A DNA stretch of 64,000 nt from positions 1 through 64,000 of the forward strand of contig JAPOPW010000074.1 of the NCBI GenBank assembly GCA_026712715.1. The letters are read 5' to 3'. The notes beneath the pieces were generated by a model. It had not been told where the DNA came from and did no database searches. It saw only the letters and a list, made by a program, of their open reading frames with translations. Source of the DNA: Immundisolibacterales bacterium (GTDB taxonomy: Bacteria; Pseudomonadota; Gammaproteobacteria; HK1). Positions 1 to 64,000 of this stretch are shown here, piece after piece (positions within the stretch are counted from its first letter, which is position 1; the number at the start of each line of letters is the position of its first letter). The position numbers and the translations under genes are program-made.

Positions 1-137
1 CATGCGCTGTGACTGGCCGTACTCCCTCAAGCCGCTTCGACGTAGTGTCGACTACGCCTTCAGCGTCTTTCGGTCCGTGCGGCCAGCCACAGCGCCGTCT
101 CGACGCCCTCGCGACGAAAGTTGGTGAGATTTCCGGG

Positions 138-932
138 CTAGACGACGAAGCGGCGGCGGACGAGGGCGACGGAGACGTAGAAGCCGGCCGCCGCGAACCC
201 GGCGAGCACCGCGACGTGCGCGAGCGCGTGCTCGACGGGTGCGCCGGTCACGAGCGGCCGGGCCAGGGCGACCGCATGGGTCAGGGGCAGCGCCTGCACC
301 GCGTGCTGAACGGCTTCCGGCAGCGACCCGACGGGATAGAACACCCCGCACAGGATGAACATCGGGGTGATTACGAGGGTGATGTAGTAGCTGAAGAAAT
401 CGTACGACGGGGAGATCGCGCTCATGGCGAGGGCGGGCCCCGCGAAGGCGAGCCCGACGAGGAGCAGGAGCGGGATGCAAAGGAGCGCGTGCACGCTCGA
501 GACCGCTCCGAGCAGCGCGGCCACGATGAGAATCGAGCCGCCCGAGATGCAGCCCTTGGTCGCGCACCAGAGCATCTCGCCGGCGACGATGTCGTCCACC
601 TCGAGCGGGGTCGCGAGCATGCCGTCGTAGGTCTTCTGCGGGACCATGCGGGTGTACGCCGAGTAGATCCCCTCGTACGACGCGGACATCATGGCCGACG
701 AGGCGACCAGGCCGGAGGCGAGAAACGCGAAGTAGTCGACGCCGTCCATTTCGCCGATGAAGCGCCCGAGACCGAAGCCGAGGCCGAGCAGGTAGAGCAG
801 GGGCTCGCCGAAGTGGAACAGCAGGTTGGAGACCACCAGGCGCATCCACACCCGGGCGTTGCGCCGCCACACCGCGAAGGCGAGCGAGCGCGGCGCGGGA
901 AGGCGCCAGGGCCGGGCGGAGTCGACGGCCAC
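138..932 (-). CDS. ABC-2 type transporter permease (NodJ/DrrB family)
   Basis: 264-residue integral membrane protein of the NodJ-like ABC-2 permease family. It would form the membrane channel of an exporter with the ATPase encoded just upstream. About six hydrophobic segments are visible, from SNLLFHFGEPLLYLLGLGFG near residue 30 to the last one ending at the C-terminal VRRRFVV. The family signature region LVITPMFILCGVFYPVGSLP lies in the second half. I chose the GTG at 932 because it begins 5 bases after the ATPase stop; the same frame stays open far upstream through the ATPase, but that part is an out-of-frame reading of it. The exported substrate cannot be told; NodIJ exports lipo-chitin oligosaccharides in rhizobia, but relatives occur in many non-nodulating bacteria. 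Confidence 0.88.
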   Translation of the reverse strand: MAVDSARPWRLPAPRSLAFAVWRRNARVWMRLVVSNLLFHFGEPLLYLLGLGFGLGRFIGEMDGVDYFAFLASGLVASSAMMSASYEGIYSAYTRMVPQKTYDGMLATPLEVDDIVAGEMLWCATKGCISGGSILIVAALLGAVSSVHALLCIPLLLLVGLAFAGPALAMSAISPSYDFFSYYITLVITPMFILCGVFYPVGSLPEAVQHAVQALPLTHAVALARPLVTGAPVEHALAHVAVLAGFAAAGFYVSVALVRRRFVV

Positions 933-937
933 GCGGG

Positions 938-1858
938 TCAGTCCCGGAGCTCGCGTCCGGTGAGCCGAAGGAACACGTCCTCGAGGTTCGCCGGGCGGTG
1001 GAGGTACTCGAGGTCCGGATAGCCGCCGAGGGTCGCGAGGACCGACCCCGGGTCGCTCGTGTGGCAATGCCAGACGCCGTCCACCGTCTCCACCCGGGCC
1101 TGTCGGGTCACCTCGGGCGGCGGCGCGAGCCCTCCCGCTTTCACCTCGATCACGCTCGGCTCGACCTCGCGCGCGACGAGCGTACGCGGCGCGTCCTCGG
1201 TGAGGATCCTTCCCCGATCGATGATCGCCACCCGGTCGCAGAGCCGCTCCGCCTCCTCCATGTAATGGGTGGTGAGGAGCACGGTGGTGCCGCGCTCGGT
1301 GAGCGCCCGCAGGCGTGACCAGATGAGATGGCGGATCTGGGGATCGAGGCCGGTCGTCGGCTCGTCGAGGATGAGCAGCACGGGCTCGTTCACGAGCGCC
1401 CGGGCGATCACCAGTCGCCGGCGCATCCCGCCGGACAGGGCCGGGATCCGGTACCCGGCGCGGTCCTCGAGGGAGACGAACTCGAGGAGCGACTCGAGAA
1501 ACGGCCGCAGCGGCCGGCGCGGGCGCCGCGGGAAGTACGAGGCGTAGACCTCGAGGTTCTGCATCACGGTGAAGTCGGGATCGAGGTTGTCGTCCTGGGA
1601 CACGACTCCGATCCGGGCGCGGACCTGCCGTCCCGCATCCGGCATCGGCTCCCCGAGCACGGTCAGCGTGCCGCCGCTCGGCGGCGAATGGCCGAGGATC
1701 ATGCGCAAGGTGGTGGTCTTGCCCGCTCCGTTCGGTCCGAGCAGTCCGAAGCACCCGCCCCGCGGCACCCGGAGATCGATGCGGTCAACGACCGTTTCGG
1801 CGCCGAAGCGCTTGACGAGCCCTTCCGCCTCCACCACCCAGGGGCCTGATGCCGTCAC
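938..1858 (-). CDS. ABC transporter ATP-binding protein (NodI-like)
   Basis: 306-residue cytoplasmic ATPase that would energise the permease encoded immediately downstream. Walker A is GLLGPNGAGKTTTLRM, the signature is ALSGGMRRRLVIARAL, and Walker B is LLILDEPTTGLDPQ, followed by the switch histidine in LLTTHYMEEAERL. The C-terminal extension of roughly 80 residues is as in NodI. The open frame reaches back to 2218, but the GTG at 1858 has an AGGAAAGG-type ribosome binding site and gives the usual family length; the upstream translation is low-complexity. The 5-base gap to the permease implies one two-gene transcript. Function beyond export is inferred only from family. Confidence 0.9.
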   Translation of the reverse strand: MTASGPWVVEAEGLVKRFGAETVVDRIDLRVPRGGCFGLLGPNGAGKTTTLRMILGHSPPSGGTLTVLGEPMPDAGRQVRARIGVVSQDDNLDPDFTVMQNLEVYASYFPRRPRRPLRPFLESLLEFVSLEDRAGYRIPALSGGMRRRLVIARALVNEPVLLILDEPTTGLDPQIRHLIWSRLRALTERGTTVLLTTHYMEEAERLCDRVAIIDRGRILTEDAPRTLVAREVEPSVIEVKAGGLAPPPEVTRQARVETVDGVWHCHTSDPGSVLATLGGYPDLEYLHRPANLEDVFLRLTGRELRD

Positions 1859-2159
1859 GTTCTTCGCCCTTTCCTCGCGGTGGGACCGGTCCGCGGAGCT
1901 TCCGGCGTGTCCCGGCCCGGTGTGCGTGTCTTCCGTGCGCCCCATGGGGCGAAGCCGCGCCGGTGCCGGTGTGTCGCGCCGCAGGCTCGGCTCCGGCCGG
2001 GTCCTCCGGATCCCCCGGTCCCCCCAAATTCCGCGGACCTGCTCCCATGGAGCTCCGGGACCGGCCGCGGAGCCGGCGACCGGCGGGAGCCTGCCGCCTT
2101 GACTTCGCGGCGCGCGGACGAGAAGTTTATTCCCCCTTCGCCGGCGCGGGAGAACCCGG
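1859..2159. other. divergent intergenic region, nodI-like / ATC hydrolase-like gene
   Basis: About 300 bases between two divergent genes. The half next to the rightward gene holds a TTGACT hexamer at 2099-2104 followed by the only AT-rich patch (AAGTTTATT at 2123-2131). This could be a weak sigma70 promoter for the rightward gene, although the spacing to GTTTAT is about 20 bases, which is long. I see no protein-coding signal or strong hairpin. Confidence 0.3.
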
Positions 2160-2636
2160 ATGCAAGACCTGCCGATCATCGATCTTCGACGCATCGAGGC
2201 CAACATCATCCGGCCCATCTACGAGGAGATGGTGAACGAGCTCGGGGAGGAGACGGCGCGCCGGATCCTCGGGCGGGCGATCCGCCGCAACGCGGTCGAG
2301 CAGGGCCGAAGCCTCGCCGATGGGTCCGACGGACGGACCGGGATCGCGCAGTTCGCGCGCCTGCTCGAACGCTGGAAGGCCGGCGACGCGCTGCGAATCG
2401 ACGTGCTCGAACAGGACGACGAACGCTTCGATTTCAACGTCGTTCGCTGCCGCTACGCGGAGATGTACCGGGAGATGGGGCTCGGCGAAATCGGCCGCCT
2501 CCTCTCCTGCAATCGCGACGGTGCGCTGTGCGAAGGCTACGACCCGCGCCTCGAGCTCACCCGCACCCAGACGATCATGGAGGGAGCGACGCACTGCAAC
2601 TTCCGCTACCGGTTGCGGCGCGAAGCTCCGGACTGA
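2160..2636 (+). CDS. L-2-amino-thiazoline-4-carboxylic acid hydrolase-like protein
   Basis: 158-residue protein resembling the ATC-hydrolase family, known from L-cysteine formation from 2-amino-thiazoline-4-carboxylate in Pseudomonas. The conserved C-terminal half reads RCRYAEMYREMGLGEIG, then LSCNRDGALCEGYDPRLEL and a terminal GATHCNFRYR, with three cysteines in family positions (residues around 120, 126 and 149). Many family members are of unproven substrate, so the reaction is inferred. It stands alone between the exporter and the glutaredoxin, preceded by an AT-richer leader, and ends about 100 bases before the next gene. Confidence 0.75.
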   Translation: MQDLPIIDLRRIEANIIRPIYEEMVNELGEETARRILGRAIRRNAVEQGRSLADGSDGRTGIAQFARLLERWKAGDALRIDVLEQDDERFDFNVVRCRYAEMYREMGLGEIGRLLSCNRDGALCEGYDPRLELTRTQTIMEGATHCNFRYRLRREAPD

Positions 2637-2744
2637 GCCCCGCCGGCGGGCCCTCGACCGTCCGCGGAAGGCAGTCGCCGACCCCGGCGCGCCATGGTTG
2701 GTATGATCGGTTCGTAGCGACACCTCGAATTCGGAGGGCTTCCA

Positions 2745-3362
2745 ATGCCCCTTGACCAGACCGTCCGGGACCGCCTCGACGGAATCGTGGGCTCGGACCG
2801 GGTCGTGCTCTTCATGAAGGGCACTCCGGCCATGCCGCAATGCGGTTTCTCGGCCACCACCACCTCGATCCTCAGCACCCTGGTCCCCGAGTACACGACC
2901 GTCAACGTGCTCGAGGACCAGGAGATCCGGGAAGGCATCAAGGCCTACTCGGAATGGCCCACGATCCCCCAGCTCTACATCGGGGGCGAGTTCATGGGCG
3001 GCTGCGACATCGTGCGCCAGATGTTCAACAGCGGCGAGCTGCACGACGTCCTCGACCTCGAGCCGCCGGACCGGACCCCGCCGGAGATCCACGTGAGCGA
3101 CACGGCGGCGAATCTCATCCGGGACGCCCTCTCCGAGCAGCCCGGCACGGCCGTGCACCTTCGCATCGACGCGAGCTGGCAGCACGGCTTCAGCCTCGGC
3201 CGGGTCGAGGGCCACGAGATTGCGGCGGAATCGAACGGGGTCACGATTCACATGGACGTCGGCACCGCCCCGCGGGCGCGCGGCCTCAGCGTCGATCTCG
3301 AGGAAAGCCTGACCGGGGTCACCCTCAAGGTGGACAACCCGAACGTCCCGTCGAACGCCTGA
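2745..3362 (+). CDS. monothiol glutaredoxin (Grx4/GrxD type) fused to a cysteine-free HesB/IscA-like domain
   Basis: 205-residue two-domain protein. Residues 1-107 are a Grx4-type glutaredoxin with the CGFS active site at 33-36, the WPTIPQLYIGGEFMGGCDI block near 71-90 and a TVNV strand; such proteins bind and pass on [2Fe-2S] clusters. Residues 112-205 resemble the A-type carrier (HesB/IscA) fold, with IHVSDTAANLI, then HLRIDASWQHGFSLG and a terminal TLKVDNPNV. All three cysteines that ligate cluster in IscA are absent: the first motif has no Cys and the protein stops where the C-G-C motif should follow NPNV. An AATTCGGAGG stretch precedes the ATG. The appended domain may be structural or partner-binding rather than a cluster carrier. 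Confidence 0.88.
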   Translation: MPLDQTVRDRLDGIVGSDRVVLFMKGTPAMPQCGFSATTTSILSTLVPEYTTVNVLEDQEIREGIKAYSEWPTIPQLYIGGEFMGGCDIVRQMFNSGELHDVLDLEPPDRTPPEIHVSDTAANLIRDALSEQPGTAVHLRIDASWQHGFSLGRVEGHEIAAESNGVTIHMDVGTAPRARGLSVDLEESLTGVTLKVDNPNVPSNA

Positions 3363-3391
3363 CCTCCCCGGCGGGCCGCCCCGGGCGCGCG

Positions 3392-3416
3392 CGGCCGCCA
3401 CACCGGTCGGCGGCCG
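3392..3416. terminator. GC-rich hairpin between convergent genes
   Basis: Perfect 8-bp inverted repeat CGGCCGCC / GGCGGCCG with a 9-base loop, lying in the 60-base gap between the convergent glutaredoxin and urc1 stops. It could act as a bidirectional terminator, but neither side has a T-tract, so this is a structural inference only. Confidence 0.4.
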
Positions 3417-3422
3417 AACGGG

Positions 3423-4742
3423 TCAGTCGGTCAACGACCGGCCGGCCGTCTCCTGCAGCTCGCCGGATGACGGAGAGCCGACGTCCGAGTAGTAGCCGGC
3501 GGCGCGCTTGGCCGTTATCTCGACCTGGGCATCGTCGGGGACGAGGTCGGGCGGGATCGGAACCTGCCGCCCGATCGCGATGCCCTGCGCCTCGATCGCG
3601 TCGCGCTTCATGTCGCTCATCGACACGAATCGATCGATACGCCGGATCCCGAGCCAGTGCAGCACGTCGGGCATGAGCTCCTGGAAACGCATGTCCTGAA
3701 CGCCGGCGACGCACTCGGTGCGCTCGAAATAGGTTTCCGCCCGGTCCCCGCCCGGCTGCCGCTTGCGCGCGTTGTAGACGAGGAACTTGGTGACTTCGCC
3801 GAGCGCCCGGCCCTCCTTGCGGTTGTAGACGACGAACCCGGTGCCGCCTCCCTGCGCGGCGGCGATGCACTCCTCGATCCCGTGCGTGAGGTAGGGCCGG
3901 CAGGTGCAGATGTCAGAGCCGAACACGTCGGAGCCGTTGCATTCGTCGTGCACGCGGCAGGTGACCGCCCCGCCGGCGTGCGCCGGCGCCCCGACGTCGC
4001 CGAACCCGTACACGGTGATTCCACCGACCGGCGGCAGAAACACCTTGACGTCGGGACGGGTCACGAGCTCGGTGTACATGCCCCCCGACTCCTCGAACAG
4101 GGCGCGCCTGAGCTCCGCCTCGCCGATCCCGAACCGGGCCGCGATGCCGGGGAGGTACCAGACCGGCTCGATCGCCATCTTGGTGACCCGCGCATCCCCG
4201 TTCGAAGTGAGGACTTCGCCGTCGGGAGAGAGGCGCCCCGCCTCGATCGCGCCCTTGATCTCGGGAACCGTGAGGTGCGCCTTCGTGACCGCGATGGTCG
4301 GGCGTATGTCGAGCCCGCCCGCGATTTCGTCCGCGAAGGCCTCGCTCACCATGTGCCCGAAGGGGTCCAGGGAGACGATGCGTTCGGAGCCCGCCCATTG
4401 CGGATACGGGCCGATCGGCTCGGCCGGGGCCGTGTCGGTGAGATCGGGGACATGGACGGGATCGAGCTGACCCGCCGCCACCGCGAGGGCCCGGTAGAGC
4501 GAGTAGGACCCCGAATGCGCACCGATGACGTTTCGCCGCGACCCGTCGCGTACGCTCCCGAGCACCGGACCGCGGGCCTTCGGGTCCGGCGCACCCCACT
4601 CGATGGCGACGGGCTTCGTCGTCCCGCCCGGATGCGACGACAGGCGAATGTGGCGACGCGCCAGCGCGGGGGGCGAACCTCCCGCGGATGCCGCGGCGGG
4701 ATCTCCCCGCTTCGCGATGCCACCGTGCTCCGATGCGCTCAT
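3423..4742 (-). CDS. urc1: GTP cyclohydrolase II-like protein of uracil catabolism (URC1)
   Basis: 439-residue member of the GTP cyclohydrolase II superfamily, longer than RibA because of a roughly 220-residue N-terminal region typical of URC1. The catalytic domain keeps the zinc cysteines in HDECNGSDVFGSDICTCRPY and the loop YNRKEGRALGEVTKF. URC1 is an essential step of the URC uracil degradation route described in the yeast Lachancea kluyveri, with homologues in many bacteria; the exact chemistry is not settled. The ATG at 4742 has AAGGAG about 7 bases upstream. It is divergent from urc4, and upp lies beyond that, which supports URC1 rather than riboflavin synthesis. Confidence 0.88.
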   Translation of the reverse strand: MSASEHGGIAKRGDPAAASAGGSPPALARRHIRLSSHPGGTTKPVAIEWGAPDPKARGPVLGSVRDGSRRNVIGAHSGSYSLYRALAVAAGQLDPVHVPDLTDTAPAEPIGPYPQWAGSERIVSLDPFGHMVSEAFADEIAGGLDIRPTIAVTKAHLTVPEIKGAIEAGRLSPDGEVLTSNGDARVTKMAIEPVWYLPGIAARFGIGEAELRRALFEESGGMYTELVTRPDVKVFLPPVGGITVYGFGDVGAPAHAGGAVTCRVHDECNGSDVFGSDICTCRPYLTHGIEECIAAAQGGGTGFVVYNRKEGRALGEVTKFLVYNARKRQPGGDRAETYFERTECVAGVQDMRFQELMPDVLHWLGIRRIDRFVSMSDMKRDAIEAQGIAIGRQVPIPPDLVPDDAQVEITAKRAAGYYSDVGSPSSGELQETAGRSLTD

Positions 4743-5065
4743 CCGGCACTCCTTCGGATTGCACGGGCCGCCGGACCGGGCGTTTCGCCCGGTCCGCACC
4801 AACCCGGGCCGCGAAGACTGAACCGACAGGGGTCGGGGCGTCAAGCGAAGTCGAGTGCTCCGCGCGGAGGGGCCGGGATACGCAAGCCGGCTCGGGTCCG
4901 TCGAAGCCGTCCGGGAAGGCCGTCATCGAGCGCATTCCGACGGAACGCGCGCGCCACGGCGACTTTCGCTTGACGGGCGGCGGCCCGAAGACGACGATTT
5001 GCGGGCGCACCGCCGCGAGCCGGCGCGCGCCCGTGTCGATTCCCCATGCCGGAGGCCAGCGGCGA
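4743..5065. promoter_or_regulatory. divergent control region between urc1 and urc4
   Basis: 323 bases separating the divergent uracil catabolism genes. It carries TTGACG-like -35 hexamers facing each way: plus strand at 4970-4975 and minus strand at 4839-4844. The -10 matches are poor in both cases. A perfect 11-bp inverted repeat sits 30 bases from the urc1 start (separate entry). The open reading frame crossing this region toward urc4 has no start with a good ribosome binding site and looks non-coding. Confidence 0.4.
4772..4796. repeat. perfect 11-bp inverted repeat upstream of urc1
   Basis: CGGACCGGGCG, a TTT spacer, then CGCCCGGTCCG. The arms are perfectly complementary. The element lies 30 bases upstream of the urc1 ATG, so it would fall in the urc1 leader as a very stable hairpin or serve as a dyad operator in the divergent control region. 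Nothing shows which. Confidence 0.6.
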
Positions 5066-6295
5066 GTGAGTGTCATCGAAGACCCTGCCCTGCGCGACCT
5101 CTGGACCGTCGAGGCGGTTCGGGAACGCGCTATCGAGCTGCTCGAGCTCGGCCTGAACGGGGCGCTCGAACATTTCGCGATCGACGAATCCCGGCTTGAT
5201 GACGCGGCGCACCTCGTTGCGAAGGTCACGCGCGAACGCTTTCCGGATCTCCGGATTCCACTGCACAGCCGCTGGCGCCATTTCGAAGGCCCGGACGGAA
5301 GCAGCCGCTGGGACGCCGTTGCCGTGCACGCGAGCCTTTCGGAGGCGGAACGCGCCCGAAGCGCCGTCGAGCTCGCCATCGTCAGCGTGCTCCTCGACGC
5401 GGGCGCGGGGAGCACCTGGCGATACCGCGACGATCGCACCGGGACGGAGATCGGACGCAGCGAGGGCCTCGCGATCGCGACCTTCGATCTCTACTGCCGG
5501 GGAGCCCTTTCGAACGACCCGAACCAGCCCCTCCGGGCGGATGCGGGCGCCCTCGGGCGCATGGACCGGGCCGCATTCGAGCGCGCGTTCCAACTGAGCG
5601 ACCGCAACCCCCTGAACGGCGTCGCCGGCCGGGTCAGATGCCTTCGCGCCCTCGGGCGCGCGGTCGCCGCGCGACCGGAATTCGATGTTCATGGCGAAGG
5701 GTGCGGGACGACCGGGCGGCGCCTCGGCAACCTCTACGACCACATTCGCGCCGGCGCGCCCGAGGGACTGGTGAGCGCCGGCGATCTCTTTCGCTCCGTG
5801 CTGGTGGCGCTGCGCGCAGTCATCGGTCGAGCCCTCGGCGACGTGTGGTTCCATGCCGGGATTCGCCGGCCGGGACCCACCGATCGGCTCCTCGCCCTGC
5901 ACAAGCTCTTTCAGTGGCTCACCTGGTCGCTCATCGAGCCGCTCGCGGCGGGCGGCATCGACGTCACCGGTACCCGGGCGCTCACCGGCCTGGCGGAGTA
6001 CCGCAACGGTGGACTGCTCCTCGACACCGGGGTCCTGGTGCCGCGGCCCCCCCTCCCGGACCGGGCGTTCTCCCCCGGCGACGCGGTCATCGTGGAGTGG
6101 CGCGGGCTCACCGTGGCGCTGCTCGATCGGCTGCGTCCTCGCGTAGCGCGGAGGCTCGGCATCGCGGATCCGGAGCTCTCCATCGGGCAGCTCCTCGAAG
6201 GGGGTACCTGGTGGGCGGGCCGGCGCATCGCCCGGAGCCTTCGCGAAGGGGGCGTGCCGCCCATCCGGACCGCGAGCGACGGCACGTTGTTCTGA
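5066..6295 (+). CDS. urc4: DUF1688 protein, uracil catabolism (URC4)
   Basis: 409-residue protein of the DUF1688 family. Recognisable blocks are [19 protein letters not shown] at the N-terminus, [53 protein letters not shown] and a C-terminal [16 protein letters not shown]4 is genetically required for uracil catabolism in Lachancea kluyveri; its reaction is unknown. I chose GTG 5066 because GGAGG lies 10 bases upstream and the protein then begins at the conserved region; the frame is open further upstream without a plausible start. It is followed by upp after 43 bases, probably in one operon. Confidence 0.87.
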
Positions 6296-6338
6296 AGACG
6301 GCCCGAGCGGTACGCATTCCACGAAACGGAGGCATCCA

Positions 6339-6968
6339 ATGGCCGAAGTACGCGTCATCGACCATCCGCTCGTCCAGCACAAGCTGACCCTCATGCGGCG
6401 GCAGGACACCCCGACCGCGAAGTTTCGGGCCCTGCTTCGCGAGATCGCCCTCCTTCTCGGCTACGAGGTCACCCGCGACCTCGCCCTTACCGAGGCACGG
6501 ATCGAGACCCCGCTCGAGACCATGACCGCGCCGGTCCTCGCCGGGAAGAAGCTCGTGCTGGTCTCGATCCTGCGGGCGGGAAACGGGTTGCTCGAAGGCA
6601 TGCTGGACCTGATGCCGGCGGCCCGGGTCGGACACATCGGCCTGTACCGGGACCCGGAGACCCTGATGGCGATCGAGTACTACTTCAAGGTCCCGGAGCA
6701 CCTCGAGGACCGGGAGGTGATCGCCGTCGACCCGATGCTCGCGACCGCCCATTCGTCGATTGCCGCGGTGCACCGGCTGAAGGAAGCGGGAGCGCGGTCC
6801 ATCAGGCTCGTGTGCCTGGTCGCGGCGCCGGAGGGGCTCGAGGCGTTCGACCGGGATCACCCCGACGTACCGGTCTACACCGCGGCCATCGACGAACGCC
6901 TCGACGGTCACGGGTACATCCGTCCCGGCCTCGGCGACGCCGGCGACCGGCTCTACGGCACGAAGTAG
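6339..6968 (+). CDS. upp: uracil phosphoribosyltransferase
   Basis: 209-residue enzyme converting uracil and PRPP to UMP, of normal length for the family. Motifs are [12 protein letters not shown] at the N-terminus, [18 protein letters not shown], the PRPP-binding stretch [18 protein letters not shown], and the C-terminal [16 protein letters not shown]. The PRPP loop reads DPMLATAHS where most Upp proteins have DPMLATGGS, a double substitution near the phosphate-binding turn. It has a GGAGG site before its ATG and lies 43 bases behind urc4, consistent with UMP formation feeding the URC pathway. Confidence 0.93.
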
Positions 6969-7140
6969 GGTCCGGAGCGGGCGGAGGGCACGGGACGGCG
7001 GACGATGCGCCCGCGGGCACGCGCGTTCGCCGGACCGCGATCGGCACGGCCCGCGGCCCGGTCGGCGAACCTCTCCTCTCCCCCGACGTCCTCCTCGCGG
7101 AAGAATGGAGGCCGGGCTCAGATCGGGAAGCCCCTTGCCC

Positions 7141-7371
7141 TCAAGGGGCCGGGCTGCCGGTGGCGAGGCCCCTGAGCTCTCCCTGCTCCGGAAACCGCCC
7201 AAGCGCCTTCTTGGAGAAGACGAGCTCGTCGTCCACCGTGACCTCGAACACCCCGCCGCCCGACTTGACGAGCTCCACGTCGGCGCCGAATTCCATGATC
7301 ATGTCGTCTCTCGCGCTCACGGCGCGAGGTTCGTAGCCTCAAGCTCCGCAGTATTCGATCCGAACCCGCAT
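7141..7371 (-). CDS. selW: SelW-like selenoprotein (Rdx family) with in-frame UGA
   Basis: 76-residue selenoprotein of the SelW/SelT/SelH (Rdx) family, thioredoxin-fold redox proteins with a CxxU motif. From ATG 7371 the product begins MRVRIEYCGA, then UGA at 7341-7339, then GYEPRAVSARDD; the rest includes FGADVELVKSGGGVFEVTVD and ELVFSKKALGRFPEQGEL. Cys8-Gly-Ala-Sec11 followed by GYEP matches the vertebrate SelW active site (CGAUGYKP). The UGA is followed by continuous in-frame homology to the TGA at 7143-7141. AGGGAG lies about 10 bases before the ATG. A bacterial SECIS-like hairpin follows the UGA. The Sec machinery (selA, selB, selC, selD) is not in this window. It is divergent from the rhomboid gene. 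Confidence 0.9.
7310..7341 (-). promoter_or_regulatory. bacterial SECIS-like element after the selW UGA codon
   Basis: On the minus strand the UGA (7341-7339) is followed by a perfect 7-bp stem, CTCGCGC / GCGCGAG (outer limits 7328 and 7310), closing a 5-base loop CGTGA. The apical loop begins 18 bases after the UGA and has G as its second base. This fits the general bacterial SECIS pattern of a short stem within the coding region 16-37 bases downstream of UGA with a G early in the loop. SelB binding is inferred. Confidence 0.72.
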
Positions 7372-7540
7372 CGTCTCTCACTCCCTGTTCCGTCCGCAAA
7401 GGATAGCCCGGACCCTCGCCGCGCGACACCCCCGGCGCCGGGCAGCCCCTGCCGAACGGCACGCATGCGCACGGATTGGGGCGAGGATGCGGGTATGATG
7501 GCCCGTTCCGGCCGTTCCGGCCGTCCTCGCCAGCGCGCCG

Positions 7541-8245
7541 ATGTTTCCGCTTCACGACGACAACCCGACGCGCCGCACGCCGTTCATCACGGTCGCCCTG
7601 ATCGTCGCGTGCGCGCTCGTCTTCCTGTGGCAGCTCTCGCTCGACGGCTACGGCCAGCAGCATGCGGTATTCGCCCTCGGCGCCATTCCGGCGGTGCTGT
7701 TCGACAAGGCGCACCTCCCCGCGGAGCTCGTGCTCGTTCCTGCCTGGGCGACGGCGTTCACGTCCATGTTCATGCACGGCGGATGGATGCACATCATCGG
7801 CAACATGCTGTACCTGTGGATATTCGGCAACAACATCGAGGACTCGATGGGCCCGGTCCGGTTCACGTTCTTCTACCTCGTCTGCGGGCTGCTCGCGCTC
7901 GTCGCCCACGCCGCTCCCAACGCGGCCTCCCAGGTGCCGCTCATCGGCGCGAGCGGCGCGGTGTCCGGGGTGCTCGGCGCGTATCTGCTCCTTTTTCCGC
8001 ACGCCCGGGTGCTCGTGGCCATTCCCTTCGGTTTCTTCATCCACACGATGCGCATCCGCGCCGTCTGGGTGCTCGGCGGCTGGTTCCTGCTCCAGCTCTT
8101 CAATTCCGCCATGGTGGGCGCGGAAGGCGCCGGGGTGGCATGGGACGCCCACATCGGCGGATTTCTCGCCGGGGCGGTGCTGATCCCGCTCTTCAAGCAC
8201 CGCGGCGTGAAGCTGTTCGCTCCTGCCCGCACACGCATCCGTTGA
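7541..8245 (+). CDS. rhomboid family intramembrane serine protease
   Basis: 234-residue polytopic membrane protease. The nucleophile motif is GASGAVSG (residues about 146-153), the catalytic histidine is in WDAHIGGFLAG near residue 205, and the amide-stabilising HGGWMHIIGNMLYLWIFGNN block lies near residues 84-103. At least six hydrophobic helices are visible. It starts at ATG 7541, shortly after an AT-poor spacer from the divergent selenoprotein gene. Substrates are unknown. The thioesterase-like gene follows after 16 bases and may be co-transcribed. Confidence 0.92.
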   Translation: MFPLHDDNPTRRTPFITVALIVACALVFLWQLSLDGYGQQHAVFALGAIPAVLFDKAHLPAELVLVPAWATAFTSMFMHGGWMHIIGNMLYLWIFGNNIEDSMGPVRFTFFYLVCGLLALVAHAAPNAASQVPLIGASGAVSGVLGAYLLLFPHARVLVAIPFGFFIHTMRIRAVWVLGGWFLLQLFNSAMVGAEGAGVAWDAHIGGFLAGAVLIPLFKHRGVKLFAPARTRIR

Positions 8246-8261
8246 CGGACATTCGACGAAG

Positions 8262-9020
8262 ATGACCGATTTCGCCCGCACGATCGTGATCGATTCGCGA
8301 TACTCGGGTCCACCCGGACTCGGCAACGGAGGCTATGTCGCGGGGGTGGTCGCGGCAGCCCTGGGTGCGGAGGCGACCGTGACCCTGCGCGCGCCCATTC
8401 CCCTCGACACGCCCCTGGAGCTCGCCGGCAATGGGGGACGAGACGCCTCGGCGAACACCATTGCGCGCGGGACCCGCCGGACGGAGCTGCGAAGCGGGGA
8501 TTCCCTGCTCGCCGAAGGCGTGGCGGGCACCCCCGACCTTCCATCGCCGCCCGCCGTGCCCGAACGCTCCACCGCGCTCGCCGCGAGCGGGCGGTACGCG
8601 GGCCGGACTCCGAACCCGTACGAGCAGTGCTTCGTGTGCGGATTCACCCGGACGCCGGGAAGCGCTCTGCGGGTCTTTGCCGGACCGACGCCGACCCCGG
8701 GACTCGTCGCCGCCGACTGGCCGGTTCACCCGGACCTCGCGGACGAGGACGGCGCGGTGCCCGACGAGTACCTCTGGGGAGCCCTCGACTGTCCCGGCGC
8801 CTACGCGGTCGGCATCATCGACCTTCGGCTGGGGCGAATGACGGCGCGGATCTCGGGAAGGGTCCGTCCCGGCGAGCGCTGCACGGTGGCCGGCTGGCGG
8901 CTCGGCGCAGAGCGCCGCAAGCACTTCACGGGCACCGCGGTGTACGGCGAGGCGGGCGACGTGGTGGCTCTCGCGCACTCGATCTGGATCGCTCCGCGCG
9001 CGGACGGCACGAGCCCGTGA
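8262..9020 (+). CDS. hotdog-fold thioesterase-like protein
   Basis: 252-residue protein resembling tandem hotdog thioesterases. The opening reads RYSGPPGLGNGGYVAGVVAA, the typical start of such a domain. A CFVCG motif near residue 123 and a second hotdog-like half (ALDCPGAYAVGI, ARISGRVRPGERCTVAGW) follow. These motifs occur in acyl-CoA thioesterase-like proteins of actinobacteria and proteobacteria. The substrate is unknown; position before an enoyl-CoA hydratase-like gene suggests an acyl-CoA role. Spacing to the next gene is 49 bases. Confidence 0.65.
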   Translation: MTDFARTIVIDSRYSGPPGLGNGGYVAGVVAAALGAEATVTLRAPIPLDTPLELAGNGGRDASANTIARGTRRTELRSGDSLLAEGVAGTPDLPSPPAVPERSTALAASGRYAGRTPNPYEQCFVCGFTRTPGSALRVFAGPTPTPGLVAADWPVHPDLADEDGAVPDEYLWGALDCPGAYAVGIIDLRLGRMTARISGRVRPGERCTVAGWRLGAERRKHFTGTAVYGEAGDVVALAHSIWIAPRADGTSP

Positions 9021-9069
9021 GCGCCCTCCCCCGACACCTCCAATTCCGCCGGCGGCGAAGGAGAAGACG

Positions 9070-9924
9070 ATGACCGACGAAGCGGCCCGAATGCAGACGA
9101 CCGTGTCCAGCCCCGCCGCCTCCGACGCGGCGGACCGTGGCGGAGCACCCGCCCGGGTGCACGTGTCGCGCGACGGCGCGATCGCGACCGTGGTCATCGA
9201 CTCCCCCGCCCGCCGCAATGCGCTCAGCGTCGAGATCGCTCTCGGGCTCCAGGACGCGATGGCGGAGCTGGACGCGGACCCCGAGGTCCGCTGCGTGATC
9301 GTGCGCGGGGCCGGCGGGCGCGCGTTCAGCGCCGGGGCGGACATCAGCGAGTTCTCGACCTGGCGGGTCAACAAGCGGCGCGGGCGCATCTACGCCGGCA
9401 TCCTCGGCGCTGCGCTCGAATCCGTGCGCGCCTGCCGCCACCCCACCATCGCCCTCATCGAGGGCGATTGCGTCGGCGGCGGACTCGGGGTCGCGGTCAT
9501 GTGCGATCTGCGCGTGTGCGGTGCCTCCAGCCGCTTCGGGGTTCCGGTGAAGCGGCTCGGACTCGTCGAGTCGCCCGACGAGCTCGCGCCGCTGGTCGCG
9601 AAGCTCGGCGCCAACCCGATGCTCGAGATCCTGCTCCTCGGCGAGGTCTTCGGAGCCGAGGATGCGCTCCGGCTCGGGCTCGTCAACCGCGCGGTGCCCG
9701 ACGACGAGGTGGAGGCCACGGCACATCGCATGGCGGCGAGCGTCGCCGAAGGGGCCCCGCTCTCCGCCCGTTGGCACAAGAAGTTCATCCACCGGCTGCT
9801 CGACCCGCGCCCGCTGACGGACGAGGAACGCGACGAGGGCTACGACTGCTACGACACCGAGGATTTCCAGATCGGCTTCCGGGCGTTCCTCGCGAAGGAA
9901 CGCCCGAAGTTCACCGGGAAGTAG
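9070..9924 (+). CDS. enoyl-CoA hydratase/isomerase family protein
   Basis: 284-residue crotonase-fold protein. The oxyanion-hole segments RAFSAGADISEFS (near residue 80) and GDCVGGGLGVAVMCDLRV (near 132) are present. Canonical enoyl-CoA hydratases carry two catalytic glutamates in the segments corresponding here to SRFGVPVKRLGLV and ESPDELAPLVAKL; the first is replaced by Val-Pro-Val and the second region is unusual. It may therefore act on a different acyl-CoA reaction such as isomerisation or hydrolysis. The first 35 residues are an extra leader of low complexity. GGCGAAGGAGAAG precedes the ATG. Confidence 0.82.
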   Translation: MTDEAARMQTTVSSPAASDAADRGGAPARVHVSRDGAIATVVIDSPARRNALSVEIALGLQDAMAELDADPEVRCVIVRGAGGRAFSAGADISEFSTWRVNKRRGRIYAGILGAALESVRACRHPTIALIEGDCVGGGLGVAVMCDLRVCGASSRFGVPVKRLGLVESPDELAPLVAKLGANPMLEILLLGEVFGAEDALRLGLVNRAVPDDEVEATAHRMAASVAEGAPLSARWHKKFIHRLLDPRPLTDEERDEGYDCYDTEDFQIGFRAFLAKERPKFTGK

Positions 9925-9957
9925 CGCCGTCGGCAGGCGGACGGCAGGCGACCCACC

Positions 9958-12228
9958 ATGCTGCGGCTTGCCGTCGACACCGGAGGCACCTTCACCGACC
10001 TCGTCGTTCGCGACGAGGCGCGAGGCGACTCGTGGTTCGCGAAGACCCTGAGCACCCCCTCCGACCCGGCCCGCGCCGTCCTCGCCGGGATCGAGCGCCT
10101 CGCCCGCGTCCGCCCGTTCGTCCTCGCGGAGGTCGGGGAGATTCTGATCGCGACCACCGTCGCGACCAACGCCATCCTCGAGCGAAAGGGCGGCCGGACC
10201 GCCCTTGTCACCACCCGCGGCTTTCGCGACGTTCTGATCATGGGTCGATCGAAGCGCTTCGATACCTACGATCTCTGGCTCGACAAGCCCCGGCCCCTCG
10301 TCCCCCGCCGTGCGATTCACGAGGTGGACGAGCGGATCGCCCACGACGGGGAAGTGCTGCAGCCCCTCGACCCCGCGTCGGTCGCGGCGGTGGCGGAGCG
10401 GATCGCGGGCGGCGGCGTGGAGAGCGTCGCGGTGTGTCTCCTTCACGCCTACGCCAACCCCGCCCACGAGCGGGCGGTGGGCGCGCAGCTTGCGGCGCAC
10501 CTCGGCGGTCCGGGACGAAACCGCGCGGTGCCGGTCTCCCTCTCCTCGGACGTCTCGCCCCGCCGCCGCGAGTACGAACGCGCCAGCACCGTCGTCGCCA
10601 ACGCCTACGTCAAGCCGATCGTCGGCCGGTTCCTCGCCGGGCTGGAGGCCGCATTCGCCTCCCTCGGCTTCACGGGCGATCTCCGCGTCATGCAGTCCAA
10701 CGGCGGCCTCACCACTCCCGCCCTCGCCCGCGAGTACCCGGTCAACATCGTCGAGTCGGGTCCGGCGGCCGGAGTGCTCGCGTGCCGGGCCACGGGACTG
10801 CGCGAGGACGTGGCGCACGTCTTCACGTTCGACATGGGCGGGACCACCGCCAAGGTCGGGGTCATCGACGGCGGCGAGCCGGCGGTGACCTCGACGTTCG
10901 AGGTGGACGGGGTGAACCTTCGCAAGTGGAGCGGCCTGCCCCTCGACATCCCGGCGGTGGAGCTTGTCGAGATCGGCGCCGGCGGAGGCAGCATCGCTTC
11001 CACCCGGCTCGGCGTCGTCGCGGTCGGACCCGAGAGCGCGGGGGCGGAGCCGGGGCCCGTGTGCTACGGCCGGGGAGGCGAGCGTTGCACCCTGACCGAC
11101 GCGAACCTCGTGCTCGGCTATCTCGACCCGAAGTCCTTCGCGGGGGGCGAACTGCGTATCGATCGCGCGGCCGCGGAGCGCGCCACCCGCAGGCAGATCG
11201 GGGAGCCGCTCGGCCTCGAACTCGCCGCCGCCGCGTGGGGCGTGCACCGGATCGCGAACGCGAACATGGAACGGGCGCTGCGCTCCATGTCCATAGAGCG
11301 CGGGCGCGACCCGCGCGAGTACGCCATGGTGGCGTTCGGAGGAGCCGGCCCGCTCCATGCCTGCGAGCTCGCGCGCGCGCTCGGCATCCCGCGGGTCATC
11401 GTGCCGCGCGGCGCCGGAGTCGCGTCCGCCATCGGTCTGCTCGAGGCGGAGCGGAGCCTCACCGTGTCGCGCACGCGGACGATCGGGCTGGACGCCCCCG
11501 GAGCGGCGCGCGAGCTGGCCCGGCTCTACGGCGAGCTGGAGACGCGCGCCCGCGCGCTCTTCGGCGAGGCAACCCCGCCGGCCGCGTGGCGGCGGCACGC
11601 CCACGTACGCTACGCGGGACAGGGGTTCGAGCTTCGCATCTCCCTGCCCGCGGGACCCATCGACGATGCGTTCCTGTCGCGCACCCGCGACGTCTTCGAG
11701 TCACGCTACGGAGCGGAGTACGGCTACGCCCGTCACGATCAACCGGCGGAGGGGACGGACTGGTTCCTCACCGGCAGCCCCGACGAACCGGCCGCCGCGA
11801 TCCCGAACGCCGAGCGGACGGCGCAACCGCGGGCGGAAACGGACCCGGGGGCGGACCGGGCTGCGGATGCCGAAGAGAGGGCGGGCGACGCGCCCCGGGC
11901 GTTCCCCGGTCCCGGCGATGGTGCCGAACCGGCCGCGCACGATGCGCGAAGCGCGGCTCGCGCGGAGGGCGCGTGCCCGCCCGGGTCGTCGAGGGTCGAA
12001 CCGGTCGGCACGGTGTGCGCCTGGCTGCCGGAAGCGACGGGCCGCCGGAGATGGATCGACTGCCCGGTCTTCGAACGGGACGCGCTGCGCGCGGGCGACC
12101 GGGTATCGGGTCCGGCGATCGTGGCCGAGCGCGAGTCCACCCTCCTCCTTCCGGCCGGCGACACCGCGCGGGTCAGCGCCCACGGCAGTCTCCTCATCGA
12201 CGTATCGGTCACGGAGAATCAGCGATGA
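9958..12228 (+). CDS. hyuA: hydantoinase/oxoprolinase subunit A (HyuA family)
   Basis: 756-residue ATP-dependent hydantoinase/oxoprolinase A subunit, partner of the HyuB-like product downstream. The actin-like nucleotide-binding motifs are DTGGTFTDLVVR at residues 6-17 and FDMGGTTAKVGVIDGG near 290; IERGRDPREYAMVAFGGAGP lies near 446. Family reactions include N-methylhydantoin or 5-oxoproline hydrolysis and, in relatives, ketone carboxylation; the substrate here is unknown. Residues about 608-678 are an Ala/Pro/Asp-rich insertion not seen in normal HyuA. The stop overlaps the hyuB start (ATGA). Confidence 0.9.
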   Translation: MLRLAVDTGGTFTDLVVRDEARGDSWFAKTLSTPSDPARAVLAGIERLARVRPFVLAEVGEILIATTVATNAILERKGGRTALVTTRGFRDVLIMGRSKRFDTYDLWLDKPRPLVPRRAIHEVDERIAHDGEVLQPLDPASVAAVAERIAGGGVESVAVCLLHAYANPAHERAVGAQLAAHLGGPGRNRAVPVSLSSDVSPRRREYERASTVVANAYVKPIVGRFLAGLEAAFASLGFTGDLRVMQSNGGLTTPALAREYPVNIVESGPAAGVLACRATGLREDVAHVFTFDMGGTTAKVGVIDGGEPAVTSTFEVDGVNLRKWSGLPLDIPAVELVEIGAGGGSIASTRLGVVAVGPESAGAEPGPVCYGRGGERCTLTDANLVLGYLDPKSFAGGELRIDRAAAERATRRQIGEPLGLELAAAAWGVHRIANANMERALRSMSIERGRDPREYAMVAFGGAGPLHACELARALGIPRVIVPRGAGVASAIGLLEAERSLTVSRTRTIGLDAPGAARELARLYGELETRARALFGEATPPAAWRRHAHVRYAGQGFELRISLPAGPIDDAFLSRTRDVFESRYGAEYGYARHDQPAEGTDWFLTGSPDEPAAAIPNAERTAQPRAETDPGADRAADAEERAGDAPRAFPGPGDGAEPAAHDARSAARAEGACPPGSSRVEPVGTVCAWLPEATGRRRWIDCPVFERDALRAGDRVSGPAIVAERESTLLLPAGDTARVSAHGSLLIDVSVTENQR

Positions 12229-13919
12229 AGCACGCGCGACCGGCAACCATCGATCCCGTCACCCTGAGCGTCCTCTGGAACGGCCTCATCTCCATTGCCG
12301 ACGACATGGGGACCACCCTCCGCCACACCGCCTACTCGGCCGCCGTGCGCGAAGGGGACGATTTCTCGACCGGGCTCTTCGACGCACGGGGACGGCTCGT
12401 CGCCCAGGGGAACTTCTCCCCCGGGCATCTCGGCTCCATGCCTTACGTGGTGCGCCACGTCCTCGACCACTTCGCCCCGGAGGAATTCGAGCCGGGCGAC
12501 GCGGTCCTCCTCAACGACTCTTTCATGGGGTCCGGGCACTACCCGGACTGCTTCATGACCTCGCCCCTCTTCGTGGACGGACGGCTCGTCGGATTCGCGG
12601 TCAACATCGCCCACCACGTCGACATGGGCGGCGCGGTGCCGGGCTCGCAGATCGTGGACGTGCGCGAAGCGTTCCAGGAAGGGCTGCGCATCCTCCCGGT
12701 GCGTATCGCCCGGGCGGGCGCGTTCCGGGAGGACCTGCTCCGGCTCATCCTCGGCAACGTGCGGCTGCCGGAGATCGTGCGCGGGGACCTCCTTGCCCAG
12801 CGCAACGCGAACGCGGTGGCGGCCGAACGGTACGCGGCGTTCTTCGCGCGGTACGGATCCGATCTCGTGGACGCGGCCATCGACTCCATCCTGGACCGCT
12901 CCGAGGCCCGCATGCGCGAGCTCGTTTCCGCCCTTCCGGACGGCACCTGGAGCCACGAGGACTTCATGGACGACGACGCGCGCACCGGCGAGCCTCTGCG
13001 CTTCCACGTCGCCGTCACGGTGGACGGCGACTCGATCGTCCTCGACTGGTCCGGAAGCAGCGATCAGGTCGAGGCCGGCATCAACTCCTACATCAACTAC
13101 ACTCGCGCCTACTCCGGCTTCGCGGTCAAGGTGTTCACCGACCCGCACCTGCCCCAGAACGAAGGCGTCAACCGGCCGGTCGAGGTGCGCGCGCGCCCGG
13201 GATCGTTCTTCAACCCGACGTTCCCCGCCCCGAGCAGCGGGCGCGCGATCAACCAGATCCGGCTGTTCGAGGTGGTGTGCGGCGCGTTCGCGAGGATGCG
13301 CCCGGAGCCCGCGATGGCGAGCTTCTCCCACTGGAGCAACCCGGTGATGGGCGGAGCGGACGATCGGCCCGGTCGCGGGAACCGCCCCTTCGTCTTCTAC
13401 GACGTCATCTACGGCGGCTACGGAGGCCGCTCCGACAAGGATGGGGCGGAGGGCCTGTGCCCGGTGTTCAACGCGACCAACATCCCGGTGGAGGTCCACG
13501 AGTCGCAGGCCCCCGTCCGGGTCCGGCGCCTCGAGTTCATCGCCGATTCGGCGGGCGCGGGCCGGTTTCGGGGCGGCTGCGGGGTCCGCAAGGACGTCGA
13601 GCTCCTGGCGAGCCGCGCCACCGTGTCGCTTTCCGGCGACCGGCACCGCTCGGCACCGCCGGGACTCGCGGGCGGGCTTCCCGGCGCCCGGGGGGAGACC
13701 GTGCTGAACCCCGACGGTGGGGCCGAGCGGCTCGCCTCGAAGGAAACCCGCGAACTCGCGCGGGGGGACGTCGTGAGCTACCGGCTGAGCGGGGCGGGCG
13801 GATACGGTCCGCCGGCCGAACGGGACGAGGACGCCGTCCGCCAGGACCTCGCGGACGGCTACATCACGGCGGGCGCGGCCCGCGAAACTTACGGAATCGA
13901 CACCAGGAAGACGCCATGA
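12225..13919 (+). CDS. hyuB: hydantoinase/oxoprolinase subunit B (HyuB family)
   Basis: 564-residue HyuB-family subunit. It opens with DPVTLSVLWNGLISIADDMG, and carries the family segments HTAYSAAVREGDDFSTGLFD, LLNDSFMGSGHYPDC, NIAHHVDMGGAVPGSQ and SYINYTRAYSGFAVKVF; a glycine-rich LSGAGGYGPP tail ends the enzyme. The two histidines of HHVDMGG are likely metal ligands by family analogy. The ATG overlaps the hyuA stop by four bases, and its own stop overlaps the start of the next hydrolase in the same ATGA manner. All three genes are therefore likely translated together. Confidence 0.91.
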   Translation: MKHARPATIDPVTLSVLWNGLISIADDMGTTLRHTAYSAAVREGDDFSTGLFDARGRLVAQGNFSPGHLGSMPYVVRHVLDHFAPEEFEPGDAVLLNDSFMGSGHYPDCFMTSPLFVDGRLVGFAVNIAHHVDMGGAVPGSQIVDVREAFQEGLRILPVRIARAGAFREDLLRLILGNVRLPEIVRGDLLAQRNANAVAAERYAAFFARYGSDLVDAAIDSILDRSEARMRELVSALPDGTWSHEDFMDDDARTGEPLRFHVAVTVDGDSIVLDWSGSSDQVEAGINSYINYTRAYSGFAVKVFTDPHLPQNEGVNRPVEVRARPGSFFNPTFPAPSSGRAINQIRLFEVVCGAFARMRPEPAMASFSHWSNPVMGGADDRPGRGNRPFVFYDVIYGGYGGRSDKDGAEGLCPVFNATNIPVEVHESQAPVRVRRLEFIADSAGAGRFRGGCGVRKDVELLASRATVSLSGDRHRSAPPGLAGGLPGARGETVLNPDGGAERLASKETRELARGDVVSYRLSGAGGYGPPAERDEDAVRQDLADGYITAGAARETYGIDTRKTP

Positions 13920-14779
13920 CCTACCAGGACCTGTCCCCCGAAGCGCTCGAGCTCGAGTTCAACCCGCGCGCGACCGCGAAGAACCTCGACGAACGGCTCG
14001 CGGCGAGCGCCTCCGCCTCCGCCGAGGCCCGGGCTGGGCTCGACTGCGTGCTCGACGTGCGCTACGGCCCCGGAGAGAACGAGACCCTCGACATCTTTCC
14101 GGCCGCGGACCCCGGATCGGATCGGGGCTCGCCGGTCCAGCTCTTCATCCACGGCGGCTACTGGCGCGCGATGGACAAGAGCGACTACAGCTTCATCGCG
14201 GACGTCTTCCAGCCGGCGGGGGCGACCACCGTCCTCATCAACTACGACCTCTGCCCGACGGTCACCCTGGACACGATCGTCGAGCAGTCCAACCGCTCCA
14301 TCGCGTGGATCTGGCGGAACATCGCGGACTACGGAGGCGACCCGGGTCGCCTGTACGTCTCCGGCAACTCGGCCGGCGGCCATCTCACCGCCATGGCCCT
14401 CGCCCACGACTGGGAAGGGGAGGGACTCCCGGCGGACATCATCAAGGGGGCGGTTCCGATCACCGGGGTCATGGACTGCGAACCGGTGCTCGACATCACG
14501 GTGAACGCGGAGGTCCGCCTCGAGCCGGAGGCCGCGCGACGGCTGAGCCCCCTTCGCAACCCGCCACGGCGGGCGCTGCCCCTGCTCGTCGCGGTCGGGG
14601 GAGCCGAGCCGCGGCTCTGGATCAAGATGTCGGAGGACTACGCGGCCCTTTGCCGCGAGCATGGAATCGAGTGCGAGTACATGGCGATGCCGGGTCACGA
14701 CCACTTCGACATCGGCCGCGCGGTCGGCGATCCGCGAAGCCCTCTCGCGCAGGCGATGCTGCGTATGATGGGCCTTTGA
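13916..14779 (+). CDS. alpha/beta hydrolase, arylformamidase (KynB2)-like
   Basis: 287-residue alpha/beta hydrolase. The oxyanion segment QLFIHGGYWRAMDKSDYSF (near residue 80) and the nucleophile elbow SGNSAGGHLTAMAL (near 152) match the bacterial arylformamidase/carbamate-hydrolase branch; the acid/base histidine is in MPGHDHFDIG near 262. It starts on the hyuB stop codon (ATGA). In this context it could open an N-formyl or N-carbamoyl product from the HyuAB reaction, but that is inference. A kynurenine role is unsupported because no kynurenine pathway genes are nearby. Confidence 0.78.
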   Translation: MTYQDLSPEALELEFNPRATAKNLDERLAASASASAEARAGLDCVLDVRYGPGENETLDIFPAADPGSDRGSPVQLFIHGGYWRAMDKSDYSFIADVFQPAGATTVLINYDLCPTVTLDTIVEQSNRSIAWIWRNIADYGGDPGRLYVSGNSAGGHLTAMALAHDWEGEGLPADIIKGAVPITGVMDCEPVLDITVNAEVRLEPEAARRLSPLRNPPRRALPLLVAVGGAEPRLWIKMSEDYAALCREHGIECEYMAMPGHDHFDIGRAVGDPRSPLAQAMLRMMGL

Positions 14780-14918
14780 ATTCCGCGCCCGGATCCGCGT
14801 GAGTCCCGGACTCGCCCCGACCCCTCGTCACGAGCCCGCCCGAGGCCCCATGCCAGTTCACGGAAACGGCGGACACGGCGCGGGACGGCGGGTCCACGAA
14901 ACGGAGCCAAGCATCCCG

Positions 14919-15401
14919 ATGAACCTCGAATCCATGGCGCGCGATCTGGGCGCCCTCCTCAAGGAACGCGGCGAGACGGTCGCGGTGAGCGAATCCTCGA
15001 CCGGCGGCCTCGTCTCCGCCGCCCTGCTCTCGATTCCCGGAGCGTCGGCGTACTTCGTCGGCGGCGCGGTCGTCTACACCGGCGCGGCGCGGCACGGGCT
15101 GCTCGAGCTCCCGGCCGCGTTGCCGGCCGAGACGCGCTCGTCGTCCGAACCCTACGCGGCGCTCGGGGCGCGGACGATCCGCGAGCGCCTGGGGGCGACC
15201 TGGGGTCTCGCGGAGACCGGAGCGGCGGGTCCGACCGGCAACCGCTACGGCGATGCGGCCGGGCACACGTGCCTCGCGGTGAGCGGCCCGGTGGAACGGG
15301 TCCTCACCCTCGAGACCGGGCACGGCGACCGCGAAGCCAACATGTGGGAGTTCGCCCGGGCCGCGCTCGCGCTTCTCGACGAGGCGGTGCGCCGGGCGTG
15401 A
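14919..15401 (+). CDS. pncC: CinA C-terminal domain protein, nicotinamide-nucleotide amidohydrolase-like (PncC)
   Basis: 160-residue stand-alone CinA C-terminal domain, the family that deamidates nicotinamide mononucleotide to nicotinate mononucleotide. Motifs are VAVSESSTGGLVSAALLSIP at residues 23-42, FVGGAVVYTGAARHGLL, and ETGAAGPTGNRYGD near 105, with ETGHGDREANMWEFARAAL at the end. I chose ATG 14919 rather than the upstream open frame because the conserved domain starts here and GGAG lies 12 bases upstream. Length is normal for PncC without the N-terminal MoCF domain. Confidence 0.86.
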   Translation: MNLESMARDLGALLKERGETVAVSESSTGGLVSAALLSIPGASAYFVGGAVVYTGAARHGLLELPAALPAETRSSSEPYAALGARTIRERLGATWGLAETGAAGPTGNRYGDAAGHTCLAVSGPVERVLTLETGHGDREANMWEFARAALALLDEAVRRA

Positions 15402-15686
15402 TGCCCGGCGGGGAGTCCGGGGCGCGCTCATGACGGGCACGCGGGCGGAGACGAAAGGCGGCCTCGGCGAGTTCATCGTGGCGCCGTTCGAGAACCGCGA
15501 CGCGCTCGGCCGGGGACGCCTCGACAACGCCAAACCGGATCGCAGTCGGCGTGGCCGGCTCGAGCGTAACGTCACATATTGCGGGCAGCCGTGCCGTCTT
15601 GGCGCCAGGTCCCGAAGAACTCGTGGCATTCTTCCGGAAAGCGACGAGAATTGGTGAGACATCGCGACGGAGGGTGGAGTCGGCAC

Positions 15687-16427
15687 ATGGCAGCACAATT
15701 GAGCGCGGAGCGGGAGAATTCGAGCCCGGTGGAACGTCTGCGGGCAAAGCTCGCGCGGGACGAACCCCTGGTCGTCGTGAACGCGGACCACCCGTCCGCG
15801 AGCTTCGTCGAGGTGCTCGCGCGGCAGCCGATCGACATCGTCTTCATCGACTGCGAGCAGGGAAGCCCGGACGTCGAGTCGGTCGAGAACATGGCCCGCG
15901 CCGCGCGCCTGCACGCCATGGCGAGCGTGGTGCGCGTGTTCAGCCCTGCCGACTGGGTGCTCGAGCGCTACCTCTTCCGGGGGGTGGACGGGGTGGTGGT
16001 CCCGCGAGTCGACCGCGCTGCCGACGCGCGGCGGGTCGTCGAGTCGGTCCGGTACTGCTACCCGCGCGACCCTTCGGCCAAGTTCGTGTCGGTGCAGATC
16101 GAGACCACTAACGCGGTCGAGGAGCTCGACGACTTCCTAGCCGTGGACGGCATCGACGTCTACTTCATCGGCCCGGTGGACCTCGCGAAGAGCATGGGAC
16201 ACGAGGGCAACTTCCGGGCACCGGCGGTCCAGCGGGTGATGGACGAGGTGATCGAAAGGGCCCGTGCGGCGGGACGTCACACGGGGATCCTGGTCGACGA
16301 CGACAACGTCGCGGACTACGTGGCGAAGGGCGTGCGCTTCCTCTACACCCACGCGAACGACTTCGTCGCGGCCGGCGCGCGCGCATTCGCGGGGCGAGCG
16401 GGGGCGACCGGGTCCTCGATTAGCTAG
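15687..16427 (+). CDS. HpcH/HpaI family aldolase
   Basis: 246-residue class II pyruvate-type aldolase of the HpcH/HpaI/citrate lyase family. IVFIDCEQGSPDVESVEN, GVDGVVVPRVDRAADARRVV and VQIETTNAVEELDDF carry the family metal-ligand glutamate; the second acid ligand follows in YFIGPVDLAKSMG. The start at 15687 has GGTGGAG seven bases upstream. It is convergent with the nitrile hydratase-like genes. The natural aldehyde or hydroxy-acid substrate cannot be read from sequence. The preceding 285 bases (15402-15686) hold no gene I can support. Confidence 0.85.
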   Translation: MAAQLSAERENSSPVERLRAKLARDEPLVVVNADHPSASFVEVLARQPIDIVFIDCEQGSPDVESVENMARAARLHAMASVVRVFSPADWVLERYLFRGVDGVVVPRVDRAADARRVVESVRYCYPRDPSAKFVSVQIETTNAVEELDDFLAVDGIDVYFIGPVDLAKSMGHEGNFRAPAVQRVMDEVIERARAAGRHTGILVDDDNVADYVAKGVRFLYTHANDFVAAGARAFAGRAGATGSSIS

Positions 16428-16633
16428 CTGCGCTTCGCCAGGAAGTCGTTCGGCCCTGCGGGAGCGGGGTCGAGAAGCCCGGACTCCGTCGAGGATTCCT
16501 CCCGGCTTCCCGCCCGCGGTGTCCCGCGCCGTGCGTTCCATCGGGGCGCCCAGCCAGTCGAAGTCGCGCTCGACGGCAACTCCCGCGCCTTCCGTCCCCC
16601 CCTTGGCGAACGGAGCACCACAGTCCGCCAGGT

Positions 16634-17305
16634 TCAGGTCATGCGCGGCAGCGTCACCCCGATGAGAGCGTCCCGGGTCACGAGCTTCGCGAGCGCCTCT
16701 TCGCCGATTCCCTGGGTTCCCGCCGGGCGCATCGGCAGAACCAGGTAACGCATGTCAGCGGTGCTGTCATGTACCCGTATGGTCACGTCCGGCCCGATCT
16801 CGGTTCCGAATTCCGCCAGCACCTCCCGTGGCTCGCGAACCGCCCGGCTCCGATAACTGCGCGACTTGTACCAGTCGGGGGGGATGCCGAGCAGGAACCG
16901 CGGATAGCACGAGCAAAGGGTGCACACCACGAGGTTGTGGGTGTCCGGCGTGTTCTCCATCACGAGGATCGGAATGGGACCGATGTCCATGCCGAGCTCG
17001 GCGGCCGCGCTCTTCGAATCGGCAACTAGACGAGTTCGGAAGCCGTCGTCGACCCACGCCCGGGCCACGAGCTCGGCGCCCCGGGCCGGGCCGATGGTAT
17101 CCATGTGTTCGATCTGGGCCCGAATCTCGTCCGCCGAGAAGATCCCCTTCTCGATGAGGAGTCCGGTCACGGCCATCTGCATCAACTGGTGGCGGCTGAA
17201 GGGAGTGTCCTCGAGGTCGGGCTGAGGAGGATGGTGGTGGGAAGGGTCCACGTCGTATCCGCCGTGGCCGTGCTCATGTTCGCCCGTGTGGTCGTGATCG
17301 CTCAT
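16634..17305 (-). CDS. cobalt-type nitrile hydratase alpha / thiocyanate hydrolase gamma subunit
   Basis: 223-residue catalytic subunit. The metal site VCTLCSCYPRFLLG (near residues 123-136) is the CTLCSC form associated with cobalt rather than iron (CSLCSC); its two later cysteines would be oxidised to sulfinate and sulfenate in the mature enzyme. The N-terminus is an unusual histidine-rich tail with eight His in the first 25 residues, which could handle metal. Its ATG overlaps the stop of the preceding beta-C gene (ATGA). Nitrile hydratase converts nitriles to amides; thiocyanate hydrolase converts thiocyanate to carbonyl sulfide and ammonia. The three-gene architecture leaves both open. 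Confidence 0.86.
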   Translation of the reverse strand: MSDHDHTGEHEHGHGGYDVDPSHHHPPQPDLEDTPFSRHQLMQMAVTGLLIEKGIFSADEIRAQIEHMDTIGPARGAELVARAWVDDGFRTRLVADSKSAAAELGMDIGPIPILVMENTPDTHNLVVCTLCSCYPRFLLGIPPDWYKSRSYRSRAVREPREVLAEFGTEIGPDVTIRVHDSTADMRYLVLPMRPAGTQGIGEEALAKLVTRDALIGVTLPRMT

Positions 17306-17601
17306 TTCATCTCTCCCGGGTCCGGCGCGAGCCAGTGCTCGTACAGCTCGATCTCGACACGATCGCGCTCGCTCCCCTCGTAGTCGGGCCACAGCACGCG
17401 GCTCGAGAAGCTGACTCGGTACAGTACTTCATGTGCCGCATCACGATTCCCGTAGGCGAGCTGTTCCGGGTTTCGGAAGCGGCCGCAGATCCGTTCGACC
17501 TCGCCGGACTTTCCCCGGCAATACCACGGGGTCCGCACGTGGCCGGGCGGAAAACGCCGATGTACCCGTACGCGGTCACCGGGAGCGAACCTGGTCTGCA
17601 T
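17302..17601 (-). CDS. nitrile hydratase beta C-terminal half / thiocyanate hydrolase alpha-like subunit
   Basis: 99-residue SH3-like barrel protein corresponding only to the C-terminal half of nitrile hydratase beta. Family segments are RFAPGDRVRVHRRFPPGHVR, PWYCRGKSGEVERI, HEVLYRVSFSSRVLWPDY and the terminal VEIELYEHWLAPDP. In thiocyanate hydrolase and in toyocamycin nitrile hydratase this half is likewise a separate subunit. It is translationally coupled to the catalytic subunit by an ATGA overlap. The matching N-terminal half is encoded 248 bases upstream. Confidence 0.85.
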   Translation of the reverse strand: MQTRFAPGDRVRVHRRFPPGHVRTPWYCRGKSGEVERICGRFRNPEQLAYGNRDAAHEVLYRVSFSSRVLWPDYEGSERDRVEIELYEHWLAPDPGEMK

Positions 17602-17849
17602 CGCGATTCATTCTCCTGCGATAGTGACTAGTCGACGCATCGATGTTCACGGTCCGATCGCACCGGTGCCCATTCTTCCGTGCCGGGAGCCAAGTACCGT
17701 GTAACCGATCCGCTGCGGATCCGGGCCGTTGCGCCTGTCTTCATGGACCGAAATTCCGCAAGGAAAGGCGGACCCGCCGTTCGGTGCATGCGCGGCTTCA
17801 CATATATCCGGCACGGAACGCCCGAATGCACCGGACGCGAGCCGCCCCT

Positions 17850-18167
17850 TCATGGCGATTCCGTTCGAGCTCCGGACTCGAGCTCCGCCATGCGCGCTCC
17901 GAGCTCGCTTACCTCGATGATCCGCTTCTCGAGCAGAATGTTGGTCATGGACGCCATCCATCGTTCGTAGTAGCCGTAGCGGTCGTAGGCATCTGCCCCC
18001 AATTCCTCGATTCCCCGGCGAAGTTCATCGACACTCAATATCTTTCGTTTCCCGAGCAGAACCATAAGGGCGTCGACTCGCTTCTCCCAGGGAGCCTTGT
18101 CGTGACCGTCCCGATCGACACGGCCGGCATCGAGTCCGCCCATGTCATGATGTCGTCGTTCACTCAT
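17850..18167 (-). CDS. nitrile hydratase beta N-terminal half / thiocyanate hydrolase beta-like subunit
   Basis: 105-residue helical protein equivalent to the N-terminal half of nitrile hydratase beta. It starts SERRHHDMGGLDAGRVDRD and continues APWEKRVDALMVLLGKRKIL, then YDRYGYYERWMASMTNILLE; the HDMGG opening and YYERW motif are family hallmarks. ATG 18167 is chosen because GGAGGGG lies five bases upstream; an upstream in-frame ATG at 18188 lacks one. The gene order beta-N, beta-C, alpha matches scnB-scnA-scnC of thiocyanate hydrolase. The 248-base gap to the next subunit is unusually wide for such an operon and has no convincing frame of its own. Confidence 0.83.
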   Translation of the reverse strand: MSERRHHDMGGLDAGRVDRDGHDKAPWEKRVDALMVLLGKRKILSVDELRRGIEELGADAYDRYGYYERWMASMTNILLEKRIIEVSELGARMAELESGARTESP

Positions 18168-18374
18168 GATGACCCCTCCGTGCCCCATTCCGATCCACTT
18201 TCAACGGTCCGTCCATGGCCGTCGAACGGACCGCGCGATCATTGCCGTTCGCGAAACTGCGGGTCCGGGCACGAGGGACTGCATGGATCGGCGAACAGGC
18301 GCCGGTTTCCTGTTTTCCGGCTGGGCGGAGCGACGCACCCCGCGGCGCGCAATGTACGCCGCAAACGGCGGCAG

Positions 18375-18404
18375 CCGGGGTGCGCCCGCGCCGGCGCACC
18401 CGGG
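18375..18404 (-). terminator. hairpin just downstream of hns
   Basis: Two 12-base arms with one mismatch (CCGGGGTGCGCC and GGCGCACCCGGG) around a 6-base loop, beginning 6 bases beyond the hns stop in the direction of transcription. No T-tract follows, so intrinsic termination is uncertain; it may protect the transcript 3' end. Confidence 0.4.
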
Positions 18405-18410
18405 CAAGGA

Positions 18411-18776
18411 TCAGCCCGTGGCGTGAATCTGATACATGGGAATCGACTTGAACGCGGCCATGTCGATTCCACGTTCGGTGAGAATCTCCTGCACCCACTT
18501 CGGGGAACGGCCGATTCCGGTCCAGGTCTCGTCGTGGTTCTGCGGGTTGCGATACTTCGCCGGCATCTTACGGCGACGGCGCGCGGCCGGGGGTGCGTTT
18601 CCAAGCTCGGGGAAGATGTCACCCATCTTGTAGCCTTCCGCCGCTACGCGGCGTTCGAGCTCGGCACGCAGATCCTGACGCTTGCGCTTTTCGCGCGAAG
18701 CCATCTCGGTCTGAACCTTGCCGACCAACTCGGAGAGTTGATCGACGTTGAGTCCCTTGAGGTCAATCTGTTCCAC
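18411..18776 (-). CDS. hns: H-NS family nucleoid-associated protein
   Basis: 121-residue H-NS-type DNA-binding protein. The N-terminal half is a charged coiled coil (VDQLSELVGKVQTEMASREK and onward) for oligomerisation. The C-terminal DNA-binding domain carries YRNPQNHDETWTGIGRSP, followed by KWVQEILTERGIDM. A basic linker RRRRKMPAKYRNP joins the two. I chose the GTG at 18776, which has GACAGGAG nine bases upstream; the longer open frame lacks a good site. H-NS binds AT-rich DNA and silences acquired genes, so the AT-richer island near 49.5-50.7 kb could be a target (inference). Confidence 0.85.
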   Translation of the reverse strand: MEQIDLKGLNVDQLSELVGKVQTEMASREKRKRQDLRAELERRVAAEGYKMGDIFPELGNAPPAARRRRKMPAKYRNPQNHDETWTGIGRSPKWVQEILTERGIDMAAFKSIPMYQIHATG

Positions 18777-18889
18777 TTCTTTGGCTCCTGTCAAATAGAG
18801 GTGCGAGTTGCGTACCCCTCCGATTCGATCCGGCACGGGAAGCGGACGGAGTGCATTCTTCCGCAACGCCGATGCGCAGAGATGGTTAC

Positions 18890-18913
18890 GTTTAGGCGGC
18901 GCGATCTTGTCAA
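18890..18913 (-). promoter_or_regulatory. candidate hns promoter (-35 TTGACA)
   Basis: A consensus TTGACA lies on the minus strand at 18913-18908, about 135 bases upstream of the hns GTG, in the most AT-rich part of the interval. The best -10 at 17-base spacing is CGTAAC, which is weak, with TAAACG slightly nearer. A long leader would result. Confidence 0.4.
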
Positions 18914-19021
18914 ACGTTCGTTCGAAAGTCTACCCCTTCTCTTGCTCCGAGCTTCCCTTCGCCGGATGACCGGTCGGAACGTGGCCATCGCGCCGAGCCG
19001 GCGTGGATACTCTACCGCTTC

Positions 19022-19051
19022 GCCGGCGGCTTGCCGGCGGCTTGCCGGCGG
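19022..19051 (+). repeat. short 11-bp tandem repeat
   Basis: The unit GCCGGCGGCTT occurs twice in full and once in part. It lies in non-coding DNA upstream of hns. No function can be assigned. Confidence 0.7.
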
Positions 19052-19326
19052 GCGGTTCTGTCACACCATGCATTCGATTCCATCCGGGTGTTGACGAAGG
19101 TAAACGCGCCGGACGATGGCCGCAGTGCAAGCACCCGAACTCGTTCCATCAATTCCGTGTTCGCGGCAACTCCTCGCCCGCCCGCTTCGAACCATGGCGA
19201 AACCATTGAGGAGAGTGTCGGTGAAACAGGTGGGTGGTTTCCCGATCCGGACCTGACGGTGCCGAATGCACGGGGATTGGGCCAAGCGGAAATCGTCTTT
19301 CCTCGGAACCCGGATATGCCGGTTCT

Positions 19327-20370
19327 CTATTCCCGGCCCGTGACGAGCTCCAGCACGTCCCGATCCGCAACCCGGTAGTCGCGGCCGACCTGCCGACCGC
19401 TCGAGGCTGCATTTCGCCAGAGTCGGCCGAACTTGAGGCTGTCCGCGATCTCCTGGTGGACCATGCGGGCCACGTCTTGCACCGTGTCGCCGCGCCGCAC
19501 GGTGAACGGCTGTCCGAAGTCGGGCGGGCGGCCGGGAGCCTTGGTGTAGACGCGGACCACCTCGAGCGCTTCGAAGAGCCATTTCGCGAGCGCGTCGAGA
19601 CCGTCTCCGGTGCGAGCGGAGACCGCCAACGACGGAAACCCGATCTCCAGCAGCTCCTGCAGAATCTCGAGTTCATCATCGGCATCGGGGTTCTCGTCGG
19701 CCCGGGCCGCGACGAGGGCAGCGGGAAGCCGGATCGCGAATGGGTCCGAGATCTCCTCCGTGTCCCGCGGCGCCTCGCTCGCCGTCCGATGCGCTCGCTT
19801 CCACTCGGGCACGAAGGTGATCTTGCGTGACGCGAGCGCCGACAGCAGCCCGCCCAACTGGTCCATGCAGTCGGGCGCGCCGACATCCACCACGAGCAGG
19901 GCCGCGTCCGCCGGCTGCAGGGCATTGACGATCCACGGCACGGTGTATTGATCCGTGATTGGCGGGAGGTCCACGAGCTGAAGGTTGACGTCCTCGTAGG
20001 GAATCATCCCGGGTTGGGGGAACTGGGTCGTGAACGGATACGGTCCGGCTTCGGCGTGCGAGCGCGTCAACCGGTCGTGCAAGGTCGACTTGCCCGAGTT
20101 GGGAGGGCCGAGCAGCGCGATCTGGGCCGCGCCTTCCGGACGCACCACGTGACTCGGCCCCGAACGGGAACCGCCCTTGCGCCCCGCCGCGAGCTCCTCG
20201 GTGAGCTGCTTGATGCGGGTCTTGATGTCGGCCTGGAGATGCTCGGTCCCCTTGTGCTTGGGGATCGTGCGAAGCATCTCGCGCAGTCGTTCAAGACGCT
20301 CCTTCGGGTCGCTCGCCCGGCGGAACGCGACTTCGGCGGCCTTGTAGTCCGGGCTCAGGTTGGCGGGCAT
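19327..20370 (-). CDS. OBG/DRG-like GTPase with C-terminal TGS domain
   Basis: 347-residue GTP-binding protein. An N-terminal helical region (SPDYKAAEVAFRRASDPKER and onward) precedes the P-loop LLGPPNSGKSTLHDRL near residue 88 and the switch region AGPYPFTTQFPQPGMIPYED. Walker B/G3 reads LQLVDLPPIT, with Pro where classical GTPases have DxxG, and no standard NKxD is visible (the nearest is AARAD). The C-terminal TGS domain, VRVYTKAPGRPPDFGQPFTV onward, fits ribosome- or RNA-associated GTPases. Start ATG 20370 fits the N-terminus of homologues. It is divergent from argE. Confidence 0.8.
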   Translation of the reverse strand: MPANLSPDYKAAEVAFRRASDPKERLERLREMLRTIPKHKGTEHLQADIKTRIKQLTEELAAGRKGGSRSGPSHVVRPEGAAQIALLGPPNSGKSTLHDRLTRSHAEAGPYPFTTQFPQPGMIPYEDVNLQLVDLPPITDQYTVPWIVNALQPADAALLVVDVGAPDCMDQLGGLLSALASRKITFVPEWKRAHRTASEAPRDTEEISDPFAIRLPAALVAARADENPDADDELEILQELLEIGFPSLAVSARTGDGLDALAKWLFEALEVVRVYTKAPGRPPDFGQPFTVRRGDTVQDVARMVHQEIADSLKFGRLWRNAASSGRQVGRDYRVADRDVLELVTGRE

Positions 20371-20533
20371 CGCGGGCGGTACATTCCGGACGTGGGCGGT
20401 CGAAGCGGAAAGACTCGCGCATCCGCCCGCCGAGGTCAAAGGCCGGGCGGGTTCGTTTACCATCCGCGGGCGGCGCGGGATGCCCCCGGAGGTCGGGCGG
20501 TGCGGCCGTTCGCCGGCGAATGAGGAGGGCTCG

Positions 20534-21694
20534 ATGCGGTACACCGCGCTGGAGATGATCGAGAAGCTGGTCGGATTCCCGACCGTGTCGCGGGACTCGA
20601 ACCTGGAGCTCATCGAGTTCGTGAGGGACTACCTCGCCGGGCACGGCATCGAGAGTCACGTGGTTCCGAACGAAGAGGGGACCAAGGGCAATCTCTACGC
20701 CACGGTCGGACCCGCCGTGGAGGGTGGGGTGGTGCTCTCCGGTCACACCGACGTGGTCCCGGTGGACGGCCAGCCCTGGGACACCGATCCGTTCACGCTG
20801 ACCGAACGCGGCGGGCGGCTCTACGGCCGCGGCACGTGCGACATGAAGAGCTTCAGCGCGTGCGGGCTCGCCCTCGTGCCCGAGATGGTGGCGGCGGGCC
20901 TTGCGCGCCCCATCCACTTCGCCCTCTCCTACGACGAGGAGGTCGGCTGCCAGGGCGCCCCGTCGATGATCGCCGAGATGGTCGAACACCTTCCCGCTCC
21001 GCGGGCGGTCATCGTGGGGGAGCCCTCGGACATGCGGCTCGTCAACGCGCACAAGGGGATCAGCGGGTACGAGACGGTAGTGACCGGCTACGAGGCCCAC
21101 TCGAGCCAGACCCATCGGGGGGTGAGCGCGGTAATGACCGCGGCGCGGCTCATCCATTTCATCGACGGGATGGCCCGCGAGTGCGCGAGCCGCCCGAAGC
21201 CGGAGTCCGGATTCGTCCCGCCCTACACCTCGATACACGTCGGCGTGATCAAGGGCGGCACGGCGGCGAACATCATCTCTCGGGAATGCCGGTTCGTATG
21301 GGACCTTCGCAACATGCCGGACGAGGACCCGCAGACCTACCTGGACCGCTTCGAGGCGTTTTGCCGGGACGAGGTGCTCCCGGAGATGCGCGAGGTGGCC
21401 CCGACCGCGGACATCGTGACCGCCGATCGTTTCCGGACTCCCGGGCTCCGGGCCGAGCCGGGAAGCGCGGCGGACGCGCTCGTGCGTGCCCTCACCGGCG
21501 ACAACGACACCGGGGTCGTCTCCTACGGGACCGAGGCCGGGCAGTTCCAGGAAGCGGGTTTCTCCACCATTGTCTGCGGGCCGGGCTCCATCGATCAGGC
21601 CCATCAGCCGAACGAGTACATCGAACGCTCGCAGGTCGATCTCTGCATGAAGACCCTGCGCCGGCTCATCGAGCTCCAGTCCTCGGACGCGTGA
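20534..21694 (+). CDS. argE: acetylornithine deacetylase (ArgE/M20 family)
   Basis: 386-residue M20 zinc metallopeptidase that would release ornithine from N-acetylornithine in arginine synthesis. Metal and catalytic motifs are LSGHTDVVPVDGQPWDTDPF, GRGTCDMKSF, and the glutamate pair in SYDEEVGCQGAP; the C-terminal YGTEAGQFQEAG and QAHQPNEYIERSQ are typical of ArgE rather than DapE. The ATG at 20534 has GAGGAGGG upstream. Other arginine genes are absent from the window. Confidence 0.88.
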   Translation: MRYTALEMIEKLVGFPTVSRDSNLELIEFVRDYLAGHGIESHVVPNEEGTKGNLYATVGPAVEGGVVLSGHTDVVPVDGQPWDTDPFTLTERGGRLYGRGTCDMKSFSACGLALVPEMVAAGLARPIHFALSYDEEVGCQGAPSMIAEMVEHLPAPRAVIVGEPSDMRLVNAHKGISGYETVVTGYEAHSSQTHRGVSAVMTAARLIHFIDGMARECASRPKPESGFVPPYTSIHVGVIKGGTAANIISRECRFVWDLRNMPDEDPQTYLDRFEAFCRDEVLPEMREVAPTADIVTADRFRTPGLRAEPGSAADALVRALTGDNDTGVVSYGTEAGQFQEAGFSTIVCGPGSIDQAHQPNEYIERSQVDLCMKTLRRLIELQSSDA

Positions 21695-21767
21695 GCCGGG
21701 GGCGCGTGAGCCGGCTGGCGGATACAATCGCATCCGGCTTGACGCCGCCGGCCGGGGAGAGAATCGC

Positions 21768-22562
21768 ATGACCACCGCGAACTGCTGGGACGACGCGACC
21801 GAGTACGACTACAAGGGGATCGTCGACGCGCTCAACCGGTACCTCCGGTTGAAGACGTTCCCGATCGGGATGCGGCGCTACCGCACGGTGGAGGAGATGG
21901 AGGCGGTGCCCCGCATCCGCCGTCCGAACCCGAAGGAAAAGCTCGCGACCGACCAGGTGGTGGGACAGAGCCGCTGGATCGGCTGGACGATCGGCATCAC
22001 CATGGACAACCTCATGGGCGCGCAGTGCGGGGCGGTGATCGGCCTGCACCCCCGCAGCAAGGAATGGCTGAGCGGGGACCGGATGCACGGCGTCTGGTAC
22101 GGTACGCTCGAGGACAGCGCCGCGCACCAGGCCGCGATGTCCTGCGCTTCCTACGGAGAGTACGAGGCGCTTGCCGTCTCGCCGCTCACGGCGGGGCGGA
22201 TCGACAACCCGGACATCTGCCTCGTGTACGGCACGCCGGGCCAGATGATCACCCTCGTCAACGGCCTCCAGTACCGCAACTACCGCAAGTACACGTTCAC
22301 CTGCGTCGGCGAGAGCGCCTGCGCGGACTCCTGGGGGAACGCCCTCAGGACCGGCGAGCCGTCACTGTCCATCCCCTGCTACGCGGAGCGGAAGTTCGGC
22401 GGGGTGCAGGACGACGAGATGCTGATGGCGATCGCGCCGAGCTACCTCCCGGGAATCGTCGCCGGGCTCGAGGCATTGAGCCGCAACGGCCTTCGCTATC
22501 CCATCCCGAGCCACGGCATCCAGAAGTCGCCGCTCGACAGCATCGAGGCGAGCTACGGCTGA
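21768..22562 (+). CDS. DUF169 domain protein
   Basis: 264-residue protein of the DUF169 family, function unknown. Hallmarks visible are FPIGMRRYRTVEEMEAVPRI near the start, GITMDNLMGAQCGAVIGL, a DICLVYGTPGQMITLVNGLQ block, and the cysteine-containing FTCVGESACADSW followed by PSLSIPCYAERKFGGVQDDE. Several cysteines are spaced as in other family members and might bind metal. It begins about 75 bases after argE with GGGGAGAG upstream and is followed by phhB after 29 bases. Confidence 0.82.
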   Translation: MTTANCWDDATEYDYKGIVDALNRYLRLKTFPIGMRRYRTVEEMEAVPRIRRPNPKEKLATDQVVGQSRWIGWTIGITMDNLMGAQCGAVIGLHPRSKEWLSGDRMHGVWYGTLEDSAAHQAAMSCASYGEYEALAVSPLTAGRIDNPDICLVYGTPGQMITLVNGLQYRNYRKYTFTCVGESACADSWGNALRTGEPSLSIPCYAERKFGGVQDDEMLMAIAPSYLPGIVAGLEALSRNGLRYPIPSHGIQKSPLDSIEASYG

Positions 22563-22591
22563 GCCGCCCCGAGACCGAAGGGGAAGAGGAG

Positions 22592-22891
22592 ATGGCGGGA
22601 AGAGCGCCGCCGGCCGTGCTCGGGGCGGGCGAGATCGACGAGGCCCTCGCCTCCCTCGACGGATGGGAGGTCCGTGAAGGAAAGCTCCATCGCGAGTTCG
22701 TGTTCGCGAGCTTCGTCGAGGCGTTCGGTTTCATGGCGAAGGCCGCCCTGATCGCCGAACGTGTCAATCACCACCCGGAATGGTTCAACGTCTACCGGAC
22801 CGTGCGGGTGGACCTCACGACCCACGAGTCGAGCGGAATCACGGAACGCGACACGGCGCTCGCCCGCGCGATGAACGAGCTCGCCGGGTAG
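22592..22891 (+). CDS. phhB: 4a-hydroxytetrahydrobiopterin dehydratase (pterin carbinolamine dehydratase)
   Basis: 99-residue pterin carbinolamine dehydratase, which regenerates the pterin cofactor of aromatic amino acid hydroxylases. The catalytic motif is ERVNHHPEWFNVYRTV with three histidines if the distal VDLTTHESSGIT is counted; DGWEVREGKLHREFVFASF precedes it. GAAGAGGAG lies directly before the ATG. No phenylalanine hydroxylase gene is in the window, so it may have a wider role in molybdopterin or pterin repair, as proposed for orphan copies. Confidence 0.9.
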   Translation: MAGRAPPAVLGAGEIDEALASLDGWEVREGKLHREFVFASFVEAFGFMAKAALIAERVNHHPEWFNVYRTVRVDLTTHESSGITERDTALARAMNELAG

Positions 22892-23155
22892 TCCGCGCCC
22901 GTGCGCCGAAGTTGAACGTGCCTTCCCGGAACGCGGCGCGCGGTGGGTTCGCCGGCCCGGACTCGATGCTGCCCGACGACACCCCGGCCCCCGGTACCTC
23001 GGGGGCGAAGCCGGCCAAGGGCAGGCTCGTTCCGTAGCGGGTCGGATCGAGCCGCGGAGGAAGGCGCCCGCCCCCCGTCCGGCGGGCCGCTACCACGCGC
23101 CGGGTGTCCAACCGTGTGGTATCAAGGGTTCCATTCCAGGCAAAGGGGGAGCTTC

Positions 23156-23938
23156 ATGCGCTGGGGACGATTCGAGGCTGACGGGCAGGTCCGGTACGGG
23201 ATCGTGCACGAGGGCGAGGCGGAGCTCGTGGTGGGGAGCCCGTTCGCCGGATACGAGCCTACCGCGGACCGGCGCCCCCTCGAATCGCTGCGGCTGCTCA
23301 CCCCGGTCGAGCCGCGCACGTTCTACGCGGCCGGTCTCAACTACCTCGAGCACATCAGGAGCCAAGCGGCAAGCCGGGGCCGGGAGTCGGACATCCCGCC
23401 CGAGGCCGACATCGGTTACCGGGCCAACAACGCCCTCATCGCGCACGGCGAGACCATCGTCATCCCGCGCGACTCCGAAGGGCCCGTCGAGTACGAGGCG
23501 GAGCTCGTGGCGGTCATCGGCCGGCGGGCGAAGAACCTGGCCCCCGAGAACGCGCTGTCGTGCGTGCTCGGGTTCACCATCGGCAACGACGTGAGCGAAC
23601 GCGCCTGGCAGCGCTCCGACCGGACGCTCTGGCGGGCCAAGAACACCGACACCTTCAAGCCGATGGGGCCGTGGATCGAGACCGACGTCGAGCTCGACAC
23701 GCTCGAGACCATCGTCCGGGTGAACGACCGGGAGACCATTCGCTTCCGGACCAACGACATGCTGTTCCCGATCGAGACCTTCATCAGCCGAATGTCGCGC
23801 TACCTCACCCTGTATCCGGGGGACGTGGTGTGGATGGGCACCGAAGGGAAGTCTCCGGCCCTGCACCCCGGTGATCGGGTCGACATCGAGATCACCGGCA
23901 TCGGGGTGCTCGGCAACCCCGTCGAAGCGGAGGGCTGA
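23156..23938 (+). CDS. fumarylacetoacetate hydrolase family protein
   Basis: 260-residue FAH-fold enzyme (acylpyruvase/2-hydroxyhepta-2,4-dienedioate isomerase branch). The metal-ligand glutamates lie in GPVEYEAELVAVIGRRAKN; FTIGNDVSERAWQRSD and TFKPMGPWI are conserved substrate-pocket segments; the C-terminal YLTLYPGDVVWMGTEG completes the domain. GGGGGAG precedes ATG 23156. The CoA transferase begins three bases after its stop, so the two are likely co-transcribed. The 264 bases upstream of the start hold no supported gene. Confidence 0.88.
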   Translation: MRWGRFEADGQVRYGIVHEGEAELVVGSPFAGYEPTADRRPLESLRLLTPVEPRTFYAAGLNYLEHIRSQAASRGRESDIPPEADIGYRANNALIAHGETIVIPRDSEGPVEYEAELVAVIGRRAKNLAPENALSCVLGFTIGNDVSERAWQRSDRTLWRAKNTDTFKPMGPWIETDVELDTLETIVRVNDRETIRFRTNDMLFPIETFISRMSRYLTLYPGDVVWMGTEGKSPALHPGDRVDIEITGIGVLGNPVEAEG

Positions 23939-23941
23939 GCG

Positions 23942-25198
23942 ATGAGCGGTTCGAACGGCGTATTGGACACGGGCGCGGCGGCCGGCGCGGGCCGCGCGGC
24001 ACGGCCGATGGACGGGGTGCGGGTCCTCGACATCGCGACGTTCCTCGCCGCGCCGTTCTGCGGGACCCTGCTCGCGGAGTTCGGCGCGGAGGTCATCAAG
24101 ATCGAACAGCCGGGGGTCGGAGATCCCCTCCGGCGTTTCGGGACCGCGAGCGCGAGCGATACCGGGGACAGCCTCATCTGGCTCCAGGAGTCGCGGAACA
24201 AGAAGTCGATCACCCTCGATCTCCGCAAGCCCGCGGGGGCGGAGCTGCTGAAGCGGCTCGTCGCCGAGTCCGACGTCCTCGTCGAGAACTTCCGCACCGG
24301 GACCCTCGAGCGGTGGGGCGTCGGCTGGGAGGACCTGCGCGCGGTGAACCCGAAGCTCGTCATGGTGCGCATCACCGGCTTCGGACAGACGGGGCCGAAG
24401 GCGCGCGACCCCGGCTTTGCCCGGATCGCGCACGCCTTCAGCGGGTTGAGCTACCTCGCGGGCGAGCCCGGCGGCCCGCCCCTCATGCCGGGGTCAACCA
24501 CCCTCGGAGACTATCTCGCCGGCACCTACGGGGCGATGGGCGTGCTCATGGCGTTGCGCGCCGCGGAGCGAACCGGCGAGGGACAGTACATCGACATCGC
24601 GCTCTACGAGCCGGTCTTCCGCTACCTCGACGAGATGGCGGTCGCCTACGCCCACAACGGCTACGTGCGCGAGCGGATGGGGGCGGACACGGTGAACGTG
24701 GTCCCCCACAGCCACTATCCGACCGCGGACGGGAAGTGGGTGGCGATCGCGTGCACCAACGACCGGATGTTCAAACGGCTGGCCGACACGATGGGCCGGC
24801 CGGAGCTCGCCGCGCCCGAGCGCTACGGGCCCATCGCGAACCGGCTCGAGCACCGGGCGGCGGTCAACGAGGTGGTGGCGGAGTGGACTGCTTCGCTTCC
24901 TCAGTCCGAAGTGCTCGCCCGCTGCGGCGCCGGGGAAGTCCCGTGCGGACCCATCCACAGCATCGCGGACATCTTCGAGGACGAGCAGTACGCGGCGCGC
25001 GGCGATCTCCTCGAGCTCGACGACGAGCGGGCGGGCAGGGTGACCATGCCGGCCGTCTTCCCGTTTCTCTCGGGGACCCCGGGGCGGGTCGACCACCTCG
25101 GCCCGCCCCTCGGGGAGCACGTGGACGACGTCCTGGGCGGTCTCCTCGGCCTCGACGAGGCGGAGATCGCGCGGCTTCGGAACGAAGGGGTGGTCTGA
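23942..25198 (+). CDS. CaiB/BaiF family (class III) CoA transferase
   Basis: 418-residue family III CoA transferase moving CoA between carboxylic acids. The opening is GVRVLDIATFLAAPFCGTLL; EVIKIEQPGVGDPLR follows, and the catalytic aspartate is in TTLGDYLAGTYGAMGV near residue 190. C-terminal PVRYRLE-type helix regions are present in family form. It lies three bases behind the FAH-family gene and may activate or transfer CoA on a dicarboxylic acid substrate for that pathway; this is inference. A second member of the family is at 43326. Confidence 0.9.
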   Translation: MSGSNGVLDTGAAAGAGRAARPMDGVRVLDIATFLAAPFCGTLLAEFGAEVIKIEQPGVGDPLRRFGTASASDTGDSLIWLQESRNKKSITLDLRKPAGAELLKRLVAESDVLVENFRTGTLERWGVGWEDLRAVNPKLVMVRITGFGQTGPKARDPGFARIAHAFSGLSYLAGEPGGPPLMPGSTTLGDYLAGTYGAMGVLMALRAAERTGEGQYIDIALYEPVFRYLDEMAVAYAHNGYVRERMGADTVNVVPHSHYPTADGKWVAIACTNDRMFKRLADTMGRPELAAPERYGPIANRLEHRAAVNEVVAEWTASLPQSEVLARCGAGEVPCGPIHSIADIFEDEQYAARGDLLELDDERAGRVTMPAVFPFLSGTPGRVDHLGPPLGEHVDDVLGGLLGLDEAEIARLRNEGVV

Positions 25199-25244
25199 GC
25201 CCGGAAGCGGCTCGTACCGGCGGTCGAGTCCGGTCCGGTCGGGG

Positions 25245-26018
25245 TCAGGGACCGGTACCTTCCCCGGCGCGGTCGAGGGCGGGAAACCGGAGGACGAGCA
25301 CCGCGAGCCCGTCACCCCCGGCCTCGAGCTCGCATTCACGCTCGTCGGCGGTCGCGAAGCGGCACGAGAGGCGTCGAAGATCTTCGCCGTCGTGCACCAG
25401 GGTTCCCCCAATCACGACCTGGTACTGACCGCCTCCGCCGCCCGGACGCACGCAGCGCATGCCGGGTCCGAGGCGCACCAGCTCCGCGCCGAGCCCGTCC
25501 GCCTCGAGCGCGATGAGCGTCTCGATTGCGGGCGCTTCGAGCCTCCCGAGGACCGACGCGGCGGGCCGTTCCACCTGCGGCGCGAGACGCTGGCGCTGGC
25601 GCCCGCGCGCGAGGCGGCCACGCATCGCGGGCAGGTACTTCGCACCGGGGTCCCACGCCTGGCGCAGGGTGAAGTATTGGACCCCCCGTTCTTCGGCCGC
25701 AATCGGCCCGTAGGGGGTGTGCCCGCCCGCGAACTGGACCGTCACCGGGTCCGCCCGACGCTTGCCGAGCCGCCCCGACCCACCGACGAAGACCTGGAAC
25801 TGGTTGGTCTCGTGGAAGTGGGGCGGGGTCACCGACCCGGGGGGCTGGCTCACGAGAAAACCCTGCGGCAGGCCGTTGTCGTTGGTCTCGTTTCCTTCCA
25901 CGTAAGTTCCGCGCTGCGGCACCGCCCCGACGAACTCCCGCAACAGGTACTCCTGCCCGTGGACGTCGACGACCCGGCGGCGTTCGTTCGCTTGCGTGAT
26001 GGAGGTCGCGATCAGCAT
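25245..26018 (-). CDS. cupin-fold protein of unknown function
   Basis: 257-residue protein with a cupin-like motif TPPHFHETNQFQVFVGGSG near residue 66, giving His-x-His and a following Glu as likely metal ligands. VPQRGTYVEGNETNDNG precedes it and GGHTPYGPIAAEERGVQYF follows. The second half (LGPGMRCVRPGGGGGQYQVV) may be a second, weaker barrel. ATG 26018 has AAGGAG six bases upstream. Convergent with the CoA transferase. I do not recognise a specific enzyme. Confidence 0.7.
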   Translation of the reverse strand: MLIATSITQANERRRVVDVHGQEYLLREFVGAVPQRGTYVEGNETNDNGLPQGFLVSQPPGSVTPPHFHETNQFQVFVGGSGRLGKRRADPVTVQFAGGHTPYGPIAAEERGVQYFTLRQAWDPGAKYLPAMRGRLARGRQRQRLAPQVERPAASVLGRLEAPAIETLIALEADGLGAELVRLGPGMRCVRPGGGGGQYQVVIGGTLVHDGEDLRRLSCRFATADERECELEAGGDGLAVLVLRFPALDRAGEGTGP

Positions 26019-26209
26019 GGAGTCTCCTTGGTGCGTTCGGCCTCCCGCACGGCGGGCAAGCATCCGCCGAAGGCCATTGTCCGGTTCATTCCGTCGGGCG
26101 GGTGTTTCCCGGGCGGTGATTCGCGCCGTCCGGGCTCGTCACCGCACCCAGCCCTCGTTCGGGCGGTCGAACGGCTTGGTCGCGAGCGCCGGATGCGGTC
26201 CGTTCCCGT

Positions 26210-27397
26210 TCAGTGCGGGCGGCTCGGAGGATGGGCGCGGATCGCTTCCTCGTCGAGGTCCGTCCCCCAACCCGGCCCCTTTGGCACGACGAGGTGTCCG
26301 TCCTCGATGGCCGGCACCACCGTCACGAGGTCGTCCTTCCACGGCACGTCGTCGATGTCGATCTCCATGACCCGGAAATTCGGAATCGCGGCGCAGAAAT
26401 GGGCGCTCATCACCGTCGACAGGTGCCCGTAGAAGTTGTGCGGGGCGACGTTGGTCTCGTACGCCTCCGCCATGGCCGCGATCTTGAGCCCTTCCCAGGC
26501 GCCGTTCCACGGGATGTCGACGATCGCGACGTCCATCGACGCGTGTTCGAAGTACGGCCGGAACCCGCGGGTGCCGAACAGGGACTCGCACGAGGCGATG
26601 GGGGTGCGCACACTCCGGCGGATGTGGGCGAGGGCGGCCGGGTCGTAGAGGTCGATCTCGAACCAGGTCAGATCGAGGTCGTCGAGGGCGCGGGTCACCT
26701 GGAGGTAGCCCTCGGGCTTGAAGTTGAAGTTGAGGTCGAGGTGGATGCCGACCTCGGGCCCGGCCCCGTCGCGAAGCGCCCCGAGCTGGCGGCGAAGGGC
26801 CTCGATGACGTCCCGCCGGGCGTTGAGCTCGGGCCAGCCGGAGGTGCCGGCGAAGCCCGGCATGTGCAGGCGCGGCCCGTCCTCGCCGAAGAGGAAGATG
26901 TTGGTCTTGAGCCCGCGGAAGCCGCGGTCGCGTACTTCGCGCGCGAGCGTCGCGAGGTCGTCCAGGGTCTCGATCGGCGGGCGGTCTATGTGCCGGGCGG
27001 GGGCGCCGAACCGGTACGTCCCGCAGTGCGACCAGTAGAGCTCGAGCCGGTCCCGCACCGCCCCGCCGAGGAGATCCGAGACGGGCACGCCGAGCGCCCG
27101 GCCCTTGATGTCGAGGAGCGCGTTCTCGATGGCCGCAATCGCCTGCTGGACCATCCCGCCCGGCGCCTGGCGGGTCGTCGCGTAGAGCTTCGCGTTCATC
27201 CGGGAGACGGCGAAGGGGTCCTCGCCCACCACCCGGTCGGCGACGAGCCGCTCGATGACGCCGCTGAGCCCCGGGCTCCCGTAGCACTCGTTGTACTCGC
27301 TCACGCCGGTGACGCCCTCGTCCGTCGTCACCTTGAGGAACGAGAAGTCCCGCCACCCCGCGTCGCAGTGCAGTGTCTCGCAGCCCGTGACCTTCAT
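26210..27397 (-). CDS. mandelate racemase/muconate lactonizing enzyme family protein
   Basis: 395-residue enolase-superfamily enzyme. Metal ligands are visible as Asp in IHLDLNFNFKPEGY, Glu in WFEIDLYDPAAL and Glu in TPIASCESLFG; a lysine in RGLKTNIFLFGED and a histidine in NVAPHNFYGHLST are candidate acid/base residues. It starts at ATG 27397 with GAGGAG upstream, 62 bases behind the gamma-glutamyltransferase gene on the same strand. Such enzymes dehydrate sugar acids or epimerise amino acid derivatives; the substrate is unknown, though the neighbour suggests gamma-glutamyl or dipeptide chemistry. Confidence 0.88.
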   Translation of the reverse strand: MKVTGCETLHCDAGWRDFSFLKVTTDEGVTGVSEYNECYGSPGLSGVIERLVADRVVGEDPFAVSRMNAKLYATTRQAPGGMVQQAIAAIENALLDIKGRALGVPVSDLLGGAVRDRLELYWSHCGTYRFGAPARHIDRPPIETLDDLATLAREVRDRGFRGLKTNIFLFGEDGPRLHMPGFAGTSGWPELNARRDVIEALRRQLGALRDGAGPEVGIHLDLNFNFKPEGYLQVTRALDDLDLTWFEIDLYDPAALAHIRRSVRTPIASCESLFGTRGFRPYFEHASMDVAIVDIPWNGAWEGLKIAAMAEAYETNVAPHNFYGHLSTVMSAHFCAAIPNFRVMEIDIDDVPWKDDLVTVVPAIEDGHLVVPKGPGWGTDLDEEAIRAHPPSRPH

Positions 27398-27459
27398 GCT
27401 CTCCTCTCTTCTTCCAACCGGCGCGACGCCGCCGTGCGCATCCCGCCTCCGTCTTCCCG

Positions 27460-29184
27460 TCAGCGCCCCATCGCGCGGCTCATGCGTCGCGGATCCGCAC
27501 CACCTTCCATGATCCCGGTCTCGAGATCGAGCTGGATCGCGCACACCCCGGCGGTGCGGTGCGACCAGTCCGCGAGCCGCTCGACGTCGTGGCCGCGCGC
27601 GGCGAGCTCGCCGGTGACCGCCTCCCCGACCCGGCCTTCGACGGTCAGCCGCCCCGGGAGGTACTCGTGCGGCTCGAACGAGTTCGGGAAGCTGTGGGTC
27701 GCGAAGCGGGGCGCCTCGACCGCATCCTGGGTGCTCATCCCGAAGCGGGCGACGTTGAGGAGCACCTGGAGCATCGCCTGGGTCTGGACGTCGCCGCCCG
27801 GGGTGCCGAAGGGCATGACCCGGCGGCCCGGCCACCTCGCGAAGGCGGGGTTCGGAGTGAGCCGCGGGCGCTTGCCCGGGGCGACCGCCGAGGCATGGCC
27901 CGGAGCCGCCCACGACTGCGAGCCGCGCGAGGACGGGCAGAAGCCGGTGCCGGGGATGACCGGCGATTCGAACGACACGTCGCTCGGCGTGGCCGAGAAG
28001 CAGTTTCCGTGGCGGTCGATGGCGGCGCAGTAGGACGTGTCGGCAGAGGCGGGAGCCGGCTCGGCCGCCGGGGCGGCGTTCTCCGCGGCGCGGCGCGCCG
28101 CCTGCGCCTCGCGTTCCCCCGTCAGGCCCGCCGGCGGCATCCCGGGCCAGGCCCGGTCGTGACGGATGAGGGCCCGGCGCTCGCGCCGGTAGGCATCGGA
28201 CAGGAGGCGATCGAGCGGCACGTCCACGAACCGCGGGTCCCCGTAGTGGCGTTCGCGGTCGGCGAAGGAGAGCTTCATCGCCTCGGTGATCGTGTGGATG
28301 TAGTCGGCGCCGTTGTGGCCGAGGGAGCCGAGGTCGATCCCGTCGAGGAGGCTCGCCATCTGCGCGAGCACCGGCCCCTGGCACCACGCGCCGCAGGTGT
28401 AGACCTCGGTCTCGCCGAGCCGCACGCGAACCGGCTCCTCGACTGCGCTCTCGTACGCGGCGAGGTCCTCCATCGTGAGCCCCCCGCCGTTCTCCTCGTG
28501 GTAGCGGGCCATGGCCCGGGCGAGGTCGCCGCGGTAGAAGGCGTCGCGCGCCGCCACGAGGCCGGCCTCCCGCCCCGCGCGCGCGGCCGCCGCCTCCTCG
28601 TCCACCATGTGCTGGATGGAAGCCGCGAGGTCGGTCTGCACGAAGCGCTCGCCCTCGCGCGGCGGACGGCCCCCGGGAAGGTAGATCGCCTCGTTCGAAG
28701 GCCAGCGGCGGTAGCCGTCCTCGCGCGCCGTCACGTACTCGAGCATCACGTGGTGCATCGAGAACCCCTCGCGCGCGAAGCGGATGGCGGGCGCCGCGAC
28801 GTCGCCGAAGCCCATGGTGCCGTAGCGCCGCAGGGCGAGGATCCAGGCGTCCGGCGCGGCCGGGACGACGGTGCGGAGGATCCCGGTCGGGACGTGGCCG
28901 TCGAACTCGGAGACGAAGCGCTCGATCGAGGCGGCGCGCGGCCACCAGCCGAGGCCGCTGATGGTCACCACCCGCTCCTCCTCCGCGAGGTAGATCATGA
29001 TCGGGGCGACCCCCGCGAACTGCACCATGTCGCTGTGCACCACGCCGAGGGCGAGCCCGGCCGCGACCCCGGCATCGACGGCGTTGCCCCCCGCCTCGAA
29101 GATCTCGTAGCCGGCCTGGGTGGCGAGATGGTGGCCGGCGCTCACCATGTGATGGGTCGCATGAACGGGCGGCTGCATGGCCAT
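27460..29184 (-). CDS. ggt: gamma-glutamyltransferase family protein
   Basis: 574-residue Ntn-hydrolase precursor expected to self-cleave before the catalytic threonine. That site is SADTSYCAAIDRHGNCFSAT; the N-terminal half opens with AGYEIFEAGGNAVDAGVAAG and the glycine-rich PFGTPGGDVQTQAMLQVL lies near the C-terminus. The usual pro-peptide junction is TTHYS-like; here it is TSYC. No signal peptide is seen, unlike classical periplasmic Ggt, so it may be a cytoplasmic acylase-type relative. An ATG at 29184 is preferred to the TTG six codons upstream. Confidence 0.85.
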   Translation of the reverse strand: MAMQPPVHATHHMVSAGHHLATQAGYEIFEAGGNAVDAGVAAGLALGVVHSDMVQFAGVAPIMIYLAEEERVVTISGLGWWPRAASIERFVSEFDGHVPTGILRTVVPAAPDAWILALRRYGTMGFGDVAAPAIRFAREGFSMHHVMLEYVTAREDGYRRWPSNEAIYLPGGRPPREGERFVQTDLAASIQHMVDEEAAAARAGREAGLVAARDAFYRGDLARAMARYHEENGGGLTMEDLAAYESAVEEPVRVRLGETEVYTCGAWCQGPVLAQMASLLDGIDLGSLGHNGADYIHTITEAMKLSFADRERHYGDPRFVDVPLDRLLSDAYRRERRALIRHDRAWPGMPPAGLTGEREAQAARRAAENAAPAAEPAPASADTSYCAAIDRHGNCFSATPSDVSFESPVIPGTGFCPSSRGSQSWAAPGHASAVAPGKRPRLTPNPAFARWPGRRVMPFGTPGGDVQTQAMLQVLLNVARFGMSTQDAVEAPRFATHSFPNSFEPHEYLPGRLTVEGRVGEAVTGELAARGHDVERLADWSHRTAGVCAIQLDLETGIMEGGADPRRMSRAMGR

Positions 29185-29418
29185 GACGGGCGCTCCGGGC
29201 AAGGGGTGCGCCGATGATAACGGGTCACGGAGACGCGGGGGCTCACGTCGCCGGACGCGGCGCGCGGTCGTTTCCGCCCGTCTCGATCCGGGCCGGTTCG
29301 GTTCGATACCGCTCGAATCGACCGGGGACGGCAGACCATCGACGGCGCTCCCCGGCCGCGGCGACGTTCGGCGGTCACCCTGCGCCCGGGTCCGGGAAAG
29401 GGCCGCACGGGTTGGCGG

Positions 29419-30588
29419 CTAGCGGCGGCCGTCCGGCGGAGCCGCGTCCCGCTCTTCGAGCGAGAGGTCCATCGCGGTCGGCCGCCCGAGGCTTCGGCGG
29501 TCGACCGCCACCGCCTTGATGAGGGCGTAGACCGGCCGGCCGGGGCGAAGCTCGAGCTCGTTCACCGAGCGGCGCATGATGCGTGCCCAAAGCGCGGTCC
29601 CGACGTCGAGCAGGACGTGCGCCTGCGGTCCGTCGTTCGGGCCGATCTCCACCACCCGGCCGGGCAGGACGTTGAGGATGCTGGTACGCCCCGGCCGGTC
29701 GAGCGCGATCGCGACGTCGCGCGAGCGGACCCGGAGGTTGATCGCCGCCCCCTCCGGCAGGTCCACGCGAGGCCCGATGACCTCGCCGCCGGCGAACGCG
29801 AAGCGCGTGATGCCGGTCTCCTCGTCGTGGCCGGCGACCCGCATCCGGATGATCGAGCCCGCGTCCAGGCGTCCGGCGTAGCTTCGAAGGTCGAAGCGGT
29901 TGGACACCTCCTCGATGGGACCGCTCGCGACGACCCTTCCGTCGCTCACCAGCACGAGGTCCGACGCGAGGCGCACCACCTCGTCGATCTCGTGGCTCAC
30001 GTACAGGGTCGGAATCGCGAGCTCGCCGGCGAGGCGTTCGATGAAGGGAAGGATCTCCTCCTTTCGGTCCTGGTCGAGAGAAGCGAGCGGCTCGTCCATC
30101 AGAAGGAGGCGCGGGGTCGCGAGCACCGCGCGGGCGAACGAGACCCGCTGGCGCTCCCCGCCCGAGAGGGAGGAGACGCGCCGCCCGAGGAGCGGCTCGA
30201 GGGCCATGAGCCGGATGACCGTCTCCGGCTGGAATATCCGTTCGTCCGCGGGGGTGCGGCGATGGCCGTACAGGATGTTTCCCCGGACCGTGAGATGGGA
30301 GAACAGGCGCGCGTCCTGGAAGACGAGGCCGGCGCGGCGCTCGCGCGTCGGGATGAAGGTGCGGTCGTCCTGCCACACCGTGCCGTCGAAGGCGATCCGG
30401 CCGCGCGCTTCCCTTTCGAGTCCCGCGATCGCCCGCAGCAGGGTCGTCTTGCCGCAACCCGACGGACCGAATACCGCGGTGACCCCCGAGAGGCGGGCGT
30501 CGAGCGATGCCTCGAGACGGAAGTCGCCCCGGTCGAGGCGCAGGTTCGCCTCGAGGCGCGGAGCGGCCGGGTTCTCAGCGGCCGGCAT
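29419..30588 (-). CDS. modC: molybdate ABC transporter ATP-binding protein
   Basis: 389-residue ATPase of the molybdate importer. Walker A is FGPSGCGKTTLLRAIAG, signature SSLSGGERQRVSFARAV, Walker B RLLLMDEPLASLDQD, with the switch histidine in LYVSHEIDEVVRL. The C-terminal Mop-like regulatory domain (GGEVIGPRVDLPEGAAINLR onward, including ILNVLPGRVVEIG) is present as in ModC. It starts inside the modB reading frame, overlapping by 14 bases, so the two are translationally coupled. No dedicated ModE regulator is visible. Confidence 0.93.
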   Translation of the reverse strand: MPAAENPAAPRLEANLRLDRGDFRLEASLDARLSGVTAVFGPSGCGKTTLLRAIAGLEREARGRIAFDGTVWQDDRTFIPTRERRAGLVFQDARLFSHLTVRGNILYGHRRTPADERIFQPETVIRLMALEPLLGRRVSSLSGGERQRVSFARAVLATPRLLLMDEPLASLDQDRKEEILPFIERLAGELAIPTLYVSHEIDEVVRLASDLVLVSDGRVVASGPIEEVSNRFDLRSYAGRLDAGSIIRMRVAGHDEETGITRFAFAGGEVIGPRVDLPEGAAINLRVRSRDVAIALDRPGRTSILNVLPGRVVEIGPNDGPQAHVLLDVGTALWARIMRRSVNELELRPGRPVYALIKAVAVDRRSLGRPTAMDLSLEERDAAPPDGRR

Positions 30589-31252
30589 GGACGGGGAAGC
30601 GCCGGTTGACCGCGTAGACGGTCAGCAGCACCAGGAAGCAGAAGCCGAGAAGGGTGGCCGAGAGGGCGTGCGCGGCGGGGTAGTTCAGCGTCTCGACGTG
30701 CTCGAATACGGCGATCGAGATGAGGCGCGTCTCGCCGGGAATGTTGCCGCCGACCATGAGGACCACGCCGAACTCCCCGAGGGTGTGGGCGAATCCGAGC
30801 ACGCCTCCGGTGATGAAACCGCGCCGGGCCATGGGCACCACCACCGTGAAGAAGGCGTCGAAGGCGCGGGCGCGGAGCGCGAACGCCGCCTCGAGCGGCC
30901 CCCGTCCCACCGCTTCGAACGCTCCCTGGACCGGCTGCACCACGAAGGGGAGGGAGTAGATCGTCGAGGCGAAAACGAGGCCCTCGAACGAGAAGGTGAG
31001 CGAGCTGCCGGTCACGGAGAGGAGGAGCCCGCCGAGCGGGCCGCCCGGCCCGAGCATGAGGAGGAGGTAGAAGCCGAGGACGGTGGGGGGCAGAACGAGC
31101 GGCAGGGCGACCACCGCCTCGACGGCAACCCGCAGGCGGCTGCGCGTGCGGGCGAGCCACCAGGCGATCGGCGTTCCCACCGCCAGGAGGATCGCCACCG
31201 TGATGGCGGCGAGCTCGATGCTCAGCCAGAGCGGTTCGAAGTCGAAAGGCAT
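30575..31252 (-). CDS. modB: molybdate ABC transporter permease
   Basis: 225-residue permease with about five to six membrane helices, starting LWLSIELAAITVAILLAVGT. The cytoplasmic EAA loop that docks on ModC reads EAAFALRARAFDAFFTVV, followed by AHTLGEFGVVLMVGGNIPG, a stretch typical of ModB. It follows modA by 59 bases and overlaps modC by 14 bases. Length is normal. Confidence 0.93.
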   Translation of the reverse strand: MPFDFEPLWLSIELAAITVAILLAVGTPIAWWLARTRSRLRVAVEAVVALPLVLPPTVLGFYLLLMLGPGGPLGGLLLSVTGSSLTFSFEGLVFASTIYSLPFVVQPVQGAFEAVGRGPLEAAFALRARAFDAFFTVVVPMARRGFITGGVLGFAHTLGEFGVVLMVGGNIPGETRLISIAVFEHVETLNYPAAHALSATLLGFCFLVLLTVYAVNRRFPVHAGR

Positions 31253-31311
31253 TTCACCGCCGCCCGGTTCGAGGCACGATCATCGCCGGGGTCCCGTGCT
31301 CCCTCCCTCCA

Positions 31312-32112
31312 TCAGTTCGTGGGGGCGGAGTACCCGAACGACTCGATGCGGGCGAGGACTTCCGGGGAGGCGAGGAAGTCGAGGAAGGCGAACGCGGCCT
31401 CGTTCCCCTCGGCCCGCTCGAGAAGCACCATGTCCTGGCGGATGGGGTCGTGGAGGTCGGGAGGCACGATCCAGATGCTCCCTTCCCCGCCCTTCGGCCG
31501 GCCCGCGAGCTGGGACATGGCGATGAACCCCATGGCGGCGTTGCCGGTGCCGATGAACTGGAAGACCTGGGCGACGTTGATCCCGCGCACGAGCCGGTCC
31601 TGGAACGGCTCCCAGAACCCGAGGCGTTCGAGCGCCTCCTGCGAGGCGACGCCGTAGGGCGCAACCTCGGGGTTGGCGATCGCGATCTTTCCGTCGCCGA
31701 GGGTGCGCAGGGCTCGCGCCCCGCCCGCGGAGACCCGGTCGGGCTCCGCGCTCCAGAGGACGATCCGACCGAGGGCGTAGGTCCGGCGGGTGCCGGGCAG
31801 GGTGGCCCCGGCCTCTTCCAGGCGCCGCGGCCGCGCGGCGTCGGCGGAGAGAAAGACGTCGTAGGGCGCGCCGTTCGTGATCTGCGCGTAGAGCTGGCCG
31901 GTCGAGCCGGAGCTGATGCGCAGCGAATGTCCGGTGCGGGCCGCAAACTCCTCGGAGAGCGATCGCAGGGGCACCAGGAAATTGGTCGCGACGGCGACCG
32001 TCGCCTCTGCGGCGGCGGCCGTCGACGGCCCCATCGTGAAACCGAGCGCGACGGCCGCTCCGAACACGAGGGAGAGAAACGGCTCCCGCGGCCCCGCAGT
32101 CAGTCGAATCAT
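31312..32112 (-). CDS. modA: molybdate ABC transporter substrate-binding protein
   Basis: 266-residue periplasmic binding protein. Residues 1-37 form a signal peptide with a hydrophobic core (LSLVFGAAVALGFTM) ending at AAAAEA. The mature part opens VAVATNFLVPLRSLSEEF; oxyanion-binding serine/threonine positions lie in RISSGSTGQLYAQITNGAPY. The C-terminus has LDFLASPEVLARIESFGY. Its start overlaps the end of the glutathione transferase gene by four bases (ATGA), an unusual partner for a mod operon. Confidence 0.9.
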   Translation of the reverse strand: MIRLTAGPREPFLSLVFGAAVALGFTMGPSTAAAAEATVAVATNFLVPLRSLSEEFAARTGHSLRISSGSTGQLYAQITNGAPYDVFLSADAARPRRLEEAGATLPGTRRTYALGRIVLWSAEPDRVSAGGARALRTLGDGKIAIANPEVAPYGVASQEALERLGFWEPFQDRLVRGINVAQVFQFIGTGNAAMGFIAMSQLAGRPKGGEGSIWIVPPDLHDPIRQDMVLLERAEGNEAAFAFLDFLASPEVLARIESFGYSAPTN

Positions 32113-32738
32113 GCGGTCGCGCTCGGGCGGGCGCTCACCGCCTCGTGCCAGCGGCGGACGTTGCCGCACGAATCGGGGGGCTCCACCTTCAGCCGGTGGA
32201 TGAAGTCCACGGCGACGAGGGCGGTGATGTCGGCGGCGGTGAAGTTGGCACCGGTAACGAACTCGCGCCCCTCGAGCCGGGCCTCGAGCGTCTCGAAGAA
32301 CCGCCCCACCCGCATCCGGCCGCGCTCGGCGAGCTCCGGGATCTGATCGACCGGATCGGGGCCGGGAAGCGCGTGACCCTGCATGCCGCGGGCGGTATTT
32401 CGGAACATCTCGGCCGCCGCCTGGAAGCCCTCGACCTCGATGCGGTGGTCCCACATGGCTACCACCCCCTGCTCCGCCGGACTGCTCCCCATGAGCGGCG
32501 GCTCCGGATGCGCGGCCTCGAGGTAACGGCACACCGCGACCGACTCGTAGATCGAGGTCCCGTCGTCGAGCTCGAGGACCGGCACCGTGCAGGTGGGATT
32601 GACGGCCCGGAACGCCTCCCCGAAGTGCTCGCCGGCGCGAAGGTCCACCTGCACGGTGGGAAGCTCGATTCCCTTTTCGGCGGCGAATATGCGCACGCGG
32701 CGCGGACTCGGGGCGGTGGCGCAGTCGTAGAACTTCAT
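32109..32738 (-). CDS. glutathione S-transferase family protein
   Basis: 209-residue GST-fold protein with an N-terminal thioredoxin-like domain (KFYDCATAPSPRRVRIFAAE) and the substrate-site LELDDGTSIYESVAVCRYLE; the helical domain follows with REFVTGANFTAADITALVAV near residue 160. In a GST the residue after the first strand activates glutathione; here the SPR turn suggests a serine or cysteine type. GGAGTTCTCG lies near its start. It leads a four-gene strand with modABC and is coupled to modA by stop-start overlap. Confidence 0.85.
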   Translation of the reverse strand: MKFYDCATAPSPRRVRIFAAEKGIELPTVQVDLRAGEHFGEAFRAVNPTCTVPVLELDDGTSIYESVAVCRYLEAAHPEPPLMGSSPAEQGVVAMWDHRIEVEGFQAAAEMFRNTARGMQGHALPGPDPVDQIPELAERGRMRVGRFFETLEARLEGREFVTGANFTAADITALVAVDFIHRLKVEPPDSCGNVRRWHEAVSARPSATA

Positions 32739-32964
32739 CGAGAACTCCTGTGGAGCGGCCGGTCGCGGCGGCCGCGGAACGGTTTGCTCGGATCAGGTCC
32801 AGGACGCAGCGGACGACGAATTCCCGGCCAGCCGCCTAAATTACCACGCCCTTCGGTTCCGCCGGACGGCCGCGGCGGCCGGCGAAGCACGTTGCGCATC
32901 CCCACGTCGGGCCGTGCGGCGACTCCGAACCGGGCGGTTGCCGCCGGACGGCGGCGGACCCGGC

Positions 32965-34239
32965 TCAAGTTTCGACGCGGTTCGAACGGCGGGGACGGCG
33001 GAGCAGGAGCTGAATGCCGGTGTACATGGCGGGGACGGCGGCGACGAGAAACCCGAGGGCGTAGCTCCCCGTCGTCTCGAGGATCGCGCCGAAGACGAGC
33101 GGGTACACCATGATTCCGGTGCTCGTGAAGAGGAGCACCCCGCCGGTCATCGTCCCGATCCGATCGACGGGCGAGAGCCGTGCGATCTCGGCCAGCAGAA
33201 CCCCGTGCCAACTGATTGCGGTGCCCGCGTAGATCACCGCGACGGCGGCGATGGCGATGACGGACCAGCCGGGGTCGAAGTAGGCGGTGGCGATGCTCGA
33301 CCCGGCCATCACCAGCGCCAGCCATCCGAGGAGGGCGCGGGCGTTGATGAAGCGGCTCGCAATCCACCCCCAGAGGATCCGCGCCCCGATCGCGGCCGCA
33401 TTGCCGACGGCGAACACGAAGCCGGCCGTCTCCGGCGCGTACCCGAGCCCATCCGCGAGGAATGCGAAGAGGAACGCACCGTAGATCGCCTGCAGGCCCA
33501 CCCACGACACCGAGAAGAACGCGAGCTCGCGCAGCCGCGGGTGCGTGAGCACCTCGCGCACGGTGACGACCACCACCCACATCGAGATGCGCTGCGACGG
33601 GGACCGGTGCCGGTCGAATTCCGCCCGAAGCGGCTGGAGGAGGAAGGCGAGCACCAGGCACATCGCGCCGCAGGCGATGAACGCCCCTTCCCACCCGTAG
33701 GCCATGATTAGCGCGGGCACGAGCGCACCCGCGAGCATGCCGCCCACCGGCACGCCGGTCTGCTTGATGGAGAAGATGAGGGGCGCACGCCGCGGGGGGC
33801 AGTAGCGGCCGAGGATGTCGGAGCTCGCCGGGGTCGAGACGGCCGAGCCCGACCCGATCACGAGGGCGGTCAGCGCGAAGACGAACGCCCAGCCGGACCA
33901 GGAGAAGACGAGCCCGAGCCCCATCAGGACGAGAGCAGCCTGACTGATCCGGAGCGCGCCGTACCGTCGGATGAAAGCGCCGGAAGCGCCGGCCGAGAAG
34001 GTGGACGCGACGTACATGATGGCGGTGTAGACGCCGACGAGCGAGATGCTGAGCCCGGTCGCCTCGGAGATGGCGGGTGCCGCAATGGGCAGCACCAGGG
34101 TCGACAGGTAGGAAAACGCCTGCTGAATGAGCATCGCGATGACCGCGAGCCACAGCCACTTCGCCTGCCGGGTGGTCGGTGGGGTGGGTTCTGGTGTCGT
34201 CCGGGCAGTTGACGGCCGGTCCGGTCCGTTGGACTTCAT
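32965..34239 (-). CDS. major facilitator superfamily transporter
   Basis: 424-residue transporter with 12 predicted membrane helices after a polar N-terminal tail rich in Pro and Thr. Helix 1 begins WLWLAVIAMLIQQAFSYLST; the loop after helix 2 has SGAFIRRYGALRIS in place of the classical GxxxDRxGRR motif, and SIKQTGVPVGGMLAGALVP is the conserved helix 5 region. Three in-frame ATGs exist (34347, 34323, 34239); none has a clear ribosome site, and I take the shortest that keeps the tail. Likely an organic acid or drug transporter; the substrate is unknown. Confidence 0.82.
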   Translation of the reverse strand: MKSNGPDRPSTARTTPEPTPPTTRQAKWLWLAVIAMLIQQAFSYLSTLVLPIAAPAISEATGLSISLVGVYTAIMYVASTFSAGASGAFIRRYGALRISQAALVLMGLGLVFSWSGWAFVFALTALVIGSGSAVSTPASSDILGRYCPPRRAPLIFSIKQTGVPVGGMLAGALVPALIMAYGWEGAFIACGAMCLVLAFLLQPLRAEFDRHRSPSQRISMWVVVVTVREVLTHPRLRELAFFSVSWVGLQAIYGAFLFAFLADGLGYAPETAGFVFAVGNAAAIGARILWGWIASRFINARALLGWLALVMAGSSIATAYFDPGWSVIAIAAVAVIYAGTAISWHGVLLAEIARLSPVDRIGTMTGGVLLFTSTGIMVYPLVFGAILETTGSYALGFLVAAVPAMYTGIQLLLRRPRRSNRVET

Positions 34240-34626
34240 GCTGAACGCGGGTCCGTGCGATTGGGGTGGCCGGGTCAGTTCCGTCGTCGTTGATCGGGCG
34301 ACGACGCGTGTATTCTCGGGCGCCATTATGATGGAACCCGCGAGCATTGGGCACGCCAGGGATCAATATGGCAGCGTTCTGGTTCGAAACCGGCCGGCCA
34401 CCGGGAGAATCGTTCACCCGGGCAGGCAGAATCGGCGAAGCGCGGTCCGATCCCGGCCCTGCGCCGCCGTGGTCGGCGCGCGCGTGTCGTGCGGCCGGTG
34501 CGGCCGGCAGGCTACACTCACGACGGAACGCACGCCGGGCAAGCGCGAGCGCACGGCCGCATGCTCCCCGGCGGGCGGGCCGCCGATTCGAGGATCGGAG
34601 CCAGCACAAGGGGGTAGAACCGGAAA
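34240..34626. other. 387-base divergent intergenic region
   Basis: Interval between the leftward MFS gene and the rightward dioxygenase pair. A TATTCT hexamer at 34311-34316 follows TTGATC (34290-34295) with only 15 bases between, a weak promoter candidate for the plus strand. If the MFS gene starts at one of the upstream ATGs, part of this interval is coding. No hairpin or small gene stands out. Confidence 0.35.
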
Positions 34627-35571
34627 ATGCTGACCCACGAGCAGATCGAGCAGTACCGGCGCGAGGGCTACGTTGTCGTCGAGCGCTTGCTCGATGCCGA
34701 GACGCTTGCGGAGCTCCGGCGGGTGACGGACGAGGGGGTCGCGACCGCGCGCGGCCTCACGGACCACACGAAAGTGCTCGACCTCGAGCCCTCCCACACC
34801 CCGGAGCAGCCGCGGGTGCGCCGCATCAAGAGCCCCCACCTCGCCCATCCCTTCTATTGGGACATGGCCGGCCACCCGCCGTTGTTGGCGTCCCTCGAGC
34901 CCCTCATCGGCTGCAACATCCGGGTGCGCGCGGGCGGCAAGGTAAACCTCAAGTCGCCGGGCTACGGTGCGCCCGTCGAGTGGCACCAGGACTGGGCCTT
35001 CTACCCGCACACCAACGACGACGTGCTCGCGGTCGGAATCCTCCTCGACGACATGGACGAGGGCAACGGCCCGCTGATGGTGCTGCCGCGAAGCCACCGC
35101 GGCCCCGTCCACGACCACCACTCGGACGGCGCGTTCTGCGGCGGCATCGACCTCGCGCGTTCCCCCGTCGACCTCGCGGGTGCCGTCGCGCTGGCCGCCC
35201 CCGCCGGAAGCGTCACCATCCACCACGCACGCCTCGTGCACGGCTCGGCCGTCAACCGGAGCGACCGGCTACGGCGCATCCTTTTCTTCGAGTACGCGGC
35301 GGCGGACGCCTGGCCGCTCGCGGGGACCGAGTCGCTCGACGACCTCGACGAGTTCAACCGGAGGGTCGTGCACGGCGAGCCGACCCTGGAGCCCCGCCTC
35401 GCGCCGGCCCCGGTCCGGATTCCGCTTCCGAAGGCGGTCCACCAGGGCTCGCTCTACGAGAACCAGCGCACTCTCGGGCATCGCTACTTCGCGACCGCGG
35501 AGGAGCCGGAGAGCGTGCGACGTTCGCCGCAGGAGGCGGAATCGGCGTCCGAACGGGCCGCCGCCGACTGA
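34627..35571 (+). CDS. phytanoyl-CoA dioxygenase (PhyH) family protein
   Basis: 314-residue Fe(II)/2-oxoglutarate dioxygenase. The facial triad is visible as VEWHQDWAFYPHTND (His-x-Asp, near residues 119-121) and the distal His in TIHHARLVHGSAVNRS near 210, with the 2-oxoglutarate arginine following in SDRLRRI. The N-terminus LTHEQIEQYRREGYVVVERL is typical of the family. The substrate is unknown; bacterial PhyH proteins often hydroxylate amino acids or natural product intermediates. It precedes the TauD-family gene by 13 bases, probably as one operon. Confidence 0.88.
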   Translation: MLTHEQIEQYRREGYVVVERLLDAETLAELRRVTDEGVATARGLTDHTKVLDLEPSHTPEQPRVRRIKSPHLAHPFYWDMAGHPPLLASLEPLIGCNIRVRAGGKVNLKSPGYGAPVEWHQDWAFYPHTNDDVLAVGILLDDMDEGNGPLMVLPRSHRGPVHDHHSDGAFCGGIDLARSPVDLAGAVALAAPAGSVTIHHARLVHGSAVNRSDRLRRILFFEYAAADAWPLAGTESLDDLDEFNRRVVHGEPTLEPRLAPAPVRIPLPKAVHQGSLYENQRTLGHRYFATAEEPESVRRSPQEAESASERAAAD

Positions 35572-35584
35572 GCTGGCCGTACCC

Positions 35585-36547
35585 GTGATCCGCGAGCCGG
35601 TCACCGGGCCTCGGGCCTGGACCCGGGCCACCATCCGGGACGAGGACTGGCGCCTCCCGCTGCCCGACGAGTGCGCAATGGAAATCGAGCGCCTGGCCCA
35701 TGCCCTCGCGCGCGATCCGATCCCTCCCTTTCTTCTCGACGCCGACGACTACGAGCTCGATGCGTGCCGCGCCCTCATGGGCGAAGTGCGCCGTCGCCTC
35801 GACCAGGGTCCCGGGGTGGTGGTGATCGACCGCGTTCCGATCGAGGAGCTCGCGGGACGGCCCCGCATCGAGGGGGTGTTCTGGCTTCTCGGCGCGATGG
35901 TGGGACGGCCCGTGGTCCAGACCCGCGACGGCGAGGTGATGATCGAAGTAACCGACACCGGGGTCGCGAAGCGGATCGGGGTCCGGGGCTTTCGCACCAA
36001 CGTCGCCCAGCCGCCCCACGTCGACAACTCCTTCAACCACACCCCGCCCGACCACGTGAGCCTGCTGTGCCTGCGGGCCGCGCGCGCCGGCGGGACGAGC
36101 CGGTTCGTCAGCTTCTACTCGGTCCACAACGTGCTGCTCGCCGAGCACCCCGAGGCGCTCGAGCGCCTCTATCGCCCGTTCTACCAGGATCGCCAGGGCG
36201 ACTTCTGGCCGGACGAGCCGCAAACGGTGTACTTCCCGGTCTTCGAGCTCCGGGCGCCGGACCTTCGCTGCCGGTACACCCATTTCACGATCCCGGCCGG
36301 CTACGAGACGGCGGGAGTGGAGATGGACGAAGAGACGCGCACCGCCTTCGAGACGATGACCCGGGTGGTGGAGGACCCCGCGCTGTGCTGCGAGCTTACC
36401 CTCGAGCCGGGCGAGCTCCAGTTCGTGAACAACCGCTGGTGCGGCCACGGGCGCGCGTCCTACACCGACGACCCGGACCCCGAGCGAAAGCGCCTCATGC
36501 TCAGGCTCTGGCACCGCGACGGCGGAGCGCGACGCTACCGCGGTTAG
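35585..36547 (+). CDS. TauD/TfdA family dioxygenase
   Basis: 320-residue Fe(II)/2-oxoglutarate dioxygenase. The iron ligands are His and Asp in QPPHVDNSFNHTPPD (near residue 148) and a distal His in NNRWCGHGRASYTDD near 290, with the 2-oxoglutarate arginine in ERKRLMLRLW. The N-terminal GPRAWTRATIRDEDW is typical of a branch found beside PhyH or hydroxylase genes. I use GTG 35585, 13 bases after the upstream stop, because the conserved region begins here; ATG 35678 would remove it. Substrate unknown. Confidence 0.87.
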   Translation: MIREPVTGPRAWTRATIRDEDWRLPLPDECAMEIERLAHALARDPIPPFLLDADDYELDACRALMGEVRRRLDQGPGVVVIDRVPIEELAGRPRIEGVFWLLGAMVGRPVVQTRDGEVMIEVTDTGVAKRIGVRGFRTNVAQPPHVDNSFNHTPPDHVSLLCLRAARAGGTSRFVSFYSVHNVLLAEHPEALERLYRPFYQDRQGDFWPDEPQTVYFPVFELRAPDLRCRYTHFTIPAGYETAGVEMDEETRTAFETMTRVVEDPALCCELTLEPGELQFVNNRWCGHGRASYTDDPDPERKRLMLRLWHRDGGARRYRG

Positions 36548-36555
36548 CCCGCGGC

Positions 36556-37734
36556 TCAGCGGGCGCGGAAGTGGCGGCCGATGAGCTGGCGGTGGACCTG
36601 GTTCGTCCCTTCCCAGATCTGGGTGATCTTGGCGTCGCGCATCAGCCGCTCCACCCGATAGTCCTTGATGTAGCCGTAGCCCCCGTGCATCTGCACCGCC
36701 TCGGTGGTCATCCGCATCGCGAGGTCGGAGGCGCGGAGCTTCGCGATTGACGCCTCGATCGCGTAGTCCCCTGCCCCCGTGTCTTCTTCGACGAGCCCCG
36801 CCACGTAGCCGAGCCACGCCTCGCTGAGAGCAAGCTCCGAGACGAGATCCGCGAGAAGGAACTGGTTTCCCTGGAAGTCGATGACCGCGCGCCCGGACTG
36901 GCGGCGCTCGTTCATCCATCCCACCATGTCGTCGAAGGCGGCGCGCGCAATGCCGAGAGCATGGGCCGCGATCGAGGGACGCGACTTGTTGAGGGAGGCG
37001 AGGAGGATCCGGAGCCCGTCCCCGGGGCCGCCGAGGAGGTTCGCCCGCGGGATGCGGCACTCCTCGAAGCGCAGGGTGACGGTGGAGGAAGCCCGCATCC
37101 CCATCTTGTCCTCGCGACCGGCGACGGAGAGTCCGGGGGCTCCGCGCTCGACGACGAGGGCGGTGATCGCCCCGCGGGGGTCGTCAATCTCCGACCACTT
37201 GCCGAAGACGAGGAAGAGCTCGGCGACGTCCCCGTTGCTGATGAACGTCTTCTCCCCGGAGATGGCGATCTCTTCGCCCGAGGCCGAGGGTACGAAGCGC
37301 GTGCGCATCGCGGTCGCGTCCGACCCGGCGGTGGGCTCGGTGATGGCGAGCGAGCCGAGACCGCCGCGCGCAATCCGCGGGAGGAGGCGCGTCTTCTGCT
37401 CCACCGTGCCGAAGTCGATGAGCGGCTTCATGGCGTGGAAGGTCGTGGCGTAGATGATGCCGGTCGAGGAGCACGCCCGGGTGAGGAGCTTCACGCACTC
37501 GAGGTACGTGTCGAAGGGGAGGAGAGCGCCTTCGAAGGCGTCGGGGACGAAGATGGCGTTGAGCCCGAGCTCGTTGATGGCCGCAAGGTTGTCGGCCGGG
37601 AACTCGGCCGTGCGGTCGTGGTGCGCGGCCCGGGGCGCGATCACCTCGTCCGCGAGGCGCGCCACGGAGTCGAGGACGAGCCGCTCTTCCTCGCTGCGTT
37701 CGCGCCGGCTCTCGAGCCGTTCGATGAGGTTCAT
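36556..37734 (-). CDS. acyl-CoA dehydrogenase
   Basis: 392-residue FAD-dependent acyl-CoA dehydrogenase. The FAD/substrate motif LGSLAITEPTAGSDATAM lies near residue 130 and EKTFISNGDVAELFLVFG near 163; the C-terminal YGYIKDYRVERLMRDAKITQ and IWEGTNQVHRQLIGR are typical, the latter containing the catalytic-region Glu (WEGT) of medium-chain and isovaleryl types. It is convergent with the dioxygenase pair, stop to stop in nine bases. Acyl specificity is not readable. Confidence 0.91.
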   Translation of the reverse strand: MNLIERLESRRERSEEERLVLDSVARLADEVIAPRAAHHDRTAEFPADNLAAINELGLNAIFVPDAFEGALLPFDTYLECVKLLTRACSSTGIIYATTFHAMKPLIDFGTVEQKTRLLPRIARGGLGSLAITEPTAGSDATAMRTRFVPSASGEEIAISGEKTFISNGDVAELFLVFGKWSEIDDPRGAITALVVERGAPGLSVAGREDKMGMRASSTVTLRFEECRIPRANLLGGPGDGLRILLASLNKSRPSIAAHALGIARAAFDDMVGWMNERRQSGRAVIDFQGNQFLLADLVSELALSEAWLGYVAGLVEEDTGAGDYAIEASIAKLRASDLAMRMTTEAVQMHGGYGYIKDYRVERLMRDAKITQIWEGTNQVHRQLIGRHFRAR

Positions 37735-38132
37735 GGAGTGTCGCTGCCGTGCCGATCCGGCGCCGCCGCCGGCCTCGCCGCGGACGGTAGCACACTCGGG
37801 AAAAACCGGATTCGAAGGCGCCCGCGATCACCGATCCCGGGCGCTGCGGGCCGGGGGACGCCGGATCGGCACGGGTGCGCCGAGACCCGCGCGCGCCCCG
37901 GACGCACCCGCACGGGCGAGGGTCCATGCGTCACGCAGGCGCGTTCGCTTTCGTGGGGTGCCCGCATCGGGGGCACGCGGGTCGACCTCCCGCCGCCCGC
38001 AATTGCGGCGCGGGAACCGAATCGGAACGGGAATCCGCACCGAGAACATCGACGTTCCTTGCCGAAATGACGGCGAGGTTGATATTCCGGCCCGACGCGG
38101 CATGCTTTCGCGACGAGCAGGCGGACCGAGAC
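37735..38132. other. 398-base intergenic region with a long inverted repeat
   Basis: Interval between divergent acyl-CoA dehydrogenase and lipase-like genes. A 16-bp perfect inverted repeat with a 96-base spacer begins 13 bases from the dehydrogenase start (separate entry). The remainder has a patch CGAGGTTGATATTCC at 38072-38086 that could hold a -10 region. No coding signal. Confidence 0.5.
37747..37874. repeat. 16-bp inverted repeat with 96-base spacer
   Basis: CCGTGCCGATCCGGCG at 37747-37762 and its exact complement CGCCGGATCGGCACGG at 37859-37874. No ORF, target duplication or internal symmetry was found. It may be a small MITE-like element, a paired operator or a stem in the dehydrogenase leader. 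Confidence 0.7.
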
Positions 38133-38849
38133 ATGGCTGGAAATCACGTTTCCGATTCGTCCCCCGGGAGTCTTCCGGTGGGTCGGGTGATCGTGGTGCA
38201 CGGCCTGTTCTTCGTGCCGTTCCAGTTCTCGGTCGTACTGCGGAACCTCCGGCGGGCGGGTTTCGAGACCTCGTTCGTACGTTACGCGAGCAACCGTCAG
38301 CCGGCCGCTGCGTCCGTCCGCGAGGTCGGCGCCTTCCTCGACGGGACAAGGCCGGCCACGTCCGGGAACGACGGCGGTGGGCCGATCCACTTCGTCGGCT
38401 ACTCGCTGGGGGCGCTCGCGCTTCGGTCGGCGCTCGCCGCGCGACCCGACTATTCCGCCGGGCGCTTCGTCATGATCGCGCCTCCCAATCGGGGGGTCGG
38501 GCTGCTGTCGGGGCAGCTCCCGGACGTTGCAGTGCGCTGCGGCGGCCCCGCCCTCGAGGACCTGAGGGAGGACTCCGAGTTCCTCCGCAACCTTCCGCCG
38601 CCGCCCCCCGGCACCGGGATCATCGCGGGCGACCGCCCGGCTACCGTGCTGCACCCCTCGTGGTGGATCCGAAGGAGCAACGCTCCGTCCGGTCCCCACG
38701 ACGGCACGGTGGAGGTCTCGAGCACGCGCATTCCGGACGTCCCCCACGTCACCGTGCACCGCTCGCACGCCTCCATCTGCTGGAGCCCGGAAGTGGCGGG
38801 TCTCGTCCGCGCCTTTCTCGAGTCCGGCCGGTTCCCCGCCGCGGGCTGA
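38133..38849 (+). CDS. alpha/beta hydrolase, lipase/esterase-like
   Basis: 238-residue alpha/beta hydrolase. GRVIVVHGLFFVPFQFSVVL carries the oxyanion HG motif, and the nucleophile elbow is HFVGYSLGALALRSAL near residue 90; the final catalytic histidine is probably in TVHRSHASICWSPEV near 212. The fold resembles PGAP1/lipase class 2-type enzymes, with GRFVMIAPPNRG after the elbow. The ATG at 38133 lacks a strong ribosome site, so the start is tentative; an upstream in-frame ATG exists. Substrate unknown. Confidence 0.72.
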   Translation: MAGNHVSDSSPGSLPVGRVIVVHGLFFVPFQFSVVLRNLRRAGFETSFVRYASNRQPAAASVREVGAFLDGTRPATSGNDGGGPIHFVGYSLGALALRSALAARPDYSAGRFVMIAPPNRGVGLLSGQLPDVAVRCGGPALEDLREDSEFLRNLPPPPPGTGIIAGDRPATVLHPSWWIRRSNAPSGPHDGTVEVSSTRIPDVPHVTVHRSHASICWSPEVAGLVRAFLESGRFPAAG

Positions 38850-39107
38850 CCGCGCGGGACCGGCCATCGCCCGCGGGGACCCGGTCGCCGCGGTGCCGGC
38901 GACGCTGTCCGGGTGCCGATCGTCGCGACACCGGCCACGCGTTCCGCCCGCCCCCGCGCGCGGGGAGACCGGGCTTCGAATGGCGTACGGGCGTTTTCGG
39001 CGATTCACCCCCGCCGCGAATTCCGGTTCCTTCGCTCGCCCCCGGCCCGAACGGCGACCGGCCCCGCCGTGCTGTCCGGACCGGGTATCGCCGCTCCGGC
39101 GACGCGC

Positions 39108-39893
39108 TCAGTGCTTTGCGAGGAAGCCGGCGAGGGCCTCGTTGAAGGCTGCGGTCTGCTCCACGTTGCTGAAGTGCAGGGCGTCGCCGATGACGACGAG
39201 CCGCGCCCCCTCGATCCGGTCCCGGATCACCTCGTGGGCGGCGACCGGCGTGCCCGGGTCGTCCTCACCGACGATGAGGAGGGTCGGCAGGCTGATTTCC
39301 CCGAGCCGGTCGGTGAGATCGAGGCCCCGGATCGCGGCGCAGCAGCCGCAGTAGCCCGCCACCGGCGTGGTCCGGATCATCTCCCGCACCCGCTCCACCC
39401 GCTCGGGTTCCGCCGCCTGGAATGCACCCGAGAACCAGCGTTCGATCGTCGATTCGACGAGGGCCTCCATACCCTGCGAGCGGGCCGCATTCATCCGTTC
39501 GGTCCACAGGGCCTGCCCCTCCCCCGGAACCCGGCTCGAGGTGTCGCAGAGCGAGAGGCTGAGGAACCGCCCCGGATCCGCGAGGGCCGCGGTCTGTCCG
39601 ATCATCCCGCCCATCGAGAGCCCCACGTAGTGGGCCCTGCCGATGTCGAGGGCATCGAGCAGGGCAAAGAGATCGCCCGCGAGCTCGTCGAGGGAGTAGT
39701 CGCCCTCGGGCGCGTCCGTCCCGCCGTGCCCCCGGGTGTCGTAACGGAGCACCCGATACCCGGAAAGGACCGGCATCTGGTCGTCCCACATCGCGACGTT
39801 CGCGGCGAGGGAATGGCTCATGACGACGACCGGCGCATCCGCCGGCCCTTCGAGCTCGTAGCGGATCCCGATTCCGTTGGCGGTGATCTTCAT
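39108..39893 (-). CDS. alpha/beta hydrolase, 3-oxoadipate enol-lactonase (PcaD)-like
   Basis: 261-residue alpha/beta hydrolase most like 3-oxoadipate enol-lactonase. The oxyanion region is VVMSHSLAANVAMWDDQMPV, followed by YRVLRYDTRGHGGTDAP; the nucleophile elbow is YVGLSMGGMIGQTAAL near residue 93 and the aspartate-histidine partners are in LIVGEDDPGTPVA and GDALHFSNVEQ. It may simply be a broader lactonase, as no other beta-ketoadipate genes are nearby. It lies 207 bases behind the E1 dehydrogenase on the same strand. Confidence 0.8.
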   Translation of the reverse strand: MKITANGIGIRYELEGPADAPVVVMSHSLAANVAMWDDQMPVLSGYRVLRYDTRGHGGTDAPEGDYSLDELAGDLFALLDALDIGRAHYVGLSMGGMIGQTAALADPGRFLSLSLCDTSSRVPGEGQALWTERMNAARSQGMEALVESTIERWFSGAFQAAEPERVERVREMIRTTPVAGYCGCCAAIRGLDLTDRLGEISLPTLLIVGEDDPGTPVAAHEVIRDRIEGARLVVIGDALHFSNVEQTAAFNEALAGFLAKH

Positions 39894-40100
39894 GGATGTC
39901 GACTCCCGATGGGTTGAGGTATGCGAACCGGAGGGACCGGGGGTGGCGCGGCGGCGCTCGAAGCCGGGGGGACGCCGCCGGGGGCGCGACCTCGTCCCGG
40001 CGGCGGGGACCGGGTCGGGACCGGGCGTCGGAGCGCAGCCCGGCGCGCCGCGAGCCTCGGGCGCGTCCGACCCCCGGGCCGTCGTTCGAGCGTCGGCGTT

Positions 40101-42134
40101 TCAGTAGGCGAGGGTCTCCCGGATCGCGTCCGCGATGCGCTGCTGGCTCGGGATCACCTGACGCTCGAGGGCCTCGTTGTAGGGCATGGGGGTATCGAGG
40201 GCGGCGACCCGGGCGACGGGGGCGTCCAGCCAGTCGAACGCCTTCTCCGCGACGAGGGCCGCGACCTCCGCTCCGAACCCGCCGGTGAGGCACGCCTCGT
40301 GGGCGATGACGAGCCGGCGGGTCTTGCGCACCGACGCGAACAGCGTCTCCTCGTCGAGGGGCTTCAGGGTGCGCGGATCGATGACTTCCACGCTGTGGCC
40401 CTGGCGGGCGAGGCTCTCCGCCGCCGCGAGCGCGCGCGGGACCATCGCCATCGTCGCCACCACCGTGACGTCGGTTCCCTCCCGCTTGACGGCGGCCTTG
40501 CCGATCGGGATGGCGTAGGGCTCCTCCGGCACCGGTGCGGCGGGCTCGAGGTACTGGAGCTTCGCCTCGAGGAAGATGACCGGGTTCGAGTCGCGGATGG
40601 CTGCGGTGAGGAGCCCCTTCGCCTCGTAGGGGCCGGAAGGTGCCACCACCACGAGGCCCGGCACGTGGGTGAACCACGCCTCGAGGCTCTGGCTGTGCTG
40701 CGCCGCCATGCGGATGCCGCCCCCCTGCGGTCCGCGGATCACCACCGGAACGGTGTTCTTGCCGCCGAGCATGAACCGGAACTTCGCGGCCTGGTTGACC
40801 AGCATGTCCATCGTGAGGGCGACGAAGTCGAAGATCTGGATCTCGACCACCGGGCGAAGGCCCGCGATCGCGGCCCCGATACCGCAGCCGACGAAGCCGG
40901 CCTCCGAGATTGGAGTGTCCCGCACCCGGTCCGCCCCGTACTTCTCGAGGAGGCCCTTCGTCGCCCCGAAGATGCCGCCGGTCACGCCCACGTCCTCGCC
41001 CATGACGACGACGTTCGCATCGTTCTCCATCTCCTGGTGGAGCGCTTCGTTGAGCGCGTCCACGAAACCGAGGGCGCGGCCGTTGGCGTTGGCGGGGCCC
41101 GGCTCCTCGAACGCCGCGTGCGGGGCGTAGACCGCGGTGCCGAGCACGTCGGCCGCCGGCTGCTCCGCCGCGCGGCCGAATTCCACCGCTTCGTCGAGCT
41201 CCGCCACGACCTCCGACCCGATCGACTCGATGCCCTCATCGTCGGCAATCTCGACGTCGACGAGCTCGCGTTCCACCCGCTGCACGGGGTCACGCTCCAT
41301 CCAGGCCGCGTACTCCTCTTCGGAGCGCGGGTCGCGGATGTTGGCCCGCATCGAGTGTCCGCCCCAACGGTAGGTCATCGCCTCGATGAGGGACGGACCC
41401 TCGCCGGCGCGGGCGCGCTCGACCGCCTCGCGCACCGTCTCGTAGACCTCCACCACGTCGTTGCCGTCGATGGTGTGCCCGGGGATCCCGTACGCCGCCG
41501 CGCGCTCCGCCACCTGGTCCACCGAGGTCGTGTCGCGGAAGGACGTCGAGAGCGCGTACTGGTTGTTCTCGCAGATGAAGACGAGGGGCAGCTTCCACAC
41601 CGACGCGAGGTTGAGCGATTCGTGGAAGACGCCCTGATTCGCAGCGCCGTCGCCGAAGAACGCCACCGCGACCCGGCCCGAGCCGTCCAGGCGGGCAGCG
41701 AGGCCCGCTCCTGTCGAAAGGGGCATCGCCGCCCCGACGATGCCGTTCGCGCCGAGGATGTTCAGCCCGAGGTCGGCGATGTGCATCGACCCTCCGAGCC
41801 CGTTGCAGTAGCCGGACTCGCGGCCCATGAGCTCGGCCATCATGAGATCGAGCCGCGCGCCCTTCGCGATGCAGTGCCCGTGACCGCGGTGGTGGCTCGC
41901 CATGTAGTCCTCGGGGCCGAGGCTCGCGCAGACCCCGGCCGCGACCGCCTCCTGGCCCACGTAGCTGTGCGCGGTGCCCTTGATCTCGCCGCCGGTGAAG
42001 AGCTCCGCGACCTTCTCGTCGAAGGCGCGAATCCGGCGCATGGTCCGGTAGAGGTCGACGTGGAGGTCGGGCGGCAGCCGCCGGTTGGACTTCGACCGGG
42101 AGCCGGTCGCGGATGACTGGGCGGTCGTGGTCAT
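40101..42134 (-). CDS. fused thiamine-dependent dehydrogenase E1 alpha-beta
   Basis: 677-residue protein combining the alpha and beta chains of a 2-oxoacid (pyruvate/acetoin/branched-chain type) dehydrogenase E1. The alpha half (about 1-340) has GDGAANQGVFHESLNLASVW, the thiamine diphosphate motif ending ENNQYALST, and TYRWGGHSMRANIRDP. The beta half (about 350-677) has MGEDVGVTGGIFGATKGL, TPISEAGFVGCGIGAA and VVAPSGPYEAKGLL, then AHEACLTGGFGAEVAAL. No E2 acyltransferase or E3 lipoamide dehydrogenase is in the window. Neighbours suggest an acetoin-like or organic acid pathway, which is inference. Confidence 0.88.
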   Translation of the reverse strand: MTTTAQSSATGSRSKSNRRLPPDLHVDLYRTMRRIRAFDEKVAELFTGGEIKGTAHSYVGQEAVAAGVCASLGPEDYMASHHRGHGHCIAKGARLDLMMAELMGRESGYCNGLGGSMHIADLGLNILGANGIVGAAMPLSTGAGLAARLDGSGRVAVAFFGDGAANQGVFHESLNLASVWKLPLVFICENNQYALSTSFRDTTSVDQVAERAAAYGIPGHTIDGNDVVEVYETVREAVERARAGEGPSLIEAMTYRWGGHSMRANIRDPRSEEEYAAWMERDPVQRVERELVDVEIADDEGIESIGSEVVAELDEAVEFGRAAEQPAADVLGTAVYAPHAAFEEPGPANANGRALGFVDALNEALHQEMENDANVVVMGEDVGVTGGIFGATKGLLEKYGADRVRDTPISEAGFVGCGIGAAIAGLRPVVEIQIFDFVALTMDMLVNQAAKFRFMLGGKNTVPVVIRGPQGGGIRMAAQHSQSLEAWFTHVPGLVVVAPSGPYEAKGLLTAAIRDSNPVIFLEAKLQYLEPAAPVPEEPYAIPIGKAAVKREGTDVTVVATMAMVPRALAAAESLARQGHSVEVIDPRTLKPLDEETLFASVRKTRRLVIAHEACLTGGFGAEVAALVAEKAFDWLDAPVARVAALDTPMPYNEALERQVIPSQQRIADAIRETLAY

Positions 42135-42249
42135 GTTCGGTCTCCTCTGCGGGAGGTTCTCACGGGGGCCGGGCGCGGCAGGATGGATCGAGCTGCGGGC
42201 GGCATGGGGCCGGCGTCGCGGAAAAGGAACGAAACGGAACGTTGCCCGG

Positions 42250-43140
42250 TCATGCGTCTTCGGTCATGCCCGTAATCGAGCCGGTCTGCGAGCGCGCGTC
42301 GCGCTGCGGCCAGCGCCCGGAGCGCACCTGGTACAGGAACCACTCGAGCGCCTGATTGAACAGGAGCGGCTCCTCGATGTTGATGGTGTGTCCGGAGTTC
42401 GGGAGGGTGATGAGCGCGGCGGACGGGATCGTCCGCTTCATGAACACGTTGGGGGTGAGGCAGGGGTCGTCCTCGTCGCCGGTCAGGACGAGGGTCGGAA
42501 CCTGGATTTCGCGCATCCCATCCTCCAGATCATAGATGGAGGGACGCCGGCCCTGGATTCCGCGCATCGTGTTCGCGGCACCGCGCAACGAATGCTCCGC
42601 GAGCTGGTCCCGAAACTCCGCCCAGCCGCGGGGGTCCTTGTTCTGGAACTGGACCCGGGTCGGACCTTCGGCGTAGCGGTCCGCGAAGGCCGCGACGCTC
42701 GCCGACTCGATGAACCGCGCGATGTTCTCGGTCTCGGTACGGAACTGCTCGCGCCGGTCGCGCTCGGCCCCGTATCCGCAGCCCGCGACCACGAGCGAAA
42801 GAGCGCGGTCCTGGTGATGGAGGCCGAAGTGCAGCGCCGCGAACCCGCCCATGGAAAGCCCGACGATGTGGGCGCGGTCGATGCCGAGATGATCGAGGAT
42901 TGCAATCGCGTCGAGGCGGGCGCGGTCCTGGGAGTAGCTCTCCGGACTCTCGGGCACGTCCGACGGCGGATACCCGCGTGCGTTGTAGGCGATGCAGCGG
43001 TACCCCCGGCCGAAGTGCCGGACCTGCGGCTCCCATGCCCGGAAGTCGCCGGCGAACTCGTGGATGAAGAGGATCGGCTCGCCGCTCCCGGTCTCTTCGA
43101 AATAGAGCGCGACTCCGTCGTCCGTCTTGGCGTAGGGCAT
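42250..43140 (-). CDS. alpha/beta fold hydrolase
   Basis: 296-residue alpha/beta hydrolase. EPILFIHEFAGDFRAWEPQV is the oxyanion region, RCIAYNARGYPPSDVPES follows, and the nucleophile elbow is HIVGLSMGGFAALHFGL near residue 100. The C-terminal aspartate in TGDEDDPCLTP and histidine in LPNSGHTINIEEP complete the triad. The ATG at 43140 has GGAGGAAA upstream; the codons before it are not conserved. It is followed by the E1 fusion gene after 115 bases on the same strand. Confidence 0.83.
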   Translation of the reverse strand: MPYAKTDDGVALYFEETGSGEPILFIHEFAGDFRAWEPQVRHFGRGYRCIAYNARGYPPSDVPESPESYSQDRARLDAIAILDHLGIDRAHIVGLSMGGFAALHFGLHHQDRALSLVVAGCGYGAERDRREQFRTETENIARFIESASVAAFADRYAEGPTRVQFQNKDPRGWAEFRDQLAEHSLRGAANTMRGIQGRRPSIYDLEDGMREIQVPTLVLTGDEDDPCLTPNVFMKRTIPSAALITLPNSGHTINIEEPLLFNQALEWFLYQVRSGRWPQRDARSQTGSITGMTEDA

Positions 43141-43325
43141 GGGTTTCCTCCTCTTCATTCCGCCCGAACCGGCCGCGGCGGATGCGGCCGCGGCGCGTTC
43201 GCGGCGCGCCGGCCGACAAGTCTAACCGCCCGCCGTGCCGATCGCCGCAGGCGCGCCAGGCGCGGCCCCTTGGTGGAATTCGCCTCAGCCCGTAACCTAT
43301 CCCGAGCAACCGAGGAGGGATTTCG

Positions 43326-44537
43326 ATGGCGGGACCGCTGGACGGAGTGCGGGTGCTCGAGCTCACGCGGGTGGGGCCGGGTGCCTTCTGCACCATGATG
43401 CTGGCCGACATGGGCGCGGACGTGCTCAAGATCGAACCCCCGCCGACCGGGGCCCTGCGCGGCTCCGGGGCTTCGCCGGGACCGGACGAGGCCCGCACCC
43501 TCGCGACGAGCTTCACCAACCGCAACAAGCGAAGCCTCACCCTCAACCTCAAGTCGCCCGACGGGCAGGAGATCCTCCATTCCCTCGTGCGCGGGCACGA
43601 CGTGCTGGTGGAAGGGTTCCGCCCGGGCGTGATGGAGCGCCTCGGCGGCGGCTACGAGCGGCTCGCGGAGCTGACCCCGCGCCTCGTCTATTGCGCCCTG
43701 AGCGGATTCGGGCAGGACGGGCCGTACCGGGACCGCCCGGCCCACGACCTCAACTTCCTCGCCCTCGCCGGGGTCCTCGACCTCATCGGCGAGCCGGACG
43801 GCGACCCCGCCATTCCGCTCAACATCATCGCCGACTACGCGGGGGCCTCCATGCACGGCTTCGCGGGCGTCCTGCTCGCCCTCTACGCGCGCGAGCGGAC
43901 CGGACGCGGCCAGCTCGTGGACGTCTCCTACCTCGACACCACCATCTCGCTCCTCGCCGCCACCCCGGTCGTCCGCGACTTCTTCTCGCACGACGAGATG
44001 CCGGGCCGCGGAAAGGGGGTCTTCGCCGGCCGGCACGCCTACTACGGGACCTACCGCACCCGGGACGGAAAGCAGATCACCGTCGGCTGCACCGAGCCGT
44101 GGCTCTGGAACAACTTCTGCGACGCGGTGGACCGGCCGCACCTCAAGGAGTGCGGGATGAAGCTCGGGGACTTCTCCCGCCCCGCGAACGAGTCCCATGC
44201 CGCGGCGCGCCGGGAGCTCGCGGAGCTCTTCCTCACCCGCGACCGCGACGACTGGTACGAGCTGCTGGTCGAAGCGGACGTGTGCTCCGCCCCGGTTTAC
44301 ACGGTGCCGGAGGTGTTCGACGACCCGCAGGTCCGGCACCGGCAGATGGCCCTCGACCTCGACCACCCGGAGGCGGGGACCGTCACCCAGGCCGGAATCG
44401 CCATCAAGCTCTCCGAGACCCCCGGAGGGGTGCGAAGCTTCGCCCCCCACATCGGCCAGCACACCGGCGACGTCCTCGCCACCCTCGGCTACTCGGACGC
44501 GGACGTCGCGCGCCTTCGCGAGCAGCGCATCGTGTAG
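43326..44537 (+). CDS. CaiB/BaiF family (class III) CoA transferase
   Basis: 403-residue family III CoA transferase. Opening GVRVLELTRVGPGAFCTMML, then VLKIEPPPTGALRG; the catalytic aspartate is likely in NIIADYAGASMHGFAG near residue 172. RTGRGQLVDVSYLDTTISLL is the family's central block. GGAGG precedes its ATG. It is divergent from the hydrolase-E1 group and may activate the acid used there. It differs enough from the copy at 23942 to have a different substrate. Confidence 0.89.
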   Translation: MAGPLDGVRVLELTRVGPGAFCTMMLADMGADVLKIEPPPTGALRGSGASPGPDEARTLATSFTNRNKRSLTLNLKSPDGQEILHSLVRGHDVLVEGFRPGVMERLGGGYERLAELTPRLVYCALSGFGQDGPYRDRPAHDLNFLALAGVLDLIGEPDGDPAIPLNIIADYAGASMHGFAGVLLALYARERTGRGQLVDVSYLDTTISLLAATPVVRDFFSHDEMPGRGKGVFAGRHAYYGTYRTRDGKQITVGCTEPWLWNNFCDAVDRPHLKECGMKLGDFSRPANESHAAARRELAELFLTRDRDDWYELLVEADVCSAPVYTVPEVFDDPQVRHRQMALDLDHPEAGTVTQAGIAIKLSETPGGVRSFAPHIGQHTGDVLATLGYSDADVARLREQRIV

Positions 44538-44729
44538 CTGCCCACGCAAGCTCGCGCCGCCGCCCGGCGTTCCAACCGGCCAGGAAAGGCCGCAGGCGGC
44601 ATCGAGGCGCGACACCCCGCCTCACGGCGGTTGAGGGTCAGTGTCTCGACGGCCGGGTGCGAGGCATGGCGTTCGTCCACAAGGGCCGATAGCCTCCAGC
44701 CGCCCGAGTAACCGGAGCTTTCCATCGTC

Positions 44730-47114
44730 ATGGGCGCCGTCGACATCCAGTACAGCACGGAGGACGAGCTGGAGAGGCTGCTGCGGTCGATCGACCGACC
44801 CGGCGACTTCTGCACGCACGGCCGACTGTTCTCACCCATGCCGCGACTGGAGGTCGAGGGCGCCGGTCTCCTCTCCTTTCCGATTCCCGAGGCGCAGGTA
44901 CGCGCCTTGATCGAGATGGCGGAGCGCGCTCCGTACGGAAAGGGGCCGGACACGCTGGTGGACACCTCGGTCCGCGACTGCCGGCAGATCGATTCGGGTC
45001 GCGTCCGTCTGTCCGGCGCCGCGTGGCCGGACACGTTCGCGAAGATCATGCGCTCGGTCGCCGCCGGCCTCGGCTATCCGGGGGATCGGCTCGACGCGCG
45101 GCTCTACAAGCTGCTCATCTATGAAACCGGCGGCTTCTTCTCGGCGCACCGCGACACCGAGAAGGCGGATGGGATGATCGGGACCCTGTCGATCTCCCTG
45201 CCGGTCGCGTGCGGCGGGCGCGGCGGAGAGATCGTCATCCGCCACCGGGACCGCGAAGTGGTCGCCGACATGAACGCGGGGGAGCCTTCCGAACTCGCGT
45301 TCGCGGCGTTCTATGCCGACTGCACGCACGAGATCCGGCCCGTCGTCAGCGGCCATCGCCTGTCTCTCGTGTTCAACCTCTGTCTTCGCCCCGGCGGCGA
45401 TGAGGAAACGCCCCGGAGCGTACCGGACTACACCGAGCAGGCCGAGCTGATTGCGCGCCGGCTCGTCGAGTGGCGGCACCGTGAAGATGCGCCCGAGAAA
45501 CTGGTCTGGCTGCTCGACCACGAGTACAGCGAGGCGGGGTTGTCCTTCGAAGCGCTGAAAAACGGCGACGCCTCCTTGGCGCGGACCCTTCATCGGGCCG
45601 CCGCGCGCGCCGATTGCGAGCTGCACGCGGCCATCGTCCATATCCACGAGCACGGCGACGCCACTCTTGGAGGCGACTACGTCGATAGCTGGGGTTGGAA
45701 CAAGCCGGATGTCGAGGACATGGAGATCGGCGAGCTGTACGACAGCACCCGTCGGCTCGACAGTTGGGTGAGTCCGGCCGGCGATCGACCGCCGTTCGGC
45801 GAGCTTGCGTTGCGACCCGACGAGTTGTTGCCGCACGGTGCACTCGACGATGCGGAGCCGGACGAGCAATGGCTGCACGAGGCATCGGGCAACGAAGGCA
45901 TATCCCTCGAACGTGCCTACCGGCGCGCGGCGTTCGTGATCTGGCCACGGTCGAGGACCCTGGCCATCCTCGCGGGTGGGGGTATCGACGCGGCCGTCGC
46001 CTGGGTGGTCCGGGAGCTCGATCGGAACGGCGGTGTGGCGAACGAACGGATCGGGGCGCTCGTGTCAAGCCTGATCGACCGCTGGCCTTCCAGCGGATTC
46101 GACCGCAGCGAGCCAGGCGCCCGCGCCCGGACGCTGCGGCTCCTCACCACCATCGGAGACGCGACCCGCGCGGCCCGCTTCCTGCGGGAAGTCATCGTGT
46201 TTCGCTACGGCGGGGACGAGAACGAGTCTCTGGCGCCGGCGCTGGAACTGGTCGGACTGGACGCAAGCCGGCATTTCCTGGCCGCCGTGGTCGATTCGCG
46301 CTTCCCGTGGAAGCACACCGAGTTGCTCGCGTTCCTGCGGCAACTGGACGAGGAGCACGGCGAGTCCGCGCGCCCCGCTTGGGATGACGCCCTGCAGGAG
46401 GGGGTTCGGGCGGCCCTGCTGGCCCTTCCCGCCGCGCTCGCCCCGCTCTCGCAGGAGGAGCGGGTGGCTTGGGATTCCCCACGGCGGACGGCGCCGACCG
46501 ACCGGACCATCCGCGATCTCTTCGCCCTCGCCTGGCGATGGCGGTTGACGGACGAAGCCCAAGCGGCCGCGCGCGCGATAATCGAACGGCCGGACGCCGT
46601 CACCCCGGATCGCGTGCTTCCGGCTGCCCTTCGCGGGCTCCGGGAGGAAGCGGCCGGCTTCGTAGACACGGCCGCATTCGCGACCCTGTGGCGCCACGCG
46701 ACGGATTTCCTGTTGGCCCGAAGTGCCGAGCCGCCCGCGGAGCCTCGCGACTGGCTCATTGCCGTGAACATCGCTTGCCGGTGCGAACACTGCCGGAAGC
46801 TCACGGCATTTTGCCGAGACCCCGACGCAAAGACGGCCCGCTTTCCGTTACGCAAGGAACTTCGCGCCCACCTCCACCAGACAATCGATCGCCATCGGCT
46901 CGACATCAGTCACGTGACCGAACGCCGCGGCCGGCCCTATACCCTCGTCTGCACCAAGAACCGCGCGAGCCACCGGCGGCGACTCGGCGAGTACGCCGAG
47001 GACGTCACCGTCATGCGCACGCTCATCCAGTCCGCGCCGGGCGGCGAGCAGTTTGCACTCGCCGCGCCGGCCCTCGCGCGACTGCAGGCCGCGATAGCCG
47101 GCTCGGCCACGTGA
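44730..47114 (+). CDS. large 2OG-Fe(II) oxygenase family protein
   Basis: 794-residue protein. Residues about 100-215 form a prolyl-hydroxylase-like Fe(II)/2-oxoglutarate domain: iron ligands H140 and D142 in FFSAHRDTEK, H200 in YADCTHEIRP, and the 2-oxoglutarate arginine in SGHRLSLVFNL. The remaining 580 residues are mostly helical and of unknown function, with a Cys/His cluster RCEHCRKLTAFCRDP near 686 and a basic C-terminus HVTERRGRPYTLVCTKNRAS that could bind nucleic acid. A degraded paralogue fragment lies at 49083. Nothing else tells its substrate; protein or nucleic acid hydroxylation are possible. Confidence 0.82.
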   Translation: MGAVDIQYSTEDELERLLRSIDRPGDFCTHGRLFSPMPRLEVEGAGLLSFPIPEAQVRALIEMAERAPYGKGPDTLVDTSVRDCRQIDSGRVRLSGAAWPDTFAKIMRSVAAGLGYPGDRLDARLYKLLIYETGGFFSAHRDTEKADGMIGTLSISLPVACGGRGGEIVIRHRDREVVADMNAGEPSELAFAAFYADCTHEIRPVVSGHRLSLVFNLCLRPGGDEETPRSVPDYTEQAELIARRLVEWRHREDAPEKLVWLLDHEYSEAGLSFEALKNGDASLARTLHRAAARADCELHAAIVHIHEHGDATLGGDYVDSWGWNKPDVEDMEIGELYDSTRRLDSWVSPAGDRPPFGELALRPDELLPHGALDDAEPDEQWLHEASGNEGISLERAYRRAAFVIWPRSRTLAILAGGGIDAAVAWVVRELDRNGGVANERIGALVSSLIDRWPSSGFDRSEPGARARTLRLLTTIGDATRAARFLREVIVFRYGGDENESLAPALELVGLDASRHFLAAVVDSRFPWKHTELLAFLRQLDEEHGESARPAWDDALQEGVRAALLALPAALAPLSQEERVAWDSPRRTAPTDRTIRDLFALAWRWRLTDEAQAAARAIIERPDAVTPDRVLPAALRGLREEAAGFVDTAAFATLWRHATDFLLARSAEPPAEPRDWLIAVNIACRCEHCRKLTAFCRDPDAKTARFPLRKELRAHLHQTIDRHRLDISHVTERRGRPYTLVCTKNRASHRRRLGEYAEDVTVMRTLIQSAPGGEQFALAAPALARLQAAIAGSAT

Positions 47115-47150
47115 GAACCCGCCCCCCGCCGGAAGGTGGCTGCCAACATC

Positions 47151-47168
47151 CGGGAAAACCGTTTCCCG
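47151..47168 (+). terminator. hairpin downstream of the 2OG oxygenase gene
   Basis: Perfect 7-bp stem CGGGAAA / TTTCCCG with loop ACCG, starting 37 bases after the oxygenase stop. There is no following T-tract, so termination is not certain. Convergent with the DUF4268 gene. Confidence 0.4.
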
Positions 47169-47316
47169 TGGTGCGAATACGATATTCGGGCGTGGGCCAG
47201 CCTGGCCGGCGTGGTCGTGTACGGTGCGAAACGGAGCGACCGCTCCGGTCCGAAGCGGCGGGGCGGCTCCCGCCGTCAGGCTTGCCGCGGGCTCGAACGG
47301 AATCCCAAAAAACGAT

Positions 47317-48279
47317 TCAGGCTCGCAGCTCCTCGAGTACGGGGTCAAAGGCGGCCCGCATCTTCCCCATCGCCTGGACGAGCCAATCCCGAGCTTCCAG
47401 CCAGCGCTCTTCGTCGGTAACCCGGATCCCAGTTGGAAAGTAGAGCGAGATCCTCGACGCTTGGCGGGGATCGCGACGTTCCCATTCCAGATCGTCGCCG
47501 ACCGCATGCTCTATCTGCCCCTGTTTCTCACGCAGGGCATCGAATGCTTCTTTCGTGGTCTCTCGGTCGCCAGTGTCGATGTAGGCCTCGGCCCGCAATC
47601 CGTATCCCCTGGGCGTCCGACAGAATGATGCGCTGTACGTCAACAGCGCCGAACGTACGGATGGGAAGTTCATCCAGGATACCTTCTGCGGCGCGGTGGC
47701 ACGGGTCCATCCGGGATGCGCGTCGCGGAATGCCGGCAGGAACTCGCCCCAGAAACGCAGGTATGCCTGCTGGGTTACCGTCAATCCCGTGCTGCGCGCA
47801 GCCTGCACGGATCGACTCCAGTTGTTGGGCTTCACCTCGACCCGCAAGCGGGGTGCGGCGAGCGAGTCGCCGATACGCCACGCCTCGAGCACGATGCCGA
47901 AGAACCCGAAGTCCTCGGCGGAGATGGAGTTGAGCCAGTCGAGGGCGGCTCGATGCTCGTCCCGAAACTCGGGTGCGAGCAGGACCGCGTAGCCGGCCTC
48001 CAGCCCGGCCGCGTAGACGATCAGCTTGCCCAGATGGTCGTGATCGGAGGGGCCGAACAGGTTCTCGACGACCACGAGCCGGTCCGTGGATCCCTCGCGG
48101 AACACCAGGTCGGCGCTGTAGCGCCCGACCGCCGCCTCGGTCTGCTCGTGACGCAGATCCAATCCCAGGGCCTCCCCGAGAAGATCGGCGTTCTCCGCCA
48201 GCCACGGCGTGAAGTCTCGCGCTTCGTCGGCCCATACCGTCCGGACGTCCACCGGCGAGAGCGTCCCGATACCCTCCAT
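47317..48279 (-). CDS. DUF4268 domain protein, nuclease-like
   Basis: 320-residue protein. The N-terminal half resembles DUF4268/PD-(D/E)XK-like proteins: FTPWLAENADLLGEALGLDL, then YSADLVFREGSTDRLVVVEN, where the Asp and Glu separated by a strand are candidate metal ligands, followed by DHDHLGKLIVYAAGLEAGYA. The C-terminal half matches the DUF4268 region (LRFWGEFLPAFRDAHPG, YIDTGDRETTKEAFDAL). Such genes often sit in defence or mobile regions. It starts three bases after the Uma2 gene stop, so the two are one operon. Confidence 0.82.
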   Translation of the reverse strand: MEGIGTLSPVDVRTVWADEARDFTPWLAENADLLGEALGLDLRHEQTEAAVGRYSADLVFREGSTDRLVVVENLFGPSDHDHLGKLIVYAAGLEAGYAVLLAPEFRDEHRAALDWLNSISAEDFGFFGIVLEAWRIGDSLAAPRLRVEVKPNNWSRSVQAARSTGLTVTQQAYLRFWGEFLPAFRDAHPGWTRATAPQKVSWMNFPSVRSALLTYSASFCRTPRGYGLRAEAYIDTGDRETTKEAFDALREKQGQIEHAVGDDLEWERRDPRQASRISLYFPTGIRVTDEERWLEARDWLVQAMGKMRAAFDPVLEELRA

Positions 48280-48282
48280 TCG

Positions 48283-48927
48283 TCACTCACTCCCCGCCGC
48301 ATCGAACACGTCCCCGACATCCACCTCGAACCCCGGCAGGGCGGACGAGCCTGTGCGGGCGCCGCGTTCGTATACGCCGTGCTCGACATACCCGGAGTCT
48401 TCCAGCTTGAGCACGGTGAGGGTCTCCGTCGCCGGATCGACAATCCAATATTCGGGGATCGCCGCCTCGGCATAGTCGTCGCGCTTGAGGACCAGGTCTC
48501 TCTGGGGGTTGTCCGGGCTGACGACCTCCACGACTACATCCGCACCGGTCCAGAAGCGCTCGCCGCTTCGCGCATCTCGCGCGTCGCGAACCAACAGCAG
48601 ATCCGGCTCGCGAAACTTTCCCGGGCGAATTCGAAGCCGAAGCGGCGCGAACAGCACCTCTCCGCCAGAGGGCGCAACGAATGCGTAAAACAGCGAGTAA
48701 AGGTAGGCGAGAATCCTCTGGTGACCGCGCGAAGGCATCGGCAGTATCTCCAGGTATCCGTCCGTGAACTCCACGAGTCGCCGGGTGTGATCGGTCAGCC
48801 AGAGATAGTCGTCATCGCTCCAGCATCCCTGAGGAAGCACTTCCTCCACCAAGCCGTTCACCTGCGCTTGCGGGACGGATTCGCCCGCCAGAGCCGTCAA
48901 CATGATTGTTGTCCGTGCGGCGTGCAT
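48283..48927 (-). CDS. Uma2 family endonuclease-like protein
   Basis: 214-residue protein of the Uma2/DUF820 family with a PD-(D/E)XK-like fold. TDHTRRLVEFTDGYLEILPM and FREPDLLLVRDARDARSGER, then ADVVVEVVSPDNPQRDLVLK and EAAIPEYWIVDPATETLTVL are all characteristic; the D-(x)n-E-V motif would be the metal site. Two starts are possible, ATG 48927 and ATG 48903; neither has a strong ribosome site. Function in bacteria is not established. It is upstream of DUF4268 in a two-gene unit. Confidence 0.85.
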   Translation of the reverse strand: MHAARTTIMLTALAGESVPQAQVNGLVEEVLPQGCWSDDDYLWLTDHTRRLVEFTDGYLEILPMPSRGHQRILAYLYSLFYAFVAPSGGEVLFAPLRLRIRPGKFREPDLLLVRDARDARSGERFWTGADVVVEVVSPDNPQRDLVLKRDDYAEAAIPEYWIVDPATETLTVLKLEDSGYVEHGVYERGARTGSSALPGFEVDVGDVFDAAGSE

Positions 48928-49571
48928 CTTCGGGAAGGATAGGCGAGGGGGCGCCGAACTCCAAGCTCCGTCCGACGGCCCGAGAGCCGCCTCACCCCGG
49001 ACAGACACGGTTCCGCACGGGTCGGGCCCTCGACTTCTCGCTGACAGGATACGGCGACCCCCGGTACTGACACGAGGTTGGACTGCTCACCGCCGCCATC
49101 GTGCACATCGAGGAGCACGGCGACGCAACCTGCGAAGGCGCCTGTCTCCGCGGCTGGGACACGAACGGGATTGGCGCCGAGGAGATGGAGATTGGCGCTC
49201 TCTACGACACCCGCCACTGGCTCGACGGTCGGACCGGGCAGGTCGGCAGTCGGCCGCCGCTCGGGGAGCTCTCGTTGCTGCCCGAAGAGCTGTTGCCCCG
49301 CGGCGCGCTCGACCTCGCCGGCTCGGGCTGCACGCTTCGGTGGCAGCGTCTAAGTGAAGCTGCCGAACAGGACCGTGCCTGCCGCTCCCACATTGGAGCT
49401 GGCCACGAACTCTGTGAGAACCGGCAAACAACAAGACACGCGAACGACTCGACTTGACAATCGTGTTCGGAGTGGCGACTCTCCCCGCTTCGCTCCGACT
49501 ACCCCCTGAATGGACCGGCCTACTAGTGAGTCCCTTCGGGGACCCTTACTTCTTCGTAGGGGTCGTCAGTC
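48928..49571. other. 644-base region without an intact gene
   Basis: Between the Uma2 gene and the NYN remnant. It holds a decayed oxygenase paralogue fragment (separate entry) and, at 49530-49543, a small UUCG-loop hairpin (GTCCC/GGGAC). No intact gene is evident. Base composition falls from about 49.4 kb onward. Confidence 0.6.
49083..49364 (+). pseudogene. fragment of a 2OG-Fe(II) oxygenase paralogue
   Basis: About 94 codons translating to a clear paralogue of residues about 299-383 of the oxygenase at 44730. Shared blocks include AAIVHIEEHGDAT, ELYD/ALYD-type EMEIGALYDTRHWLD, RPPLGELSLLPEELLPRGAL and a diverged tail. There is no start codon with a ribosome site, and the iron-binding domain and the rest are missing. 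This looks like a deletion remnant of a second copy rather than a small gene. Confidence 0.75.
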
Positions 49572-49700
49572 ATGGGTCGAGTAGCGACCTTCGTTGATAC
49601 CGGGTACTTCTTCGCACAAAGTTCGAAAGAGCTCTGTGGCGCCAAGTTGCCGCGCTGGAGCATCGGGCTTGACCACACCGTGCTGCGCGCCTCCGTACTC
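49572..49700 (+). pseudogene. N-terminal remnant of an NYN-domain protein
   Basis: The first 42 codons read MGRVATFVDTGYFFAQSSKE and onward to RWSIGLDHTVLRASV, matching the start of NYN (PIN-like) nuclease-domain proteins, with the conserved FVDxGYFFAQ motif. Beyond about 49700 the homology stops and the sequence runs into the oppositely oriented PLD-family gene. It appears to be a truncated remnant. Identification rests on the short N-terminal motif only. Confidence 0.45.
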
Positions 49701-49702
49701 GC

Positions 49703-50734
49703 TCAGCCTTCCTGTTGCCGAAATTCGTCAATAATCTCGACAAATGGAGATTCCAACAGACGTTCCATACGTATGCAACATCCATTGACGTGCAGGTCCT
49801 CATCAAGCGTTTGCGGATGTTTATCGGCAATATCGCGAACGATCTTTTCCATCTCGTTGCGTTGTTGCACGGTCATTCCGATTTCCACTTCAGGAACACA
49901 ATACGCGTATTGGTAGGTCAATCCATCGCGACCATCCTTGTCACACCGCTCAGGAAGTGTCCGCCAGACCTTGCAGAATGTCAATCCGCCTCGAGGACCG
50001 AGCCAATAGTCGACAATGTATTCTTCCCGCGGAATCTCATCCCATCCAACCCATGCATCCAGATTTCTGCCATGCAGATCGCGATACTGTTCTTGCAATT
50101 CGATTGCTTTCGCATTGATATCACGTTGATATGCGCTGGCGTCCTCTACATCGACACGAAGAAAAACGGTGTTTTTTCGATCCGTAAACATGCCGTTCCT
50201 CAAAGCCGTAATGAAATCAATACCAGCATCTGGCTGAGGAGGTGGACGTCGGCTCTTCCACTTTACCTTTGCATTCTCCAGATCCCGTTCCGTTACCTCA
50301 TCCGACGCATTCCAGATTTCATCAACATAAATTCGAGCTGCCTCGATGTCTGCCGGCCGATTCGAATGGATCGCTGCCTCCAGCCACCCGTCCTGTTCAA
50401 CGGACTCCAAGGAGAGACCATTCGCAGACGCGTTCGCGGATCCAACAACGATGCCCCGATTTGTCCAGTAGACTTTGCTGTGAAGAATGGAACTGTGCTT
50501 TACATGAAAGTCCTTGTTGCGCAATTCTTCAATTACCCGCGGGTTTGTGCCGCCCGAGGTCAGATTACATACAGTTCAAATTCTTTCGATCATATCTTCA
50601 TCCAGGTTACGGAATAGCTCATCTGCCCCTCGTCCCCAAAATGCAACAATGCAGCGTATCTCATCGGCATTGCTGAACAGACGACGAATCCGTTTCGTGA
50701 TTTTCGAACGGGAATTCAGAAAGCGAGTAGCCAC
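49703..50734 (-). pseudogene. PLD-family protein gene interrupted by one in-frame TGA
   Basis: Reading from GTG 50734 (GGAG eight bases upstream) gives 344 codons with a single internal TGA at 50578-50576. Before it lie IRCIVAFWGRGADELFRNLD; after it TVCNLTSGGTNPRVIEELRN and then a phospholipase D-like motif HSKVYWTNRGIVVGSANASA. The homology is continuous across the TGA in one frame, so only one base separates this from an intact gene. The C-terminal 190 residues are of unknown function. It is visibly more AT-rich than its surroundings, suggesting recent acquisition. Could still be expressed from a downstream TTG (50524). Confidence 0.65.
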
Positions 50735-50846
50735 GACAGTTTCTCCAACCAAGTGGACAGACGATCGTATCAGTAGGGAAAGACTCCAGGCCGAATTCCC
50801 GCTCGTCAGGATCCGCCGTGTCGCGGTGGCCGCCTCGCGACCGGTC

Positions 50847-51281
50847 TCACGGAGCTGTCCGGTCTCCGGACCAAGGATCGATCACCGCGATCCCGCATTG
50901 TTCGAAGTCTCCGGCGTTCCGGGTCGCTACTGCGGCATCCCTCGCCCGCGCGATGGCGGCAATCTGGCAATCGGCATCCAGAATTGGCCGGCCCGCGGAC
51001 CGGCGGGAAGCGGCGATGGAGGCGTAGGTCTTGGCGGCGGCACTGTCGAAGGACAGCACCCGCCCGGCGAAGTCCTGTCCGATCACGCCGTCGATCTCGG
51101 CGGCGAGGCGGTCGCGCCGACGGCCCGCCGGCAGAATCGCCGCGCCGGCACGCAGCTCAGCTTCGCTGACGGCGGTTAGGTAGAGCGAACCGGAATCCTG
51201 CCCGGCGAACCAAGCCATGACCGCGGTCGACGGTGCCGATCGCATCAACTCGGAGACGACGTTCGTGTCTACGACGATCAC
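50847..51281 (-). CDS. vapC: VapC/FitB-type PIN-domain toxin
   Basis: 144-residue PIN-domain ribonuclease toxin. Acidic residues of the active site are visible in VVDTNVVSELMRS (Asp near 5), SEAELRAGAAILP (Glu near 41), and RPILDADCQIAAIARARDAA, followed by VATRNAGDFEQCGIAVIDPW. It starts at a GTG ten bases after the antitoxin stop, consistent with one operon. Target RNA unknown. Confidence 0.9.
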   Translation of the reverse strand: MIVVDTNVVSELMRSAPSTAVMAWFAGQDSGSLYLTAVSEAELRAGAAILPAGRRRDRLAAEIDGVIGQDFAGRVLSFDSAAAKTYASIAASRRSAGRPILDADCQIAAIARARDAAVATRNAGDFEQCGIAVIDPWSGDRTAP

Positions 51282-51291
51282 GGCCGCCAGC

Positions 51292-51534
51292 TCATCGGAA
51301 ATCGGGCGGCGGCCGCATCGGGCCGCGTTCGGGAAGCTCGAGATCCACGCCGCCGAGGGGGGCGAAGCGGGCGTGGATGGCCCGGCCGAGGTCTTTCGGA
51401 GGAAGCGTTTCGCCGACTGTGCGGCGCAGGATGTCCCGGGCTTCTTCCTCCATCGAGCGTCCGTTCTCGGCAGCGCGCACGCGCAGGCGGCGCTTCAGCC
51501 CGTCGTCGAGGTTCCGGATGGTGATGCTCGCCAT
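51292..51534 (-). CDS. vapB: VapB/FitA-type antitoxin
   Basis: 80-residue ribbon-helix-helix antitoxin. The DNA-binding N-terminus is MASITIRNLDDGLKRRLRVR, then NGRSMEEEARDILRRTVG; the C-terminus, with a proline-rich end, should bind the toxin. ATG 51534 is chosen because the RHH domain starts there, although the frame is open further upstream. It lies directly upstream of the PIN toxin and probably represses its own operon. Confidence 0.88.
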   Translation of the reverse strand: MASITIRNLDDGLKRRLRVRAAENGRSMEEEARDILRRTVGETLPPKDLGRAIHARFAPLGGVDLELPERGPMRPPPDFR

Positions 51535-51788
51535 GGATTGTTCCTCCGCTTGCGCATTCTGCGCAAAGTTAAGCATCGATTGCGTTGCGGTCAATTGCCT
51601 CGGTGCGATTTGCAACGGCTTTCAAGGCCGTCGGCGGCCTCGCGCGTGTTTCAGGCGCTGGCGACAGTGTGCGGCGGGAGGTCGGGTTCGGTGCTCCAGC
51701 CGCTCCACCAGTAGTAGCCGGCCAAGGACTCGAAGACATTGGGGAAAGTCCCTGGCCGGAGCGCCGCAGGCGGCACGGGTGAAGACGG

Positions 51789-53147
51789 TCAGGCCGGATC
51801 GCCTCCGTGCTCCATGAAGTCGCGGTCGATCTTCGGGAGCGGCTGGTCGTTGATGGCCGCTTCGAACGCCTGGAGCCGCTTGTAGATGGACAGGAGCTCG
51901 ACGATCGTGGTCCAGGAGTTGACGAGGTACTGGAACGAGTTCTCGACCCGCCCGAACGCCCGCACGATCTGCTGCATGACGCCGAGGGTGAAACCGGCGG
52001 CCACGATGGTGGGCCCGAGGGCGATGTAGGGAAGGAGCACCCCGACCTGGAGATAACCGTAGCGCGCGATGTTGAAGTAGAGGTAGTTGAGGTAGAGGCG
52101 AAAGTAGTTCCGCCGCACGTTGTCGAAGAGCTCCGCGACCGTCGGCGGCTGGGCGCGCTCCACGTCGTCCTCGCCGTAGACGAGCTCCTTGCGGTAGGCG
52201 GCCTCGACCCGCTGGTTTCGAAACTCGAGGCCCGGCAGCCGGATCCCCGCGAGCGCAAGCAGGCCCGTGCCGAAGATGGACCAGATGATGGCGACGAACA
52301 CGAGAGCCTGCGGGACTTCGCCGACGATTGGAAGGTGGGTGACGAAGGCGGAGAGGCCCCAGAGGATTGGCAGGAACGCGATCAGGGTCATCACCGAGTC
52401 GATGAGGCTCACCCCGAGGTGCTCCATGATCGCGGCGAAGCGCATGGTGTCTTCCTGCACGCGCTGCGAGGCGCCCTCGATGTGGCGCACGCGCCCCCAC
52501 AGCGACATGTAGTGGTCGTTCATCGCGGTGCGCCAGCGGAAGATGTAATGGCTGACGAAGAACCTGGTGAAGACGGCCACCGTGATCGCGACCAGGGCGA
52601 TCTTCCCGAACGTCAGCAACTGCCCGAAGTACTCCCCGGGCGAAACGCTGTGCGGTTCCGCGAGCGCCTGCTGGATGAGGTCGTAGAACGTCCCGAACCA
52701 GTCGTTGATCATCACGTCGAGCTGCACCTGGAACCAGGTGACGAAGATGATCGCGGCCGATCCGAACACGGACCATCGCGCCCACCGGTGCGGCGAGTAC
52801 CGGTACCAGAAGGCGAGGAAGATCGCGTACGCGAGAACCATGTACTGGTAGAACCAGAATGTCCCCGCGCCCTCCCGCGCGGCTTCGTCGGCCGCCTGCA
52901 CGGCCGCCCGCTCGGTCTGGAGCGCGGCGTGCGACTCGCGGGCCACCTCGTCGGCGTCCTCGGCCAGCTCCGGCAGCGGCGCGAGCTCCAGCGGCTCGGC
53001 GGGGAAGCCGTAGCCGAACCAGCCGCCGAGGCTGAACGACTCGCCGGCACCCCGGGCGAAGGCGAACCAGAGCACCACGCACGCGATCGACCATGCGGCG
53101 AACGAGAGAAAGAAGACCTTGGGCCTGGGAAAGAAGGATTCGAACAC
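51789..53147 (-). CDS. sbmA: SbmA/BacA-type peptide transporter
   Basis: 452-residue inner membrane protein of the SbmA family, which lacks an ATPase domain and imports peptides such as microcins, using the proton gradient. [20 protein letters not shown] opens it; [21 protein letters not shown], then [20 protein letters not shown] and [16 protein letters not shown] are the family's conserved cytoplasmic stretches. The segment at 60-95 ([18 protein letters not shown]) is a longer charged insertion. C-terminal [19 protein letters not shown] is typical. It faces a 254-base gap behind vapB that has no supported gene. Confidence 0.9.
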
Positions 53148-53404
53148 GGTGTTGCCTCCCGGTCGGCGGGGCGGGAGGAAGCGGATGCTTCACGCGTTCT
53201 TGGCACCACCCCGGTGTCGATGGAATGCTCCCCGCGAAGATGCCGTTCGCGGGCGAGTCGCATGGATCGGAATTTGCGCGGGCATGCCGTGCCCGCGCAC
53301 CGCCGGCGCCGGCGCCGGGCCGGCGATGCGTCGATGCCCGTCGGCACGGCCTCCGTAGCGGCCCCTCTTCAGGCCCCCCGGCGCCGCGCAGGCTTGGCCC
53401 CCGC

Positions 53405-54721
53405 TCAGTCCGCGGCGTGGCTCATCTCGAGGGCGATTGGTTCCAGCCGCCCGTCCGGCGTGAACGCGAACGGCTCGGGCGGGCCGATCGCCTCCATGTC
53501 GGAATGCGCGCGCACCTCCTCGAGCATCGGCTCCGACACCATGATCGTGCCGAGGGTCAGGGTGTCGCGGATGCGCACGATGCGCGCCTCCCCGGATTCG
53601 ACGCGGAGCGCCGTCTTCGCTCCGAGGGCGACCGCCTCCCGGGCGGTGTGCATCACGATCGGGATCGTCCCCCCGTCGAGATAGTTCGACGTGATGACGT
53701 TCGCCCACGTCGCCCCGTAGTCGATGCGGTCGAAGAGGCGGCGGGTAATGACGTCGGCGAGGCCGAGACCGGTCGCGTTGCCGTGCGTCGCGTCGGTGAG
53801 GTCGAGGACCACGATCTTGTTGACGAGCGGGTCGTCGAAACCTTCCACCCCGCGGTTGTTGCGGCCGGTGATGTTCGGATCGAAGCCCGAGCCGCTGATC
53901 TCCTTCCCCATCCGGTCGATCACGAGGACGTCGATCTCGTGGAAGAAGATCCGCCCCATCCGGGACTTCGCCTCCGCCTGGAGCACCTCTTCACGCTCGA
54001 GCAGGCTGGCGGCGGGAATCGCCTCGACGATCACGGTCTCGTCGTAGGCGTTCTCGACGAGCCCGACCCCGAAGAGGAACGGGGTGTTCGCGAGCACGTG
54101 CTCCGCGGCCTTGGGAAGAAGAACGTCGAAGCGATCCATGCCATGGAAATGGAGCGCGGTCGCGCCCGCGTGCTTGCCCATGCCGATGCCGATCATCTTG
54201 ACGATGCCGCTCTCGATGTCGGCCCGGAAGGTGGTGTGCGGCTTGATGCGGTTGATGAGCACGATGCCGTGCGCCTCGTGCGCGTGCCGGTCCACGTGAA
54301 TCGGCGTGCCGTCGTCGAGCTCCCCGATGACGACGGTCTCCATGGTGGCGAGCACCGGCACGCCCATCGCGGCCTCGGTGATCCCGTAGTTCGCGAGCAC
54401 CCCGGTCTGTCCGAGAGCGGTCGCCCCGCCGTGGCTGCCCATCGCGGGGAAGATGAACGGCTCGGCACCGAGGCGCCGCAGCTCCTCGACGACGGTCTTC
54501 GCCGTCTCCGCGACGTTGGCGACCCCGCGGCTGCCGCACCCGACCGCGATCCGCTGTCCGGGCTCGACGAGTCCGGCAATCTCCGGGCGTCGCATCTCGT
54601 CGCGAACGACGCCGGCCACGTCGTCGAGGCGGGTCGGGTCGAAGGTCTGGCGGACCCGCGCCATGCGCGGGAGCGGTACGTCGAGCCCTCCGGCGATGGG
54701 CACTTCGAAGCGATCGCTCAT
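53405..54721 (-). CDS. DUF2088 / LarA N-terminal domain-like protein
   Basis: 438-residue protein whose N-terminal half resembles the DUF2088 domain of nickel-dependent lactate racemase LarA. AVGCGSRGVANVAETAKTVV, AMGSHGGATALGQTGVLANY and LINRIKPHTTFRADIESGIV are characteristic; histidines in HFHGMDRF and GSHGG are possible cofactor contacts. LarA itself also has a C-terminal domain carrying the cofactor lysine, which is not clear here. No larB, larC or larE is in the window, so racemase activity is unproven. Confidence 0.75.
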   Translation of the reverse strand: MSDRFEVPIAGGLDVPLPRMARVRQTFDPTRLDDVAGVVRDEMRRPEIAGLVEPGQRIAVGCGSRGVANVAETAKTVVEELRRLGAEPFIFPAMGSHGGATALGQTGVLANYGITEAAMGVPVLATMETVVIGELDDGTPIHVDRHAHEAHGIVLINRIKPHTTFRADIESGIVKMIGIGMGKHAGATALHFHGMDRFDVLLPKAAEHVLANTPFLFGVGLVENAYDETVIVEAIPAASLLEREEVLQAEAKSRMGRIFFHEIDVLVIDRMGKEISGSGFDPNITGRNNRGVEGFDDPLVNKIVVLDLTDATHGNATGLGLADVITRRLFDRIDYGATWANVITSNYLDGGTIPIVMHTAREAVALGAKTALRVESGEARIVRIRDTLTLGTIMVSEPMLEEVRAHSDMEAIGPPEPFAFTPDGRLEPIALEMSHAAD

Positions 54722-54929
54722 GTTCGGATCTCCCTCGCGAATTCGGGTCGGTGCTTACTGTAGCAGCATGCTCGCGGGACGGCCTCCGGGAAGGCGGCTC
54801 GCGGCCCGCCGGCCCTCCTCGGCCGAGGGGAGGTCCGAGAGGCACGTGCTCTTCGAAAACAGGTGGTTGCGGTGGAATCGGGCCAGCGATTACGTAGCAT
54901 TGCACGCCGAACTGCGCGCTCGGTCGGGC

Positions 54930-54955
54930 GGCGCCCGGACCTTTCCGGAGGCGCC
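54930..54955 (-). terminator. hairpin downstream of the VOC gene
   Basis: GGCGCCCGG pairs with CCGG and GGCGCC across a short loop, with a two-base bulge, 16 bases beyond the VOC gene stop in its direction of transcription. No T-tract follows, so this is only a candidate. Confidence 0.33.
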
Positions 54956-54971
54956 GACGGCCCTCCCCCGA

Positions 54972-55433
54972 TCAGGTCGGAGCCATCCCCTTGCGCCGGA
55001 GCTCCGCGACCGCCTCGTCGGTCTTCTCGAGATGCCCGAGCCCCATGCCCCGAAGAACGTGGTCGGCCTTGCTGAACTGGATCTTCGTGTAGGTCGTGAT
55101 CTCGACCCGGTTGCCCCAGGGGTCCAGGAAGTCGAGGAAGCGGCCGTCGAGCAGCTCCACCCCCATCTCCTCGAGGGTCCGGCGCACGAGATCCTTGTCG
55201 TCGACCGCGATGCCGAAGTGCCGGTTGTCGTCCGGCCCCTGGCGGCGGCCCCGCGCAAAGTTGATGAACTGGTCTCCGAAGTAGATGAACGCGGCGTTCT
55301 CGCTGCGCCGAGCGATCTCGAAATCGAGGAACCCGCCGTAGAAGGCGAGCGCCTCGTCGATGTCCCCGACCTCGAGGGCGACGTGGTTGATGCCGACCGC
55401 TCGGGCCTTGCGGGCAGCGCGGCTGTCGCTCAT
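54972..55433 (-). CDS. VOC family (glyoxalase/dioxygenase-fold) protein
   Basis: 153-residue vicinal-oxygen-chelate fold protein. The N-terminal NHVALEVGDIDEALAFYGGF supplies the first metal His, HFGIAVDDKDLVRRTLEEMG the second, and FLDFLDPWGNRVEITTYTK the Glu ligand. ATG 55433 has GGAGGAAGG upstream. The reaction (lactoylglutathione lyase, thiol transferase or dioxygenase) is not determined. It is convergent with the LarA-like gene and divergent from hicB. Confidence 0.85.
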   Translation of the reverse strand: MSDSRAARKARAVGINHVALEVGDIDEALAFYGGFLDFEIARRSENAAFIYFGDQFINFARGRRQGPDDNRHFGIAVDDKDLVRRTLEEMGVELLDGRFLDFLDPWGNRVEITTYTKIQFSKADHVLRGMGLGHLEKTDEAVAELRRKGMAPT

Positions 55434-55557
55434 GGCCTTCCTCCTCCTGACCGGTTGGATGGCGGCGCGACAGTGTAAGGGCAAATGCGGCACCGGCCGC
55501 GGTACAATCGCGCCCGAGCGGCAGGGTTGCGGTGAGGCGGTTTCCGGAAGAAGAGCC

Positions 55558-55821
55558 ATGATGCTGTACCGGATGAAGTTCGTCCTTCGGGAACCCTCGA
55601 GCGAGACCGAAGACAGGTACCTGGCCGAGATACCCGATTTGCCGGGTTGCCGGGCCTGGGGCGACACTGCGGCGCAGGCGTTGGAGAACCTCCAGAGCGT
55701 GGCCGCGGCGTTCATCGAATCCTGCCGCGACCGAGGTGATCCCCTTCCGCAGGCGGTGGTGACCGCAGCGGAGGACATCGAAGCCGATCGAACGGTCAGC
55801 GAGGTCATGGTCGCGGCTTGA
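55558..55821 (+). CDS. hicB: HicB-type antitoxin
   Basis: 87-residue HicB antitoxin with the partial RNase-H-like fold: DRYLAEIPDLPGCRAWGDTA, then ALENLQSVAAAFIESCRDRG. No C-terminal DNA-binding domain is seen, only a short tail DRTVSEVMVAA, so it may not bind DNA itself. GGAAGAAGAG precedes the ATG. The gene precedes hicA with a four-base overlap. Confidence 0.88.
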   Translation: MMLYRMKFVLREPSSETEDRYLAEIPDLPGCRAWGDTAAQALENLQSVAAAFIESCRDRGDPLPQAVVTAAEDIEADRTVSEVMVAA

Positions 55822-56027
55822 GATACCGCGAGCTCACCCGCAAGCTTCGGCGGCTCGGGTGCGAACTGGACCGGCGGGCACGCGGCGACCACGAGATTTG
55901 GGTTCGCCCATCCACCCGCGGAAGGACCACCATCCCGAACTGGGGCGGCCGCGATCTGAAACCGGGTACGGTTCACGCAATCCTGCGCGACCTTGGAATT
56001 TCGCGCGGAGAATTCGAGCGCGCATAG
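55818..56027 (+). CDS. hicA: HicA-type mRNA interferase toxin
   Basis: 69-residue double-stranded-RNA-binding fold toxin. RYRELTRKLRRLGCELDRRA opens it, and the catalytic histidine is in GDHEIWVRPSTRGRTTIP; the C-terminal KPGTVHAILRDLGISRGEF is typical of the family. It starts with TTG whose last two bases are the TG of the hicB TGA, giving an overlap of stop and start. The toxin is therefore likely made only when hicB is translated. Confidence 0.88.
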   Translation: MRYRELTRKLRRLGCELDRRARGDHEIWVRPSTRGRTTIPNWGGRDLKPGTVHAILRDLGISRGEFERA

Positions 56028-56174
56028 CCCCGCGGAAACGCCGGTCGCCCGGGCAATGGGACGGTCCTGCCCGCAGGCTTCACCGATTCCCCGACCGTTC
56101 CGTCGCCGTGCGAGCGCTGCGGTACGATCGCGGCCGGTACAGGTTTGGTCAGTCAGACACGAGGGGAGGAACGA

Positions 56175-57359
56175 ATGCCAAGGCTAAGCGAGCGGATGGG
56201 GCAGCTCGGGACGGAGACCGCGTTCGAGGTGCTGGCGCGGGCCGAGGAACTCGCGCGCGCGGGCCGCGACGTCATCAACCTAGGGATCGGTCAGCCCGAC
56301 TTCAAGACCCCGCCCCACATCGTCGAGGCGGCGGTCAGGGCCCTTCGCGACGGCCATCACGGCTACACCCCGGCCCCCGGGATCCCCGCGCTTCGCGAAG
56401 CGGTCGCGGCGGACATCGCGGCACGGCGCGGGGTGGAGGTGGACCCGGCGCGGATCGTGGTCGTGCCGGGCGGCAAGGTGACGATGTTCTTCGCGATCCT
56501 GATGTTCGGAGAACCCGGGACGGAGATCATGTACCCGAACCCCGGCTTCCCCATCTACGAGTCGGTCATCGAGTACAGCGGCGCGCGGGCGGTGCCGATT
56601 CCCCTCCTCGAGAGCCAGGACTTCTCCTTCGACGCCGACGCGGTGCTCGCGAGCATCACTCCCGCGACCCGCCTCATCATCCTCAACACCCCGGCCAACC
56701 CGACCGGCGGGGCGGTTCCGAAGAGTGAGATCGACAAGCTCGCGGCGGGTCTCGCGGAGCACCCGGAAGTGGTCGTGCTGAGCGACGAGATCTACTCGCG
56801 CATCATCTACGACGACCGCGAGCACGCGAGCCTCCTCGCCTATCCCGAGATCGCGGACCGGGTCATCCTGCTCGACGGATGGAGCAAGACGTTCGCGATG
56901 ACCGGATGGCGCCTGGGCTACGCGGTATGGCCGGAGGGACTCGCGGAGCACGCGACCCGGCTCGCCATCAACTGCCACAGTTGCGTGAACGCGCCCACCC
57001 AGTTCGCCGGCATCGCCGCGCTCGAGGGGCCGCAGGACGCGGTGGGCGAGATGGTGGCCGCGTTCGACGAACGCCGCTCGGTCATCGTGGACGGGCTGAA
57101 CGCTCTGCCCGGCATTTCGTGCCGGATGCCGGGCGGTGCCTTCTACACCTTCCCCAACGTCACCGGGACCGGCCTCGACGCCCGCACCTTCCAGAACCGG
57201 CTGCTCGAAGGGGCGGGGGTGGCGACGGTGGCGGGCACGAGCTTCGGGGCGCTCGGTGAAGGGTACGTCCGCTTCTCGTATGCAAACAGCGCGGAGAACA
57301 TCCGCCGCGCGCTCGAGCGCGTGGGCGACATGCTCGCCGGAAGCAACGATCCCTCGTAG
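56175..57359 (+). CDS. class I/II PLP-dependent aminotransferase
   Basis: 394-residue fold-type I aminotransferase of the aspartate aminotransferase superfamily. INLGIGQPDFKTPPHIVEA and HHGYTPAPGIPALREAVAAD lie in the N-terminal third; NTPANPTGGAVPKSE and LSDEIYSRIIYDD in the middle; the Schiff-base lysine is in LDGWSKTFAMTGWRLGYAV near residue 237, and the carboxylate-binding arginine near YVRFSYANSAENIRRAL. ATG 56175 has GAGGGGAGG upstream. Amino donor and acceptor are not readable. Confidence 0.9.
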   Translation: MPRLSERMGQLGTETAFEVLARAEELARAGRDVINLGIGQPDFKTPPHIVEAAVRALRDGHHGYTPAPGIPALREAVAADIAARRGVEVDPARIVVVPGGKVTMFFAILMFGEPGTEIMYPNPGFPIYESVIEYSGARAVPIPLLESQDFSFDADAVLASITPATRLIILNTPANPTGGAVPKSEIDKLAAGLAEHPEVVVLSDEIYSRIIYDDREHASLLAYPEIADRVILLDGWSKTFAMTGWRLGYAVWPEGLAEHATRLAINCHSCVNAPTQFAGIAALEGPQDAVGEMVAAFDERRSVIVDGLNALPGISCRMPGGAFYTFPNVTGTGLDARTFQNRLLEGAGVATVAGTSFGALGEGYVRFSYANSAENIRRALERVGDMLAGSNDPS

Positions 57360-57470
57360 CGGCTGCACGGGCCGGGCTCCGCATGCCCGCGCGGCGCCCG
57401 TCCCAAGGGAACGCGATGGGCAGCCGGAGTGGGCCCGGCCGTCGCGTGCGGCGGCTCGAGGTCGGTTCTT

Positions 57471-58469
57471 CTACCCCGAGCGCTTGAACTTCTGGAAGCA
57501 CTGCGCGGTCAAGGGCGCGAGGCGGGCGGCCGCGCCCGAGGCGACGGTCACTTCGCCGACGTAGAGATCGCCTCGCGAATCGACCCACAGGCCGTGGGGC
57601 GCGATGAAGTTGCCCGGGAGCACCTCCTCTTCACCCCCGATCCGGCACTGAATGCCCCCGTCCGGGTCGTAGACCCCGACCCGCGCGATGGGTTCGTGGC
57701 CATGGGGCGGCGTCGTCATGAGGCGGAAGTGCGGCACTTCGCGGTTCCCCGTCCGGAAGCCGAGCTCGGCCACGTGCACGTTGTCCTGCTCGTCGATGAA
57801 GATGTCGTCGGGGCGATTCACGAAGTCCCAGCTCCGCAGGTATTCCCCTCCGGGCGAGAAGAGCTGGATACGGCAGTTCTCGCGGTCGGCCACGTAGACC
57901 GTGCCCGCGGAATCCACCGCGATTCCATGGGGGAGGTTGAACTCGCCGGGCGCGCTTCCGGGACTCCCCCACGAGAACTCGAGCTTCCCGTTCGCGTCGA
58001 AGCGGTGCACACGCGCGTTCCCGTAGCCGTCCGCCACGTACATGCTTCCGTCCCGGAGCACCGCCACGTTCGTCACCTGGTTGAAGGGCTCGCCCGCGTA
58101 CTTGACGGGCGAGACGTCCGGCTCGAACCCGGTGTCGGAGCACCGTCCGGGCTCGCCCACGGTGCGAAGCAGGGTCCCGTCCGTCGTGAACGTGCGAATC
58201 GTGTGGTCCCAGCAGTCGACGAGGTGCACCTGGTCGAGGTGATCGATGAAGATCCCGTGGGGACGGGGGAACATTCCCTCCCCCCAGGCGTCGAGGAACT
58301 TGCCGTCCTTGTCGAACACGATGAGCGGGTGCTCGCCGCGGCAGAACACGTAGACCCGGTCGCGGGAATCGGTCGCGACGCCGGCCACCTCCGTGAACGA
58401 CCAGCCCTCCGGGAGGCGTTCCCAGCCTTCCACCACCTCGAACTCGATACCGTGGTGTCCCTTGGACAT
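57471..58469 (-). CDS. NHL-repeat beta-propeller protein
   Basis: 332-residue beta-propeller of NHL repeats, similar to bacterial peptidylglycine alpha-amidating lyase-like proteins. Repeats are visible as EVAGVATDSRDRVYVFCRGE, PHGIFIDHLDQVHLVDCWDH, VTNVAVLRDGSMYVADGYGN, LPHGIAVDSAGTVYVADREN and DIFIDEQDNVHVAELGFRTG, about five to six blades. No signal peptide is present. Function unknown; it could bind a ligand or act as a lyase or lactonase. Convergent with the aminotransferase. Confidence 0.8.
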   Translation of the reverse strand: MSKGHHGIEFEVVEGWERLPEGWSFTEVAGVATDSRDRVYVFCRGEHPLIVFDKDGKFLDAWGEGMFPRPHGIFIDHLDQVHLVDCWDHTIRTFTTDGTLLRTVGEPGRCSDTGFEPDVSPVKYAGEPFNQVTNVAVLRDGSMYVADGYGNARVHRFDANGKLEFSWGSPGSAPGEFNLPHGIAVDSAGTVYVADRENCRIQLFSPGGEYLRSWDFVNRPDDIFIDEQDNVHVAELGFRTGNREVPHFRLMTTPPHGHEPIARVGVYDPDGGIQCRIGGEEEVLPGNFIAPHGLWVDSRGDLYVGEVTVASGAAARLAPLTAQCFQKFKRSG

Positions 58470-58609
58470 GTGCCCTTCCTCTTCTGCGGCGCCTCGCCTG
58501 CGGCGACATTATGCATCCCCGCGCCCGGGGCTCGCGTCGCGCGGATCCCTCACTCCCTTTCATCGCGCGGGGAGCCGCGCCGGCACGGACCCGGACCGCG
58601 ACGCAACGA

Positions 58610-59839
58610 TCAGATTCCGGCGAGAAGCTCCGGCGCCCGATGCGCGGCTTCCGCCGCGACGGCGGCGAGCACCACCACCAGCCAGGGCGGCCAGCGGAGC
58701 ACGAACAGGAAGGCGAAGGCCCCGAGAACCCATGCGAAGTCGGCCGCACCGTGGACGCTCCCGGTGAACACCGGATCGTAGAGCGCGGCGAGGAGCAGTC
58801 CGACCACCGCCGCGTTCACGCCGGCGAGGGCGGCACGGGCGCTCGGCCGCGCGCGCAGTCCGCTCCAGTACGGAAGCAGTCCCGGCACGAGCAGGAAGGA
58901 GGGGGTGAAGATCGCGAGCAGGGCGACCAGCGCGCCGGTCAGCGGACTCTCGAACGACGGGATGTGCGCGCCGAGGAAGGCGGCGATCGTGAACAGCGGT
59001 CCGGGGAGCGCCTGCGCCGCCCCGTAGCCGGCCAGGAATTCGTCGCGTCCCACCCAGCCCGGCGCCACCACTTCCGCCTCGAGGAGCGGAAGCACCACGT
59101 GGCCGCCGCCGAAGACGAGCGCGCCGGCCCGGTAGAAGGAGTCGAACACGGCGATTCCAGGGAGGTCCGAGACGCCCGCGGCGAGCGGAAGGCCGATGAT
59201 CAGCAGGGCGAAGACCGCGAGGAGAGCCGCGCCGGTGCGCCGACTCGCCCGGCCCGCCGGCGGCGCCGACGCGGACCTCGGCGGGATTCTCGCTACCGTT
59301 TCCGCATCGAGCAGCCACCAGCCGGCGACCGCGCCCGCCGCGATGACCGCGAACTGCATGGCCGGGAGCGGAAAGGCGAGGAGGACGATGGCGGAAACGA
59401 ATCCGATCGCGGTGCGGCGCCGGTCCGTCCAAAGGCTCCGACCCATCGTCCACGCCGCCTGGGCGACGACCGCGACGGCAACCAGCTTGAGGGCATGCAG
59501 CCACGCCGCCTCGCCGTTTCCCCCGAGCGCGAATCCGTAGGCGAGGAGGGTCATGATGGCCGCGGACGGCGCGGTGAAGCCGAGCCAGGCCATCGCCGCG
59601 CCCGGATATCCGGCTCGGAGGTAACCGATCGCGAGACCGGCCTGGCTGCTCGCGGGACCGGGCAGGAACTGGCAAAGGGCGACGAGGTCCGCGTAGGCCG
59701 CCGCGTCGAGCCAGCGGCGCCGGGTGACGAACTCGTCGTGGAATATCGCAAGGTGCGCCACCGGCCCCCCGAACGACGTGAGGCCGAGTCGCAGAAAGAC
59801 GCCGAGGACCCGCGCCGCGCTCAATGCCGTGCGCGCCAT
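58610..59839 (-). CDS. chrA: chromate transporter ChrA family (long form)
   Basis: 409-residue protein of the CHR family with two homologous halves and about ten to twelve membrane helices. The first half has SFGGPVAHLAIFHDEFVTRR and FLPGPASSQAGLAIGYLRAG; the second FDSFYRAGALVFGGGHVVLP and AAQALPGPLFTIAAFLGA. ChrA exports chromate by exchange; many family members are of unproven function. ATG 59839 sits where conservation begins. It lies 22 bases behind xthA on the same strand. Confidence 0.9.
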   Translation of the reverse strand: MARTALSAARVLGVFLRLGLTSFGGPVAHLAIFHDEFVTRRRWLDAAAYADLVALCQFLPGPASSQAGLAIGYLRAGYPGAAMAWLGFTAPSAAIMTLLAYGFALGGNGEAAWLHALKLVAVAVVAQAAWTMGRSLWTDRRRTAIGFVSAIVLLAFPLPAMQFAVIAAGAVAGWWLLDAETVARIPPRSASAPPAGRASRRTGAALLAVFALLIIGLPLAAGVSDLPGIAVFDSFYRAGALVFGGGHVVLPLLEAEVVAPGWVGRDEFLAGYGAAQALPGPLFTIAAFLGAHIPSFESPLTGALVALLAIFTPSFLLVPGLLPYWSGLRARPSARAALAGVNAAVVGLLLAALYDPVFTGSVHGAADFAWVLGAFAFLFVLRWPPWLVVVLAAVAAEAAHRAPELLAGI

Positions 59840-59861
59840 CGCACCGCCCGCGGCGCTGCGG

Positions 59862-60647
59862 TCAGGACACCTCCCAGTCCAGGTCGGCGTACACCGGTGC
59901 GTGGTCGGAGGCGGTGAGGCCCTCCTTCTTCTTGCGGAAGTCCCGGTCGATCTCCACCGCGGTGACCCGGTCGACGACCGTGCTCGTGCCGAGGAGGAAG
60001 TCGATCCGAAGGCCGCGTCCGCGCGGAAACGCTCCCGCGCGATAGTCCCACCACGAGTACGCCTGCCGGTCCGCGTGCTTCTCCCGGTAGAGATCCCGCA
60101 GACCGAGGTCGAGGAGCGCGCCGAAGCGCGTCCGCTCCTCGCGGGTGTGGAAGATGGAGCCGTCCCCGTCCGCGCCACGCCAGGAATCGATCGGAGACGG
60201 CACCACGTTGAAGTCGCCGCACAGGACCGCGGGCTCTTCCTCTGCGACGCGCGAAGGCCAGAAGCGCGCGAGGTCGTCGTACCACGCGAGCTTGCGCGCG
60301 AAGTCCTGGTGCGCGAGGTCCTTGCCGTTCGGGCAGTACGCGGTGGCGAACGTCAGTCCGGCGATCCGCGCCCCGACGAGCCGCGCCCCGAAGTCCTCCT
60401 GTCCCGGGAGGCCGCGAAGGATCGGTTCCGCGCGGTGGCGGGTGAGAACCGCGACCCCGTTCCACGCCTTCTGTCCGTACACCACGACTTCGAAGCCGAG
60501 ATCGTCGAACGCGGAAGCGGGGAACTCCTCCTCGCTGACCTTGAGTTCCTGCAGGCCGACGATGTCGGGCTGCCGGGCTTCGAGCCAGATGCGGACGTAG
60601 TCGAGGCGCGCACGCAACCCGTTCACGTTCCAAGTCGCGATGCGCAT
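59862..60647 (-). CDS. xthA: exodeoxyribonuclease III
   Basis: 261-residue exonuclease III / AP endonuclease repairing abasic sites and 3' blocks. Catalytic segments are MRIATWNVNGLRARLDYV, VGLQELKVSEEEFP (metal Glu), CGDFNVVPSPIDSWRG (Asp and Asn), RGLRIDFLLGTS and ASDHAPVYADLDW (His). The start at 60647 is fixed by the conserved MRIATWNVNG. Length is normal. Confidence 0.95.
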   Translation of the reverse strand: MRIATWNVNGLRARLDYVRIWLEARQPDIVGLQELKVSEEEFPASAFDDLGFEVVVYGQKAWNGVAVLTRHRAEPILRGLPGQEDFGARLVGARIAGLTFATAYCPNGKDLAHQDFARKLAWYDDLARFWPSRVAEEEPAVLCGDFNVVPSPIDSWRGADGDGSIFHTREERTRFGALLDLGLRDLYREKHADRQAYSWWDYRAGAFPRGRGLRIDFLLGTSTVVDRVTAVEIDRDFRKKKEGLTASDHAPVYADLDWEVS

Positions 60648-60964
60648 GGGGCATCCTAGCACGCGGCGGGACGTTGACCGGAGCGGACTCGCGATGCGGG
60701 GCTCGCCCGGAGACCGGCCGCCGGGGCGTTTCCGGGACGGGACGGGACGGGACGCGAGGCGCCGACCGAAGCGTGGTGCGCCCGGGACTTCGAGCCGAGG
60801 ACCTGCCTTTCCGTGCACCGCACCCCGGATTGGTCGAGCGTGCGCAGGTCGGCGACCCGTGTGGGCCGACCGCCCCGCGAGCCGAACGACCCGACCGGGA
60901 CTACAATGGGAAGCCGGCCAGGGACCACCCGGCCGGCCTCGGATCTCGCACGGGGGGCGGACGG
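60648..60964. other. 317-base divergent intergenic region, xthA/ald
   Basis: Region between divergent genes. It contains four direct copies of GGGAC at 60734-60753 and no convincing promoter hexamers. Open frames running through it from ald lack a start with a ribosome site. I see nothing else in it. Confidence 0.5.
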
Positions 60965-62083
<1,119 letters not shown>

Positions 62084-62089
62084 CCGCCG

Positions 62090-62105
62090 AGAGCGGCTCC
62101 GCTCT
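62090..62105. terminator. small hairpin between convergent ald and dapA-like genes
   Basis: AGAGCG-GCTC-CGCTCT, a 6-bp stem with a 4-base loop starting 6 bases after the ald stop. Only TTCC follows, so the T-tract is poor. Confidence 0.3.
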
Positions 62106-62239
62106 TCCGGACGTCGCTCCGAAACGGGGTTGCGGCCTGTGCACCGGACCCGGACGGCCCACTCCCCGGCCGTGGTGGACCAATCGACACTTCCCGGCTC
62201 CGATGCGCCGGGAGGACGCTTCGCGCGACCCGGCCGGCC

Positions 62240-63154
62240 TCAGCGGCCCCAGCGCAGCACCACCGGATCGAGGGTCCGGAGGTGTTCCATCAATCCCGCC
62301 CGGACCCCCGGCGCGAGCGGCGCGAGCGGCGCGCGCACGTGGTCGGACCGAATGACGCCCCCCGCCTGCATGGCCGCCTTGCAAGCGCGCAGGCCGGCCT
62401 GGCGGTTTTCGTAGTTGATGAGGGGAAGGACGCGCGCGTAGGCGGCGGCCGCCTCGTCCCGGTCCCCGGCGCGATGCGCCGCCACGATCGGCTTCAGGAG
62501 ATCCGGCACGAGGGCGCTCGGCATGGTGCCGGTCGCCCCGGCATCGAGGTCCGCCAGCAAGGTGATTGCCTCTTCGCCGTCGAACGGCCCCTCGATCGCT
62601 TCGCCGCCGGCCGCGATCAGGGCTCGAAGCTTGGAGGCGGTCTGGGGAGTCTCGATCTTGAAGTACCCGACCTCGTCGATCTCGCGCGCGAGCCGGGAGA
62701 GGAACGGAACGCCGAGCTCTACCCCCGAAAGGGGCGCGTCCTGGACCATGATCGGAAGACCGGCCTGCGCCGCCCGGGCGAACTGCTCGCGGGTCTGCTC
62801 CTGCGTCCCCTTGAGCGCCGCGCCGTGGTACGGAGGCATCAGCATCACCATCGACCCCCCGAGCGAGGCCGCCCGGCGGCAGCGCTCGACGACGATTCGG
62901 GTCGAGAAGTGCGAAGCCGTCACGATCACCGGGACCCGGCCGGCTACGTGCTCGAGACAGAGGCGGGCGAGCGTCTCACGCTCCTCGTCGGAGAGCAGGA
63001 ACTGCTCGGAATAGTTGGCAAGGATGCACAGCCCGTCCGACCCCTGGTCGACCATGCAGTCGAGCACCCGCTTCTGGCCCTCGAGATCGAGGTCCCCCTC
63101 GTCGGTGAAGACGGTCGGCACCACCGGCCAGACTCCGCGGTACGGCCTTTCCAT
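62240..63154 (-). CDS. dihydrodipicolinate synthase/N-acetylneuraminate lyase family protein
   Basis: 304-residue TIM-barrel aldolase/lyase of the DapA family. The Schiff-base lysine is in [20 protein letters not shown] near residue 161. The usual GTTGE phosphate/substrate loop is replaced by [18 protein letters not shown], and the YNxP tyrosine motif by [17 protein letters not shown], so it is unlikely to be true DapA and probably uses a different keto-acid. ATG 63154 has GGAGGAG upstream. Convergent with ald. Confidence 0.83.
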
Positions 63155-63317
63155 CACTTGCGACTCCTCCCTTCGAATTCCGGTCCGCCGGCCGCCATGG
63201 TGCGCCCGTCGAGTTACCTTAAGAATACGCGGAGCGCCGGTCTCCGGGGCCGTCCCGAACCGGGTCGGCGCGTCCGCGGCCGGCATCTGGACCGGGCTAC
63301 GGGTAGGGAACCCGAAC

Positions 63318-64000
63318 ATGGACATCATCGAACGACTCGTGGAGCGCGCGAAGTCGCGGCGCCGGTCCGTCGCGCTGCCGGAGGGCGAGGACCCGAGAAT
63401 CCTCCGCGCGGCGCGGCGTCTGCGCGACGCGGGCATCGCCCGTCCCGTGCTGGTCGGAGACCGCCCGGCCCTCGCGGAGGCCGCCGCCGCGGCCGGAGTC
63501 TCCCTCGATGATATCGAGAGCGTGTCCCCTGCGGCGAGCGGCCGGCTCGACGGCTACGCGGCGCACTATGTCCGGGGCCGCCCGAAGACGAGCGAGCGCG
63601 TCGCGAAGCGGCTTCTCGCGCGCCCACTCTTCTTCGCGGCCATGGCCGTGCGGGCGGGCGACACGGACACGATGGTCGCGGGAGCGAGCCATCCCACCGC
63701 CCGGGTGATCGAGGCCGGGTTGATGTCCGTGGGGCTCGCGGAGGGCATCGCCACACCCTCGAGCTTCTTTCTCATCGCCCCCCGGGGGAACGCCGATGCG
63801 CTCCTCTTCGCGGACTGCGCGGTCAACGTCGACCCCGACGCGCAGACTCTCGCCGACATCGCGATCGCCTCGTCGCAGAGCGCCGAGCGGCTTCTCGGGG
63901 CGCAGCCGCGGGTGGCCATGCTTTCGTTCTCGACCCTCGGCAGCGCCAGGCACGAGCGGGTCGACAAGGTTCGAAGGGCGGTGGAAATCGTCCGTGCCGG
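63318..64000 (+). CDS. pta: phosphate acetyltransferase (5' part, runs off the window)
   Basis: The first 227 codons of a short-type phosphate acetyl/butyryltransferase from ATG 63318, continuing past the window end with no stop. [38 protein letters not shown] and [17 protein letters not shown] form the N-terminus; [40 protein letters not shown] and [15 protein letters not shown] are diagnostic. It converts acetyl-CoA and phosphate to acetyl phosphate. Acetate kinase is not seen here. Confidence 0.88.

Follow-up and report, generated by a model that had tools for sequence, protein, structure and literature searches.

The DNA analysed here, referred to below as the window, is a stretch of 64,000 nt from contig JAPOPW010000074.1 of an uncultured gammaproteobacterium of the Immundisolibacterales. 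Its minus strand carries a selW-like gene that starts with an ATG at 7371-7369, meets a TGA at codon 11 and continues for 65 further codons to a terminal TGA at 7143-7141 (Table 1). The encoded protein begins with MRVRIEYCGA-U-GYEPRA. The coordinates, the length of 76 residues and the CGA-U-GYEP motif given in the initial annotation were reproduced to the base by translation of the minus strand. As had also been stated there, ordinary gene callers miss this gene, since the frame ends after only 10 residues if the UGA is not read through. A purine-rich stretch precedes the start codon not only here but also in most of the close relatives. No promoter or terminator of selW was recognised. The terminal stop is enclosed by an inverted repeat (GCCCCTT-GAGGGC-AAGGGGC, 7125-7155, minus strand), which lacks a T run and is not preserved in one of the related genomes (G001).

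Table 1. Features at the selW locus; positions refer to the window.
Feature	Position	Strand	Description	Evidence
selW-like gene	7141..7371	-	76 codons, Sec at codon 11, then TGA stop	Read-through translation; Pfam Rdx; NCBIfam NF041051 and TIGR02174; dN/dS
In-frame UGA, predicted selenocysteine codon	7339..7341	-	Last position of the CxxU motif CGAU	TGA in close homologues and in other phyla
Cys8	7348..7350	-	Partner cysteine of CxxU	Invariant column in 37-sequence alignment
Probable Shine-Dalgarno sequence AGGGAG	7381..7386	-	9 nt before ATG	Read from the sequence
Bacterial SECIS-type hairpin CUCGCGC-CGUGA-GCGCGAG	7310..7328	-	Apical loop starts 17 nt after UGA, GU in loop	Folds alone; clade comparison
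upp, uracil phosphoribosyltransferase	6339..6968	+	Convergent neighbour	Pfam UPRTase, 4.4e-73
Rhomboid-family membrane protein	7541..8245	+	Divergent neighbour	Pfam Rhomboid, 5.5e-33

selW is a stand-alone gene between a divergent and a convergent neighbour, and the order upp / selW / rhomboid is retained in two genomes of the same genus. Two long open reading frames overlap the gene (7105-8265 on the plus and 7118-8326 on the minus strand). Neither has a Pfam match, and with no family match they were ruled out as real genes; they look like by-products of the high GC content. Elsewhere in the window, at 2745-3362 (plus strand), we found a Grx4-type monothiol glutaredoxin that seems to carry a fused domain resembling A-type iron-sulphur carriers, the match to the latter being weak (24.2 bits vs a cut-off of 26.3).

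With U read as C in all profile searches, the product was matched by Pfam Rdx (PF10262) at 6.7e-19 (68.3 bits vs a cut-off of 22.6). This match covers residues 2-67 and thus spans the UGA, in agreement with the continuous homology on both of its sides noted in the initial annotation. NCBIfam TIGR02174 was well above its threshold (59.3 vs 34.2 bits), and NF041051 (SelT/SelW/SelH) was barely over it (88.4 vs 88 bits). Seven solved sequences of the SelW/Rdx family were also matched, including mouse SelW (2npb) at 9e-7. As Rdx, NF041051 and the sequences of solved structures all match, the frame does not arise by chance. The redox motif, C8-G-A-U11, follows the first strand, and both of its columns are invariant in 37 aligned sequences if U is counted as C. 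An AlphaFold model of the product (pLDDT 83) has the order beta-alpha-beta-beta-beta-alpha, and its top matches in the PDB are the SelW-related structures 2fa8, 2obk, 3dex, 2p0g and 2npb (E 4e-6 to 5e-4, probability 1.00). All of the 23 best PDB matches belong to the SelW/Rdx family, with thioredoxins and glutaredoxins coming after them, weakly. The modelled product has the thioredoxin-like fold of solved SelW proteins. Cys8 and Sec11 fall in the connection from the first strand to the first helix, which is also where thioredoxins have their active-site motif.

To see how the UGA is distributed, we compared 55 genomes around and including that of the window, 16 of which contain a homologue. 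Close homologues (at least 52% identity) occur in nine genomes, all from the same family, with ten copies in total, and every one of these copies has TGA at codon 11. The remaining seven genomes, two of them from the window's own family, encode an Rdx protein that is more distantly related, belongs to the YCTQCRWLLRA type and has TGC or TGT at this position. A wider search of contigs yielded 35 loci, again with TGA in 35/35, from Gammaproteobacteria, Krumholzibacteriia, Planctomycetota, Chloroflexota, Actinomycetota, Gemmatimonadetes, Bacillota and others. Relatives with neither Cys nor UGA, which had been named as evidence against a selenoprotein, did not occur in the set compared: the position is held by UGA or Cys only. 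Downstream of the UGA, Nei-Gojobori dN/dS values in the claimed frame were 0.19, 0.24, 0.26 and 0.22 against four relatives, compared with about 1 to 2 in the two other sense frames. One antisense frame was also rather low (0.19 to 0.55), which is to be expected when its third positions coincide with those of the sense frame. The substitution rates indicate purifying selection on the selW frame past the UGA. A single genome (G013) has two UGA-type selW copies (L024 and L037), which are 81% and 54% identical to that of the window. One of them, L024, and the orthologue L023 of genome G002 have Cys-rich C-terminal extensions (TECCTPEAVCREECPT; RCRIACCRP), which the window gene lacks.

A reported hallmark of bacterial SECIS elements, which directly follow the UGA, is a small apical loop containing a guanosine (PMC1088965). 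Numbering from the U of the UGA as 1, the hairpin of the window clade consists of a 7-pair stem (14-20/26-32) with a CGUGN loop and is fully paired in all five distinct sequences. Taken by itself, the hairpin of the window is not significant, as 28% of synonymous shuffles fold equally well and such hairpins are common at its GC content; support for it is therefore comparative. In the wider family, represented by 38 distinct homologues outside the window clade, a stem at 20-24/30-34 is paired in 96.8% of cells, and 33 of the 38 rows are fully paired. Base changes occur on both sides of this stem, with C-G, G-C, U-A and A-U pairs. By comparison, 500 redraws with synonymous codons gave 72.7% pairing (sd 2.6%, maximum 82.1%) and 6.5 fully paired rows (maximum 16). 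Loop position 26 is G in 38/38 of these homologues. The wider-family stem is absent from the window clade, where the stem nearer to the UGA replaces it. Both positions of the putative element fit the reported bacterial SECIS feature. Immediately ahead of the UGA, codons 5 to 10 show no difference between the window and four relatives, even at synonymous sites, which would fit an overlapping RNA signal. The two selW copies of G013 differ in this respect, one having the near and the other the far hairpin. We see an even chance that the SECIS hairpin stands in the near position, with its CGUG apical loop retained, across three genera of this family (that of the window, G004 and one of the two G013 copies); the clade would then be a natural experiment on how strictly SelB gauges the distance between UGA and loop.

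The initial annotation had pointed out that such a gene needs selABCD elsewhere in the genome, and that a lack of this machinery would speak against it. The whole set is present, on other contigs. We found a tRNA-Sec gene (selC, anticodon TCA, 72.5 bits), selA (546 bits) and selB (414 bits) in tandem on contig C80, and selD (292 bits) just after the tRNA-Sec gene on contig C66. SelD is fused to Ndh and carries Cys, in a CGGC motif; a CxxC motif was reported for all Ndh-SelD fusions (PMC2398784). The contigs in question belong to a draft genome with an estimated contamination of about 5%, and two genomes of the same genus carry the machinery too. An msrA gene of the Cys type adjoins selA-selB on the upstream side (L074:5719-6369). 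Among the 55 genomes, selC and selA were found in 9/9 genomes with UGA-type SelW vs 0/7 with a non-UGA Rdx; one further genome (G042) has the Sec machinery and no SelW match. Of 369 genomes sampled from the class, 51 had an Rdx gene, which was of the UGA type in two. Both of these have a tRNA-Sec, as do 4 of the 49 other Rdx genomes. Because the genomes are related, these counts are not independent events.

selW is not the only candidate user of this machinery. Contig C4 has a CMD match that contains a single internal TGA (L125, G000:C4:62349-62510, minus strand). It belongs to a protein of about 400 residues with the motif CFYU-TSAH, which scored 432.6 bits (cut-off 175) with NCBIfam NF041238 (AhpD_rel_CFYUT). 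The N-terminal half of this protein contains a CAFC motif, and a hairpin follows the UGA. With this second, AhpD-related selenoprotein gene, the number of genes served by the Sec pathway of the genome rises to at least two. Formate dehydrogenase and other molybdopterin enzymes were also considered as selenoproteins: none of the nine PF00384 matches had an internal stop in the matched stretch. Beyond this genome, a SelW homologue from a Verrucomicrobiales MAG (L049:3001-3219, PAPL01000092.1) has TGA at both positions of the motif (MNVSILY-U-GM-U-NYKPQ). It is possibly a UxxU SelW of the diselenide type; it comes from one MAG only, and the first TGA may be a base error. In the part of the literature covered, UxxU is described in a Prx-like family but not in SelW. 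A search with the L049 protein found no viral relatives.

As a whole, the locus is best explained by a bacterial SelW gene encoding a redox protein, with an internal UGA that is read as selenocysteine, and we put the probability of this reading at about 0.96. According to our proposal, the ribosome would decode codon 11 as selenocysteine; SelA and SelD would take part in making the Sec-tRNA, and SelB, docked on the hairpin that closely follows the UGA, would deliver it. Sec insertion at this codon is inferred from the sequence comparisons described above, with the hairpin and the second selenoprotein gene as further, independent backing. The product would be a small protein of thioredoxin fold whose redox pair is Cys8-x-x-Sec11. 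Under translation table 11 a stop does interrupt the frame, as it would in a Cys-type Rdx gene that had acquired a nonsense mutation or been misread in sequencing. Yet the identical TGA stands at the identical codon in independent assemblies of nine genomes of the family and in many phyla, the sequence past it shows the low dN/dS (0.19-0.26) of a frame under selection, and the Sec machinery tracks the TGA form. The conserved UGA and the dN/dS values thus exclude a pseudogene or assembly error for practical purposes. A genome-wide reading of UGA as another amino acid, e.g. Trp, without any use of selenium, is just as improbable, and we found no point in its favour. UGA serves as the stop codon of six of nine other genes checked (the rhomboid and glutaredoxin genes, selA, selB, msrA and one more), and this normal use excludes its reassignment. 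Moreover, homologues align Cys rather than Trp at the UGA, and the full Sec pathway is present.

A selenoprotein might also be real but serve mainly in regulation or as a binding partner, with CxxU used for binding rather than catalysis. Mammalian SelW was reported to bind 14-3-3 via the Sec of its CxxU (PMC8508763), and the function of bacterial SelW-like proteins has been termed unclear (PMC1088965). Against such a role, which we consider unlikely, stands the thioredoxin-like fold with CxxU, as this combination points to redox chemistry. To our knowledge, a 14-3-3 partner is not expected in bacteria. The selW product would most likely act as a thiol/selenol oxidoreductase that contributes to general redox defence or repair, a redox role being the usual inference for CxxU (PMC1088965).

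An uncultured gammaproteobacterial lineage hereby gains a selenoprotein gene of a kind that standard gene callers miss. This matters for annotation; in biological terms it is one more case of a known, widespread family. In a survey of 2006, a single selenoprotein family was recorded from Gammaproteobacteria other than Vibrionales and Pasteurellales (PMC1794560), compared with at least two in the genome of the window (SelW-like and AhpD-related).

Bacterial SelW-like selenoproteins have long been known as an abundant family (PMC1088965, PMC2398784, PMC1794560; NF041051, TIGR02174). The window protein resembles them in its CxxU motif, Rdx domain and length as well as in the hairpin after the UGA with a G in the apical loop. 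It differs in its host, here an uncultured gammaproteobacterial family, and in the hairpin of its clade, which is shifted by 4 nt towards the UGA relative to the other aligned homologues. With vertebrate SelW (mouse, PDB 2npb) it shares the predicted fold and a CxxU motif with nearly identical neighbours. The vertebrate gene has its SECIS in the 3' UTR, whereas the putative bacterial SECIS of the window gene lies within the coding region, and the window protein is somewhat shorter. Bacterial Cys-type Rdx proteins (PDB 2fa8, 2obk, 2p0g) share the fold as well, but have CxxC instead of CxxU and form a separate subgroup (YCTQCRWLLRA); most of the genomes that have them lack a tRNA-Sec.
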